A stretch of 49,718 bases of DNA. Origin: Streptantibioticus silvisoli (GTDB lineage: Bacteria; Actinomycetota; Actinomycetes; Streptomycetales; Streptomycetaceae). Each line of letters opens with the position of its first letter. Position 1 is the stretch's first letter. The notes below the pieces were generated by a model that was not told where the DNA came from, did no database searches, and saw only the letters and a program-made list of their open reading frames with translations. The position numbers were made by a program, and so were the translations under genes. This document shows positions 1 through 49,718 of this stretch, in pieces. Location: the NCBI RefSeq assembly GCF_027947535.2, contig NZ_JAAGKO020000059.1, positions 1-49,718 of the forward strand, in the 5' to 3' direction.

Positions 1-2365
1 GACGTGCCGGGCGGTCGGGGGCGCGGTGGGCGCCCGGGGCGGCTCCGATGACCGGGGAGGCGGCACGGCGACGGCGCGGCAATGGCGCGTTCTCGTCGGT
101 ACCGCCGGGTCCGGTCTCCGTGTGACCGGAGGCCGTCGGGCGGGCGGGCTCGGGGAGTTCGGGGGCCTGCTGGTGCTGCGACCGCTCGGGCAGGTCGAAC
201 TGGCGCAGCGGCCTGGCACGCCGGCGCCTGGCGTCGGCCACGAAGTCCTCGGCGGCCGCGGCGCTGGGCACGATGCCCCAGTCGCGGAACGCCTGGTGCG
301 CGGTGTCCTGGTCGACCGGGACGGTGATCTCGTCCGGCAGCGGCGTCGGAACGGCGCGCGGGATGCCGGGGCCGCCGGTACCACCGGGGCCGCCCTTGCC
401 GCCGGCGCCGGTGGTGCCGCTCGCGCCGGGGACGAGGTACTCGCCGCTGTCCGCGTCCTCCTCGCCGGTGGTGTCGGTGAGCAGCGCGTTCGGCAGCAGC
501 ACGACGGCGGTGGTGCCGCCGTACGGCGACGGCCTGACCGAGACGCGGACGCCGGTGCGCTGGGCGAGGCGGGAGACCACGAACAGCCCGAGGCGGTCGG
601 TGTCCGACAGCTCGAACTCCGGGGTCTCCGCCAGCCGCAGGTTGGCGTCGAGCAGCGTCTCCGGCGGCATGCCCAGGCCGCGGTCGTCGATCTCCAGCAG
701 GTAGCCGTTGGCGACCCGCTCGCCGTGCACCTGCACGGTGCTGTGCGGGGGCGAGAAGACCGTGCCGTTCTCGATGAGTTCGGCGAGCAGGTGGGTGACG
801 TCGGCGACGGCGTTGCCTGCGACCGCCAGCCGCGGCAGGCGGCGCACCTCGACGCGCTCGTAGTCCTCGACCTCGGCGACGGCGGCGCGCACCACGTCGA
901 TCAGCCGCACGGGCCGGCGCCACTGCCGGGACGGCGCGGCGCCGGAGAGGATCACCAGGCCCTCGGCGTGCCGGCGCATACGGGTGGTCATGTGGTCGAG
1001 CCGGAAGAGGTCGGCGAGCTCGTCGGCGGCCTCGGTGCGGCGTTCCATCGCGTCCAGCAGCATCAGCTGGCGGTGCAGCAGGACCTGGTTGCGGCGTGCC
1101 AGGTTGACGAAGACGTCCGAGACGCCGCGGCGCATGTCCGCCTGGCGGACGGCGGCCTCGACGGCGGCGCGCTGGAGGGTGTCGAGGGCCTTGCCGACGG
1201 CGCCGATCTCGTCGTCGGCGTACTGCGTGGCCGGCACTTCGGCATCGATGTCAACGTCCTCACCGGCCGCCAGCCGGCGCATGACCCGCGGCAGCCGGGT
1301 GCCGGACGCCTCCTGGGCCTCCTTGCGCAGCGCCGACAGGTCGCGCACCAGACCGCGGCCGACGCGCAGCGAGACGGCCACCGACAGCAGGACGGCCAGC
1401 AGGCCGAAGCCGCCGGCGACGGCCGCCTTGATCAGCACGTCGAGCGCGTAGGGCCGAACCCGGTTGAGGTAGGCGTCCATGGCCTGGTGGTCCAGCCGGC
1501 CGGTGGCGTCGATGACGGCCGCGGTGGTGTGCTGCCAGTCGCTGGCGGAGACCTGGCGGACGGCGTCCTGCGGTGCCGCGTCGAGGATGCGTTCCTCGTC
1601 GCGGTGCAGGGCGCGGGCGTCGGTGTTGTCGCGCCAGAAGTCGGCCACGCCGGTGCTGTCCGGGGCGGGCAGCAGCGGGGGGTAGGTGGCGTAGGCGGTG
1701 CGCTGCTGGGAGACGGCGTCGGCGAACTCGCGCTGTTCGGCCCGGGTCATGCCGCCGGCCGCCTGCGCCGAGGCGAACAGCGCGTCCTCGCGGGAGATGG
1801 CCTCGCGCGCCCGGGTCATCTCCACCAGGATGCGCGACTGCCGGTCGAGCCCGACGCTCTGCACCGGGTCGAGGCCGAGGAAGAAGCAGTAGTACGGGTC
1901 GATGAGCGCGTTGTACGCGGTGTAGGCGCGGGCGCCCGTCAGCTCTCCCTCGCCCACCTGGCGGCGCAGGTCGGACAGGCCGCCGGCCTGCTTGACGAGC
2001 GCGTCGAGCCGGGTGCGGGAGGCGGGGTCGAGATCGCCGCGGACCGTGCTGTCGGTGTCGGCGGCGCTTTCGGCGGCGATCCGCTTGTCGGTGCTCGCTT
2101 CCGCGCGGCGCAGGTCGGCCTCGGCGGTGGCGTCGGTCGGCTCGGCCAGGTGGACCAGGACCGCGCGGCGTTCGGCGGACAGCGCGTCGACCGTGTCCTG
2201 CGCCGGGAGTCCGACCCGGGCGGAGACGTGCTTGACGTTCACCAGGCCGAAGACGCCGTCACCGGTGATCAGCGCGGCGAAGGCCCAGATCGCGAAAAGC
2301 GACACCAGCGGCACCAGCAGCAATGCCACGATCTTCCGGCGGATCGATTTCCCGCGAAAGCGCAT
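1..2365 (-). CDS. NIT-domain sensor histidine kinase (CvnA-like), 3' end outside the window
   Basis: Partial gene: the frame stays open to the window edge, so the C-terminus is missing and 788 codons are visible. It starts at ATG 2365 behind a GGGGAGG ribosome site. The protein has an N-terminal membrane helix (VALLLVPLVSLFAIWAF), a helical sensor region of about 280 residues of the nitrate/nitrite-sensing type, a second membrane helix, a HAMP-like segment, a helix with the likely phosphoacceptor His in FRLDHMTTRMRRHAE, and an HATPase domain with N-box ELIENGTVFSPP, DDRGLGM and DRLGLFVVSRLA. The visible tail is low-complexity, rich in Gly, Pro, Arg and Ala. Such kinases usually head conservons encoding Roadblock, DUF742 and GTPase proteins; those genes would lie left of this window. 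The signal is unknown, and nitrate sensing is only inferred from the domain type. Confidence 0.88.
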   Translation of the reverse strand, partial: MRFRGKSIRRKIVALLLVPLVSLFAIWAFAALITGDGVFGLVNVKHVSARVGLPAQDTVDALSAERRAVLVHLAEPTDATAEADLRRAEASTDKRIAAESAADTDSTVRGDLDPASRTRLDALVKQAGGLSDLRRQVGEGELTGARAYTAYNALIDPYYCFFLGLDPVQSVGLDRQSRILVEMTRAREAISREDALFASAQAAGGMTRAEQREFADAVSQQRTAYATYPPLLPAPDSTGVADFWRDNTDARALHRDEERILDAAPQDAVRQVSASDWQHTTAAVIDATGRLDHQAMDAYLNRVRPYALDVLIKAAVAGGFGLLAVLLSVAVSLRVGRGLVRDLSALRKEAQEASGTRLPRVMRRLAAGEDVDIDAEVPATQYADDEIGAVGKALDTLQRAAVEAAVRQADMRRGVSDVFVNLARRNQVLLHRQLMLLDAMERRTEAADELADLFRLDHMTTRMRRHAEGLVILSGAAPSRQWRRPVRLIDVVRAAVAEVEDYERVEVRRLPRLAVAGNAVADVTHLLAELIENGTVFSPPHSTVQVHGERVANGYLLEIDDRGLGMPPETLLDANLRLAETPEFELSDTDRLGLFVVSRLAQRTGVRVSVRPSPYGGTTAVVLLPNALLTDTTGEEDADSGEYLVPGASGTTGAGGKGGPGGTGGPGIPRAVPTPLPDEITVPVDQDTAHQAFRDWGIVPSAAAAEDFVADARRRRARPLRQFDLPERSQHQQAPELPEPARPTASGHTETGPGGTDENAPLPRRRRAASPVIGAAPGAHRAPDRPAR

Positions 2366-2749
2366 GGCCTCCCCAACGTCGGCCCCGGCAGGGGGCGATG
2401 AACCGTGAAACGGCGCGAGCCTACTACTGTCGGGTGACCAACTCGAAAGCCAGTCCATGCTGTTGTGAGCCGGGATCGGCGGCCGATATCCGGATGTACC
2501 GTCACATAGGGCTATTTCAGCGCCACAGTACGGCACCGTCCCCCTGAACGTAACCGGCGTTTTCCGGCCAACTGTGGTCCGGCTGGAAAAGTCCGGCCGG
2601 CCGGGAACCACGCAGGTCCGCCGTCCGTGAGACAGATCGGGAGGACCTTCCGGAATACCCGTGGGAAAAACGGGCAGTTCACACCTGAACCGGACGGACC
2701 CCCAACAGTCGAACACCGGTCCGCGGGCCGGGAGGGGAGCGGATACGCG
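2366..2749. other. Divergent intergenic region, no gene
   Basis: This 384-bp gap lies between two divergently transcribed genes and should hold both promoters. It is less G+C-rich than its surroundings around 2480-2530. A TAGGCT box on the minus strand near 2430 is a possible -10 for the kinase. No convincing ORF or RNA gene is visible. Confidence 0.5.
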
Positions 2750-3157
2750 ATGGACGACGCCGTGGACAGCCGGTCGCGGACGGAACGCCCGCTGTGGCGG
2801 GACGTGCCGCGCGGCAGGCGGCGACTGCCCGACCCGGTCCGCGGGTCCGCGGTACGGGCCGGGCTGATCGCCTCGGTCACCCTGGTCGTCGCGATGGTCG
2901 CGCTGATGGCCGTGGTCGCCGGCACCTGGTTCGCCGGGCCGGCCGTCCTGACCGCGATAGTCGCCACCGTCGTCACCACCTGGGCGATGGTCGACGTCCT
3001 GGTGACCCGGCAGACCTGGGCCCAGCGCGCCGGGGTGGTCTCCAGCCCCAGCAGCGCCGTGCGGGAAAGCCGCCGCCAGCGCCGCCGGGCCGCCCGGGAG
3101 GCCGAACGCGCCGACCTGCACGGAGCCGGGCACGGGCGCCTGATACCCCGGGCGTGA
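2750..3157 (+). CDS. Small two-helix membrane protein, function unknown
   Basis: A 135-residue protein. ATG 2750 is preferred over the upstream in-frame start because it follows GGGAGGGGAG at good spacing. An Arg-rich cytoplasmic N-terminus precedes two adjacent hydrophobic segments, about residues 36-58 and 60-82, joined by a very short turn. The C-terminus is strongly basic (ESRRQRRRAAREAER). This is a common architecture for small conserved streptomycete membrane proteins, but I do not recognise a family with a known role. It is divergent from the sensor kinase and followed at once by a strong stem-loop, so it is probably monocistronic. Confidence 0.7.
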   Translation: MDDAVDSRSRTERPLWRDVPRGRRRLPDPVRGSAVRAGLIASVTLVVAMVALMAVVAGTWFAGPAVLTAIVATVVTTWAMVDVLVTRQTWAQRAGVVSSPSSAVRESRRQRRRAAREAERADLHGAGHGRLIPRA

Positions 3158-3596
3158 CACCCGCCGATGCCCGGGCCGCGCCCGGGCATCGGCCGCGGCA
3201 CGGCGTGGGGACGGCGCCGGGAGGGCGTCGGGACGGGCGTCGGGGCGGGCGTGGGGACGGCACCGGGACGGCCTGCGGGCCAGCGCCGAACCGCTCTCCG
3301 GGACCGCCACGGCGACTGCGGGCGCCCGCCCGGACGCCGTCGCGGGTGCCTGCCCTTACGCCGTCAGCCGGGTCGTGGCGGGGGGCGCGACCTCGGCGGG
3401 CGGGTCGGCGCGGCCCAGCCGCTCACGTGGTCGCCCCCGCCGCTCGGCGTCGCAACCACGCCGTTCAGGTCGTCGCCGCCCAGCCGCTCACGTGGTCGCA
3501 GCCCCGGCGGCCAGGTCGTCGCACCCTCGGCGGTCGGGTCGTCGCCGCCTTGGCATTCACGTCGCCGCCGCCCCGCCGCTCCGCGTCCCCACCCGC
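3158..3596. other. Convergent intergenic region with degenerate repeats
   Basis: This 439-bp gap lies between convergent genes and has no credible ORF. Beyond the stem-loop, the part from about 3380 consists of degenerate GTCGTCGCCGCC / CCGCTCACGTGGTCGC repeats that resemble the 3' end of the neighbouring SMC gene. Confidence 0.6.
3164..3192. terminator. Perfect stem-loop terminator
   Basis: Two perfect 12-bp arms (CCGATGCCCGGG and its complement) flank a 5-nt loop. It begins 7 nt after the stop codon of the 2750-3157 gene. No U tract follows, as is usual for actinobacterial terminators. Confidence 0.75.
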
Positions 3597-3608
3597 TCAC
3601 GTCGTCGC
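3414..3608. repeat. Degenerate repeats copying the 3' end of the SMC gene
   Basis: A 21-bp element occurs identically at 3414-3434 and 3479-3499. It recurs with two mismatches at 3588-3608, where it contains the stop codon of the SMC-like gene. Shared core: CCGCTCACGT(g/c)GTCGC. The segments between copies are related GC-rich variants. Confidence 0.7.
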
Positions 3609-6600
3609 GGGCTCGGCCGGCCGCCGGAACATCCGGGTCGCGGTGATCTCGCCGTGCACCTGCTCGCCGTCCGGGTCCTGCTGCGGCAGACCGGGGCGCA
3701 GGTGCTCCTCGACGCTGATGTACTTCAGGCCCGCCCGCAGGTCGGCGTCGTTGCGCAGCCGGACCACCAGCGGGAACTCGGCCAGCGCCGTGGTGTCGAA
3801 CAGGCCGGTGGTGTAGATCAGCTGCACCCCCAGCGCGTCGGCCACCGCCCGCTGGAGCTCCAGCAGGTACGTGGCGTTGGCCCGGCCGATCGGGTTGTCG
3901 AGGAAGAGCGTGCCGGCGTGCCGGCTGCGGTCCCGGCCGCTGTCGTTGCTGCGCAGCGCGGCCATCGTGCAGTACAGGGCGATGGCGGCGGTCAGCAGCT
4001 GGCCGCCGGAGAAGACGTCGCCCATCTGGCCGACCGGCACCCGCTCGGCGCGCAGCACGGCGTCCGGCTTGAGGATCTCCACCGCGATACCGCGCGGCTC
4101 CAGCGCGGCCTGCACACCGCGCAGCAGCAGTGTCATGCCGTCGCGGCGCAGGTCGGAGTTCTTGCGGACGGCGGCCCGGGTGGCCTCGTCGATGACGCCG
4201 CCGAGCTGCTCGGTCAGCCGGGCGTGGTCGGGGTCCTCGAAGCGGATGCGCAGGAACTCCTGGCCCGACCACTCCCCCAGCCCCTCCGGCAGCCGCGAGA
4301 GCCGCTGGGCGGACCGCAGGGTGGCCAGCGACGCCTCGACCAGGCCGCGCAGCCGGTCGACGATGATGTCGCGGTTGCGTTCCAGCTGGTCGAGCTCGTC
4401 GGTGAGCACCCGCAGCCGGGGGGCGAAGGCGGTGGCCCAGGCGGCGGCGGGCTCGGGCAGGGCGGCCGGCGGCAGTTCGCGGATCTGCTGGCGGGCCGGG
4501 GTGCGCACCTGCTCGTAGCGGGTGGAGTTGGCGTGCCGGACCAGCAGGTCGGCGGCGTCGCGCAACTGGGAGTCGGCGGCCGACAGGTCGGCGGCGCAGC
4601 CGCGCAGCGCCCGCCGAGCCTCGGCGGCGGTCTGCCGGGCCTCGGCCGGGGTGCCGGGGTAGGGCTGCGGCTCGTCCTCCTCGCCGTCGGCGGGGGTGTT
4701 GTCGCGCAGCAGGTCGCGCAGCAGTGCCGCGGTCTCGTCGAAGGCCGCCTGGGCGTCCTCGGCGGCCCGGTGCGCGTGCTGGAGTTCGGCGTGCCGTTCG
4801 CGGGCGGCCTCCAGCGCGTCGGTGTCGGCGGCGAGTTCGGTGGTGACGCCGCGCAGCAGCGCCTGGGCCTGCTCGGCGTCGCCGGGCACCAGGCGGTCCG
4901 GCAGGCCGGTGTGCGACTCGCCGTCGGCGGGGGCCAGCCGTTCGGCCTCGCCGCGCAGCCGGCCGAGCAGTTCGCTGGCGGTGGCCGACCGCGACTCGAT
5001 GCGGTGGACCAGGGCCTCGGCGCGGGCGGCGGCCGCCTGGCGGGACGGGCCGTCGGCGCCGTCGGTGCCTTCGAGCAGGGTGGCGGCCCGGGTGCGGACC
5101 TTGTTGGTCAGCCGGTCGAGTTCGGCGACGGTGGCGCTCTCCTCGGTCTCGGCGCGGGCCTGTTCGGCGCGCAGGTCGGCGCCGACGCCCACCTTCTCGT
5201 ACAGCTGGGAGGCGGCCCGGTACGCCTCGCGGAGCGCGGGCAGCGGCACCCCGTCCGGTGCCTCGTCCGCCGGGTCGGTGTCGGGGGCGCCGGCGATCTC
5301 GGCGCGTTCGGCGCGCAGGGCCCGCACGGTGCGGCGGGCGTCGTCGGCGGACCGCTGGGCGGCACGCCGGTCCTCGTCGCCGGAGCGGGCCCGCTCCAGG
5401 CAGGTCCCGGCGCGGTCCTCGGCCTCGGCGGCCTCCTCGGCGAGTTCGCGGGCGGCGCGCTGCCAGGCGGCGCGCTGGCGCAGCCGGTGGGCGAGGCCGG
5501 CGAGGGCGTCGGCGCGGCGGCGGGCGCGCTGGGCGGCGTCCTGCTGCTCGTCGCGGGCGGCGGCGGCCTCGGCGGCCTCCTCGTCGGCGACGGCGCGCCG
5601 GGTCCTGGCGTCGGCGAGCGCCTGCGTGGCGGCGGTGGCGGCGGCCACCGCGGCGGCGACCGCTTCGGCGAGTTCGGTGACCCGGCCGGCCGGGCAGGCG
5701 GCGCGCCAGGAACGCAGGCGGGCGGCGAGTTCCCGGTCGTGGCCGAGGCGGGCGGCGAGCTTGCGGATCTCCTCGTCGCGGGCGCCGGCCCGCTCGCGCA
5801 GTGCGTGCCGTTCGCCGTCGGCGGCCTGCTCGTCGTGCATGGCGGGGTTGGGGGTGACGAGGAAGACGTCGCTGTCGCTCTGCCCGGTCGGCGGCGGGGC
5901 CAGCAGGGCGGCGCAGGTGCCGACGGCCACCGTGGAACGCGGCAGCAGGGCGGCGTCGGCCAGCACCTCGCGGGCCCGCTGGTAGGTGTCGGGGTCGGTG
6001 ATGACCACGCCGTCGACGAGTTCGGGGCGGGCGGCGAGGACGGCGGCGTGGTCGGCGGGGCTCACGGCCTGGGCGAGGTAGCGCCAGCCGGGCAGCGCGG
6101 GTACGCCGTGCTCGCCGAGGTGTTCGACGGTGGCGAGGACGTCGGGTCCTGGCGGCAGCAGACCGCCGTCGCCGAGCGCGGCCAGGATGCGGGAGTCGTC
6201 GGCGGCCTCGGTGCGCAGGTCGAACAGCTGGCGTTCGGCGCGGGTGACCAGGCCGTCGAGCAGTTCCCGCAGTCCGTCGGCCTCGCGGTCCAGCTCCTCG
6301 ACGGTCAGCGGTCCTTCGGCGGCGCGGCGCGTGGTGCGGCGGCGCTCGGGCGCGGCGGCGCCGTCCGCGCGCGGGGCGGGGATGTCGGCGGTCGCGGCGG
6401 GCGGGGCCGGGGGCAGGCTGAGGAGTTCGGCGAAGCGGCCTTCGGCGGCCAGGGCGCCGGCGGTGCGCAGTTCGGCGGTGTGCGCGGACTCGGCGCCGGC
6501 CAGCGCGTCGGCGGCCCGGTGGGCGGCGAGGTCGGCGCGGGCCTCGTCGGCGGCGGCCTCCCGGGCCCGGTCGGCGGCGGCGCGGGCGGTGTCGCGGGCG

Positions 6601-8252
6601 CTCTCCCAGGCGGCGACGGCGGTCTTCTCCGCGTCGCTGGCGGCCAGCGCGGCGCGGGCCGGGTCGGCGTCGGGGGTGGCGTCGTCCAGCCAGCCGGCGC
6701 TGACCGCTTCTGCGGTCTCCTGCTCGACCTCGGCGAGGCGCTGCTGGAGGTGGCCGATCTCGCTGCGGGCCCGCTGCGCGGCGGTGGCGGCCGCGGTGGC
6801 GTCGCGGTGGGCGCTGTCGGAGGCGGCCTGGAGGGCGTCGGACAGCTCCTCCTCGTGGTCGGCGTGCCGTTCGGCCTCGTCGGCCGCGAGCGCCAGGGCG
6901 CGCACCAGGTGGCCGGCGGCGCGGGCCCGGGCGGCGAGGGCGGGGGCGGCGTCGCGTTCGGCCTCCAGGATGGCGGCGGCCACCCGGGCGGAGCGGTCGG
7001 CGGCGGCCCGCTGGCGCAGCACGGTCTCGGCGGCCTGCCAGGCGGAGTGCAGGGTGCGGGCGTCGACCAGTTCGCGGCGCAGCGCGGCGGCGTCCTTCTC
7101 GGTGGCCGCCAGGCTGAGCGAGGCGTGCCGGTAGGCGAGTTCGGCGCTGATGCGGGAGGTGCCGGCCCGGCGGGCGTCGGCGTCGGTGACCGCGTGGGCG
7201 GCGTCGACGACCTGCCGGCCCAGGTCGGCGGCCCGGGCGCGTTCCAGGCCGGCGCGGGCGGACAGGCGCCGGGCCAGCTCCCGGGTGCGGCGCTCGCTGC
7301 CGGTGTGCACGCCGCGGGCGTGGTCGCGGCGGCCGGCGGTGGTGACGATGCGTTCGAGGTGTTCCAGCGAGCCGGCGGTGAAGTCGCGTTCCGCGGTGAG
7401 TTCGGCGCGGCGGCCGAGTTTGCCGGCGAAGCCGTGCACCAGGTCGGCCAGGCCGTCGGTGTCGCGGGTGTCGGTGACGGCGCGCAGCAGCAGGTCGGTG
7501 AAGTCGGAGTCCTTCTTGACCGCGAACAGCCCGGCGGCCTCGCCCTCGTCGGCGTTCATCTCCCGCTGGTAGCGGAAGAGTTCGGGGTCCAGGCCGAGGT
7601 CGGTGAGGTGTTCGTTCCAGCGGTCGTGGATCTCCTCCCAGACCACGTCGAGGTGCGTGTAGAACTTGCCGGCGTCGGTGAGCGCGTCGCGGAAGCCCTT
7701 CATGGTGCGGCGGCGGCCGCGGGCACCGGAGACGCCTTCGGCGGCCGGCCGGACGGCGGAGGTCTCGGCGACCGGCAGCGAGTCCAGCGACAGCCCGGGG
7801 CCGGGGCGGAAGGAGTACCAGGCCTCGGCGAACCGGCGCGGGTCGGAGGAGACCTGGCGGCCGCGCCATTCGCTGACCTTGCCGACCACGACCAGTTCGC
7901 CGGTGCGGGTGTGCTGCCACTCCAGGGCGACGTGGCCGCAGTCCTCGGCCAGCAGGAACTTGCGCAGCACGCCGGAGCTGGCGCCGCCGAGGGTGTTGCG
8001 GTGGCCGGGGAGCATGACCGAGAAGATCAGCTTGAGCAGGACGGACTTGCCGCCGCCGTTCTCCAGGAAGAGCACACCGGCCGGCGCCGGCCGGCGCGGC
8101 GGTCCGGCCGGCTCGTTCTCGAAGAAGTCGCCCTGCGCGGGCGCGGGCTGCGGCACCGGGTCACCGACTCCGCGCAGGTCCAGCACGGTGTCGGCGTAGC
8201 GGGCACCGGCCGGACCGATGGAGTAGAGGCGGACCCGGGACAGCTCGTACAT
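3597..8252 (-). CDS. SMC-like ATPase (MukB/JetC-type), third gene of a condensin-like operon
   Basis: A 1551-residue SMC/Rad50-like ATPase. The N-terminal head carries the P-loop in FLENGGGKS (about residues 62-70). Two long Ala/Glu/Arg-rich coiled-coil arms (about 280-660 and 810-1330) flank a globular hinge-like block (about 670-805). The C-terminal head has the ABC signature FSGGQLLTAAIALYC and a Walker B segment LFLDNPIG (D1452-N1453), followed by a D-loop-like region and LIYTTGLFD. The usual catalytic Glu after Asp is Asn here. ATG 8252 lies 178 nt beyond the preceding gene, with a weak ribosome site (ACTGAGAG). Gene order and size match the ATPase of MukBEF/MksBEF/JetABC complexes, which extrude DNA loops or recognise plasmids. 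An SMC-like ATPase is certain; the subfamily is inferred. Confidence 0.9.
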   Translation of the reverse strand: MYELSRVRLYSIGPAGARYADTVLDLRGVGDPVPQPAPAQGDFFENEPAGPPRRPAPAGVLFLENGGGKSVLLKLIFSVMLPGHRNTLGGASSGVLRKFLLAEDCGHVALEWQHTRTGELVVVGKVSEWRGRQVSSDPRRFAEAWYSFRPGPGLSLDSLPVAETSAVRPAAEGVSGARGRRRTMKGFRDALTDAGKFYTHLDVVWEEIHDRWNEHLTDLGLDPELFRYQREMNADEGEAAGLFAVKKDSDFTDLLLRAVTDTRDTDGLADLVHGFAGKLGRRAELTAERDFTAGSLEHLERIVTTAGRRDHARGVHTGSERRTRELARRLSARAGLERARAADLGRQVVDAAHAVTDADARRAGTSRISAELAYRHASLSLAATEKDAAALRRELVDARTLHSAWQAAETVLRQRAAADRSARVAAAILEAERDAAPALAARARAAGHLVRALALAADEAERHADHEEELSDALQAASDSAHRDATAAATAAQRARSEIGHLQQRLAEVEQETAEAVSAGWLDDATPDADPARAALAASDAEKTAVAAWESARDTARAAADRAREAAADEARADLAAHRAADALAGAESAHTAELRTAGALAAEGRFAELLSLPPAPPAATADIPAPRADGAAAPERRRTTRRAAEGPLTVEELDREADGLRELLDGLVTRAERQLFDLRTEAADDSRILAALGDGGLLPPGPDVLATVEHLGEHGVPALPGWRYLAQAVSPADHAAVLAARPELVDGVVITDPDTYQRAREVLADAALLPRSTVAVGTCAALLAPPPTGQSDSDVFLVTPNPAMHDEQAADGERHALRERAGARDEEIRKLAARLGHDRELAARLRSWRAACPAGRVTELAEAVAAAVAAATAATQALADARTRRAVADEEAAEAAAARDEQQDAAQRARRRADALAGLAHRLRQRAAWQRAARELAEEAAEAEDRAGTCLERARSGDEDRRAAQRSADDARRTVRALRAERAEIAGAPDTDPADEAPDGVPLPALREAYRAASQLYEKVGVGADLRAEQARAETEESATVAELDRLTNKVRTRAATLLEGTDGADGPSRQAAAARAEALVHRIESRSATASELLGRLRGEAERLAPADGESHTGLPDRLVPGDAEQAQALLRGVTTELAADTDALEAARERHAELQHAHRAAEDAQAAFDETAALLRDLLRDNTPADGEEDEPQPYPGTPAEARQTAAEARRALRGCAADLSAADSQLRDAADLLVRHANSTRYEQVRTPARQQIRELPPAALPEPAAAWATAFAPRLRVLTDELDQLERNRDIIVDRLRGLVEASLATLRSAQRLSRLPEGLGEWSGQEFLRIRFEDPDHARLTEQLGGVIDEATRAAVRKNSDLRRDGMTLLLRGVQAALEPRGIAVEILKPDAVLRAERVPVGQMGDVFSGGQLLTAAIALYCTMAALRSNDSGRDRSRHAGTLFLDNPIGRANATYLLELQRAVADALGVQLIYTTGLFDTTALAEFPLVVRLRNDADLRAGLKYISVEEHLRPGLPQQDPDGEQVHGEITATRMFRRPAEPATT

Positions 8253-8430
8253 GGCGGCTCTCAGTCGTTCAACGCGGTCATGGTGCGGCGGGGGCGGGCC
8301 GCGGTGGGGCGGCCGGCGGGACGGTCGGAACTCGAAGGGCGGTGGTAGTGGCGGGACTGCCGGACCGGCGGGGCTGCCGGGTTGTCGTTGGCGCAGGAGT
8401 GGTGCGGTGGGAGGGGAACGGGCGGCGGGG

Positions 8431-9318
8431 TCAGAGGGCGTGGAAGGGCAGGCCGGCGCCGGTGGCGAGGTCCGCCGCGTCCTGCTCGGGCGGCAGCAGG
8501 GTGGCGGTGCCGTCGGCGACCGGGACCACGCCGAGTTCCAGCAGTTCGGCCATCGCCGCGCTGCCGGCCATGTCGCGGACCTGCAACTGGTAGCGGGCGG
8601 TGGTGCGGTAGGTGCCGCCGGCCTCGTCGCCGGTGCGCTGGAGGAAGCCGGTGTCCACCAGGAAGGCGACCGCCTTGCCGATGATGCCGGTGGTGGACCC
8701 GGCCAGCCGGCGGGCGTCCTTGGTGGCGCCGGTGGCGCTGCGCCGGGTGTAGACCCGCCAGGCGGCCTCCAGACCGGGGGCGTCGGTGACCGGGTCGGTG
8801 TTCTCGCCCTCGGCCTCCGCGCGTTCCTCCAGGCGCCGGCACGCCTGGCGGACGAAGCCCTCCACTCCGTTGACGGTGACGCGGCCGACGTAGCCGTCGT
8901 CGGCGAGGTCGGCGGGGCGGGGGAAGGCGAGGGCGGCGACGGCGAGGTGGGCCAGGCCGTGCAGGAAGCGGTCGGTGGAGTCGGAGGCGGCGCGGCGCGA
9001 GTAGTCGCCCATCCGCACGGCGAAGACCGAGTCCTCGGCGGCGGCGACCGCCATGCCGGCCCGCGGCGAGACCTCCAGGACGATCAGTCCGAGGCCGGCC
9101 GCGACGGCGTCGGCGAGCCGGGCGAACGCCGGGTCCTCGCGGTGCCGGCGCAGCAGTTCGCCGTACTCCGCGTCGCGGGCCGGCAGCAGCTTGGGCTGGA
9201 GGCCGAACGCGACCAGCCGTGCGGCGTCGGCGGCGTCGGCCGGGGTGACGGCGGCGCCGGAGGCCGCCGGGCGGTCCTGCTCCGGGTCGCGTCCGGTCGC
9301 GTACTCTGCCTCGCTCAC
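8431..9318 (-). CDS. Putative MukE/JetB-like subunit of the SMC-like complex
   Basis: A 295-residue protein. It starts at GTG 9318 in a GTGA overlap with the upstream gene, behind GAAGGAGGAG, so translation is coupled. It has no membrane segment. The middle (FLHGLAHLAVAALAFPRPADLADDGYVGRVTVNGVEGFVRQ in part) and a C-terminal block ending in YRTTARYQLQVRDMAGS are compatible with winged-helix folds like those of MukE and JetB, which bridge the kleisin and the SMC heads. I infer the role mainly from position between a kleisin-like gene and the SMC gene, and from size. The N-terminal 25 residues are acidic and probably disordered. Confidence 0.6.
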   Translation of the reverse strand: MSEAEYATGRDPEQDRPAASGAAVTPADAADAARLVAFGLQPKLLPARDAEYGELLRRHREDPAFARLADAVAAGLGLIVLEVSPRAGMAVAAAEDSVFAVRMGDYSRRAASDSTDRFLHGLAHLAVAALAFPRPADLADDGYVGRVTVNGVEGFVRQACRRLEERAEAEGENTDPVTDAPGLEAAWRVYTRRSATGATKDARRLAGSTTGIIGKAVAFLVDTGFLQRTGDEAGGTYRTTARYQLQVRDMAGSAAMAELLELGVVPVADGTATLLPPEQDAADLATGAGLPFHAL

Positions 9319-11018
9319 CTGCGCTGCTCCTCCTTCGTGGTGCGCCCGTCGGGTGCCGGGTGGTCGTCGCGGCGGTGGTCCGGTGCCGGCCGTCCGTCCG
9401 GGCCGGGATCGGAGGCCGGGCGGTCGGGGCGGCGGTGGTCCGGGGACCGGCGGTCGGGGCGGCAGCGGCCGGACGGGCGGCGGTCGGCGCGGGAGGGGTC
9501 GACGCCGCGTTCCGCCGCCATGCCGGCCGCGTCGAGCAGGGCGGCGCCGACGATGAGGTCCGCGCCGCCGAACTCCGGGTCCTCCAGCACGGTGCCGTCG
9601 TCGACGGCGAACAACAGCCGCCGTTCGCCCTGCCGGTAGGCGGTGCCGACCGGGGGGCTGGCCGCGTGCACGGCGAGCAGGGCGACCAGGTAGGGCAGTT
9701 CGAGGTCGCGGCGGCGCGCGTCGGCGAGCAGGCCGGACAGCCGGCGGGGCGCGTCGTGCGGCAGGTCGAGCAACTCCAGGGCCGCTTCCAGCTGTTCGTC
9801 GCTGAAGCGGCTGTCCTCCGGGGTGGCGACCAGGTCGGGTTCGGGCATCTCGGCGCCCAGGTGGTCTCGTTCCACCGGCGGGGTGAGCAGCGCGTCGACC
9901 AGGTCGCCGATCCGGACGGCGGCCGGGGTGCGCGGCCCGGTGCCCCGGGCGAAGAAGGCGGCGGTGACCCGGCCGGCCTTGTCCACCGGCAACGGCAGTA
10001 CGGGGGCGACGAGTTGGCCGTACAGGTCGAGTCCGGCGCGGGCGGCGGGGGTGGCGAAGGCCTGCCGGTCCTGCTCGGCGCGGAAGAGCGGTCCGGCCTC
10101 CAGCAGCCGGGACTGGAGCTGGGTGTGGCGGCGGATGCAGTCCTTGACGATGTCGACCAGCTCGGCGGCGCGGCGCTTGTGGTCGGGGTCGGACGCCTCG
10201 TCGCGGGCCCGGCGGATGTTGGTGAGGATGGCGTTCTCGTGCCGGTACCGGTCGGCGACGTGGTCCAGCGCCTCGTTGATCAGGTCCGGCACGGTCTCCA
10301 GCCAGTCGACGGCCCGCACGTCGCGCCGGGTGGCCTCCAGGGCGCGGCGCAGCGTCTCGGCGTACTGGACGGTGCGGTAACGGGCCTGCTCGGCGGCGAG
10401 TTGGGCGTCGGCCAGCCGGCCGCGGTTGATCAGCACCTCCAGCTTGACCTCGGCGGCGATCTGGGCGCTGGTGACGTCGGTGTCGAGCGCGCCGACCAGG
10501 ACGTTGACCGCCTCGTCGGTGGTGCGCAGGTACAGTCCGCCGCCGGGGCCCTGGACCTCCTCGATGAGCTTGAAGTCGTAGTCGCGCCGCACGTAGGCGC
10601 CGTCGGGGCCGAACGTGCCGTAGACGGCGCGGAATCCGCGGTCGACGCTGCCGACGTTGATGAGGTTCTCCAGCACCCAGCGGGCGACGCGCTGGTGTTC
10701 CTCACCGGGGCGGGCGGGTGCCTGGGCGGCGACGCGGGGCTGGATCCTGGCCACTATCTGCTCGTGGTCGGCGCCGGTGTCGAAGTCCATGCTGAGGGTG
10801 ACCAGGTCGATGGCGGCCAGCGCGACCTCGGCCATGGCGTATCGGGAGTACTCGCCGGCCAGGTTGGCCTTGCGGACGTCCAGGTCGTGCAGCGGCGCGG
10901 TGCAGGCCAGCGCCTTGAGCCGGCGGGCCAGGCCCTCGTCGGCCGCGGGGCCGGGCGCGACGGGGCGTCCGGCCCCGGTCGTTCGGTACGGCGCGCTCTG
11001 CGCGGGTGGAGCGGTCAC
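9315..11018 (-). CDS. Putative MukF/JetA-like kleisin subunit, first gene of the SMC operon
   Basis: About 567 residues from GTG 11018; an in-frame ATG at 11048 is the alternative start. I prefer GTG because a TAGGGT -10 box ends 7 nt upstream and neither start has a ribosome site, so the mRNA is probably leaderless. The N-terminal third is helical with conserved-looking charged stretches (ANLAGEYSRYAMAEVALAAID, YVRRDYDFKLIEEV). A long helix around ARYRTVQYAETLRRALEATRRDVR and a compact C-terminal domain (LPYLVALLAVHAAS) resemble MukF/JetA layouts. The last 60 residues are a low-complexity Arg/Pro/Asp tail that ends on the GTGA overlap with the next gene. Kleisin identity is inferred from operon context; no search was possible. 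Confidence 0.58.
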   Translation of the reverse strand: MTAPPAQSAPYRTTGAGRPVAPGPAADEGLARRLKALACTAPLHDLDVRKANLAGEYSRYAMAEVALAAIDLVTLSMDFDTGADHEQIVARIQPRVAAQAPARPGEEHQRVARWVLENLINVGSVDRGFRAVYGTFGPDGAYVRRDYDFKLIEEVQGPGGGLYLRTTDEAVNVLVGALDTDVTSAQIAAEVKLEVLINRGRLADAQLAAEQARYRTVQYAETLRRALEATRRDVRAVDWLETVPDLINEALDHVADRYRHENAILTNIRRARDEASDPDHKRRAAELVDIVKDCIRRHTQLQSRLLEAGPLFRAEQDRQAFATPAARAGLDLYGQLVAPVLPLPVDKAGRVTAAFFARGTGPRTPAAVRIGDLVDALLTPPVERDHLGAEMPEPDLVATPEDSRFSDEQLEAALELLDLPHDAPRRLSGLLADARRRDLELPYLVALLAVHAASPPVGTAYRQGERRLLFAVDDGTVLEDPEFGGADLIVGAALLDAAGMAAERGVDPSRADRRPSGRCRPDRRSPDHRRPDRPASDPGPDGRPAPDHRRDDHPAPDGRTTKEEQRR

Positions 11019-11025
11019 GACGGAC

Positions 11026-11031
11026 ACCCTA
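11026..11031 (-). promoter_or_regulatory. Candidate -10 box (TAGGGT), leaderless start of the SMC operon
   Basis: TAGGGT on the minus strand lies 7 nt before GTG 11018, the spacing of leaderless actinobacterial promoters. No clear -35 is visible. Confidence 0.5.
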
Positions 11032-11121
11032 GGCGGTCTCACGGACATCGTTCGAAACGGCACGGTTGGCGGCGGTGCGTCCGCACCTGTGCCGGCGACC
11101 CCGCGCCGGGTGCGCACCCGG

Positions 11122-11766
11122 TCAGTGCAGCGCGCCGCCGGCCAGCGCGATGTCGCCGGTGCGGCCCGCGGCGGCCGTCAGCACGGCGCGCAGTCCGGTG
11201 GCGGCCAGTTCGACGGGCAGCGACGGCGCGTCACGGCCCAGGACCTGACCGGGTTCGTAGGGTATGTGCACGAATCCGCCGCGCAGGGCCGGGCGTTCGG
11301 TGGCGATCAGGTGCATCAGGCCGTAGAAGACGTGGTTGCACAGGTAGGTGCCGGCCGTCTGGGAGACCGACGCGGGCACGCCGGCCGCGCGGGCGGCGGC
11401 CACGCAGGCCTTGACCGGCAGCGCGGCGAAGTAGGCGACGGGTCCGCCGGCCACGACCGGCCGGTCGACGGGGGCCTCGCCGGCGTTGTCCGCGATGGCG
11501 GCGTCGTCGACGTTGACCGCGACGCGTTCGACGGACAGCCCGCTGCGGCCGCCGGCCTGCCCGACGCAGAGCACCAGGTCGGGCGCGGTGGCCCCGACCG
11601 CGGCGCGCAGCTCGTCCAGCGCGGTGCCGAAGACGCAGCTGAGCCGGGCGATCCGCACGGTGAGCCCGTCGGGGGGCGCCGCGGCGACCTGCTGGACGGC
11701 CTCCCAGGACGGGTTGACGCGTTCGCCGCCGAACGGTTCGAATCCGGTGAGCAGGACACGGGTCAC
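11122..11766 (-). CDS. pcp: Pyroglutamyl-peptidase I
   Basis: A 214-residue cytosolic cysteine peptidase (family C15) that removes N-terminal pyroglutamate (5-oxoproline) from peptides. The whole family pattern is present: LLTGFEPFGG at the N-terminus, catalytic Glu80 (GLSVERVAVN), Cys143 (GTYLCNHVFYG) and His167 (GGFVHIPY). Length is normal for bacterial Pcp. It starts at GTG 11766 behind AGGAGAGGAG. It is divergent from pxpABC, whose products hydrolyse the released 5-oxoproline to glutamate, so the two transcription units form one salvage route. Its 3' end faces the SMC operon on the same strand with about 100 nt between, so readthrough is possible, but that operon appears to have its own start. 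Confidence 0.93.
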   Translation of the reverse strand: MTRVLLTGFEPFGGERVNPSWEAVQQVAAAPPDGLTVRIARLSCVFGTALDELRAAVGATAPDLVLCVGQAGGRSGLSVERVAVNVDDAAIADNAGEAPVDRPVVAGGPVAYFAALPVKACVAAARAAGVPASVSQTAGTYLCNHVFYGLMHLIATERPALRGGFVHIPYEPGQVLGRDAPSLPVELAATGLRAVLTAAAGRTGDIALAGGALH

Positions 11767-11851
11767 GGCCGGGGGCTCCTCTCCTGGGGGCGTCCGGCCG
11801 CCGCGGGGGCGACCGAGATGATCATGTTATTGCACCGGTCGGCTCCGCCGG

Positions 11852-11883
11852 TCACGCGGTCACGCGGTCACGCGGTCACGCGG
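11852..11883. repeat. Four exact tandem copies of TCACGCGG
   Basis: An 8-bp unit is repeated four times without change in the pcp/pxpA control region. It could be a slippage tract or a cluster of regulator half-sites. Confidence 0.9.
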
Positions 11884-12057
11884 AGCGGCGGTCGCTGCGG
11901 GCTCCGGTGCGGTTCCGGCCCCGGTACGGTGCCGGACCGGGGTGTCGGCCCGCCGCGGTGCGGGGGCCGGCGTCGGCCCCGACGCCGGGTGCCGGCCCCC
12001 GGACGGTACCAAGGAGACGCCGCCCGGCGCCGCTCTCCCCGTTCCGGCGGCGGCTGC

Positions 12058-12087
12058 TTGGCGGATCGCACGGAGGATCAGTAGCGT
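12058..12087 (+). promoter_or_regulatory. pxpA promoter, probably leaderless
   Basis: TTGGCG (12058-12063), an 18-nt spacer, then TAGCGT (12082-12087). ATG 12094 follows 6 nt later, so transcription probably begins at the start codon. The GGAGG at 12072 is too far upstream to act as a ribosome site. Confidence 0.65.
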
Positions 12088-12093
12088 CTGATC

Positions 12094-12882
12094 ATGACGT
12101 CACAGGCCCCTTTGTCCGGCGCGCAGCCGGTGATCGATCTCAACGCGGACCTCGGCGAGGGGTTCGGCCGCTGGACGCTCACCGACGACGACCAGCTGCT
12201 GTCGGTGGTCACCAGCGCCAACGTGGCCTGCGGCTTCCACGCCGGCGACCCCAGCACCATGCGCCGGGTGTGCGCGACGGCGGTGGAACGCGGGGTGCGG
12301 ATCGGCGCGCAGGTCTCCTACCGGGACCTGGCCGGGTTCGGCCGCCGGACGATGGACGTGCCGCCGGACGAACTGGCCGACGAGATCGCCTACCAGATCG
12401 GCGCGCTGCGGGTGTTCGCCGAAGCGGCGGGCGGCGTGGTGGCGTACGTCAAACCGCACGGCGCGCTGTACAACCGCGTGGTGCGCGACACCGGGCAGGC
12501 CACCGCGGTGGCCGCCGGAATCCTGCTGGCCGGCGGGAGCACGCCGGTGCTGGGGCTGCCCGGCTCGGCGATGCACACGGCGGCGCGGGCGGTCGGACTC
12601 CCCGTGGTGACCGAGGCGTTCGCCGACCGGGCCTACACCGGGCAGGCCACGCTGGTACCGCGCACGACACCCGGGGCGGTGGTCACCGACTCCGACGCGA
12701 TCGTGGCCCGCTCGCTGCGGATCGCCCGCGAGGGGCGGGTGGAGTCGCTGGACGGCTCCGAAGTGGCGGTCCGCGCACGGTCGTTGTGTCTGCACGGCGA
12801 CACCCCGGGCGCGGCCGGCATCGCCGTACGGGTCCGCGGAGCGCTGACCGCGGCCGGCGTGCGCGTGGCGGCGTTCGCGTGA
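12094..12882 (+). CDS. pxpA: 5-oxoprolinase subunit A (LamB/YcsF family)
   Basis: A 262-residue PxpA, part of the ATP-dependent PxpABC 5-oxoprolinase that opens 5-oxoproline to L-glutamate. Family hallmarks are clear: DLNADLGEGFG (residues 15-25), SANVACGFHAGDP and VKPHGALYN. Length is normal (about 250). It is the first gene of pxpABC; pxpB starts within its stop codon (GTGA), which gives stoichiometric, coupled translation. The start is set by the leaderless promoter box 6 nt upstream. Confidence 0.95.
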   Translation: MTSQAPLSGAQPVIDLNADLGEGFGRWTLTDDDQLLSVVTSANVACGFHAGDPSTMRRVCATAVERGVRIGAQVSYRDLAGFGRRTMDVPPDELADEIAYQIGALRVFAEAAGGVVAYVKPHGALYNRVVRDTGQATAVAAGILLAGGSTPVLGLPGSAMHTAARAVGLPVVTEAFADRAYTGQATLVPRTTPGAVVTDSDAIVARSLRIAREGRVESLDGSEVAVRARSLCLHGDTPGAAGIAVRVRGALTAAGVRVAAFA

Positions 12883-13637
12883 GGACGCTGCCGGCCGGCC
12901 GGGACGGGCTGCTGGTGGAACTGGGCGGCACCGATGAGGTCGAGGCGTTCTACGCGGAGGTGCTGCGCCGCACGGCCGCCGGGGAGTTCCCCGCCGCCCG
13001 CGACGTCGTACCGGCCGCCCGGACCGTGCTGCTGACCGGCCTGCCCGATCCGGCGCGCACGGCACGGGAGCTGGCCTCCTGGCGGGTGCCGCCGGCCCCG
13101 CCGCGCACCGGCACGCTGGTACGGATCGCGGTGCGGTACGACGGGCCGGACCTCGCGGAGGTCGCCCGGCTGTGGGACATGACGCCGCGCGAGGTGGTCG
13201 CGACCCACACCGGCACCGGGTTCCGCGTCGCCTTCTGCGGGTTCGCGCCGGGCTTCGGCTATCTGACCGGCCTCGGCGACCACCTGCGCGTGCCGCGCCG
13301 CGAGGTGCCGCGTACCGCGGTGCCGGCCGGGTCCGTGGCGCTGGCGGGCCCGTACACCGGGGTGTATCCGCGCTCCTCCCCCGGCGGCTGGCAGTTGATC
13401 GGCACCACCGACGCCGTCCTGTGGGACCCCGCCCGCGACCCGGCGGCCCTGCTGGCACCGGGCACCCGCGTACGGTTCACCGACGCCGACGCCGACGCCG
13501 ACGCCGGTGACGGTGCCGACGCCGGTGACGGTGACGGTGACGGTGCCGACGCACCCGGGGACGACGGCTCCGGTGCGGAACGGGCCGCGGAGGACACGTC
13601 GGACGTACCACCGTCCGGCCAGAGGGGCGCGCGGTGA
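12879..13637 (+). CDS. pxpB: 5-oxoprolinase subunit B (KipI-like)
   Basis: A 252-residue PxpB/KipI-family protein (cyclophilin-like fold) that pairs with PxpC in 5-oxoprolinase. Typical motifs are CGFAPGFGYLTGL (residues 120-132), VPRREVPRTAVPAGSVALAG and SPGGWQLIG. GTG 12879 overlaps the pxpA stop, which decides the start. The normal domain ends near residue 200. It is followed by an unusual 52-residue tail of Asp/Ala/Gly repeats encoded by GACGCC and GGTGAC hexanucleotides. The tail is not part of the family fold and probably arose by repeat expansion. The stop overlaps the pxpC start (GTGA). Confidence 0.92.
   Translation: MRTLPAGRDGLLVELGGTDEVEAFYAEVLRRTAAGEFPAARDVVPAARTVLLTGLPDPARTARELASWRVPPAPPRTGTLVRIAVRYDGPDLAEVARLWDMTPREVVATHTGTGFRVAFCGFAPGFGYLTGLGDHLRVPRREVPRTAVPAGSVALAGPYTGVYPRSSPGGWQLIGTTDAVLWDPARDPAALLAPGTRVRFTDADADADAGDGADAGDGDGDGADAPGDDGSGAERAAEDTSDVPPSGQRGAR
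13480..13555. repeat. GACGCC / GGTGAC hexanucleotide tract inside pxpB
   Basis: Short tandem hexanucleotides encode alternating Asp, Ala and Gly. Hexamer steps keep the reading frame, so length variation between strains would not destroy the protein. Confidence 0.85.
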
Positions 13638-14590
13638 ACGCCGCCGGGACCCGCGTCGTGGAGGTGACGCGGGCCGGGGCGCTGACGACGGTGCAGGACC
13701 TGGGACGCGCCGGGCAGGCGCACCTGGGCGTACCGGGGTCCGGCGCGCTCGACCTGCCCGCGCACCACGCGGCGAACCGGCTGGTCGGCAACCCCCCGGA
13801 TGCGGCCACCCTGGAGACCACGCTCACCGGCTGCGCGCTGCGCCCGTCGGTCCCGCTGGTCGTCGCGGTCACCGGGGCGCCCTGCGCGGTACGGGTCGAC
13901 GGCCGTCCGGCGGCCTGGGGCACGGCGTTGCGGGTGCCGGCCGGCGCGGTGCTGGACGTCGGTCCCGCCACGCACGGGGTGCGGTGCTACCTGGCGGTGG
14001 CAGGCGGCGTCGCGGTGGAACCGGTGCTGGGCAGCCGGTCGGCGGACCTGCTGTCGGGCCTGGGGCCGGCGCCGTTGCGGGACGGGGACGTGCTGCCGCT
14101 GGGGGTGGCGGGCGGCGCGGTGCCGCCGGTGGGGGCCGCGGTGCTGCCGGGGCCGCCTTCGGTGCTGGTGCTCCCGGTGCTGCCCGGGCCGCGCGCCGAC
14201 TGGTTCGCACCGCACGCGCCGGCCGTGCTGGCGGGCGGCGGCTTCCGGGTGGCGGCGGACAGCAACCGGATCGCGCTGCGTACCGAGGGCCCGGCGCTGC
14301 CCCGGATTCGTACCGATGAGCTGGCCAGCGAGGGCATGGTCACCGGTGCGCTGCAAGTGCCGCCGCACGGCCGCCCGATGCTCTTCCTGGCCGATCATCC
14401 GACGACCGGCGGTTACCCGGTGATCGGCGTGGTGCCCCCGGAGGCCCTGTCGGCCGCCGCACAGGCGGCGCCGGGCACACCGGTGCGCTTCGTTCCGTCG
14501 CACGGCATTGCGTTGCGGGGCATTGCGTTGCGGGGCGTGCCGGTGGGCGGCGTGCCGGTACGCGACCTGCCGGGTCGTGGCCGTTCCTAG
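13634..14590 (+). CDS. pxpC: 5-oxoprolinase subunit C (biotin-dependent carboxyltransferase-like)
   Basis: A 318-residue PxpC. Conserved blocks are LTTVQDLGRAGQAHLGVPGSGALD, HHAANRLVGN, the central DWFAPHAPAVL segment, SNRIALRTEGPAL and the C-terminal LADHPTTGGYPVIGVV. It works with PxpA and PxpB to convert 5-oxoproline to glutamate at the cost of ATP. The start is GTG 13634, overlapping the pxpB stop, behind AGAGGGG. The last 20 residues are four 5-residue repeats (GIALR GIALR GVPVG GVPVR) from a 15-bp tandem repeat. This is the last gene of the operon; it converges on the HEAT-repeat gene. Confidence 0.93.
   Translation: MNAAGTRVVEVTRAGALTTVQDLGRAGQAHLGVPGSGALDLPAHHAANRLVGNPPDAATLETTLTGCALRPSVPLVVAVTGAPCAVRVDGRPAAWGTALRVPAGAVLDVGPATHGVRCYLAVAGGVAVEPVLGSRSADLLSGLGPAPLRDGDVLPLGVAGGAVPPVGAAVLPGPPSVLVLPVLPGPRADWFAPHAPAVLAGGGFRVAADSNRIALRTEGPALPRIRTDELASEGMVTGALQVPPHGRPMLFLADHPTTGGYPVIGVVPPEALSAAAQAAPGTPVRFVPSHGIALRGIALRGVPVGGVPVRDLPGRGRS
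14504..14563. repeat. 15-bp tandem repeat at the 3' end of pxpC
   Basis: Units 1 and 2 are identical (GGCATTGCGTTGCGG). Units 3 and 4 are a related variant (GGCGTGCCGGTGGGC, GGCGTGCCGGTACGC). The tract is in frame and encodes pentapeptides. Confidence 0.9.
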
Positions 14591-14634
14591 GACGAGCAGC
14601 CGAGATGACCGGCGACCGCACGCCCACCGCAGCG

Positions 14635-14699
14635 CCCCCGGCAACCGCCCCCCACCGCGCCGCACCGCCCCCCGGCAACCGCACCCACCGCGCGGCACC
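14635..14699. repeat. Direct repeat in the pxpC / HEAT-gene junction
   Basis: Two near-identical copies of about 31 bp (core CCCGGCAACCGC followed by CCCACCGCGC) lie end to end with a period of about 34 bp, between convergent genes. Confidence 0.75.
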
Positions 14700-14723
14700 C
14701 CGCGGAGCGGCCCGCCTCCGGAC

Positions 14724-16142
14724 CTATACGTGCGGTTCCGGCGTGCTGAGCCGGCCGCGGACCGCGGTCTGGACCTCGGCCTCCTCGGCGGGATCGGCGG
14801 CGAGGCGGCGCAGTTGGGCGAGGACGCGGACGTCCTTGGTGGCGGCGTGGTGGGCGGCGAGTTCCCGGGTGGACTCCTCGCAGTCCCACAGGCATTCGAT
14901 GGCGAAGCCCTGGCCGAACTTGGGGTCGGTGGCCGCCAGCGACCGGGCCGCGACGCCGCGCAGGTGGGAGGAGGACGTCTCGCGGTAGAGGTGGCGCAGG
15001 ACGGGCGCGGCGCAGCGGATGGTGAGTCGGCCGATGCCTTCGACGAGAACGTCCAGGCCGTCGGCGTCGGGACCGTCGGTGCGTACCACCCGGCGCAGCG
15101 CGGCGAGCACGGCGTCGGCGTCGCCGGGGCCGCCGAGCAGGGCGAGCATCCGGGCGGCGGCGGCGCCGAGGCCGTCGTCGCGGCGGGCCCAGACCCGGGC
15201 CCGGGTCAGCGCGTCCGGGGTGCGCATGCGGGAGAAGGAGTCCAGGGCGGCGCGGGAGACCAGCCGGGAGGGGTCGTCGGCGGCGGCCTCGATGAGGGGG
15301 TACACGCCGGGGTCGGACCGGTCGGCGAGGTGGCGCAGGGCGGCGGCGCGGGCCGCCTCGGGACCTCGCAGGGCGGCGGCCAGCAGTTCGGGGCGGTCCT
15401 CGGGGCCGGCCACGGCGGCGAGGCAGCGGGCGGCCGGGGCGTCGCGGTGGACCGGCGGGTGGGCCTCCAGGCCGTCCTGGGCCCAGGTCAGTACGTCGCG
15501 CACGCTCCAGCCGGGCGCGGGGCCGGCCGGGCGCAGCTGGCGCTGCCAGCGGTCGAAGCTCTGCTGCTCGCGGGCGGCGCGTACGCGCGGGCCGTGGACC
15601 GGGTCCTCGGCCCACAGGCGCCAGGGGCGCGGTTCGTAGGCCTCGCGCAGGGCGCGGGCCAGTTCGGCGTCGCCGTCCTCGGTGGCGGGGAAGCGGCCGA
15701 GGACGGCGGGCGCGAGGGCGCGCAGGCCGGCGTCGTCGTCGCGCAGGGCGAGTTCGTCCAGCGCCCACTCCCAGTTGCCGCCGCGGGCGGCGTAGGCCCG
15801 CAACAGTCGCAGGGCGTCACCGCGGCCGTAGCCGGCGAGGTGGCCGAGGACGGACAGCGCGAGACCGGTGCGGTGCTCGTCGGTGTCGAACAGGTCCTCG
15901 GGGGCGAAGAGGTGCTGCTCGATGCCGTCCAGCCCGCCTTCGAGCTCGGAATACAGCCGCGCGTAATAGAGGGAGCGCGCCTCGACCTGCCAGTCGCCGC
16001 GGGGGTCACGAAGAACGCACTGCTCCAGCGCGGCGAGGGCCGGGGCCCGCTGCTCCGTGAGGGCGTGCAGTGTCCCGTCTCCACGTCCTCGCTGGAGGAG
16101 GCCGAGAAGAGTGCCACTGGGCGCTATGTCTGGGTCGAACAT
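14724..16142 (-). CDS. HEAT-repeat protein
   Basis: A 472-residue soluble, all-helical protein. The C-terminal two thirds contain repeated HEAT/Armadillo-like helix pairs, with recurring LxxxLxxLL, AAAARMLALLGGPGDADAVLAALRRV-type and HLRGVAARSLAATD blocks, suggesting a curved scaffold for protein binding. No catalytic motif is seen. ATG 16142 lies 6 nt after a GATGCT -10 box with TTGCCA 18 nt further upstream, so the mRNA is probably leaderless. It stands alone between convergent pxpC and the divergent SpoIIE gene. No specific partner can be proposed. Confidence 0.8.
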   Translation of the reverse strand: MFDPDIAPSGTLLGLLQRGRGDGTLHALTEQRAPALAALEQCVLRDPRGDWQVEARSLYYARLYSELEGGLDGIEQHLFAPEDLFDTDEHRTGLALSVLGHLAGYGRGDALRLLRAYAARGGNWEWALDELALRDDDAGLRALAPAVLGRFPATEDGDAELARALREAYEPRPWRLWAEDPVHGPRVRAAREQQSFDRWQRQLRPAGPAPGWSVRDVLTWAQDGLEAHPPVHRDAPAARCLAAVAGPEDRPELLAAALRGPEAARAAALRHLADRSDPGVYPLIEAAADDPSRLVSRAALDSFSRMRTPDALTRARVWARRDDGLGAAAARMLALLGGPGDADAVLAALRRVVRTDGPDADGLDVLVEGIGRLTIRCAAPVLRHLYRETSSSHLRGVAARSLAATDPKFGQGFAIECLWDCEESTRELAAHHAATKDVRVLAQLRRLAADPAEEAEVQTAVRGRLSTPEPHV

Positions 16143-16622
16143 GAGGTCAGCATCCGGTGCGGAGGGTCACGGTGGCAACGGGATTTCCGTAGCCGTCGCC
16201 CGCATCCTTACCGCTGGAGGCGGGCGCTAAGCCTTGCTCCCGGCGTGGCGCCCCCCGTGCGGGCACGCTCCGGCCGCCTTCGTGGCCCAGCTCGGGCCAG
16301 CCGTTCGTGCCCCCGCGAGGTCGTCCGTGCGGGGACCGTGCGAGATACGGCGTCCGTGCCTGGCGTGACACGGGGCTCACAAGCGCCGCAGCATACCGGG
16401 AAGGGGCCGGGGCGGGCTCGGCCGCGGCCGACAGAAGCGGTCGTACGGTGGGAAAACGGCGGACGAACCGCTGCCATCCCGACGGAATATGCCCCAAGCA
16501 TCACCGGATCGGGTATTGCCGAAACCCTTACAGTGCATCGCGCTGTGTGCAACAGTCGTCACAGGCTCGATATGCCGCCCGCGTCCTGGACGCCTGTCAT
16601 CTGAGAACGTTCGGAGACTGTC
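16143..16622. other. Divergent intergenic region, no gene
   Basis: A 480-bp gap between the divergent HEAT-repeat and SpoIIE genes. The left end holds the HEAT-gene promoter. The right half (16490-16560) is relatively AT-rich and probably carries the SpoIIE-gene promoter. I found no credible ORF. Confidence 0.5.
16149..16178 (-). promoter_or_regulatory. Promoter of the HEAT-repeat gene, probably leaderless
   Basis: On the minus strand TTGCCA (16178-16173), an 18-nt spacer, GATGCT (16154-16149), then 6 nt to ATG 16142. Confidence 0.6.
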
Positions 16623-18374
16623 ATGCCGTCCCATCCGCAAGCGGACCACGCCGCCGTACCCCCCGGGGAACCCGAGGTCGTCGACTCACTGATCCGGCAG
16701 ACCCACCGGCTGCGCGGGCGGGTGGCGGCGGTGCGCCGGGACGCGGTGCCGGACGATCCCGACGACCAGGCCCGCTGGCACCGGGCGCTGTACGAGTTCG
16801 CGCTGCGCCGGCTCGACGAGGTCGGCGCCCAGCTCGGCCAGTTGCGCGACGACCTCGACCCCGTGCCGGACCCGGCCGCCGGCACGCCCGTGGACGGTTT
16901 CCGGCCGGGCGCGGGCCCGGCCGGCGGCACCGATGACGACGACAGCCCCGACAGCGCCGGCCGATGCGACCGGGACGCGTTCCCGTCCGCGTCCGGCGGC
17001 GCTCGCCGCGGTGCCAGCGGCGCCCGCGGCCCGGGCGCCCTTTGGTCCGCCGCCGGGCCGGAGTCCGCCGCCCGGGTGGACGACGTCCTCGGCTCCTCCT
17101 ACGGCCCGGGCGCCTCCTTCGCGGCGTACTCCTCCCCCTACCGCCCGCGCTCGCCCTTCGCGGCGGACGGCGGTGCGCCGGGGACGGCGGCCGGGGACGG
17201 CGAGCGGATGTGCGCGCGGTCGGGGTCGGCGGAGTGGAACCTGCTGACCGACGAGGTGCGCTGGTCGCCGGAGCTGTACCGGATCTTCGGGCGCACGCTG
17301 GGCGACGGGCCGCTGACGCTGGACGAGTTGCCGTCCTGGCTGTACGCCGACGACCAGGAGACGCTGACCGGGATGGTCACCGGCTGCCTGGTGGACGGGC
17401 GGCCGATCAACGGCGAGTTCCGCATCGTCCGGCCGGACGGCGCGGTCCGCGCGGTGCACATGGTGGGCGAGCCGGTGCCCGACAGCGACGGCGGCACCGC
17501 GTCCTTGTGGGCCGTGCTGCGCGATGTCAGTGAACTGCGGCGCACCCAGGAGGTGTTGCGCGAGTCGCGGGAGTCGCTGGACCGGCGGCGGCGCACCGAA
17601 CGCACCGAGCACCGGATCGCGGTGGAGCTCCAGGAGTCGCTGCTGCCGCCGTGGCGCGAGCCGTTGTGGTTCCCGCCCGGCGGCGGCCGGCCCGCCCTGG
17701 ACCTGGCCGCGCACTACCTGCCGTGCGGCACCACCGCGCTGGTCGGCGGCGACTGGTACGACGCGATGCAACTGCCGGACGGCGCGACCTTGTTGACGGT
17801 CGGCGACCTCACCGGACAGGGCGTCACGGCGACCACCCGGATGGCGATGCTGCTCGGCGCCGTCCGCGGCCTGGCGCTGGCCGGCATCGAGCCGGACACC
17901 TTGATGTGCCGGCTCAACGAGCTGCTGGACCGGGCCGCGGAGCCCGCGCTGGCCAGTGCGCTGTGCTGCCGTTACGACCCGGACGACCGCACGCTGAGCT
18001 GGTCGCAGGCGGGGCATCCGGCGCCGCTGCTGTTCCGCGGCGGCGTGGGCCGGGTGCTGGACCGTCCCGGCGGCATGCTGCTGGGCGCCGGCCACGGCAC
18101 CGAGTACGGCCGGCGTACCGAGCGGCTGCGCGCCGGTGACGTGCTGCTGCTGCACACCGACGGCCTGGTGCCGCGGCTGGCTTCCGGGGCGGCGTACCCG
18201 GACCCGTCCTGCCCCGGCGGCGCGCAGGACGCCGGGCCGGCGGCCCTGCTGGCGCTCGGCCCGCGGTTCGCCGCCGCCCGCGACGCGCAGGAGTGCGTAC
18301 GGGCGGTCGTCGAGGAGCTGGGCACCCCCGAACGCGACGACGACGCCTGCGTCCTCATCGCCCGGGTCCGCTGA
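16623..18374 (+). CDS. PAS-SpoIIE (PP2C-type) protein serine/threonine phosphatase
   Basis: A 583-residue signalling phosphatase. Residues 1-100 form a short helical region. Residues 100-190 are a disordered Gly/Ala/Ser/Pro linker. A PAS domain (about 195-305, WNLLTDEVRWSPELYRIFG) follows, then a coiled linker (RRTQEVLRESRESLDRRRR), then the SpoIIE/PP2C domain (about 330-583). Metal-binding Asp motifs are GGDWYDAM, VGDLTGQGV and DDDACVL, with SQAGHPAPLL also conserved. Such proteins dephosphorylate anti-sigma-factor antagonists in response to a PAS-sensed signal. ATG 16623 follows TTCGGAGACTGTC. No antagonist gene is adjacent; the RsbW-like gene at 44474 is a distant candidate only. Confidence 0.9.
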   Translation: MPSHPQADHAAVPPGEPEVVDSLIRQTHRLRGRVAAVRRDAVPDDPDDQARWHRALYEFALRRLDEVGAQLGQLRDDLDPVPDPAAGTPVDGFRPGAGPAGGTDDDDSPDSAGRCDRDAFPSASGGARRGASGARGPGALWSAAGPESAARVDDVLGSSYGPGASFAAYSSPYRPRSPFAADGGAPGTAAGDGERMCARSGSAEWNLLTDEVRWSPELYRIFGRTLGDGPLTLDELPSWLYADDQETLTGMVTGCLVDGRPINGEFRIVRPDGAVRAVHMVGEPVPDSDGGTASLWAVLRDVSELRRTQEVLRESRESLDRRRRTERTEHRIAVELQESLLPPWREPLWFPPGGGRPALDLAAHYLPCGTTALVGGDWYDAMQLPDGATLLTVGDLTGQGVTATTRMAMLLGAVRGLALAGIEPDTLMCRLNELLDRAAEPALASALCCRYDPDDRTLSWSQAGHPAPLLFRGGVGRVLDRPGGMLLGAGHGTEYGRRTERLRAGDVLLLHTDGLVPRLASGAAYPDPSCPGGAQDAGPAALLALGPRFAAARDAQECVRAVVEELGTPERDDDACVLIARVR

Positions 18375-18405
18375 GGGGCGGCCCGCGCCGGGTGCCGGTA
18401 CCGCC

Positions 18406-18432
18406 GCCCGCCACCCGCGGTCGGTGGCGGGC
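18406..18432. terminator. Perfect stem-loop between convergent genes
   Basis: Ten-bp arms (GCCCGCCACC and its complement) flank a 7-nt loop. It lies between the stops at 18374 and 18501 and could terminate both genes. Confidence 0.7.
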
Positions 18433-18500
18433 GTGGGCCCGTACGGTCCACCGGGCCGGCCGGTAGGGCCGGCGGTGGATACGAGCCCTCGGCGGGCGGC

Positions 18501-19985
18501 TCAGGCAGGCGTGACGCCGTCGTCGCGGCGCGGCGGTCCGCCGGGCATGGCGGCCCGGATCTCCTCGCGCAGGGCGCTGACCGGTTCGTTGTCCGCGTAG
18601 CGGCCGGTGAGCCGGTACATCTCGCCCAGCCGGTCCCAGGTGCGGTGCGAGGAGGTCTGGCGGATGGTGCGCATCGCCAACCGGGCGTGCCGCTCGCCCT
18701 GTTCGGGGTCGTCGTCGATGAAGCAGGCCGAGGCCATCGACAGCCGGTCGAAGGTGCTGGACCGTTCGTGACCGGACTGCCGCAGATCCAGGGCCTGTTG
18801 GGCGTGGAACTGGGCGGTGCGGGCGGCGGAGGGGTCGTGGTCGGCCAGCACGCGGTAGGCCAGCGCCTGCATGCCGTGCAGGTCGGCCTCGTCGAAGTTC
18901 TGCATCCACGCGGGCGGTTCGGCACCGCCGTCGGCGCGCACGAAGAGGTCCTCGGCCCGGCCCAGGCAGCGGCGGACCGCCTGGCCGCGGCCGAGCGCGG
19001 CCAGCGCCCAGGCCTCGATGGTGCACAGCATGGCGCGGTTGCGCGGCGCCGCGTCGTCGCCGGAGCCGGAGACGGCGAGCTTCATCAGGTCCAGCGCGTC
19101 CTGCGGCCGTCCCAGGTGGATCATCTGGCGGGCGGCGCGGGAGAGCGCCTCGCCGGCCCGGGGGCGGTCGCAGCCCTCGCGTGCGGCGTGCGCGGCGATC
19201 AGGAAGTAGCGCTGCGCGGTGGGTTCCAGGCCGACGTCGTGGGACATCCAGCCGGCCAGCCCGGCGAGGTTGGCCGCCACCGCCCACAACCGCCGTTGCA
19301 GGTCCTGGGGATGGCGGAAGGCCAGCATGCCGCCGACCTCGTTGAGCTGGCCCACGACCGCCTTGCGCTGCAGGCCGCCGCCGCGGGAGGCGTCCCAGGC
19401 GCGGAAGACCTCCACGGAGTGCTCCAGGGCGGCCATCTCCTCGGAGCCGACCGGCGCCGACTCGTAGCGGTCGGAGCCGGGCAGTGGGTCCGGCGGCCGC
19501 AGCGGGTCGTCGAGCACCGGTCCGTCGGCCGCCAGGACCGGGTCGGTGTGCAGCCACTGGTGCATGGCGGTGCTGAGGGTGGAGCCGGAGGTGAGCACGG
19601 AGTCGGTGCCCGCCTGACCGCGTCGGTTGAACATGAGGTCCATTCCCGTGAATTCGGTGAGGACCGCGGCGGTTCGTTCCGGCGTCCACGGCAGGCCGTC
19701 GCCGGCCCGCTTCCTTCCCGCGCGCCGGTGCCGGTCGAACCCGAGATCCTCGATGGTCACGACACGGCCGAGGCGCTCGGTGAACAGGGCGGCCAGTACG
19801 GTCGGCACCGGTTCGCGCGGGCGCTCGCCGGTCTCGACCCAGCGGCGCACGCGTGAGGTGTCGGTCGACAGTTGCGGGTGGCCCATGGCCGCCGCCTGCC
19901 GGTTGACCAACCTCGCCAGCTCACCCTTGGACCAGCCGGTCAGGCCGAACAGGTCCGCGAGCCGCGCGTTGGCTTCCCTTGTCAC
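18501..19985 (-). CDS. NsdA-like HTH/TPR transcriptional regulator
   Basis: A 494-residue cytosolic regulator. The N-terminus is a helix-turn-helix region (LADLFGLTGWSKGELARLVNRQAAAMGHPQL followed in part by SRVRRWVETGERPR), as in the streptomycete NsdA/NsdB class. From about residue 170 the protein is helical, with TPR-like pairs (ALSRAARQMIHLGRPQDALDLMKLA, ALAALGRGQAVRRCLGRAEDLF, HAQQALDLRQSG). NsdA proteins are known negative regulators of sporulation and antibiotic synthesis; that role here is inferred from architecture only. GTG 19985 is the start. A 17-bp imperfect palindrome 23 nt upstream overlaps a possible -10 box and may mediate autoregulation. Confidence 0.75.
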   Translation of the reverse strand: MTREANARLADLFGLTGWSKGELARLVNRQAAAMGHPQLSTDTSRVRRWVETGERPREPVPTVLAALFTERLGRVVTIEDLGFDRHRRAGRKRAGDGLPWTPERTAAVLTEFTGMDLMFNRRGQAGTDSVLTSGSTLSTAMHQWLHTDPVLAADGPVLDDPLRPPDPLPGSDRYESAPVGSEEMAALEHSVEVFRAWDASRGGGLQRKAVVGQLNEVGGMLAFRHPQDLQRRLWAVAANLAGLAGWMSHDVGLEPTAQRYFLIAAHAAREGCDRPRAGEALSRAARQMIHLGRPQDALDLMKLAVSGSGDDAAPRNRAMLCTIEAWALAALGRGQAVRRCLGRAEDLFVRADGGAEPPAWMQNFDEADLHGMQALAYRVLADHDPSAARTAQFHAQQALDLRQSGHERSSTFDRLSMASACFIDDDPEQGERHARLAMRTIRQTSSHRTWDRLGEMYRLTGRYADNEPVSALREEIRAAMPGGPPRRDDGVTPA

Positions 19986-20007
19986 TTAGAGCCCCCAGGT
20001 TCCTCGA

Positions 20008-20024
20008 CACTGCTGACAGTAGTG
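20008..20024. promoter_or_regulatory. Operator-like imperfect palindrome upstream of the NsdA-like gene
   Basis: CACTGCTG-a-CAGTAGTG is a 17-bp palindrome with one mismatch. It overlaps TACTGT (20021-20016, minus strand), a possible -10 box for the gene starting at 19985. Confidence 0.45.
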
Positions 20025-20047
20025 GGACGGTCGACGCTGAGCGAGCA

Positions 20048-20075
20048 TTCGCCAGGCTTCGCCAGGCTTCGCCAG
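20048..20075. repeat. Near-triplicate 10-bp direct repeat TTCGCCAGGC
   Basis: TTCGCCAGGC occurs twice exactly and a third time as TTCGCCAGA, head to tail, in the control region between the NsdA-like regulator and the APH-fold kinase. Confidence 0.85.
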
Positions 20076-20406
20076 ATGGTCTGCCACCGCCGGCCGGGTG
20101 TGGTGTAGGAACGCGCCACCCGGCCCGGCAACAGCCGGTTCCGCCAAGGAGTTTGACGTTACGTCAGCATTCCTGCGGAGCGGGGCGCACGGCGCGTGGA
20201 CGGCCGGTACCGGTCCGGTGACCGCATTCCCCCAGGGTGCGGGCCCCGGACCGGTACCCGTCGGTCCATGCGCCGGTGCCGCAGCAGCGACGGCAGCGAC
20301 CGCCGCAGCGCACGGCAGGCCGGTCCCCCCGCGCACCAGGGGGCGTGCCCCCGCAACCCCGGGGGCTGAGCGCGCCCCGGCTCACGAAGGGAACTTTCCA
20401 CCTCTC

Positions 20407-21570
20407 ATGCACCCCGCATCCTTCCCCGTCTCCGCCCCGCTCCGCCCGACCACCCACCGCGGTCCGGCGGTGGCCGTCCGTCCCCGCACCGCGCCGCCCG
20501 AGCCGTTCCCGGAACCGGCCCACCCGGCCGCCCGGGGGCGCGGCCTGACCACGCGGCGGCCGGCCGGGCCGCCCCATCCGGCCGGCGGCAGACTGGACGT
20601 GACCGGGCCGCACGGGGCACCGCTGAAGGCCGCGCTGGCCTCGGTGCGCCGGATCTGCCCGGACTTCACCCCGGTCCAGGTGCTGCGGCGCAGCGGCCGG
20701 TCGGTGCTGCTGCTGGGTTCGGTCGGCCGATTACCGGCGGTGGCCAAGTGCCTGCTGGAGCCGACCGCCGAGTACCAGGAGAGCTTCCGGCGCGAGATAG
20801 CGGCCTACCGGGCGTTCGTGCGCACCCGGCCGCCGGTGCGGGTGCCGAAGCTGATCGCCGCCGACCCCGACAGCGGGACGCTGGTGCTGGAACGGCTGTC
20901 GGGGCGGGTGGCGGGCATGGCGCGGCACCCCGTCCAGGCGCTGCTGAAGACGGATCTGGACGCGGTGCTCTGCGCGGTGCTGCGGGTCAACGGCGGTGAG
21001 GGCTGGCAGCCGCCCGCCGAGGCGTTCGGCTCCCGGCCGCGGCTGCGCTACGGCGAGCGGATCTCGTTCTTCCACCGGCTGGGGCTGCTGACCGACCGGG
21101 ACCGCGACGACCTGGAGAAGCTGCTGCGCGGCGCGGTCAACGAGTGCGGCGACACCGGCCCCTGGCAGTTCTGCCACGGTGACGCGCTGCTGTCGAACAT
21201 GCTGCTGTCGCCGGCCGGGGCGGTGATGCTGGACTGGGAGAACGCGGGCTGGTACCTGCCGGGCTACGACCTGGCGACGCTGTGGTCGGTGCTGGGCGAG
21301 GACCCGGTGGCGCGGCGGCGGATCAGCATGCTGGCGCAGACCGGGCGTCCGGTGGCGCGGGACGCGTTCCTGGTGAACCTGATGCTGATCACGACGCGGG
21401 AGATCAAGCGGTACGAACTGGTGCTGCGGCATACCCTCGACGGGGCGGCGCCGACCGGGCCGGCGGGGGCGGCGGACCCGGCAGAGGCGCAGCGGCTGCT
21501 GCTGCGGCGGCTGCACGACGACTGCGCGATGGTGCGCCGGGCGGTGCGTGCTGCGGTGGGGACGCGCTGA
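20407..21570 (+). CDS. Aminoglycoside phosphotransferase-fold kinase with a TTA codon
   Basis: About 387 residues. The N-terminal 75 residues are Pro/Arg-rich and probably disordered. The rest is an APH/choline-kinase-like fold: a nucleotide lobe ([19 protein letters not shown]), a Brenner-type catalytic loop HGDALLSN (H257, D259, N264) and Mg-binding Asp276 in [11 protein letters not shown]. Substrate is unknown; resistance should not be assumed, since many such kinases act on small metabolites. The start ATG 20407 follows AAGGGAAC but the spacing is long, so an alternative start is possible. Leu109 is encoded by TTA (20731-20733), the rare codon read by bldA tRNA. It is the only TTA I found in frame in this window. 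Confidence 0.75.
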
Positions 21571-21587
21571 CCGCCGGGTCGGGGCCC

Positions 21588-21613
21588 GCCCGTGCCGGAG
21601 GTCCGGCACGGGC
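21588..21613. terminator. Strong perfect stem-loop between convergent genes
   Basis: Twelve-bp arms (GCCCGTGCCGGA and its complement) separated by GG, between the stops at 21570 and 21640. Probably a bidirectional terminator. Confidence 0.75.
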
Positions 21614-21639
21614 CGACAGCCCGCGGTGGGCCGGGTGGG

Positions 21640-22137
21640 TCAGCCCTGCCGGAACAGGTCGGCGGACAGGGGCTTGAGCAGCTGGTAGAGGTCGTCGGTG
21701 ATCGGCCGGTCCCAGGTGGCGATGGTGACCTGGACACCGTCGCTGCGGTCGAACTGGGCGCAGGAGACGCGGCCTTCGCTGATCTTGATCCGGCGCACGA
21801 TCAGCAGGCTGTCGCCGTGCATGACCGGGATGTCCTCGCGGGAGACCTCGTGGACCGGCTCGTCGTTGCCGAGGGCGGCCAGCAGCTGGGCCACCTCGAA
21901 CGGCACGTCGCCCTCGGTGGCCGCGCGGGCCGGCGAGCCCTCCGGCAGGTTGCCGATCAGCATGGCGGGGCCGCGGCCGCCGAACAGGTCGTAGCGCAGG
22001 AAGACGCCCTGACAGCTGCCGTCCGGCCCGGGGATCACTCCGGCGCCCAGCAGTCCCGGCCAGTCGCCCGGGTCCATGGCCAGAACGTCGAAGTCCGGCC
22101 CGGAGGGCATGGCGCTGCGGCGGCGGAGGAAGGACAT
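21640..22137 (-). CDS. Conserved hypothetical protein
   Basis: 165 residues, soluble, mixed alpha/beta, with no motif that I recognise. The N-terminus MSFLRRRS is basic; later segments include FDVLAMDPGDWPGLLGAG, FLRYDLFGG and SLLIVRRIKISEG. The start is ambiguous: GTG 22143 is in frame, but ATG 22137 lies exactly 6 nt after TACGAT, the leaderless spacing, and is preferred. It is followed by the stem-loop shared with the convergent APH-fold gene. The next gene on the same strand (DUF397) ends upstream in its own terminator, so this one is probably monocistronic. Confidence 0.7.
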   Translation of the reverse strand: MSFLRRRSAMPSGPDFDVLAMDPGDWPGLLGAGVIPGPDGSCQGVFLRYDLFGGRGPAMLIGNLPEGSPARAATEGDVPFEVAQLLAALGNDEPVHEVSREDIPVMHGDSLLIVRRIKISEGRVSCAQFDRSDGVQVTIATWDRPITDDLYQLLKPLSADLFRQG

Positions 22138-22143
22138 GCGCAC

Positions 22144-22149
22144 ATCGTA
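22144..22149 (-). promoter_or_regulatory. Candidate -10 box TACGAT (leaderless)
   Basis: TACGAT on the minus strand followed by 6 nt and ATG 22137. No clear -35. Confidence 0.45.
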
Positions 22150-22221
22150 CGGGTCCGTGCGGGCGCCCGGCCCCGGGGCGCCGTAACGGCCGGGCGGGCC
22201 GGGCCGGGGCCGGCGCGGGGG

Positions 22222-22261
22222 CGCCGGGCGGGCGGCGCGGGGTGCGTCCGCCCGCCCGGCG
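22222..22261. terminator. 14-bp perfect stem-loop after the DUF397 gene
   Basis: Arms CGCCGGGCGGGCGG and its exact complement flank a 12-nt loop, starting 7 nt past the stop of the DUF397 gene (minus strand). Confidence 0.75.
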
Positions 22262-22267
22262 GGCCGG

Positions 22268-22510
22268 TCAGCTCAGGTCGAACTCGCCGTCGCGGGCGCC
22301 GAGCACGAAGGCCCGCCATTCGGCGGGGGTGAAGATCAGCGCGGGCCCGTCCGGGTCACGGCCGTCGCGCATGGCGATGTACCCCTCGACGAAGGCGATC
22401 TGGACGTCGCCGGACCCCTTGTCGCTCGACAGCCACTCGGCTCCTGTGAGGTCGAGCTGCGGTTTACTGCCCGCAGCCGCCTGCGATTGCCCGACGGTAC
22501 CCTCTGCCAC
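22268..22510 (-). CDS. DUF397 protein
   Basis: 80 residues, GTG start at 22510 behind AAGGAGAG with 5-nt spacing, which rules out the longer in-frame start. It matches the DUF397 pattern: EWLSSDKGSGDVQIAFVEG, then MRDGRDPDGPALIFTPAEWRAFV and GARDGEFDLS. DUF397 proteins are abundant in streptomycetes, usually beside a helix-turn-helix partner of the WhiJ type, and some act in development. No such partner is adjacent here, so this is an orphan copy. A strong stem-loop follows directly. Confidence 0.88.
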   Translation of the reverse strand: MAEGTVGQSQAAAGSKPQLDLTGAEWLSSDKGSGDVQIAFVEGYIAMRDGRDPDGPALIFTPAEWRAFVLGARDGEFDLS

Positions 22511-22612
22511 GTCCGCTCTCCTTCTGGCGTTGACGAACGGTCCCAGCCTAGCGAGCGCGACGCCCGCCGACACCCCGATCGGCGCTCTGCGCACCGATCC
22601 GGGCACAGGGTG

Positions 22613-23338
22613 TCACCGGCAGACCGAGGCCAACGCCCGTGCCAGCGCGGTGGAATGCAGCTCGTCCAGGCCCAACTCGGGCGCCATGGAGGTGACTTCG
22701 GCGGCCAACGCGGCACCGCAGCCGGGGGCGGCGCGGTGGTCGGCGGCGTCGTTCCAGGCGGCGACCAGGCGGCTGTCGAGGTCGTCGAGGGTGGCCCGCA
22801 GCGTGGTCAGCGGCGGGGCGACGGCGGGTGCCCGGCCGGGGTCGGCGGCCCAGCCGGCCAGCAGGGCGCGTTCCACCAGGGTGGCGGCGGCGATCTGGTC
22901 GCCGAGCAGCCGGGAGGCCGCCGCCGGGTCGGCGCCCAGGGCGCGGGCCTCGCCGGCGCCCGCGGCCAGTACCGCCCGGTCGCGGGCCGGGTCGTCGGCC
23001 GGGGCGCCGGTGAGGCGCTTGGCGGCGGCGACCTCGTCGGCGACCAGCAGCCGCTGGGCGGCCAGCCGGACCACCGGGTCGAGCGGACCGTGGCCGGGGG
23101 CCGCGGTCTCGTGGCCGGCCGGGGTGGCGGCGGCGCGGTCGGCGGGCGGCGGCGGGTCGCCGGCCGGCCGGCCGAGCGGGCCGAGCGGGCCGGGCAGTGC
23201 GTAGCCGGGCGACGGCGCCGCGGGTGCGAAGGGCCGGGAGGCGGTACCGCCCGGGGCGGCGGCGGCCGGGGCGGCGGCGGCGAGCAGGACGGCGGCGCTG
23301 AGCAGGGTGATCGGGCGCAGTGGGGTACGCGGACGCAC
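22613..23338 (-). CDS. Secreted gamma-class chorismate mutase
   Basis: 241 residues. The start is GTG 23338 behind AGAAAGG. An N-terminal signal peptide (PRTPLRPITLLSAAVLLAAA ending AAAAP) is followed by a Pro-rich linker to about residue 85. Residues 87-241 match secreted AroQ-gamma mutases such as the M. tuberculosis enzyme: AAQRLLVADEVAAAKRL (Arg96, Lys107 with the family's 11-residue spacing), GDQIAAATLVE (Glu156) and LDSRLVAAWN (Arg190). Two Cys (207, 240) correspond to the C-terminal disulfide. It converts chorismate to prephenate, but outside the cytoplasm, where the substrate is not made; the role is unknown in the family. It is not obviously co-transcribed with its neighbours. Confidence 0.82.
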   Translation of the reverse strand: MRPRTPLRPITLLSAAVLLAAAAPAAAAPGGTASRPFAPAAPSPGYALPGPLGPLGRPAGDPPPPADRAAATPAGHETAAPGHGPLDPVVRLAAQRLLVADEVAAAKRLTGAPADDPARDRAVLAAGAGEARALGADPAAASRLLGDQIAAATLVERALLAGWAADPGRAPAVAPPLTTLRATLDDLDSRLVAAWNDAADHRAAPGCGAALAAEVTSMAPELGLDELHSTALARALASVCR

Positions 23339-23452
23339 GAGGGGCCTTTCTGTCGGGCGGCTCTCGCGGCCATCACAACCACTGCGGCGCCGCCCGCGCA
23401 ACGGCAACACGGCCGCCATGGGCCGCCCTTGACGTCGCATCACCTCATCGGG

Positions 23453-25750
23453 TCAGGTGGTGGGCTCCGGGTTGCCGCGCAACGTGGCGATCTCGCGGGT
23501 GAGTTCGTCCGCCTCATCGGTGCGGCCGAGCCGTTGCAGGCACTGCGCCTCGTCCTCGCGGGCGGCGAGGGTGTCGGCGTGCCGGGTGCCGAGCGTGCGG
23601 GCCCGGGAGGCGGCGACGGCGCGGTACTCGCCCAGCGCCTGGTCCCAGCGGGTCAGCCAGCCGAGGGCGGTGGCGACCTCGCGGCGGCTGACGAGGGTGT
23701 CGGGGTGGTCGGCGCCGAGCACCCGGGAGCGCAGGGCGCACACCTCGCGGGCCTCGACCAGCGCCTCCTCCCAGCGGCCGAGGCGGCCGAGGTTGACGCC
23801 GTAGCCGTGCCGGGCCCGCAGGGCCTGCGGGTCGTCCGGTCCGCCGGTCCTGCGGTGCGCGGCGGCCAACTCCCGGTAGGTGTCGAGGGCTTCGGGGTAG
23901 CGGCCGAGCCGGCCGAGGCAGATGCCGACCTCGTACCCGGCGGCGAGGGTGTCGGGGTGGTCGGGCCCCAGGAGCGCGGCGCGGGCCCGGCGGACCTGGC
24001 GGTACTGGTCGAGTGCGGGTTCCCAGTGCCCCAACCGGCTGAGGGCGTAGGCGAGTTCGAAGCGGGTGACCAGGGTGTCGGGGTGGTCGGGGCCGAGCAC
24101 CCGGGCCCGGGCCGCGTACACCTCGGCGGCGGTGCGGTAGGCGTCCTCGACCCGGCCGAGGCGGCCCAGGTTGTAGGCGAGGTTGTGCCGGCAGCGCAGC
24201 GTGTCGGGGTGGTCGGCGCCCATCAGCCGTTCGCGGGCGGCCAGGACCTCCTGGTAGACGCGGTGCGCCTCCTCGTGCCGGCCGAGCTGGCCGAGGACGT
24301 GCGCGGTCTCCTGGCGAGCGGCCAGCGCCTCCGGATGGTCGGCGGGACGGCCGGCGGCCACCCGTTCGTACTCGGTCAGCGCCTCGCGCGAACGGCCCGA
24401 CCGGCCCAGGGCGAAGCCGAGTTCGTACCGCCCGGCGAGGGCGTCGGGGTGGTCGGCGCCCAGCACCCGCTCGCGTTCGGCGATCAGCGCGCGGAAGGCG
24501 TCGACCGCCTCGGCCCAGCGGCCGGCCGCGCTCAGCTCCATCGCCACGCGCTGCCGGGCGGCGAACCGCGCGGCGGCCGCGGACTGCGGCACGGTCGGCG
24601 GGGTCGCGCCGCGAACGGCGGAGGCGGGCGGCGGGGCGGGCCGGCTCCCCGGCGCGGCCGGGCCGGTCGGCGCCGGCAGCGGCGCGGTGTACTGCGCCAC
24701 GGTGTGCGCGGCGGGCGGCGTGTGCGGGGCGGGCGCGGGGCGGACCGGGGAGGCGATCGGCGCGGTGCCGGTGAACCAGGTGCCGGTGAGCGAGATGGCC
24801 TCCGGCCGGTACGGACGCACCCTGCGGACCGCGACGGACTCCGCGCCGGTGCTCAACCCCTTGGCCCACGGCGGAAGTTCGCTGCCGCGGTCCAGCTCGA
24901 TCCGGATGGCGGCCAGCCGTCGGCCGATGGCGGCGGCGTCCTGCGGGCGGTCGTCGGCCTCCTTCGCGAGCAGTTCCAGGATCAACCGGTCGAGCGCCGC
25001 CGGGAGTTCGGGCCGCTTGGTGCTCGGCGGGTCGGGGGCGACGGTGCGGTGCCGGATGAGCACCGCCCACGCGTCGTCCAGGTCGAACGGCGGTGCGCCG
25101 GTGGCGAGTTCGTACAGCACGCAGCCGAACGAGTACAGGTCGCTGCGGTGGTCGACCTCGGCGCCGACGATCTGCTCGGGCGACATGTAGTGCGGGGTGC
25201 CCATCGCCATGCCGGTGCCGGTCAGCCGGGAGGTGAAGCCGGCGTCGTGGCCGAGGCGGGCGATGCCGAAGTCGCAGATCTTCACGGTGCCGTCGGACAG
25301 CCGCAGGATGTTGGCGGGCTTCAGGTCGCGGTGCACCACGCCCTGGGCGTGGGTGTAGGCCAGGGCTGCGGCGACCTGCTCGCCGATGTCGGCGAGGTCC
25401 GGCAGCGGCAGCGCCACGCCCTGCTCGTCCTCCAGCACCTGCGACAGGGTGCGGCCCTGGAGGAGTTCCATCACCAGGTAGAGCAGGCCGTCGTCGGCGC
25501 CGAAGTCGTGCACGACGGTGATGCCGCGGTGCTGGAGCCCGGCGGCCACCCGGGCCTCGCGCCGGAAGCGCTCGCGCATGATGTGCAGCCGCTGCGGGTC
25601 GCCCCCTCCGCCGAGCTGCTTGAGGCACTTGACCGCCACCTTGCGGCCGAGTTCCTCGTCCTGGCCGCGCCACACCTCGCCCATACCGCCGCGGCCGATC
25701 AGCTCGATCAGCCGGTACCGGTCCCTGATCAGCCGGTTGTCGTCCCCCAT
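23453..25750 (-). CDS. Serine/threonine protein kinase with TPR-like repeats
   Basis: 765 residues from ATG 25750. Kinase domain, residues about 12-275: glycine loop IGRGGMGEVW, Lys41, HRDLKPAN (Asp142), DFG (Asp160) and GTPHYMSPEQ. A Pro/Ala-rich linker (about 330-410) follows, then eight kinesin-light-chain-like TPR units of about 42 residues, each with a (G/A)xDHPDTLxxR and LGRLGR core. No transmembrane segment or PASTA domain is visible, so it is probably cytosolic, unlike PknB. Such kinase-TPR proteins are common in large actinobacterial genomes; the repeats likely bind partner proteins. It starts right beside the repeat array at 25815-26462. Confidence 0.92.
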   Translation of the reverse strand: MGDDNRLIRDRYRLIELIGRGGMGEVWRGQDEELGRKVAVKCLKQLGGGGDPQRLHIMRERFRREARVAAGLQHRGITVVHDFGADDGLLYLVMELLQGRTLSQVLEDEQGVALPLPDLADIGEQVAAALAYTHAQGVVHRDLKPANILRLSDGTVKICDFGIARLGHDAGFTSRLTGTGMAMGTPHYMSPEQIVGAEVDHRSDLYSFGCVLYELATGAPPFDLDDAWAVLIRHRTVAPDPPSTKRPELPAALDRLILELLAKEADDRPQDAAAIGRRLAAIRIELDRGSELPPWAKGLSTGAESVAVRRVRPYRPEAISLTGTWFTGTAPIASPVRPAPAPHTPPAAHTVAQYTAPLPAPTGPAAPGSRPAPPPASAVRGATPPTVPQSAAAARFAARQRVAMELSAAGRWAEAVDAFRALIAERERVLGADHPDALAGRYELGFALGRSGRSREALTEYERVAAGRPADHPEALAARQETAHVLGQLGRHEEAHRVYQEVLAARERLMGADHPDTLRCRHNLAYNLGRLGRVEDAYRTAAEVYAARARVLGPDHPDTLVTRFELAYALSRLGHWEPALDQYRQVRRARAALLGPDHPDTLAAGYEVGICLGRLGRYPEALDTYRELAAAHRRTGGPDDPQALRARHGYGVNLGRLGRWEEALVEAREVCALRSRVLGADHPDTLVSRREVATALGWLTRWDQALGEYRAVAASRARTLGTRHADTLAAREDEAQCLQRLGRTDEADELTREIATLRGNPEPTT

Positions 25751-25814
25751 CGTGAGCTGCTGCCCCCGTCGTGCCGCCTTGTGTCGTCCCGTGGTCGGAC
25801 CAGTATGGCCGGGC

Positions 25815-26462
25815 GGGCCGCTCCGCGTCACGGTGCCCCGGGTGGGTATGCCGCCGGCGGGGCGGGCGGCTCTGGGTGTGCGGGGTGCTCGGTGAGTGGA
25901 TCAGCGCGGAGCGGGCCGCTCTGGGTGTGCGGGGTGCTCGGTCAGTGGATCACCGAGCGGCGGGCCGCTCTCGGTGTGCGGGGTGCCCCCGGTGGGTACG
26001 CCACCGCCGGGCGGGGCGCTCGGCGTCACGGTGCTCGGTCGGTGGACCGGGCGGGTCCGTGCCAGGGTGCCCCGGTGGATACACCACCGCACGGCGGGCC
26101 GCTCTGCGTGTGCGGGGTGCCCCCCGGCGGGCACACCTCGGCCGGACGGGGCGCTCGGCGTCAGGGTGCTCGGGTCGGTGGACCACCGCCGGGCGGATCC
26201 GTACCAGGGCGCCCCGGCGAGTACACCACTGCGCGGCAGGCCGCTCCACGTCAGAGTGCCCCCCGGCGGGCACACCTCGGCCGGACGGGCACTCCACGTC
26301 AGGGTGCCCGGTCGGTGGACCGGGCGGGTCCGTGCCAGGGTGCCCCGGTGGACACGCCACCGCGCGGCGGGCCGCTCCACGTCACGATGTCCCGGCGAGT
26401 GCACCACCGTCAGGCAGCCGCTCCACGTCAGGCTGCCCCCGGCGGGCACCCCACCGCGCGGA
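25815..26462. repeat. Degenerate tandem repeat array, unit about 49 bp
   Basis: Units begin with (g/a)GGCCGCTC and contain GTGCGGGGTGC(c/t)C then GTGG(g/a)TxxxCCACCG. Unit starts at 25815, 25864, 25913 and 25962 are exactly 49 bp apart. Later starts (26013, 26096, 26148, 26238, 26287, 26369, 26416) are spaced 47-52 bp or 82-90 bp, the larger gaps holding a unit plus a partial unit with GGGCGG(g/a)TCCGT. Copies diverge by substitution, so the array is not recent. No spacers of constant length exist. Confidence 0.85.
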
Positions 26463-26658
26463 TACGGTCCCGGGCCCGGTCACTGCCGGTCTCCCGCCGT
26501 CCGCGTCCCGCCGCCGCGGTTCACCGCCGGCCCGGCCGCCCCGCCCCACCGCCCGCGGTTCACCGCCATCCCCGCGTCCCCCTCGTCCGGGGCGGCCGCA
26601 CGCCGGGGCGTACGCCCGCTGTCTGGGGGAAATCCCGTTATCCCCTGCCCGCCGGGCG

Positions 26659-26699
26659 ATGTGCTCATACCCTGGAGTCATCCGCGGGTATAACCACAT
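26659..26699. promoter_or_regulatory. Imperfect inverted repeat in the dha control region
   Basis: ATGTGCTCATACCC (26659-26672) and GGGTATAACCACAT (26686-26699) are inverted copies matching at 12 of 14 positions, 13 nt apart, about 45-85 bp before dhaK. It is a possible operator for a regulator not encoded nearby. Confidence 0.5.
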
Positions 26700-26742
26700 C
26701 AGCACATGACCGGCCTTTGTTTACACCTGCGTGGAGGATCAC

Positions 26743-27735
26743 ATGAAGATGTTGATCAATGTTCCGGAGACCGTGGTCGCCGATGGGCTGCGCGGCATGG
26801 CCGCCGCCCATCCGGAACTGACCGTCGACGTGGACAACCGCCTGGTGGTCCGGCGTGATGCCCCGGTGGCCGGCAAGGTCGGGCTGGTCTCCGGCGGCGG
26901 CAGCGGGCACGAACCGCTGCACGGCGGCTTCGTCGGCCGCGGCATGCTGGACGCCGCCTGCGCCGGGGAGATCTTCACTTCGCCGGTACCCGACCAGATG
27001 ACGCGGGCCGCCGCCGCGGTGGACAGCGGGGCCGGGGTGCTGTTCATCGTCAAGAACTACACCGGTGACGTGCTCAATTTCCAGATGGCCGCCGAGCTGG
27101 CCGAGGACGAGGGCGTGCGGATCGCGTCCGTGCTGATCAACGACGACGTCGCGGTCACCGACAGCCTCTTCACCGCCGGCCGGCGCGGTACCGGGGCCAC
27201 CTTGTTCGTGGAGAAGATCGCCGGCGCCCTCGCGGAGGAGGGCGCGCCGCTGGAGGCGGTCGCCGACCTGGCCAAGCGGATCAACGAGGCCAGCCGCAGC
27301 TTCGGCGTGGCGCTGACCGCGGTGACCACCCCGGCCAAGGGATCGCCGACGTTCGACCTGCCGGCCGGCGAGCTGGAGCTGGGGATCGGCATCCACGGCG
27401 AGCCGGGCCGCGAGCGGCGGGCGATGATGACGGCCCGCGAGATCGCCGACGCGGCCGTCGACGCCGTGCTGGAGGACCTGCGGCCGGACGGCCCGGTCCT
27501 CGCGCTGGTCAACGGCATGGGCGGCACGCCGCTGCTGGAGCTGTACGGCTTCAACGCCGAGGTGCACCGGGCGCTGGCCGAGCGCAACGTGCCGGTGGTG
27601 CGCACCCTGGTCGGCAACTACGTCACCTCGCTGGACATGGCCGGGTGCTCGCTGACCCTGTGCCGGGCCGACGACGAGACGGTCCGGCTGTGGGACGCGC
27701 CGGTCAGCACGCCGGGCCTGCGCTGGGGCTGCTGA
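26743..27735 (+). CDS. dhaK: Dihydroxyacetone kinase subunit DhaK
   Basis: 330 residues from ATG 26743 behind GGAGG with 5-nt spacing. It binds dihydroxyacetone covalently for phosphorylation by DhaL-bound ADP/ATP. Family features: SGGGSGHEPLHGGFVGRGMLDAA (His56 region), NYTGDVLNF and GIGIHGEPG with His218, the residue that forms the hemiaminal bond; its position equals that in the E. coli protein. It is the first gene of dhaKLM, so the donor is PTS phosphate via DhaM rather than free ATP. The upstream inverted repeat suggests specific transcriptional control. Confidence 0.96.
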   Translation: MKMLINVPETVVADGLRGMAAAHPELTVDVDNRLVVRRDAPVAGKVGLVSGGGSGHEPLHGGFVGRGMLDAACAGEIFTSPVPDQMTRAAAAVDSGAGVLFIVKNYTGDVLNFQMAAELAEDEGVRIASVLINDDVAVTDSLFTAGRRGTGATLFVEKIAGALAEEGAPLEAVADLAKRINEASRSFGVALTAVTTPAKGSPTFDLPAGELELGIGIHGEPGRERRAMMTAREIADAAVDAVLEDLRPDGPVLALVNGMGGTPLLELYGFNAEVHRALAERNVPVVRTLVGNYVTSLDMAGCSLTLCRADDETVRLWDAPVSTPGLRWGC

Positions 27736-27819
27736 CCGGCCCGGTTCCGCCCTTCACCGGCCGCCGTGTCCGGCCGCCGGCAGCAGTCGTAGTACGCCCA
27801 CCAGGAGGTACGCACTTCC

Positions 27820-28524
27820 ATGAACGCATCCGCCACCCCCGACGCCGGTCCGCCGGCGGGCCCGTCCGGTCCGGTGATAGACGCCGCCTTCGTGCGGCGC
27901 TGGCTGTCGGCCGCCACCAACGCGGTCGACCGTGAGGCGGACCGGCTCACCGAGCTGGACTCCGCGATAGGCGACGCCGACCACGGCGCCAACCTGCGGC
28001 GCGGCTTCACCGCCGCGTCGGCCGCCGTCGACAAGGCGCCGCCGGACACCCCGGGCGGGGTGCTGTTCCTGGTCGGACGGCAGCTGATCAGCACGGTCGG
28101 CGGCGCGTCGGGGCCGTTGTACGGCACGCTGCTGCGCACCGCCGGCAAGGAGCTGGGCGACGGCGCGACGGCCGCGCCGCAGGAGCTGAGCGCGGCGCTG
28201 CGGGCCGGGGTGGAGGGCGTGGGCCGGCTCGGCGGCGCGGCGCCCGGCGACAAGACGATGCTGGACGCGCTGATCCCCGCGGTGGACGCGCTGGCGTCGG
28301 CGCTGGAGTCCGGCGCGGGGCTGGTCCCGGCGCTGGCGGCGGCCCGGATCGCGGCCAACGAGGGCGCGCAGGCCACGGTGCCGTTGCAGGCGCGCAAGGG
28401 CCGCGCGAGCTACCTGGGGCCGCGCAGCGTCGGCCACCAGGATCCCGGTGCGACGTCGGCGGCGCTGCTGGTGTCGGCGCTGTGCCAGGTCGCGGAGGCC
28501 ACCGACGAGGAGAGTGCGGCGTGA
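27820..28524 (+). CDS. dhaL: Dihydroxyacetone kinase subunit DhaL
   Basis: 234 residues, start ATG 27820 behind AGGAGG. DhaL holds the ADP cofactor that is rephosphorylated by DhaM and passes phosphate to DHA on DhaK. The nucleotide/Mg site is clear: LDSAIGDADHGANLRRGF (Asp ligands), GGASGPLYGTLLR, APGDKTMLDALIPA and RKGRASYLGPRSVGHQDPGA. The N-terminal 20 residues are Ala/Pro-rich and unusual for the family. It is 84 nt after dhaK and overlaps dhaM by GTGA. Confidence 0.95.
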   Translation: MNASATPDAGPPAGPSGPVIDAAFVRRWLSAATNAVDREADRLTELDSAIGDADHGANLRRGFTAASAAVDKAPPDTPGGVLFLVGRQLISTVGGASGPLYGTLLRTAGKELGDGATAAPQELSAALRAGVEGVGRLGGAAPGDKTMLDALIPAVDALASALESGAGLVPALAAARIAANEGAQATVPLQARKGRASYLGPRSVGHQDPGATSAALLVSALCQVAEATDEESAA

Positions 28525-28925
28525 GCGGGCAGACGGTGGGGGTGGTGCTGGTCTCGCACAGCGCCGCGGTGGCCGCCTCGGTGGCGGAGCTGGCGGTGGG
28601 GCTGTCCGGCGGCGGCGCGGCGGTCGCGGTCCGGCCGGCGGGCGGCATGCCGGACGGCGGTCTGGGCACCAGCGCGGAGCTGATCGCGGCGGCCGTGCGG
28701 TCGGCGGAGTCCGGTGCCGGGGTCGCGGTGCTGGTGGACCTGGGCAGCGCGGTGCTGACGGTGAAGGCGCTGCTGGAGGACGGTGAGCTGCCCGACAGCG
28801 CCCGGCTGGTGGACGCGCCGTTCGTGGAGGGCGCGGTGGCGGCGGTGGTGACCGCGGGGGCGGGCGCCGACCTGGCCGCCGTGGTGGCGGCGGCCGAGGA
28901 GGCGTACACGTACCGCAAGGTGTGA
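28521..28925 (+). CDS. dhaM: DhaM-type EIIA phosphocarrier
   Basis: 134 residues from GTG 28521, overlapping the dhaL stop (GTGA). It consists of a single EIIA-mannose-like domain: GVVLVSHSAAVA with active His13, then GGMPDGGLGTS, VLVDLGSAVLTVKALLE and a C-terminal AYTYRK. It relays phosphate from HPr to DhaL-ADP. E. coli DhaM also carries HPr- and EI-like domains; these are absent here, so general PTS proteins encoded elsewhere must supply phosphate, as in other Gram-positive bacteria. Only 3 nt separate its stop from that of the convergent Nudix gene. Confidence 0.92.
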   Translation: MSGQTVGVVLVSHSAAVAASVAELAVGLSGGGAAVAVRPAGGMPDGGLGTSAELIAAAVRSAESGAGVAVLVDLGSAVLTVKALLEDGELPDSARLVDAPFVEGAVAAVVTAGAGADLAAVVAAAEEAYTYRKV

Positions 28926-28928
28926 CGG

Positions 28929-29417
28929 TCAGCCGCCGGCGGCCGGGGCGGGCTCGAACCAGGTGACCGGGTCGTCGGTGAGGGCCAGCTTGATACGGGT
29001 CAGGCACAGGTCGCTCAGCGGCGGCAGGGCGTCGAGCGCGAACCAGCCGACGTCGGTGGACTCGTCGTCGTTGACCTGCGCCTCGCCGCCGACCGCCCGG
29101 CAGCGGAAGGTGGTGGAGACGAACTGGACCCGGTCGCCGTTGGGGTAGGCGATCGGGTCCTCGGTCAGCACGCAGGCGATCCGTTCGGCCACCGCGTGGA
29201 CGGCCGTCTCCTCGTGGATCTCGCGGACCATCGCCTCGGCCGGCTGCTCACCGGGTTCCGGGATGCCGCCCACCAGGGTCCAGCAGCCGTTGTCGGACCG
29301 CCGTACCAGCAGCACGCGCTGCCGGTCGTCGAGGACGACGGCGTTGACGCCGGGCAGGAAGAGCGGGTGGTGTCCGATCATCTCCCGCAGTTCGCGCAGG
29401 AATTCTGGAATGGCCAT
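28929..29417 (-). CDS. Nudix hydrolase
   Basis: 162 residues from ATG 29417. It hydrolyses a nucleoside diphosphate linked to another group; the substrate is unknown. The Nudix box is GGIPEPGEQPAEAMVREIHEE (about residues 50-70), with the REIHEE metal-binding glutamates intact and Thr in place of the usual Gly after EE. A leading segment (MAIPEFLRELREMIGHHPLFLPGVNAVV) is typical of actinobacterial family members. TATGCT lies exactly 6 nt before ATG, so the message is probably leaderless. The stop is 3 nt from that of dhaM, with no room for a terminator. Confidence 0.9.
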   Translation of the reverse strand: MAIPEFLRELREMIGHHPLFLPGVNAVVLDDRQRVLLVRRSDNGCWTLVGGIPEPGEQPAEAMVREIHEETAVHAVAERIACVLTEDPIAYPNGDRVQFVSTTFRCRAVGGEAQVNDDESTDVGWFALDALPPLSDLCLTRIKLALTDDPVTWFEPAPAAGG

Positions 29418-29423
29418 CCCCCG

Positions 29424-29429
29424 AGCATA
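29424..29429 (-). promoter_or_regulatory. Candidate -10 box TATGCT (leaderless Nudix gene)
   Basis: TATGCT on the minus strand, 6 nt before ATG 29417. Confidence 0.5.
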
Positions 29430-29532
29430 GGAACCCCGCCTCGCGAGAGGGACGAACAGCGGCGCCGGGCGCGGCGGATCGCGACGGGCGGAGGGCCCGC
29501 GCGGCTCGCGGGCGCGGGCGTCCCGGCGGATC

Positions 29533-29659
29533 GCGGCCGTCTTCGCGGACCGCGGCCGTCTTCGCGGACCGCGGCCGTCTTCGCGGACCGCGGCGGGCGC
29601 ACGTCCCGGCCCGGGCGTCGCCGAGGGCGCGGCGCTCAGGCGTCGCCGAGGGCGCGGCG
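29533..29659. repeat. Tandem 19-bp repeats plus duplicated gene end
   Basis: Three exact units of GCGGCCGTCTTCGCGGACC at 29533-29589. Then a 21-bp element at 29614-29634 repeats exactly at 29639-29659; the second copy is the 3' end of the PH-like gene's coding sequence. Confidence 0.9.
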
Positions 29660-30208
29660 GGCGGGGTTCGGGCGCAGCCGGGCGGTGATGACGCGGACCG
29701 CGCCCTCCGCGTCGTCGACGGTGACGGTGAAGCGGCGGCCGTCGCCGAGGTCGAGGGCGAGCCCGGGGCCGCGCCGCACGACGACGGCGGTGCCCATCTC
29801 GGGCCGCCAGCGGTACCCCCAGCCGCCCCAGGTGCGCGGGGAGATCCACGGCACGATGCGGGCGGCGTCGACCTGGTCGAGCGGGATGCGGCGGCGCGGC
29901 AGCCCGATGTGGCCGCAGCGCACCTCCAGGCAGTCGTGGTCCACCCGGACGCGCACGTGGGTGAAGGCCAGGGTGCCGAAGAGCACGAGGAGCCCGGCGG
30001 CCAGGCAGCCGACGACGGACATCACCAGGGGGGCCAGTCCGGAGACCCAGGCGGAGTCGACGGCCAGTTCGATGCCGAGTGCCACGCAGCCGGCGCCGGC
30101 GACGGCCAGCAGCCACTGCCCCCGGTTGGTGGCGTGGCCGGTCCACAACGCGGACGGACGGGCCTGACCGGCCCTTTCGCCGCGCGGGTCGCTGCGGGAG
30201 TCCTCCAT
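29636..30208 (-). CDS. Membrane protein with a bacterial PH-like domain
   Basis: 190 residues from ATG 30208. Two hydrophobic helices (about residues 31-50 and 55-80) precede a C-terminal beta-rich domain of PH-like type: VRVRVDHDCLEVRCGHIGLPRRRIPLDQVDAARIV in part, then GGWGYRWRPEMGTAVVVRRGPGLALDLGDGRRF in part and TVDDAEGAVRVI. This layout is widespread in actinobacterial membrane proteins without assigned function. TACGCT lies 6 nt before ATG, consistent with leaderless transcription. The last codons lie in the duplicated 21-bp element. Confidence 0.75.
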   Translation of the reverse strand: MEDSRSDPRGERAGQARPSALWTGHATNRGQWLLAVAGAGCVALGIELAVDSAWVSGLAPLVMSVVGCLAAGLLVLFGTLAFTHVRVRVDHDCLEVRCGHIGLPRRRIPLDQVDAARIVPWISPRTWGGWGYRWRPEMGTAVVVRRGPGLALDLGDGRRFTVTVDDAEGAVRVITARLRPNPARRALGDA

Positions 30209-30214
30209 GGTTGG

Positions 30215-30220
30215 AGCGTA
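30215..30220 (-). promoter_or_regulatory. Candidate -10 box TACGCT (leaderless)
   Basis: TACGCT on the minus strand, 6 nt before ATG 30208. Confidence 0.5.
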
Positions 30221-30377
30221 CCCGCGCCGTCGCGGACGGGCACCCGGCGTGCGCCGCCGGGGTGACACGGGTGACGCCGCCGGGGTCGGCGGGCGGCGCG
30301 CGGGGTCGGCGGGCCGCGCCGCCGGGAGCACGGCGGCGGTCAGGTGTGCACCGCGGCGGCGGTGTCCGCGGGCGGTG

Positions 30378-31193
30378 TCAGCCGGCGGCGCGCAGGGCGC
30401 CGGGGACGGCGAGCGGGCGGGCGGCGGTGAGCGCGCGGCCCTCGGGGTAGGTCAGCGCGGCCGACGGCAGGGCGGCGGGCCGGCCGGCGAGTATGACGTC
30501 GAGCGTGCCGGTGGCCGGGGCGCCGGGCTCGGGCTCGGCGCCGAGGCGGCGCAGCACCTGGGCGGCGACCGCGCCGGCCGAGCCGTACAGGCTCAGCGGC
30601 CGGGTGTCGCCGCGCGGGCGCAGGGCGTCGCGGATGGGGCCGGCCACGAGTTCGTAGTGGGTGCAGCCCAGGACGACGACGGTGACGTCGGCCGGGGTGG
30701 CGGCGGCCGCGGTGGCGACGGCGGCGTCGATCGCGGCGGCGTCGGCGTGTTCCAGGGCGTCGGCGAGGCCGGGGCAGGCCACCTCGGTGACCGGGACGCC
30801 GGCCGCGAAGTCGGCGATCAGCCGGCGCTGGTAGGCGCTGCCGGTGGTGGCGGGGGTGGCCCAGATGGCGGCCGGGCGGCCCTGCGCGGCGGCCGGCTTG
30901 ATGGCCGGGACGGTGCCGATGACCGGGATGCCGGGCTCCAGGCGGGCCCGCAGCGCCGACAACGCGTGCACGGAGGCGGTGTTGCAGGCGACCACCAGGG
31001 CGTCCGGGCGGTGTGCGGCGGCGGCCTCGGCGCAGGCCAGGGCCCGTTCGGTGAGGTCGGCGGGGGTGCGCGGCCCCCAGGGCATGCTGTCGGGGTCGCT
31101 GGAGAGCACCAGGTCGGCGTCGGGGCGCAGGCGGCGCAGTGCGGCGGCCGCCGCCAGCAGGCCGATCCCGGAGTCCAGCAGCGCGATCTTCAC
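30378..31193 (-). CDS. Aspartate/glutamate racemase family protein (MurI-like)
   Basis: 271 residues from GTG 31193 behind AGAGAGG. The two catalytic Cys are present: Cys70 in VVACNTAS and Cys177 in LGCTHYE. The N-terminal ALLDSGIGLL matches the glutamate-racemase DSG motif. The usual PYG block is MPWG here, and the sequence is Ala-rich and diverged, so this may be a second, non-housekeeping paralogue rather than the essential MurI that supplies D-glutamate to peptidoglycan. Substrate is therefore open. It is not close to cell-wall genes. Confidence 0.82.
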   Translation of the reverse strand: MKIALLDSGIGLLAAAAALRRLRPDADLVLSSDPDSMPWGPRTPADLTERALACAEAAAAHRPDALVVACNTASVHALSALRARLEPGIPVIGTVPAIKPAAAQGRPAAIWATPATTGSAYQRRLIADFAAGVPVTEVACPGLADALEHADAAAIDAAVATAAAATPADVTVVVLGCTHYELVAGPIRDALRPRGDTRPLSLYGSAGAVAAQVLRRLGAEPEPGAPATGTLDVILAGRPAALPSAALTYPEGRALTAARPLAVPGALRAAG

Positions 31194-31391
31194 TTCGAAG
31201 GCCTCTCTGACGCGGGCGGTGCGACGGGCCGTCCCGGTCCGCGGGCGTCTTCGGCGCATCGCGTGCCGGAGGCGGAACGCCTGGCGGCGGGTCCGGCGAC
31301 ACCGGCCGGTACGGACGGGGTTGGTGGGCCCGGACGAGTTTATCGCGGTGTGCGTGGCGCGGCCGGTCGGTGTCCCCCGGCGGCGGTGCGG

Positions 31392-31397
31392 CAGACT
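31392..31397 (+). promoter_or_regulatory. Candidate -10 box CAGACT (leaderless HpnB-like gene)
   Basis: CAGACT followed by 7 nt and GTG 31405. The first base departs from TANNNT, so support is moderate. Confidence 0.35.
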
Positions 31398-31404
31398 GCG
31401 CGGG

Positions 31405-32613
31405 GTGAGCTACTGGACCGTGATCGCTGTGGTGTCGCTGTTGAGCTGGCTGTGGCTGCTGCTGGGGCAGGGCATGTTCTGGCGGACCGACGTCAGGCTG
31501 CCGCCCGGCGCGGAACCGCGGGAGTGGCCGTCGGTGGCGGTGGTGGTGCCGGCCCGCGACGAGGCGGAGGTGCTGCCGGTGAGCCTGCCGTCGCTGCTGG
31601 CGCAGGACTATCCGGGGCGGGCCTCGGTCTTCCTGGTGGACGACGGCAGCACGGACGGCACCGGGCAGCTGGCGGCCCGGCTGGCGTCGGGCGGCGGAGT
31701 GCCGCTGACCGTGACGTCGCCGGGTGAGCCGCCGCAGGGCTGGACCGGCAAGCTGTGGGCGGTGCGCCACGGGGTGCGGCGGGCCACCGCGGACGCCGCG
31801 CCGGACTATCTGCTGCTGACGGACGCGGACATCGCGCACGAGCCGGACAGCCTGCGGGCCCTGGTGGCGTCCGCGCACGCCTGCGGCTACGACGTGGTCT
31901 CGCAGATGGCGCGGTTGCGGGTGGAGACCGGCTGGGAGCGGCTGATCGTGCCGGCTTTCGTCTACTTCTTCGCGCAGCTGTACCCGTTCCGTTGGATCTC
32001 CCGCCGGGGCCGGACCGCCGCGGCGGCCGGCGGCTGCGTGCTGATCCGCCGGTCGGCGCTGGAGGCAGCCCGGGTGCCGGACTCCATCCGGCACGCCGTG
32101 ATCGACGACGTGGCGCTGGCCCGCGCGGTCAAGGGCGGCGGCGGGAGCGTGTGGCTGGGGCTGGCGACCCGGGTGGACAGCGTGCGCCCGTACCCGCGGC
32201 TGTCGCAGCTGTGGCGGATGGTCTCGCGCAGCGCCTACGCCCAGCTGCGGCACAATCCGGCGCTGCTGCTGGGCACGCTGCTGGGGCTGGCGCTGATCTA
32301 CCTGGTGCCGCCGGTCGCCGCGATCGCCGGCGCGGCGGCCGGGGCGCCGGGGGTGTGCGCGGCGGGGTTCGCGGCCTGGGCGGTGATGGCGGGCACGTAT
32401 CTGCCGATGCTGCGGTACTACCGGCAGCCGTGGTGGCTGGCGCCGACGCTGCCGTTCACCGCGGGGCTGTACGCGCTGATGACGGCGGACTCCGCGGTCC
32501 AGCACTACCGGGGCCGCGGCGCGGCGTGGAAGGGCCGCACCTACGACCGGCCGTCGGCGTCGCAGCTGGCGGCGGCCCGCAACGCGGAGGACGACGGGGT
32601 CGCGGAGGGGTGA
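31405..32613 (+). CDS. HpnB-like family 2 glycosyltransferase (hopanoid-associated type)
   Basis: 402 residues from GTG 31405. An N-terminal membrane helix (residues about 5-24) is followed by a GT-A domain: VAVVVPARDEAEVL, VFLVDDGSTDGT, GWTGKLWAVRHG, LLLTDADIAHEPD (DxD), AGGCVLIRR and VIDDVALARAVK. Two or three hydrophobic helices follow (LLLGTLLGLALIYLVPP and later). The GWTGKLWAV / TDADIAH / AAAAGGC pattern is that of HpnB, named for its place in hopanoid clusters. No hopanoid gene is present here, so the acceptor lipid is unknown. Convergent with the TerD gene. Confidence 0.82.
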   Translation: MSYWTVIAVVSLLSWLWLLLGQGMFWRTDVRLPPGAEPREWPSVAVVVPARDEAEVLPVSLPSLLAQDYPGRASVFLVDDGSTDGTGQLAARLASGGGVPLTVTSPGEPPQGWTGKLWAVRHGVRRATADAAPDYLLLTDADIAHEPDSLRALVASAHACGYDVVSQMARLRVETGWERLIVPAFVYFFAQLYPFRWISRRGRTAAAAGGCVLIRRSALEAARVPDSIRHAVIDDVALARAVKGGGGSVWLGLATRVDSVRPYPRLSQLWRMVSRSAYAQLRHNPALLLGTLLGLALIYLVPPVAAIAGAAAGAPGVCAAGFAAWAVMAGTYLPMLRYYRQPWWLAPTLPFTAGLYALMTADSAVQHYRGRGAAWKGRTYDRPSASQLAAARNAEDDGVAEG

Positions 32614-32622
32614 GGGGCGCGG

Positions 32623-32667
32623 GGCTGCGGTCGGCGGGGCGGGGGCGGCTGCGGTCGGCGGGGCGGG
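32623..32667. repeat. 21-bp direct repeat in a G-rich convergent junction
   Basis: GGCTGCGGTCGGCGGGGCGG(G) occurs at 32623-32643 and 32647-32667, followed by many GGGG runs up to about 32725. The region could form G-quadruplexes and may act as a terminator or pause site. Confidence 0.75.
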
Positions 32668-32725
32668 TGGCGGCGGGCGGCGGGGCAGCGGGCGGCAGGG
32701 CGGGGGCGGTGTGGCGGGGGCGGTC

Positions 32726-34015
32726 CTATTTTCGTCCCGGTGACCAGTTCATGCCCCACCCGTAGGCGTGGTCGATGGTGCGCTGTGGGCTGACGCCGCG
32801 GGCCGGGACGAGGTAGCGGGCCTCGCGGCGGACGACGAGGTCGCCGCCGGTGTTCTCGATCAGGGCGAGGGCGCAGACGGTGGCGGGCTCCACGCACTCG
32901 TCGAGGGCGAACTCCACCGGCGCGCCGAACTGCGGATACAGCGTGGTGACCGCGTGCAGTCCGGCGAAGCTGGTGGCACCGGCGTAGATGGTGACGAAGA
33001 CCAGCACGCGCCGGAAGTCCGCGCGGCGGTCGAGGTTGAGGGTGAGGTTCTCGCCCTGGACGAGGCCGCCGGTGCGGTCGTCGCCGTCGAGGTGGATGTA
33101 CGGCGGCTGGTCCAGCGACCCGAAAGCGTTGCCCAGCGCCTGCACGACGCCCTTGCGCCCGTCGGTGAGTTCGTACAGTGCGCACAGGTCGAGGTCCAGC
33201 TCAGCGCCGGTGTCGGACCCGGTGGGCTTGCGCAGGAAACCGCCGCGCCGCGGGGTGCGCACCCGCTCCCAGTTGAGGTTGACGCGCATCACCCCCGAGA
33301 TCCCGCCCTGCTTGGTCAGCGAGACCGAGGGGGCCTGTTTGGTGAGCGTCACCTTGGTCAGCCGCACCGGCGGCGGGGGCGGCCAGGGCGATCCGGCGGG
33401 CTGCGCGACGGCCCGTTCCGGCGGGGAGGCCGGGAAGGACGGCGGGGCGAGCGGCCCGGGCGGCACCGGGGCCGGCGGGTTCGCTGACGGTGCGTCATCC
33501 ACGGTGATACCGAAATCGGCGGCCAGTCCGGCCAGTCCGCTGTCGTAGCCCTGGCCGACCGCGCGGAAGCGCCAGCCGCCGTCGCGCCGGTACAGCTCGC
33601 CGAGCACGAAGGCGGTCTCGGGGCCGGCGCCCGCGCTGTCGTAGCGGGCGATCTCGGCGCCGTCGAGGGCGCCGGTGACGCGGATCGACAGGCCCGGCAC
33701 CTGACCGAAGGTGCCGCCGTCGGCGGAGGCGGCCAGCACGACGCGTTCCACGTCCGGCTCGAGGTGGTCCAGGTCGAGCAGCAGGACGTCGGTGACCCGG
33801 GTCGCCTCGCTGCGCCTGCCTTCGTGCCGGACCGCGCCGGACGGGTGCACGGGCTGGTTGTAGAAGACGAAATCGGCGTCGGAACGCACCCGTCCACCGC
33901 TCAGCAGCAGCGCGGACGCGTCGGTGTCCGGAACACCGAATCCGGTACGCCGGGCGATTTCCACCTTCACCGCCCCGGCGGTAATGGGCGTATTCGCCCC
34001 TTTGCTCAACGGCAT
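32726..34015 (-). CDS. TerD-family protein with two domains
   Basis: 429 residues from ATG 34015 behind GAGGGGG. Residues 1-172 are a TerD-like calcium-binding beta-sandwich ([50 protein letters not shown]). A Pro-rich linker (173-217) leads to a second, more diverged domain of the TerA type (218-429), introduced by LTK repeats ([18 protein letters not shown]) and ending [11 protein letters not shown]. TerD proteins belong to membrane-associated stress systems named for tellurite resistance. No terB, terC or terZ gene is adjacent, so this is a solitary copy. Divergent from the low-complexity gene at 34285. Confidence 0.88.
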
Positions 34016-34255
34016 CGCGGCCCCCTCGGGGGTGGAAGCGGGACGGCCGGCCGGTTGCGGCGGGCCCAAGTCGGGCGGTCCGACGGCGCATTGCCCGGTC
34101 CCTACCCGTTCCCGTACGGGACTTCCCATGATCGGCCGGAATGTTTTTACGCGCTCGAAACGCCTCCTGGAGAGCGATTTTCGCAGGTTCAGTCGTTTTG
34201 CGGATCGATGCGGCCCCAGGAGGGCACAAACAACCCGCTTAGCAGACTCCCCTAA

Positions 34256-34277
34256 CCACAGTTTGTGGGCTTAACTT
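34256..34277 (+). promoter_or_regulatory. Inverted repeat and -10 box of the 34285 gene
   Basis: CCACA-gtt-TGTGG (34256-34268) lies 3 nt before TAACTT (34272-34277). ATG 34285 follows 7 nt later, suggesting a leaderless, repressible or activated promoter. Confidence 0.5.
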
Positions 34278-34284
34278 ATGGAGC

Positions 34285-34785
34285 ATGACCACCCCCCGCG
34301 GCACCTACGGTGGCGGCTACTACGCCTCATCCTCCTTTCCGGACACCCCTATCTACGACAGCCTGGTCGCCGAGCGCGGCACGCCCCAGATCGCCCCGAT
34401 CCGGGTCTCCCTGCCGTCCTACGACAGCGTGAGCAACCTGCCCGCTCTCCCGGCGCTCCCGGCCCTGCCCTCCGGCCCGTCCCAGCCGATGCCCCAGCAG
34501 GCCGGCTACCCCGGTCAGATGCCGGCCGCCTACCCGGCGCAGGGCTACCCGCAGCAGGTGCCGGCGCCCTACATCCCGCAGCAGGCCCACGCGCCGCGCG
34601 GCTACCAGGGCAACGGCTACCCGGCGCAGGCCCCCGGCCAGATGCCGTACCAGGGCAACACCGGGTACGACGCGGTCCGCCCGGTCCCGCCGCGCCCGGT
34701 GCCGCCGCGCCAGCCGGCGCCCGGCGGCTACCCGGAGGACCCGTACCGCCGCCCGTACAACAACTACAACGGTCAGGGCTACTGA
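34285..34785 (+). CDS. Low-complexity Pro/Gly/Gln/Tyr-rich protein (DUF6643-like)
   Basis: 166 residues. The N-terminus (TPRGTYGGGYYASSSFPDTPIY, then VAERGTPQIAPIRV) is distinctive and, from memory, matches streptomycete DUF6643 proteins. From about residue 50 the sequence is low-complexity, rich in Pro, Gly, Gln, Tyr and Ala, with repeated GYPxQ / AYPAQGYPQQ units and a C-terminal YRRPYNNYNGQGY. No signal peptide or membrane segment. It is likely disordered, with aromatic 'sticker' spacing like that of phase-separating proteins. Function unknown. The start codon is placed by the leaderless box. Confidence 0.78.
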   Translation: MTTPRGTYGGGYYASSSFPDTPIYDSLVAERGTPQIAPIRVSLPSYDSVSNLPALPALPALPSGPSQPMPQQAGYPGQMPAAYPAQGYPQQVPAPYIPQQAHAPRGYQGNGYPAQAPGQMPYQGNTGYDAVRPVPPRPVPPRQPAPGGYPEDPYRRPYNNYNGQGY

Positions 34786-34835
34786 CCGCACCGGCGGGGT
34801 GGCGCAGCTCACGGCTGCGGTGACGGGGCGGCTGG

Positions 34836-34841
34836 CACGAT
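34836..34841 (+). promoter_or_regulatory. Candidate -10 box CACGAT (leaderless MOSC gene)
   Basis: CACGAT followed by 6 nt and ATG 34848; no clear -35. Confidence 0.35.
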
Positions 34842-34847
34842 GGGCGT

Positions 34848-35678
34848 ATGACGTCGCCGCGACTGAGCTCACTCCACGTCTATCCGGTCAAGTCGGCCCA
34901 GGGGGCCGCGCCGGAGCGGGCGGACGTGGAGCCGTGGGGGCTGGCCGGCGACCGCAGGTGGGTGGTGGTGAACGGGGACGGCAGGGCCGTCACCCAGCGC
35001 GAAGCACCGCGCATGACGCAGGTCGTCGCGGTGCCGCAGGCCGACGGGGGAATCGTGCTGCGCGCGCCGGGGACGGCCCCGCTGACCGTCGCCGTGCCCA
35101 CCGGTGGCGGGACGTCGCGGGTGTGGATCTTCAGCACCCCCGTGGAGGCAGCCGGCGCCGCGCCGGAGGCCGCCGCGTGGTGGAGCGCCTTCCTCGGCGC
35201 CGACCTGCGGCTGTTCCACCTCGACGATCCGGCGGGCGGCCGGCCGATTCCGCCGCACGACAACCGCGGCCGTGACGACGGGCGGGTGAGCTTCGCCGAC
35301 AGCCACCCGCTGCTGCTGACCTCGACCGCCTCGCTGGCGGCGCTCAACCGGCTGGTCGCGCGCGGGGACCACGCCGGGGACGGCCCGCTGCCCATGAACC
35401 GTTTCCGTCCGAACATGGTGGTCGACGGGACCGGGCCGTGGGTGGAGGACGACTGGCGGCGGGTGCGGGTGGGCGAGGTGGTGATGCGGGTGGTCGGACC
35501 GTGCGCGCGCTGCGTGATCACCACCACCGACCAGGAGCACGGGACACGTGGCAAGGAGCCGCTGCGGACCCTGGCACGGCACCGGCGGTTCGGCGGCGGG
35601 CTGATGTTCGGGCAGAATCTGGTTCCCGAGTCCGGCGGAACCTTGCGCGTCGGTGACACGTTCAGCGTGGTGGAGTGA
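34848..35678 (+). CDS. MOSC-domain protein (YcbX/MOCOS-like)
   Basis: 276 residues. An N-terminal MOSC beta-barrel (LSSLHVYPVKSAQGAAPERADVEPWGLAGDRRW in part) is followed by the C-terminal MOSC domain with NRFRPNMVVDGTGPWVEDDW and GPCARCVITTTDQEHG (Cys219, Cys222), ending GTLRVGDTFSVVE. The family binds molybdenum cofactor and handles sulfur; YcbX detoxifies N-hydroxylated bases together with a reductase. No reductase or ferredoxin gene is adjacent and no 2Fe-2S domain is fused, so electron partners must lie elsewhere. A stem-loop terminator follows at 35720. Confidence 0.9.
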   Translation: MTSPRLSSLHVYPVKSAQGAAPERADVEPWGLAGDRRWVVVNGDGRAVTQREAPRMTQVVAVPQADGGIVLRAPGTAPLTVAVPTGGGTSRVWIFSTPVEAAGAAPEAAAWWSAFLGADLRLFHLDDPAGGRPIPPHDNRGRDDGRVSFADSHPLLLTSTASLAALNRLVARGDHAGDGPLPMNRFRPNMVVDGTGPWVEDDWRRVRVGEVVMRVVGPCARCVITTTDQEHGTRGKEPLRTLARHRRFGGGLMFGQNLVPESGGTLRVGDTFSVVE

Positions 35679-35719
35679 TGGCCGTACGGCGGGCCCCGGC
35701 GGCGCACCGCGCACGGCGT

Positions 35720-35744
35720 GACCCGGTCGGCCCACGACCGGGTC
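35720..35744. terminator. Stem-loop after the MOSC gene
   Basis: Perfect 9-bp arms GACCCGGTC / GACCGGGTC with a 7-nt loop, 41 nt after the stop. Confidence 0.6.
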
Positions 35745-35799
35745 CGGGCGGATGCCGTGCCGCGCGCGGCACACGGACGGGCGTAGGAGGTGCGCGACT

Positions 35800-36420
35800 G
35801 TGCGGCTGATACCGGACATGCGATCCATACCGGGCAACTGGCGATGGCGGCCCAACCCGCTGCGGCGCCGCAGCGACCTCGTCGAGGCGTGGGCCGGGCT
35901 GGCGGCCGTGGCCATCACCGTCGTCGGCGCGCCCGCCGCCGGGATCGCCGCGGGCCGCGCGGTGGACACCACCTTGCGGCACGCCGCCGCCACCCAGCGC
36001 GCCCAACGGCACGAGGTGCGGGCCGTCGTGCTGCCCGCCGCCCGGCCGCGTTCGGGGACGATCGCCCCGCGGAGCAGCGACGGGCAGGCCACCAGCCACA
36101 CCGCGCGGATCAGCTGGAAGGGCGCCGACGGCAAGCCGCACCAGGCCCTGGTCACCATCGTCGGCCGCCACACCGCGGGCACCACGCTGCCGGTGTGGAT
36201 CGACCGCGACGAGCGGCCGGTCGACCCGCCGCTGGACACCGCCACGGCCACCAGCAACGCCGTCGCCGCCGGGGTGGGCGCCGCCGCCGCGCTGGCCGCC
36301 CTGGTGATGGCCGCCCGCAACCTGCTCGGCTGGCGCCTGCTGCGCCGCCGGCTGGCCGACTGGGAGCGGGCCTGGTCCCGTATCGGCCAGGACTGGGGCC
36401 GGGCCGGCGCAGGGGGCTGA
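35800..36420 (+). CDS. Rv1733c-like two-helix membrane protein
   Basis: 206 residues from GTG 35800, chosen because TAGGAGG ends 9 nt upstream. The layout is that of the actinobacterial Rv1733c family: a short Arg-rich cytoplasmic N-terminus (NWRWRPNPLRRRSDLVEAW), a first membrane helix (LAAVAITVVGAPAAGIAAG), an extracytoplasmic domain of about 100 residues with GTTLPVWIDRDERPV, and a second membrane helix (ATSNAVAAGVGAAAALAALVM) with a basic cytoplasmic end. The M. tuberculosis member is induced in dormancy; the function of the family is not established. Confidence 0.82.
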   Translation: MRLIPDMRSIPGNWRWRPNPLRRRSDLVEAWAGLAAVAITVVGAPAAGIAAGRAVDTTLRHAAATQRAQRHEVRAVVLPAARPRSGTIAPRSSDGQATSHTARISWKGADGKPHQALVTIVGRHTAGTTLPVWIDRDERPVDPPLDTATATSNAVAAGVGAAAALAALVMAARNLLGWRLLRRRLADWERAWSRIGQDWGRAGAGG

Positions 36421-36650
36421 CCCGCCCGGCCGGCCCCGCGCCGCCCGGGGTGTTCCGCACGGCCCGGCCGTGACGTGCGGTGATGCACAAAACCCCTTGT
36501 GATACGGCCGGTTGGAAAAGCGCGGCCGCACATCCACCCGAACTCCCCCATCTGTACCGGTTCCTGGAGTTCGGCGTGCGAAGCCGCCCCCGGCGCGCGC
36601 TACCGTGGTGCTCCGGTCCGCAACGTACGAGGTGGGGGCAAGGCAGCACC

Positions 36651-39098
36651 ATGGCACAGGGCGTGGTTCAGGTGACGCACACCGGCACATCCCGGTGGCG
36701 GCGCCGCACCGGCGAGTACGAGACCCTCGCCGCAGCTCTGGAGGCGGCCGGGGACGGGGACGTGGTCGCCGTCACCCCGGGGACGTACCGGGAGAATCTC
36801 GTCGTGGAGCGGGCGATAACGCTGCGCGGCGCCGAGGGGCCCGGGTCGGTGCGCATCGCCCCGTCCGGCGGGGTCGCGCTCACCGTCCGCGCCGACGCGG
36901 TCGTGCAGGACCTGCACATCGAGGGCCAGGACACCTCCGCCGCCGCGCTGCTGGTCGAGGACGCGGCGCCGGAGCTGAGCGGACTGCGGGTGATGACCCG
37001 GTCCGCGGTCGGCATCGAGGTGCGCGGCGCGGCCCGTCCGACGGTGCGCGGCTGCACGGTGGACAACCCGGCCGGCGTCGGCATCAGCGTGCTGGACGGC
37101 TCCGGCGGGCTGTTCGAGGAGTGCGAGGTGGTCGCCGCCGGCCAGTCCGGCTTCGCGGTGCGCGGCGGCGCGTCCCCCCGGCTGGAACGCTGCCGCATCC
37201 ACCACTCCACCGGCTCCGGCCTGTCGCTCACCGGTGAGGGCACCACCGCCGAGGCGATCGGCTGCGAGGTCTACGAGATCAAGGGCACCGGCGTCCAGGT
37301 CGCCTCCCGCGCCACCGGCCACTTCACCGACTGCCAGGTGCACCGCACCACCGGCGACGGGGTGACGCTCGACACCGACGCGGTGCTGTCGATGTCCGAC
37401 TGCGACATCCACGACGTGCCGGAGAACGCGATCGACCTGCGTTCGCGCTCGGTGCTGACCCTGACCCGCTCCGCCGTGCGCCGTTTCGGCCGCAACGGCC
37501 TGTCGGTGTGGGACCCGGGCACCCGCGCGGACGCCAACCAGTGCGAGATACACGAGAGCACCGGCGACTACCCGGCGGTGTGGATCAGCGACGGCGCCGC
37601 CGCGGTGCTGGAGTCCTGCCGGGTGCGCGAGGTGCCGGACGCGCTGTTCGTGCTGGACCGCGGTTCGCGCGCCGACGTCGTCGACACCGACATATCCCAG
37701 GTCCGCAACACCGCCGTGTCGGTCAGCGACGGCGCCACCGTGCAGCTGGACGACTGCCGGATCAAGGACGCCGCCACCGGCGCCTGGTTCCGCGACCACG
37801 GCAGCGGCGGCACGCTGGCCAACTGCACCGTGGAGTCGGCCGCCACCGGTGTCATCGTCACCAAGGGCGCCGACCCCACCATCGACCGCTGCGTGGTGGA
37901 GAACCCCTCCGAGTCCGGCTTCTACGTCTCGGCCGGCGCGCGCGGCACCTTCACCAACTGCCGGGTCACCGGCAGCCGCGGCTACGGCTTCCACGTCATC
38001 GACGGCTGCCGTACCACGCTCACCAAGTGCCGCGCCGAGCGCTGCTCGCGCGGCGGTTACGAGTTCGCCGAGCCCGGCCCGCTGGTGACCGACTGCACCG
38101 GCGACGACAGCGCCGAGCGCCGTTCCGACCCGGTCTCCGCGGCCGGCGGGTTCGGCGGCGGACTCGGCGGTGACGTACTCCCGCCGCACCCGGCGCCCGC
38201 CGCGGCCCGGGCCACCGCCGTCCAGTCCTACGGTCTGCTCGGCGGCGTACCGAAGGTGGCACCGGCCGAACCGGCGGCGGAACCCGTCCGGTCGGCGGAG
38301 GACGTGCTGGGCGAACTCGACGCGCTGGTCGGCCTGGACAGCGTCAAGCGCGAGGTACGCGCCCTGATCGACCTGATCGCGGTCGGCCGGCGCCGCCAGG
38401 AGGCCGGCCTGAAGGCGCCGGGCCTGCGCCGCCACCTGGTCTTCACCGGCTCCCCCGGTACCGGCAAGACGACCGTGGGCCGGCTGTACGGCGAGATCCT
38501 GGCCGGCCTCGGAGTACTGGAGAGCGGCCACCTGGTCGAGGTCTCCCGGGTCGACCTGGTCGGCGAGCACATCGGCTCGACGGCCATCAAGACCCAGGAG
38601 GCGTTCGAACGCGCCCGCGGCGGCCTGCTGTTCATCGACGAGGCCTACGCGCTGGCCCCGGAGGACTCCGGCCGCGACTTCGGCCGCGAGGCGATCGACA
38701 CGCTGGTGAAGCTGATGGAGGACCATCGCGACGCCGTCGTGGTCATCGTGGCCGGCTACACCAACGAGATGGAACGCTTCATGGCGTCCAACCCCGGCGT
38801 GGCCTCGCGCTTCTCGCGCACCATCACCTTCGGCGACTACAACCCGGAGGAACTGCTGAGCATCGTCGGCACCCAGGCCGACGACCAGCAGTACCAGCTG
38901 GGCGAGGGCGCCGGCGAGGCGCTGCTGAAGTACTTCACCGCCCTGCCCAAGGGCGCCTCGTTCGGCAACGGCCGCACCGCCCGCCTCACCTTCGAGGCCA
39001 TGGTGGAACGGCACGCCGGCCGCGTCTCGCAGCTGGAGTCCCCCAGCCACGAGGACCTCCAGCTGCTCTACCCCGAGGACCTGCCCGACCTGCCCTGA
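36651..39098 (+). CDS. Right-handed beta-helix / AAA+ ATPase fusion (CbbX/EccA-like)
   Basis: 815 residues from ATG 36651. Residues about 20-500 are a right-handed parallel beta-helix built of units of about 23 residues (recurring xxCxVxxxxxxGVxVxxGAxxxxxxC), similar to carbohydrate- or protein-binding helices. A flexible linker (500-545) leads to an AAA+ domain of the CbbX/SpoVK/EccA clade: LVGLDSVKREVRALIDL, Walker A GSPGTGKTT (from residue 600), Walker B LLFIDEAYAL, and SRFSRTITFGDY with the arginine finger. EccA-type ATPases serve type VII secretion and CbbX remodels rubisco; no such genes flank this one. Its stop lies 31 nt inside the convergent neighbour. Confidence 0.88.
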   Translation: MAQGVVQVTHTGTSRWRRRTGEYETLAAALEAAGDGDVVAVTPGTYRENLVVERAITLRGAEGPGSVRIAPSGGVALTVRADAVVQDLHIEGQDTSAAALLVEDAAPELSGLRVMTRSAVGIEVRGAARPTVRGCTVDNPAGVGISVLDGSGGLFEECEVVAAGQSGFAVRGGASPRLERCRIHHSTGSGLSLTGEGTTAEAIGCEVYEIKGTGVQVASRATGHFTDCQVHRTTGDGVTLDTDAVLSMSDCDIHDVPENAIDLRSRSVLTLTRSAVRRFGRNGLSVWDPGTRADANQCEIHESTGDYPAVWISDGAAAVLESCRVREVPDALFVLDRGSRADVVDTDISQVRNTAVSVSDGATVQLDDCRIKDAATGAWFRDHGSGGTLANCTVESAATGVIVTKGADPTIDRCVVENPSESGFYVSAGARGTFTNCRVTGSRGYGFHVIDGCRTTLTKCRAERCSRGGYEFAEPGPLVTDCTGDDSAERRSDPVSAAGGFGGGLGGDVLPPHPAPAAARATAVQSYGLLGGVPKVAPAEPAAEPVRSAEDVLGELDALVGLDSVKREVRALIDLIAVGRRRQEAGLKAPGLRRHLVFTGSPGTGKTTVGRLYGEILAGLGVLESGHLVEVSRVDLVGEHIGSTAIKTQEAFERARGGLLFIDEAYALAPEDSGRDFGREAIDTLVKLMEDHRDAVVVIVAGYTNEMERFMASNPGVASRFSRTITFGDYNPEELLSIVGTQADDQQYQLGEGAGEALLKYFTALPKGASFGNGRTARLTFEAMVERHAGRVSQLESPSHEDLQLLYPEDLPDLP

Positions 39099-41854
39099 CC
39101 CTGGCCGGGGACCGCGGCGGTACCCGGTGTGCCGCCGCCGGGCGGGCCGGAGATCTGCGCCAGCAGCTGCGCGCGCTCGGCGTCGAAGGCCGGATCGGCC
39201 TGGTAGTCCGAGTGCGCCAGCACCGGCGCGGGCAACGGGTGTTCGGTGTCCCTGCCGTAGGCGGCCGGGTCCCGCAGCGGGCCGACGTCCACGCCGCGGT
39301 CGGCACCGTGCGGTCCTTCGAGCCGGACCGGGCCGCCGATCGGGTCGGTGCGCCGCCACAGGTTCCGCCAGGCGTGCACCTCGCGGTGCAGGGCCAGCAG
39401 TGCGGGCGGTCCGAAGTACGCCGGGAACCAGCGGCCGTAGAGGCGTTCCAGCGGTGAGCCGTAGGTGAGCAGCGCGATGCGGCGCCGGGTGTCGGGGGCC
39501 AGCTGCCAGACGGCGGAGGCGGCCAGCACGGTGCCCTGCGAGTGCGCCGACAGCACCAGCCGCCCGCCGGTCGCCCGGGTCCAGGTGGCGATCCGCCAGG
39601 TCAGGTCGGGCACCGCGCGTTCGGCGTAGCACGGCGGTGCGAACGGGTGGGCGGCACGCGGCCAGTAGGTGCCGACGTCCCACAGGATGCCGACGGTACG
39701 CCGGGCGGCCAGGCTGCCGTAGGCGCTGCGGCCCAGGGCGACCAGCGCCATCGCGGCGGCGCCCAGCAGCCACGACCCCAGCGCCTGCGCGGTGTCGGCG
39801 AGGTCGGCCACCGGATGCGGCGCCCCGGCCGCGGCGGCCACCGGTGAACGGCCCAGCACCCAGGCACCGGCCAGCCCCGCCCCGCCCAGCAGGAACGCGC
39901 CGCAGCCCAGCGCGGCCACCAGGACGGGCGTGGTGTCGGTCAGGCCGGCCATGGCCAGCGCCCCGGCTATCCGCCGGGTCCGGGCGTCGTCCTCCGGCTG
40001 CCCGGGGTGCGCGGCGCGCACCTCGGCGGCGTCGGCCCGCTTGTCGCGCCGCAGCCGCAGCACCCCGGCCACCCCGACCGCCAGCAGCACCAGCAGGATC
40101 ACCGGGATCGCCGCCGCCTGCCACGACAGCAGCACCGGCGGACCGGGCAGGGCGTCGTGCCGGGCGCCGGGCGTACCGCCGCCGTCGAGCCAGTCCGCGA
40201 CGCGCTGCGCGGTACCGCCGGTGAAGACCCCGCCCAGCCAGCAGGCCAGCACGGCGACCAACGGCCCCCCGTAACCGCGCGCGGCGACCCGCCCACCGGA
40301 CTTGGGGACGGCGCCGGGGGTGGGGGTTGCGCGTGCGCCGGGGGTGGGGGTTGCGCCGGGGGCGTGGTCGTCGCCGGAGGCGTGGGCACCGGTGGCGGTT
40401 GCGCCGGAGGCGTCAGCACCGATGGGGGCGTGGGCACCGCTGGGTTCGGCACCGCTTTCGGGCGCTTCCGCAGCCGCACCGGAGGCGTGGGCACCGCCGC
40501 GTTCGTGGGCACCGCCGGGGGCGTAGGCACCGCCTTCGGCCTCCCCCGCAACCGCGCCGGGGCCGGGGTCCGCTGCCGGCGTGGCCGGGGTCCGCGCGTC
40601 GGCCACGCCCCCGTCGGCCATGTCCCCGTCGGCCGCGCCCACGCCGTACGCCGCCTCCGCGCCGGACGGCGCCCCCGCCGCGCGTCCCGCCCGGAGCATC
40701 CCGTGCACGGTGAGGGCCAGGGCGGCCAGCAGGACGCCCTGGAGCAGGGTGACGTCGGCGAACATGCCCGCGCCGGGCAGCCGGCCGTGCGAGTCCCAGC
40801 CGGGGCGGGGCCAGCCGGCGTACAGCGCGGACAGGCCCACGAGCGCCATGGAGACGTACGGCAGGGCGCGGACCGTCCGGTGTTCCGGCGTGCCGTCCAG
40901 GTCGGTCTCGTGGCGGCGGTGGCGGCAGGTGATGACGACGGCGACCAGCGCGGTCACGGTGATCGCGGCGGCCAGCGCCCAGCCGGGGACGCCCAGGGCC
41001 GCGCCGGTGCGGCGGTCGCGGTCCAGGGCGGGCAGCAGCAGGGCGGTGGCGACGGTGAGGAACGCGGACGCCGTGTGGGTGGACTGAAGGCGCGCGACGA
41101 ACCGGCGGCCGAACCAGAAGCCGCGCATCGCCAGCGCCGGTTCGCCCCGCGGGTGGCCGGGCGGGTTGGTGCCGGGCGGTATCTGGCACTCGTAGGCGCT
41201 CCACGTGCGGTGCGACAGCAGCCACATCAGGCCGACCAGCGCGGCCGGTACGACGGCGGCGACCGCGATCCGGCGGCCGGGCGTGCTCCACCAGCCGTGC
41301 CGGCCGGCGGACAGGAAGCCGAGCCAGGCGGTGTGGCCGGAGCACACCTGGCTGCCGCCGCACTGCCAGGCGATCAGGTCCATCGCGATCTCGCAGGCGC
41401 CGGCCACGAACAGCACGGTGAGGCTGAGCGCCAGCAGCCGCACCAGGACGTCGTAGAGGCGTTCGCGCGTGCCGGGACCGCCGTCGCGGACCGGCGGCGC
41501 CGGCGGGTGCATCCAGTGCGCCAGGTTGACGATCATGAACGGCAGCAGGAGCAGCCACAGGGCGCGGGAGGCGTTGCCCGAGGTCAACCCGGACCAGGAG
41601 TACGCCTCCTGCACCGGTCGGCCGGACCGGGCGGCGGGCCGGCTCTCGGCGTCGAGGTCGGCCGGGCGCCGGTAGAGCCCGGCGGTCGCGTCACCGGCGA
41701 CGCGCACCAGCCGGGGGTCGTCGAGCATCTCCTGCGGGGTGACGCCGCCGACGCCGTGCACGAGCAGTTCCAGGGCGGGCGGCGGTCCGGCGCCGTCCGC
41801 CGCCACGGCGCCGGGCGGTGACAGCGCCTCCGGCGCCTGCGGGACGTTCTCCAT
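39068..41854 (-). CDS. Polytopic membrane protein with an alpha/beta-hydrolase (lipase-like) domain
   Basis: 928 residues from ATG 41854 behind GGAGGCGGAG. The N-terminal soluble part has ELLVHGVGGVTPQEML, the strand-HG motif of lipases. About ten hydrophobic helices follow (residues about 95-690), interrupted by a roughly 120-residue Gly/Ala/His/Pro/Thr-rich insert (about 395-525). The C-terminal soluble domain carries a nucleophile elbow LSAHSQGTVLA and later HREVHAWRNLW and VLAHSDYQ, a possible catalytic His. So hydrolase elements sit on both sides of the membrane block. Substrate is unknown. The 3' end overlaps the convergent AAA+ gene by 31 nt (39068-39098). Confidence 0.78.
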   Translation of the reverse strand: MENVPQAPEALSPPGAVAADGAGPPPALELLVHGVGGVTPQEMLDDPRLVRVAGDATAGLYRRPADLDAESRPAARSGRPVQEAYSWSGLTSGNASRALWLLLLPFMIVNLAHWMHPPAPPVRDGGPGTRERLYDVLVRLLALSLTVLFVAGACEIAMDLIAWQCGGSQVCSGHTAWLGFLSAGRHGWWSTPGRRIAVAAVVPAALVGLMWLLSHRTWSAYECQIPPGTNPPGHPRGEPALAMRGFWFGRRFVARLQSTHTASAFLTVATALLLPALDRDRRTGAALGVPGWALAAAITVTALVAVVITCRHRRHETDLDGTPEHRTVRALPYVSMALVGLSALYAGWPRPGWDSHGRLPGAGMFADVTLLQGVLLAALALTVHGMLRAGRAAGAPSGAEAAYGVGAADGDMADGGVADARTPATPAADPGPGAVAGEAEGGAYAPGGAHERGGAHASGAAAEAPESGAEPSGAHAPIGADASGATATGAHASGDDHAPGATPTPGARATPTPGAVPKSGGRVAARGYGGPLVAVLACWLGGVFTGGTAQRVADWLDGGGTPGARHDALPGPPVLLSWQAAAIPVILLVLLAVGVAGVLRLRRDKRADAAEVRAAHPGQPEDDARTRRIAGALAMAGLTDTTPVLVAALGCGAFLLGGAGLAGAWVLGRSPVAAAAGAPHPVADLADTAQALGSWLLGAAAMALVALGRSAYGSLAARRTVGILWDVGTYWPRAAHPFAPPCYAERAVPDLTWRIATWTRATGGRLVLSAHSQGTVLAASAVWQLAPDTRRRIALLTYGSPLERLYGRWFPAYFGPPALLALHREVHAWRNLWRRTDPIGGPVRLEGPHGADRGVDVGPLRDPAAYGRDTEHPLPAPVLAHSDYQADPAFDAERAQLLAQISGPPGGGTPGTAAVPGQGQGRSGRSSG
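40295..40600. repeat. Degenerate GCGTGGGCACCG-type repeats inside the membrane hydrolase gene
   Basis: Units of about 12-24 bp such as GGGGTGGGGGTTGCG and GCGTGGGCACCG recur across 300 bp. They encode the Gly/Ala/His/Pro low-complexity insert of the 928-residue protein. Confidence 0.7.
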
Positions 41855-42147
41855 CGGCTCCGCCTCCCCGTGCCGTGCCCGATCTCCCGTACCGGACGCG
41901 TTGCTGACCCTCTTTCAGGATCTGTCCGGTGAGCGCCTCGGCACACCTGCGCATTCCCGCCGTCATCCGAAATCGTGACCCGCGGCCGCTGGGCCCGGCC
42001 GCGGGCCCCACGCTGTCGGCGCCACGTGGGAGGATGTGCGCACCGCCCGGTCCGGCGGCGAACGCGGTGGTGGGGCCGGGTGCAGTCGCCGGGGCGCACC
42101 GCCGGGCGTCGGGGACGGGACAGGTCAACGGAAGGGACGGGGCACGG

Positions 42148-42996
42148 GTGGCCGATCAACAGAATCTGCTGGCCGAGCAGCGGCGCGCGCTGATCCTCGA
42201 CGAGGTCCGGCGGCGCGGCGGGGTCCGGGTCAACGAACTGACCCGGCGGCTGAACGTGTCCGACATGACGGTCCGCCGGGACCTGGACGCGCTGGCCCAC
42301 CGGGGTGTGGTGGAGAAGGTGCACGGCGGCGCGGTGCCGGTGGCCGAACCCAGCACCCACGAGCCGGGGTTCGAGGCGAAGTCGGGTCTTGAGCAGTCGG
42401 CCAAGGAGGCGATCGCGGGGGCGGCGGCCTCACTGGTCCAGCCCGGCAGCGCCATCGCGCTGTCCGGCGGCACCACGACGTACGCGCTGGCCCAGCGGCT
42501 GCTGGACGTCGCGGACCTGACGGTGGTGACCAACTCGGTGCGGGTGGCCGACGTCTTCCACGCCGGGCGCAACCGCACCGACGCGGCCGGGCGCACGACG
42601 GTCCGCGAGGGCGCGGCGTCGGTGGTGCTGACCGGCGGGGTGCGCACACCGTCGGACGCGCTGGTCGGGCCGGTGGCGGACCGGGCGATCCGGTCGCTCC
42701 ACTACGACCTGCTCTTCCTCGGCGTGCACGGCCTATCGGCGCGGGCGGGTCTGTCGACGCCCAACCTGGCCGAGGCGGAGACCAACCGGCGGCTGGTGCG
42801 GTCGGCGCGGCGGGTCGTGGTGATCGCGGACCACACCAAGTGGGGCACGGTGGGCCTGAGTTCGTTCGCCACCCTGGCGGAGGTCTCGACGCTGGTGACC
42901 GACGCCGGGATACCGGCGGGCATGCGGGAGGAGATCACCGAGCACGTCGCCGACCTGATGGTGGCCGACCCGGCGCCGGCCGCCCACCGCCCCTGA
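42148..42996 (+). CDS. DeoR/GlpR-family transcriptional regulator
   Basis: 282 residues. GTG 42148 is the most family-like start (ADQQNLLAEQRRALILDEV), behind GGAAGGGACGGGG; longer in-frame starts are unlikely. The DeoR helix-turn-helix is complete (residues about 10-65: ILDEVRRRGGVRVNELTRRLNVSDMTVRRDLDALAHRGVVEKVHGGAV in pieces). The effector domain has the sugar-phosphate-binding ISGGTT-like motif ALSGGTTTYALAQRL, TVVTNSVRVADV and DLLFLGVHGLS. Such regulators usually sense phosphorylated sugars and control transport or kinase genes. It is divergent from the membrane hydrolase gene and no sugar operon is adjacent, so its target is unknown. Confidence 0.9.
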   Translation: MADQQNLLAEQRRALILDEVRRRGGVRVNELTRRLNVSDMTVRRDLDALAHRGVVEKVHGGAVPVAEPSTHEPGFEAKSGLEQSAKEAIAGAAASLVQPGSAIALSGGTTTYALAQRLLDVADLTVVTNSVRVADVFHAGRNRTDAAGRTTVREGAASVVLTGGVRTPSDALVGPVADRAIRSLHYDLLFLGVHGLSARAGLSTPNLAEAETNRRLVRSARRVVVIADHTKWGTVGLSSFATLAEVSTLVTDAGIPAGMREEITEHVADLMVADPAPAAHRP

Positions 42997-43017
42997 GCGG
43001 GGCGGGCGCCGACGGAC

Positions 43018-43048
43018 CGCCTCCCGGCGCGCGGACGGCCGGGAGGCG
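43018..43048. terminator. Perfect stem-loop between convergent genes
   Basis: Eleven-bp arms (CGCCTCCCGGC and its complement) flank 9 nt, between the stops at 42996 and 43053. Confidence 0.75.
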
Positions 43049-43052
43049 CCGG

Positions 43053-44201
43053 TCAGGCCGGCCAGCTGCCGGTGGCCAGGAAGGTGTCGATGGCGGCGGC
43101 GTACGGGGTGATGTCCAGCCCCTCGGCGGCGAGCCAGGTGTCGGAGTAGTACTTGTCGAGGTAGCGGTCGCCCGGGTCGCACAGCAGGGTCACGACCGAT
43201 CCGGTGCGGCCGGCCGCCAGCATCTCGGCGACGATCCGCAGGGCGCTCCACAGTCCGGTGCCGGTGGAACCGCCGGCCTTGCGGCCGATGGCGTTCTCCA
43301 GGGCGCGGACGGCGGCCACCGAGGCGGCGTCGGGGACCTTCATCATGCGGTCGACGGCGCCGGGCACGAAACTGGGTTCCATCCGGGGCCGGCCGATGCC
43401 CTCGATCCGCGATCCGGACTCGCAGCGCATCTCGGAGTCGTTGCCGACCCAGCCGTCGAAGAAGCAGGAGTTCTCCGGGTCGGCGACGCAGATGCGGGTG
43501 TCGCACTGGGTGTAGTGGACGTAGCGGGCGATGGTGGCCGAGGTGCCGCCGGTGCCGGCGGTGGCCACGATCCAGGCGGGTTCCGGGTAGCGCTCGCGGC
43601 GCATCTGCTGGTAGATGGACTCGGCGATGTTGTTGTTGCCGCGCCAGTCCGTCGCCCGTTCGGCGTAGGTGAACTGGTCCATGTAGTGGCCGCCGCTCTC
43701 CCGGGCCAGCCCGGCGGAGACCTCGTAGATCATCCGCGACTCGGCCACCAGGTGACAGCGGCCGCCGTGGAACTCGATCAGCCGCTGCTTCTCGGCGCTG
43801 GTGGTGCGCGGCATGACGGCGATGAACGGCACGCCGATGAGCTGGGCGAAGTACGCCTCGGAGATGGCGGTGGAGCCGCTGGACGCCTCGATGACGGGCT
43901 TGCCGGGGCGGATCCAGCCGTTGCACAGGCCGTAGAGGAACAGCGAGCGGGCCAGCCGGTGCTTGAGGGAGCCGGTGGGGTGGGTCGACTCGTCCTTGAG
44001 GTAGAGGTCGATGCCCCAGTGCTCGGGGAGCGGGAAGCGCAGCAGGTGGGTATCGGCGCTGCGGTTGGCGTCGGCCTGGACCTTGCGGACGGCCTCCTTG
44101 AGCCAGTCGCGGTACTGCGGGTCGGTGCGGTCGACGTCCACCGTGGGCAGTACCGCCGGGGCCGCCCGGTGCTCTCGGTCGTCCCGTTCGGCGGTGTCCA
44201 T
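43053..44201 (-). CDS. PLP-dependent cysteine synthase-family enzyme (Cds1-like cysteine desulfhydrase)
   Basis: 382 residues from ATG 44201 behind GGGAGG. A fold-type II PLP enzyme: Schiff-base Lys80 in [12 protein letters not shown], substrate loop [15 protein letters not shown], the phosphate-binding [12 protein letters not shown] and a C-terminal [16 protein letters not shown]. The features SGSTAIS, CFFDGW and [17 protein letters not shown] resemble the mycobacterial Cds1 (Rv3684) group, which releases sulfide and pyruvate from cysteine, more than CysK, which has a TSGNTG loop. Cystathionine beta-synthase-like activity cannot be excluded. Divergent from the ATP-binding protein at 44474. 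Confidence 0.85.
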
Positions 44202-44473
44202 ACGCTCGGCCTCCCGTGCTGTCCGCGGTCCCGGCGCGGTCGCGGCGGGACGGCACCGATCATAGGCAGCGGTATACCGGAGCCGGACCGCGACCTGCGG
44301 TTTCGGCGTCCCGGGTGGCGGAAGTTGCGGAACCGGGGCACCGGAGTCACCCTGGTCACACACACGCAGTACCGATCGTGTCACCGTGTGTCGCCACCAG
44401 AGGCTTTCCCAATCGAGCGGCACGGGCCCGGTCCCGCTTGAGGCCGGCCCCCACCGCGGAGGGAGTCGCAGCC

Positions 44474-44995
44474 GTGATCCCGACCCGACAGCCCCGGCGC
44501 TGCGCCCTGGAACTGGAAGCGCAGCCAAGCCGGGCCGGACAGGTCCGCAGAATCGTTTCTGCTCAACTTCGCTACTGGAATCTCGACCCGGTGGTCGACA
44601 CCGCGATCCTCGGGGTGACCGAGCTGCTGACCAACGTCCACCGGCACGCCGAACCCGACAAGAACTGCACGGTGACGCTGTCGCTGGACTCGGGGCTGCT
44701 GACCGTCTCGGTCGCCGACCACGACCCGCGGCCGGCCCTGGTCGGCCTGCGGACCGACACGCTCGACACCGGGGGCCGGGGGCTCGCCATGATCGCCGCG
44801 CTGTGCGACAGCTGGGGCTGCCGCCCGACGGAGGACGGCACCGGCAAGGCCGTCTGGTTCACCCTGCTGGGCCCGGTCTCCGCCGTCCTGGTGGACGCCG
44901 CGGTCCCCGCCGATCCGCCGGCCCGCGACGTCCTCCCGGTGCCCGCCATAACCCTGGACGACCTCGCACCGCCCGTCGCCGTCTCCTTCGCCTGA
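44474..44995 (+). CDS. RsbW-like ATP-binding protein (HATPase_c anti-sigma-factor type)
   Basis: 173 residues from GTG 44474 behind GGAGGGAG. A single GHKL ATPase domain: N-box [10 protein letters not shown] (about residues 50-60), G1-like [10 protein letters not shown] and G2-like [16 protein letters not shown], with [16 protein letters not shown] between. This is the usual form of the many RsbW/SpoIIAB-like proteins of streptomycetes, which bind ATP and sequester sigma factors or phosphorylate antagonists. A Pro/Ala-rich tail of about 40 residues is appended. No sigma factor or antagonist gene is adjacent. A perfect 23-bp palindrome follows 20 nt after the stop. Confidence 0.85.
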
Positions 44996-45015
44996 CGGCC
45001 TGCGGCGGTCCGCGG

Positions 45016-45038
45016 ATCGTGACGTATTACGTCACGAT
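45016..45038. promoter_or_regulatory. Perfect 23-bp palindrome (operator-like or hairpin)
   Basis: Arms ATCGTGACGTA and TACGTCACGAT are exact complements around one central T. It is AT-richer than its surroundings and symmetrical like a dimeric-repressor operator, but it lies after the stop at 44995 between convergent genes, so a terminator hairpin is the alternative. Confidence 0.55.
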
Positions 45039-45213
45039 GTGCCACGTACCGACGATGACTCAGCACGTCACGTCACCCGGACGGCGGACCCCCGCCCCGG
45101 CGATCCGGACCGGCCGCCATCCGGACGCGTACCGAAGTCCTGGCGGGGCGCCCAGCCGTCCGCCCCTCGACGCGCCAGGCCCTTCCGGGTACGCCGCACA
45201 CCCCACGCCACCT

Positions 45214-45287
45214 CACCGGCACGTCGTATCAACGGCACCGGTCAGCCGTCATATCAACGTCACCGGCACGTCGTCGTATCAACGGCA
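45214..45287. repeat. Three degenerate direct repeats CACCGGCACGTCGTATCAAC
   Basis: Units begin at 45214, 45236 and 45261 and share CACCGG....CGTC(g/a)TATCAACG(g/t)CA, 22-27 bp each. They are AT-richer than most of the window. Confidence 0.8.
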
Positions 45288-45366
45288 GGCCCGTCGTACC
45301 CACCGCGCGCTCCCGGCCGCTTCCCGGGGACCGACCCCCTCCCCCGGAACCGGCCGGGGCGGCGGG

Positions 45367-46590
45367 TCAGGACTCCAGGACGGCCATCGGGTCGTCGAGC
45401 ACCGGCTGCCAGGCGAGTTCGGCCGCGCCGACCAGGCTGCCGTGGTCCAGGGAGCAGCTCATGATCGGCACCGAGCCGCTGCGCCCCCACAGGCTGCGGT
45501 CGGCCACCACCGCCCGCAGCCGTTCCGGGTCGGCCTCGAACAGGTACCGGTGCAGGCCGCCGAGCGCGATGCGGTCGGGGTTGAGGACGTTGACCAGTCC
45601 GGCCAGGCCGAGACCGAGCCGGTCGGTCAGCAGGCGGGCCGCGGTCCGCACGGCGGGGTCGTCGTACTCCTCGCGCAGCAGCGTCGCGCACCGCGACAGC
45701 AGCCCCACCTCGGGCCCCGCGGGCCGGCCGGCCGCCTGGAGGAAGGCGAGCGGATCGACCTCCACGTCCAGGCAGCCCCGGCTGCCGCAGTGGCACGGGC
45801 GCCCGTCCGGGTTGACGGTGAGGTGGCCGACCTCCAGGGCGAGCCCGGAACTGCCGGTGTGCAGGCGGCCGTCGAGCACCAGCGCGCCGCCGACGCCGCG
45901 GTGGCCGGTGGCGACGACCAGCAGGTGCTGGGCCGTGCGGCCGGCGCCGTGCCGGTGTTCGGCGAGGGCGGCGACGTTGATGTCGTTGCCCACGAAGGAG
46001 GCAGGCGGTCCGCCGCCGGGGGCGCGTATGCCGTGGGCGGCGATCTGCTCGGCGAACACGTCGCGCACCGGGGCCCCGGCCGGCCAGGCCAGGTGGAGCG
46101 GGTTGAGCGCGGTGCCGTCCGGCTCGGCGACCGAGGAGGGCACCGCGAGGCCGGCGCCCAGGCAGACCCGGCCGGTGGCCTTGAGCAGTTCGGCGCCCTC
46201 GCGGACCACCATGCCGAGCACCTGGGCCGGGTCCGCGGGGACCGTGACGCAGGCGGGGGTGGTGGCGACGATGCGGCCGCCGAGGCCGACGAGGGCCGCG
46301 CGGAAGCCGTCGGCGTGCACCTGGGCGGCCAGCACGACCGGTCCGTCCGGGTCGACGGTGAGCCGGTGCGAGGGGCGGCCCTGGGCGCCGGTGACCACCG
46401 TGGGCCGGGTGTCCACCCGGATCAGTCCCATGGCCTCCAGTTCCGCGGCCACCGCCCCCGCGGTCGCGCGGGTCACCCCGAGTCCGGAGGTGAGCACCGC
46501 CCGGGTCGGCGCCCGCCCGGTATGCACGAGCGTCAGCGCGGGGCCCAGCGCTCCCCGTCCCCGTTCAAGCCTTGTCCGAGTCTGCGTCAC
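45367..46590 (-). CDS. ROK-family transcriptional regulator
   Basis: 407 residues from GTG 46590. An N-terminal winged helix (residues about 15-70, RAVLTSGLGVTRATAGAVAAELEAMGLI) is followed by the ROK sugar-kinase-like fold: VGNDINVAALAEHRHGAGR, VVATGHRGVGGALVLDG and the zinc motif PCHCGSRGCLDVEVD (one Asp where Glu is usual). ROK repressors sense sugars or sugar phosphates. The gene is divergent from an MFS transporter with start codons only 18 nt apart, so the two promoters overlap; it probably controls both itself and the transporter. Confidence 0.9.
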   Translation of the reverse strand: MTQTRTRLERGRGALGPALTLVHTGRAPTRAVLTSGLGVTRATAGAVAAELEAMGLIRVDTRPTVVTGAQGRPSHRLTVDPDGPVVLAAQVHADGFRAALVGLGGRIVATTPACVTVPADPAQVLGMVVREGAELLKATGRVCLGAGLAVPSSVAEPDGTALNPLHLAWPAGAPVRDVFAEQIAAHGIRAPGGGPPASFVGNDINVAALAEHRHGAGRTAQHLLVVATGHRGVGGALVLDGRLHTGSSGLALEVGHLTVNPDGRPCHCGSRGCLDVEVDPLAFLQAAGRPAGPEVGLLSRCATLLREEYDDPAVRTAARLLTDRLGLGLAGLVNVLNPDRIALGGLHRYLFEADPERLRAVVADRSLWGRSGSVPIMSCSLDHGSLVGAAELAWQPVLDDPMAVLES

Positions 46591-46601
46591 GGTCCTATTC
46601 T
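46572..46601 (+). promoter_or_regulatory. MFS promoter overlapping the ROK start (leaderless)
   Basis: TTGTCC (46572-46577), 18-nt spacer, TATTCT (46596-46601), then 6 nt to GTG 46608. The boxes overlap the ROK start codon and its opposing minus-strand promoter (TTGTTC about 46624-46619, GAGAAT 46602-46597). Confidence 0.65.
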
Positions 46602-46607
46602 CACTTT

Positions 46608-47903
46608 GTGCCGACTATGAACAAAATACGGACGGCACGGAGTCGTTTCTCCGACTGGCGCCGGCCCGGCGGACCGGGGCCGGCGGGGTCCCTGACCGTG
46701 CTGCGTGTCGCTGTCACCGCCTTCTTCGCGATGGACGGTTTCGTCTTCGCCGGCTGGGTGGTCCGCATCCCCGAGGTGAAGGCCCAGGTCGGCGCCGCGC
46801 CGGCCGCGCTGGGACTCGCGCTGCTGGGTGTCTCCGGCGGCGCGGTCGCCACGATGACGGTAACGGGCCGGCTGTGCCGGCGCTTCGGCAACCATCCGGT
46901 GACCATCGGCTGCGGCCTGGTCCTGGCCCTCGGCGTGGCCCTGCCGCCGCTGACCCACTCGGCGGCAGCGCTGGGCTGCGTCCTGCTGGTCTTCGGGGCG
47001 GGATACGGCGGGCTGAACGTCGCGATGAACGCCGCCGCCGTCGACCTGGTGGTGGCGCTGCGGCGGCCGGTGATGCCGGGGTTCCACGCCGCGTACAGCT
47101 TCGGCGGGCTGGCCGGCGCCGCGCTCGGCGGCCTGCTCGCGCCGCACCTGTCGCCGGAACGGCACCTGCTGCTGCTCGCCGCCGTGGCGCTGGCGATCAC
47201 CGTGGCCGCCGGCCGGGTCCTGCTGCGGCACCCGCTGCCTGCCGCCGGTCCGGCGCCGGCCGCCGCCCCCGACGGCCCGCGTACACGTACCGATGGCGGT
47301 GAGGCGTGGCGGAACGTGCGGTGGCTGGTGGTGACGCTGGGACTGGTCGCGATGTGCGACTCCTACGGCGAGGGCGCGATGGCGGACTGGGGAACGCTGC
47401 ATCTCAGCGGCGACCTGGGGGCCGGCGCGGGTCTCGCGGCCGCCGGGTACGCGGTTTTCGCGCTGGCGATGGCGATCGGCCGGCTGGCGGGTTCCGCGGC
47501 CCTGGAACGCTTCGGCCGCACCCGGGTCCTCGTGGTCGGCGCGCTGGCGGCGTCGGCCGGCATGCTGGTCGCCGCCCTCGCCCCGGTGACCTGGCTGGTG
47601 ATCGCCGGGTACGCCGTCACCGGCCTGGGCATCGCCAACATATTCCCGGCCGCCATCGCCCGGGCCGGCACCCTCGGCGGAGCGAACGGCGTCGCCCTCG
47701 CGTCGACCTTCGGCTACGGCGGCATGCTGCTCGGTCCGCCGGCGATCGGCTTCATCGCCCAGGGGGCCGGGCTTCCGGTGGCCCTGACCACGGTCGCGGC
47801 ACTGGCCGCGGTGGCCGCCCTCATCGCCTTCGCGGTACGCGGCGCCGACCGTGGTGGGGGTGTTGGCCGCGGTGGTGGCGCCGCGCGCACGCCGGAGGGC
47901 TGA
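46608..47903 (+). CDS. MFS transporter
   Basis: 431 residues with twelve predicted membrane helices and a central cytoplasmic loop (AGPAPAAAPDGPRTRTDGGEAWRN in part). GTG 46608 is preferred because it lies 6 nt after TATTCT; ATG 46617 is the alternative. The N-terminal half has the MFS motif GRLCRRFGNHPV and the second half GRLAGSAALERFGRTRVL. The helices with GYGGLNVAMNAAAVDLV and GFHAAYSFGG resemble the YbjJ/YfkF-like group of drug or sugar-derivative exporters. Its substrate is unknown but probably linked to the ligand of the divergent ROK regulator. The last 15 residues are Gly/Arg-rich and lie in duplicated DNA. Confidence 0.87.
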   Translation: MPTMNKIRTARSRFSDWRRPGGPGPAGSLTVLRVAVTAFFAMDGFVFAGWVVRIPEVKAQVGAAPAALGLALLGVSGGAVATMTVTGRLCRRFGNHPVTIGCGLVLALGVALPPLTHSAAALGCVLLVFGAGYGGLNVAMNAAAVDLVVALRRPVMPGFHAAYSFGGLAGAALGGLLAPHLSPERHLLLLAAVALAITVAAGRVLLRHPLPAAGPAPAAAPDGPRTRTDGGEAWRNVRWLVVTLGLVAMCDSYGEGAMADWGTLHLSGDLGAGAGLAAAGYAVFALAMAIGRLAGSAALERFGRTRVLVVGALAASAGMLVAALAPVTWLVIAGYAVTGLGIANIFPAAIARAGTLGGANGVALASTFGYGGMLLGPPAIGFIAQGAGLPVALTTVAALAAVAALIAFAVRGADRGGGVGRGGGAARTPEG

Positions 47904-48140
47904 CCGCGATCGGGGCCGCCTCGGGGGGTGGGCTGCCGGTGGTGCTGGCCACGGTGACGGCGGTGGCCGCGGGGTGGCGCCGGCCGCACGCCGGAGGGCG
48001 GACCGCCAACGGCTTCGCCGCGCGGGAGCCGGGATGCCGGTGACCCTGACGACAGTCGCGGCGCCGGCCCGCAGTAGCCGCCCTCATCGCCTTCGCGGTC
48101 GCGACGCCGACCGCTCGACGGGCCGACCGTGCGATCGGGG
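47769..48140. repeat. Degenerate duplications of the MFS gene's 3' end
   Basis: The coding segment 47769-47850 recurs at about 48031-48112 with most bases conserved, including the 19-mer GCCGCCCTCATCGCCTTCG. A more diverged copy begins at 47930. The segment with CGCACGCCGGAGGGC occurs at 47886 and again at 47986, exactly 100 bp apart, and GCGATCGGGGCCG recurs near 48131. Confidence 0.8.
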
Positions 48141-48162
48141 CCGGATTGTCCGAGGCGGGTGA

Positions 48163-48168
48163 CACGAT
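48163..48168 (+). promoter_or_regulatory. Candidate -10 box CACGAT (leaderless)
   Basis: CACGAT followed by 7 nt and ATG 48176; no clear -35. Confidence 0.35.
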
Positions 48169-48175
48169 GTCAGCT

Positions 48176-48907
48176 ATGGAAACTGCTGAGTTCATCGAGG
48201 TACTGCGGACCGAGGGCGAGACGCTGGCCGTCCTCGCGGACCGGGCCGGCTGGGACGCCGAGGTGCCGTCCTGCCCGGGCTGGCACACCCGGGATCTGGT
48301 GGCGCACCTCGGCAACGTGCACCGGCGGGTGGCGCTCTACGTGGCGGGTGCGACCGAGCCGGTACGCGGCGACTGGGAGGCGCCGGCGGACGCGGAGCTG
48401 GACGGCTGGTACCGCGCGGGGCACGCCGCGCTGGTGGACGCCCTCAGCAACGCTCCGGCGGACCTGGAGTGCTGGACGTTCGTACCGGCCGCCTCGCCCC
48501 TCGCCTTCTGGACGCGCCGCCAGGCCCACGAGATGGCGGTGCACCGGATCGACGCCGAGTTGGCCGCCGGCGCGGAACACCTGCCGTTCGGCGCCTCCTT
48601 CGCCGCCGACGGCATCGACGAACTGCTGCACGGCGCCCTCAGCCGCCCCCAGGGCACCCTGCGCTCCGGCTCCCCGCACGCGATACGGGTGCGGCCCACC
48701 GACGCCGGGGGCCGTTCCTGGCTGCTGCGGCTCTCCAACGATCCGCCGCGCGTCCACAACGACGACCCCGCTCCCGCCGACTGCACGGTGAGCGGCACCG
48801 CCGACGCCCTCTACGCCGCCCTGTGGAACCGCTCGGGCTTCAAGGAGCTGGACGTCACCGGTGACACGTCGCTGGTCGATCAGTGGTCCACGCTGGCGGC
48901 CGTTTGA
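48176..48907 (+). CDS. Maleylpyruvate isomerase-family, mycothiol-dependent-type enzyme (DinB-like)
   Basis: 243 residues from ATG 48176; in-frame ATG at 48167 is possible. The N-terminal DinB-like four-helix domain has the metal-site pattern of this family: SCPGWHTRDLVAHLGNVHRRVALY with the first His, and RRQAHEMAVHRIDAEL with the HxxxH pair. The C-terminal domain (FAADGIDELLHGAL, then DCTVSGTADALYAALWNRSG) is the SCP2-like part usual in actinobacterial members. The family includes mycothiol-dependent maleylpyruvate isomerases, but most paralogues have unknown substrates. Its upstream region consists of duplicated MFS sequence. Confidence 0.87.
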   Translation: METAEFIEVLRTEGETLAVLADRAGWDAEVPSCPGWHTRDLVAHLGNVHRRVALYVAGATEPVRGDWEAPADAELDGWYRAGHAALVDALSNAPADLECWTFVPAASPLAFWTRRQAHEMAVHRIDAELAAGAEHLPFGASFAADGIDELLHGALSRPQGTLRSGSPHAIRVRPTDAGGRSWLLRLSNDPPRVHNDDPAPADCTVSGTADALYAALWNRSGFKELDVTGDTSLVDQWSTLAAV

Positions 48908-49718
48908 GGACAGAGGGGGCTGCGGGGACGAGGTCAGGGCGACGGAGGGGCCTGCGTCGCGGGGGCGGGGTGAGGGCGTCGGGGCGAGGGAGGGGGCTGC
49001 GCCGCGGGGGCGGAGGCGGGGCTGACGGTGCGGGCTGCGGGAGCGGAGGCGGGCTGACGTCAACGGGCTGCGGGAAGCGGGGCGACGTCCGCCGGTGAGG
49101 GCTGCGCTGCGGAGGGGGCTTGACGGGGGGCTGCGGGAGTGGGGCTCGACGGTGACAGTGCGGCCTGCGGAGGTGGGGCAGGGCCTGACGTCAACAAGCT
49201 CCGGGGCAGCGTCCGTCGAGGCGGGGGCCTCCGTGGGGCGGGGCTCGACGTGACGTTCACCGGAGACGAGCCTCCGCGCCGTGAAGCCGCTCGGCGTCAA
49301 CGGGCTGCACGGTGACGCCTGCCCGGAGCACGGCAACCTCCGGAGAGGTGACGCCGACTGGCGTCAACCCGCCTCAGCGCGGCGACAGTCGTAGGCAGGT
49401 GTCCGAACCTCCGTCGGCCGAATGCTCGTTGGGGCGCACCGCCTCAACGAGCCCGCCGGAGCGATCCGTTGAGGTCGGACGTCTCACGGTGGCGACGTCC
49501 TGCTCGGGCAATCGTCCGGGGTCGCCGTCCAGTGCGGCGGCAACCCTTGCACGCGCGTCCGGAGCCCACCGCAGAGCACGGCCACCGCGATCCGGGCGGC
49601 TCACCGGACATCGCGGACGGCGGAGCCTCCGACAGTCGGCCGGCGGAGGAGAAGGGGCACCCTCCGGCGGAGAACGCAGCCGCCCGACAGACCCAGGCGG
49701 CGCCGCGCACGACGACGG
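48908..49718. other. 811-bp region without a recognisable gene
   Basis: The left 350 bp are G-rich on the plus strand, with degenerate GGGGGCTGCGG(G) units. From 49040 rightward, CTGACGTCAAC / GGCGTCAACGGGCTGC motifs recur (49055, 49189, 49290, 49361). Two short minus-strand ORFs (49374-49604 and 49444-49710) have no ribosome site or recognisable motif and are not called. The region runs to the window edge. Confidence 0.6.

Follow-up and report, generated by a model that had tools for sequence, protein, structure and literature searches.

An asparagine at the Walker B glutamate position of JetC in a JetD-less Wadjet type III unit of Streptantibioticus silvisoli

The window, by which we mean the whole analysed stretch of 49,718 nucleotides of Streptantibioticus silvisoli (contig NZ_JAAGKO020000059.1), was found to contain a unit of three genes on the reverse strand. 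The jetC gene (3597..8252, -) encodes a Wadjet type III SMC-like ATPase subunit of 1551 amino acids, which matched the PADLOC profile JetC3 (PDLC00588) with 1364.4 bits and has 80 Streptomyces orthologues. The jetA gene (9315..11117, -) encodes 600 amino acids when read from the most upstream GTG and matched JetA3 (PDLC00567) with 624 bits; the profile match begins at JetA residue 57, and the true start may lie further in. Between jetA and jetC, a jetB-like gene of 295 codons (8431..9318, -) was present, the product of which shares 54% identity with the protein encoded where jetB stands in a jetABCD locus of Rhodococcus (L084). The jetB-like protein had no PADLOC match, and the Rhodococcus protein itself matched JetB3 with only 17.5 bits. 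Of the 80 orthologous loci, 77 encode a relative of the jetB-like protein, as do 10 other type III loci. JetA, the JetB-like protein and JetC had no Pfam match above the cut-off and no NCBIfam match at all, and the AlphaFold2 model of the jetB-like protein (pLDDT 57) gave no PDB match at E <= 0.001. The unit is taken as jetA-jetB-jetC of Wadjet type III, in which the putative jetB is assigned by its position in the locus and by the identity given above. Wadjet type III reportedly restricts plasmids in Bacillus, as Doron is said to have found in 2018.

The flanks of the unit were conserved to different degrees. A small gene on the other strand lies next downstream of jetC and was found in 73 of the 80 orthologous loci; it is followed by a gene for a histidine kinase with NIT and HATPase_c domains (2-2365, -, by domain match), and related histidine kinase frames were present downstream in 72 of the 80 loci. 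Four bases upstream of jetA, the pyroglutamyl peptidase gene pcp (PF01470; 11122-11766, -) was located; a search for it in the flanks of the 80 orthologous loci gave no match. A gene of the LamB/YcsF family (PF03746, by domain match) is situated at 12094-12882 on the forward strand.

The JetC protein contained the Walker A motif NGGGKS at residues 65-70 (8043..8060, -) and the ABC signature FSGGQ at residues 1414-1418 (3999..4013, -), both read from the sequence. The QREMNADE stretch at residues 229-236 (7545..7568, -) contains Gln229, presumably that of the Q-loop, and Glu236, which by its conservation is a candidate for an alternative acid. The Walker B motif LFLDNPIG was found at residues 1449-1456 (3885..3908, -), and the codon AAC of Asn1453 (3894..3896, -) occupies, by motif comparison, the place of the catalytic Glu (Glu1407 of MukB). 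The intact Walker A and FSGGQ motifs, the LDN at Walker B and Asn1453, which had been pointed out in a preliminary description of this DNA, were all read again in the open frame of 1551 amino acids; the Walker B motif stood as described, and its position, given there as 3887-3912, had to be shifted by a few bases. The Walker B of Escherichia coli MukB, fetched as a yardstick, reads LLFLDEAARLDARS with Glu at residue 1407, and it was aligned to that of JetC by eye, as the multiple alignment places MukB one residue off there. Since MukB has Glu1407 at the same place, the DN versus DE is a real difference.

The distribution of the DN was studied in the relatives of JetC. The genome scan with JetC retained the best 80 of at least 420 confirmed candidates, all from Streptomyces, with 75-80% identity over the best segment. 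LFLDNPIGR was present in all 80 of these independent orthologous loci, among which the window's own genome was not counted, and the K69, E111, Q229, E236, S1415, D1452, N1453 and D1486 residues were invariant in 81 of 81 aligned full-length orthologues, the window's included. When the 151 matching frames were collapsed, 30 distinct readable type III contexts were obtained (12 orthologue and 18 other type III loci; sampled phyla, Actinomycetota and Pseudomonadota), leaving out L119, L135 and L144, which are overlapping loci of one jetC fragment of genome G028 with an unreadable Walker B. An Asn follows the Walker B Asp in 30 of these 30 contexts, in all of them as D-N-P and in both phyla; all type III relatives were found with DN-containing queries, by which a distant DE branch could have escaped. 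The JetCs read outside the orthologues came from the plasmid collection, where all 9 of the 9 records found had DN (Rhodococcus, Streptomyces (3), Embleya, Microvirga, Polaromonas, Escherichia and Salmonella), and from Actinomycetota genomes. In every type III JetC that was read, including those with a JetD, the LD of the D-loop was replaced by AN, SN, AS, SS or AT. Two type I/II-like JetCs, found next to PF09983 JetDs in two Streptomycetales genomes, read VVIDEAFGRGDD and VLLDEAFERIDD and keep DE. The choice between a family-wide and a strain-specific DN, which the preliminary description had left to an alignment of homologues, is therefore settled in favour of a feature common to all type III JetCs read. 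Its other proposal, that most homologues would have DE and the Asn would be a sequencing error, is excluded by the 80 loci and the 81 proteins. Asn1453 in place of the canonical Walker B Glu is a real, fixed and unusual active-site change. The DN predates this lineage, as it also occurs in type III JetCs still accompanied by a JetD. The assignment to Wadjet type III JetC, the jetA and jetB-like partners and the missing jetD go beyond the preliminary description.

Some further type III JetCs were recorded in the course of this survey. Two accessory JetCs, in L125 (4615-9111, +) and L126 (8551-13017, -), both with an adjoining JetD, contained NGGGKG at Walker A and hence had no Mg-binding Ser/Thr, so the type III branch tolerates active-site change. 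A type III jetC near-identical to that of L087 was found on the chromosome of 91 of 5426 complete E. coli genomes; in 63 of the 91, a single place covered at least 80% of the query, and some of the E. coli copies were split by IS3 elements. Viral relatives were also sought: the phage records contained no match to the head of L086, and the 16 stretches of viral contigs that fit a pattern included none coding for a relative.

A JetD nuclease was sought downstream of jetC. The stretch at 2366..3596, where relatives have jetD, holds no JetD, and the profile built from 10 type III JetDs found none in the window or in the 80 orthologous loci, for 79 of which more than 3 kb of downstream sequence was present. 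With the filters off, the best JetD score was 3.5 bits in the whole window and 8.5 bits in the 80 orthologous loci. The 26 accessory loci, several of them overlapping, all scored at least 153.5 bits. In all 17 of the 17 accessory type III loci for which downstream sequence had been fetched, JetD was found directly behind jetC; in L124 the JetD, recognised by the type III profile, overlaps the end of jetC. Decay after the loss of JetD was considered as the origin of the DN and was ruled out, because type III loci with an adjacent JetD also have DN.

JetD was also surveyed in whole genomes, in one draw of 60 Streptomycetales genomes (45 of them Streptomycetaceae) in which a first-look filter precedes scoring. 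Among the 45 Streptomycetaceae genomes, a type III JetD was found in six and a PF09983 match in five, seven genomes in union, and JetD was absent by PF09983 or the type III profile in 38, the window's own genome included. PF09983 alone was not sensitive enough, as it missed the type III JetDs of G055 and G046. Of the six genomes that carry a type III JetD, five have it beside a second, accessory jetC (one of them a fragment), and in G046 it lies on a contig with no recognised second jetC. The survey also yielded some rearranged or unusual loci. L144 of genome G028 is a remnant, in which a short C-terminal jetC fragment is followed by a well-matching JetD. In L085 of a Salmonella plasmid (4309-8735, +), the annotation divides the type III jetC into two overlapping genes, and the match to JetD falls in two separate frames. 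L140, in the first 14 kb of the chromosome of G048, is a type I/II-like Wadjet with a DE JetC and a strong PF09983 JetD, less than 14 kb from the contig end.

The JetC head was present in 45 of 45 Streptomycetaceae genomes of the draw of 60 from the order. In a second draw, in which only presence was scored, it was matched in 199 of 200 Streptomycetaceae genomes and in all 17 of the 17 genera; the matches of G452 and G543 were weak, and G505, an assembly of 670 contigs, had no match. In a draw of 396 genomes from the phylum, 12 Streptomycetaceae genomes and 4 of the 384 others matched, and no Streptomycetaceae genome was among the misses listed, a list that leaves out 360 of them. An enrichment of Wadjet in Actinobacteria, and in Streptomyces towards the chromosome ends, has been described (PMC10482375). 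The median Nei-Gojobori omega, computed over 300 random pairs from the 81 orthologues, was 0.201 for the whole JetC, with the N-lobe at 0.097, the coiled coils at 0.273 and the C-lobe at 0.053. The heads are thus under purifying selection (omega 0.05-0.10), and a functional gene is a fair reading. A tree was built from 15 of the 81 orthologues together with 12 accessory proteins, each of which has a JetD. The orthologues formed one clade (support 100) with L124 as its sister (support 91), and under midpoint rooting this clade lay among the lineages that bear JetD. Its nested position implies one loss of jetD on the family stem. The prevalence and the selection would fit a housekeeping role for the nuclease-free JetABC.

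The possible sources of another catalytic acid were examined in an alignment of 13 diverse type III proteins. Glu236 and Glu111 of the N-lobe were invariant in 13 of 13, followed by Gln229 and Asp1486 in 12 of 13 each; in the C-lobe, no other acid was fully invariant, Asp1486 included. Glu236 sits seven residues after Gln229, which by its pattern looks like the Gln of the Q-loop. The stretch around Glu236 is apparently not shared by MukB or the two DE JetCs, as judged by eye, the profile alignment being weak. Glu236 or Glu111 of the N-terminal lobe could, by their conservation, supply the catalytic acid; a catalytic acid at another conserved position had been named in the preliminary description as an outcome that would refute its inference. 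The AlphaFold2 model of the JetC C-lobe reached a pLDDT of 36; among solved structures, the sequence search with JetC gave only a chance match to flagellin (E 0.042), and the profile search gave none.

The explanation that we propose, and to which we give an even chance, is that of a JetABC complex that has no nuclease, is passed on vertically and runs a slow or non-canonical ATPase cycle. The two JetC heads would still bind ATP and engage, both abilities being held to be kept because the Walker A and the signature are intact. JetA and the JetB-like protein would complete the ring. The hydrolysis may be slow, or it may be run by a non-canonical base, for which Glu236 after the presumed Q-loop would be the best candidate from the sequence. 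Slow hydrolysis, another base or no hydrolysis at all had been the possibilities inferred in the preliminary description. The jetD gene would have been lost once, on the stem of Streptomycetaceae, and JetABC may now act on DNA with no cutting, by analogy with the nuclease-free MukBEF and MksBEF. Against this explanation count the seven Streptomycetaceae genomes that hold some JetD, G046 among them, and the missing PADLOC and structural matches of the JetB-like protein.

Other readings differ from this one in the chemistry of the head. Type III JetC may be an ATP-binding switch with essentially no hydrolysis, in which ATP locks the heads on DNA with no reset, as proposed for LmuB of Lamassu; we consider this doubtful. 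Such a switch is favoured by the joint replacement of the Walker B Glu and the Asp of the D-loop in all 30 contexts, by the C-lobe with no other fully invariant acid, by the two accessory JetCs that also have no Ser/Thr at Walker A, and by LmuB itself, in which Gln generally replaces the Walker B Glu and which is believed to have little or no hydrolytic activity (PMC10586767). However, plasmid cleavage by Wadjet I needs a working JetC ATPase (PMC10586767), and the Glu to Gln change at Walker B strongly reduced ATP hydrolysis and loading of Bacillus Smc (PMC4442127) and abolished DNA entrapment by MukBEF (PMC7617805). The invariant acids of the N-lobe also leave room for a base. In Corynebacterium glutamicum, MksB E1042Q lost its ATPase, and the nuclease activity of MksG in vitro did not need ATP hydrolysis by MksB (PMC10123090). 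Another reading is that of ordinary hydrolysis, in which the role of the base has passed to Glu236, Glu111 or Asp1486 and loops are extruded in the manner of MukBEF. The invariance of Glu236 and Glu111 in the 13 diverse proteins and in 81 of 81 orthologues, and the place of Glu236 seven residues past the presumed Q-loop Gln, speak for it, but neither Glu is placed near the gamma-phosphate by any structure and the profile alignment to the DE relatives is too weak to judge, and we regard this reading too as rather unlikely.

The remaining alternatives concern the partner nuclease and the Asn itself. The unit may still be anti-plasmid, using a JetD or another nuclease encoded elsewhere. The type III relatives are jetABCD in the 17 accessory loci, and some JetD is present elsewhere in 7 of the 45 Streptomycetaceae genomes, which would fit a nuclease acting in trans; against it, 38 of the 45 genomes, the window's own among them, have no JetD by Pfam or the type III profile, and in five of the six genomes that have a type III JetD, it adjoins a second, accessory jetC. 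We hold this alternative to be distinctly improbable. Nothing was found in favour of the last alternative, in which the Asn stems from a sequencing error, a mutation of this strain alone or gene decay; it is almost certainly wrong, since the Asn is present in 81 of 81 orthologues, a change from Asn (AAY) to Glu (GAR) takes two base changes and the omega of the C-lobe is 0.053.

The nuclease-free JetABC complex with its slow or non-canonical cycle remains the reading that we prefer. In a wider reading, a whole branch of SMC motors may work with Asn at Walker B, either through an ATP-binding-only cycle or with an acid recruited from the segment that follows the Q-loop. The Streptomyces family may, in this reading, have turned a nuclease-stripped anti-plasmid complex into a second near-universal condensin-like complex on the linear chromosome; we put this forward tentatively, as possible though not probable. 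The near-universal presence of the unit with no DNA-cutting partner hints at a different job for the motor. The change of the Walker B Glu to Gln is routinely used to freeze SMC motors. A natural family with no such Glu, in which some members are intact-looking defence systems with an adjacent nuclease, would test the need for canonical hydrolysis in loading, extrusion and plasmid sensing. A near-universal nuclease-free JetABC would also add an SMC-type complex to Streptomyces, where chromosome folding is studied with SMC alone in view. In a recent paper on Streptomyces SMC, MksB appears only in the reference list and neither Wadjet nor JetC is mentioned (PMC13121528). Members of the Wadjet group with no JetD, MukBEF among them, are already known (PMC7617805), and according to a review most work has been done on Wadjet type I, whereas types II and III await study (PMC10586767). 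In the open-access literature searched, we found nothing on the Walker B change of type III or on a JetD-less Wadjet in Streptomyces; such absence is not proof, and no priority is claimed.

Among the known systems, LmuB of Lamassu shares with the present JetC the nature of an SMC-like defence ATPase and a natural replacement of the Walker B Glu, there by Gln (PMC10586767). It differs in being Rad50-like and of about 650 amino acids, and the LmuB profile PDLC03859 matched the present JetC with only 11.4 bits (E 0.032). Wadjet I/II (JetABCD / MksBEFG / EptABCD) is the same kind of complex of SMC, kleisin and KITE (PMC10586767), but the two type I/II-like JetCs that were read keep DE. With Wadjet type III, the present unit shares the JetC3 and JetA3 profile matches, the jetA-jetB-jetC order and the DN, as found in 18 other type III contexts; it differs in that no jetD stands beside jetC, in the window or in any of the 80 orthologous loci, and in being near-universal in Streptomycetaceae and not sporadic. 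In comparison with MukBEF and nuclease-free MksBEF, the Asp-Glu of Walker B, present in MukB, is replaced by DN in 81 of 81 JetC orthologues. MukBEF and nuclease-free MksBEF are SMC complexes of the Wadjet group with no JetD (PMC7617805, PMC10586767), and the present unit is likewise an SMC-kleisin-KITE operon with no JetD, in which the place of the KITE is held by the putative jetB-like gene.
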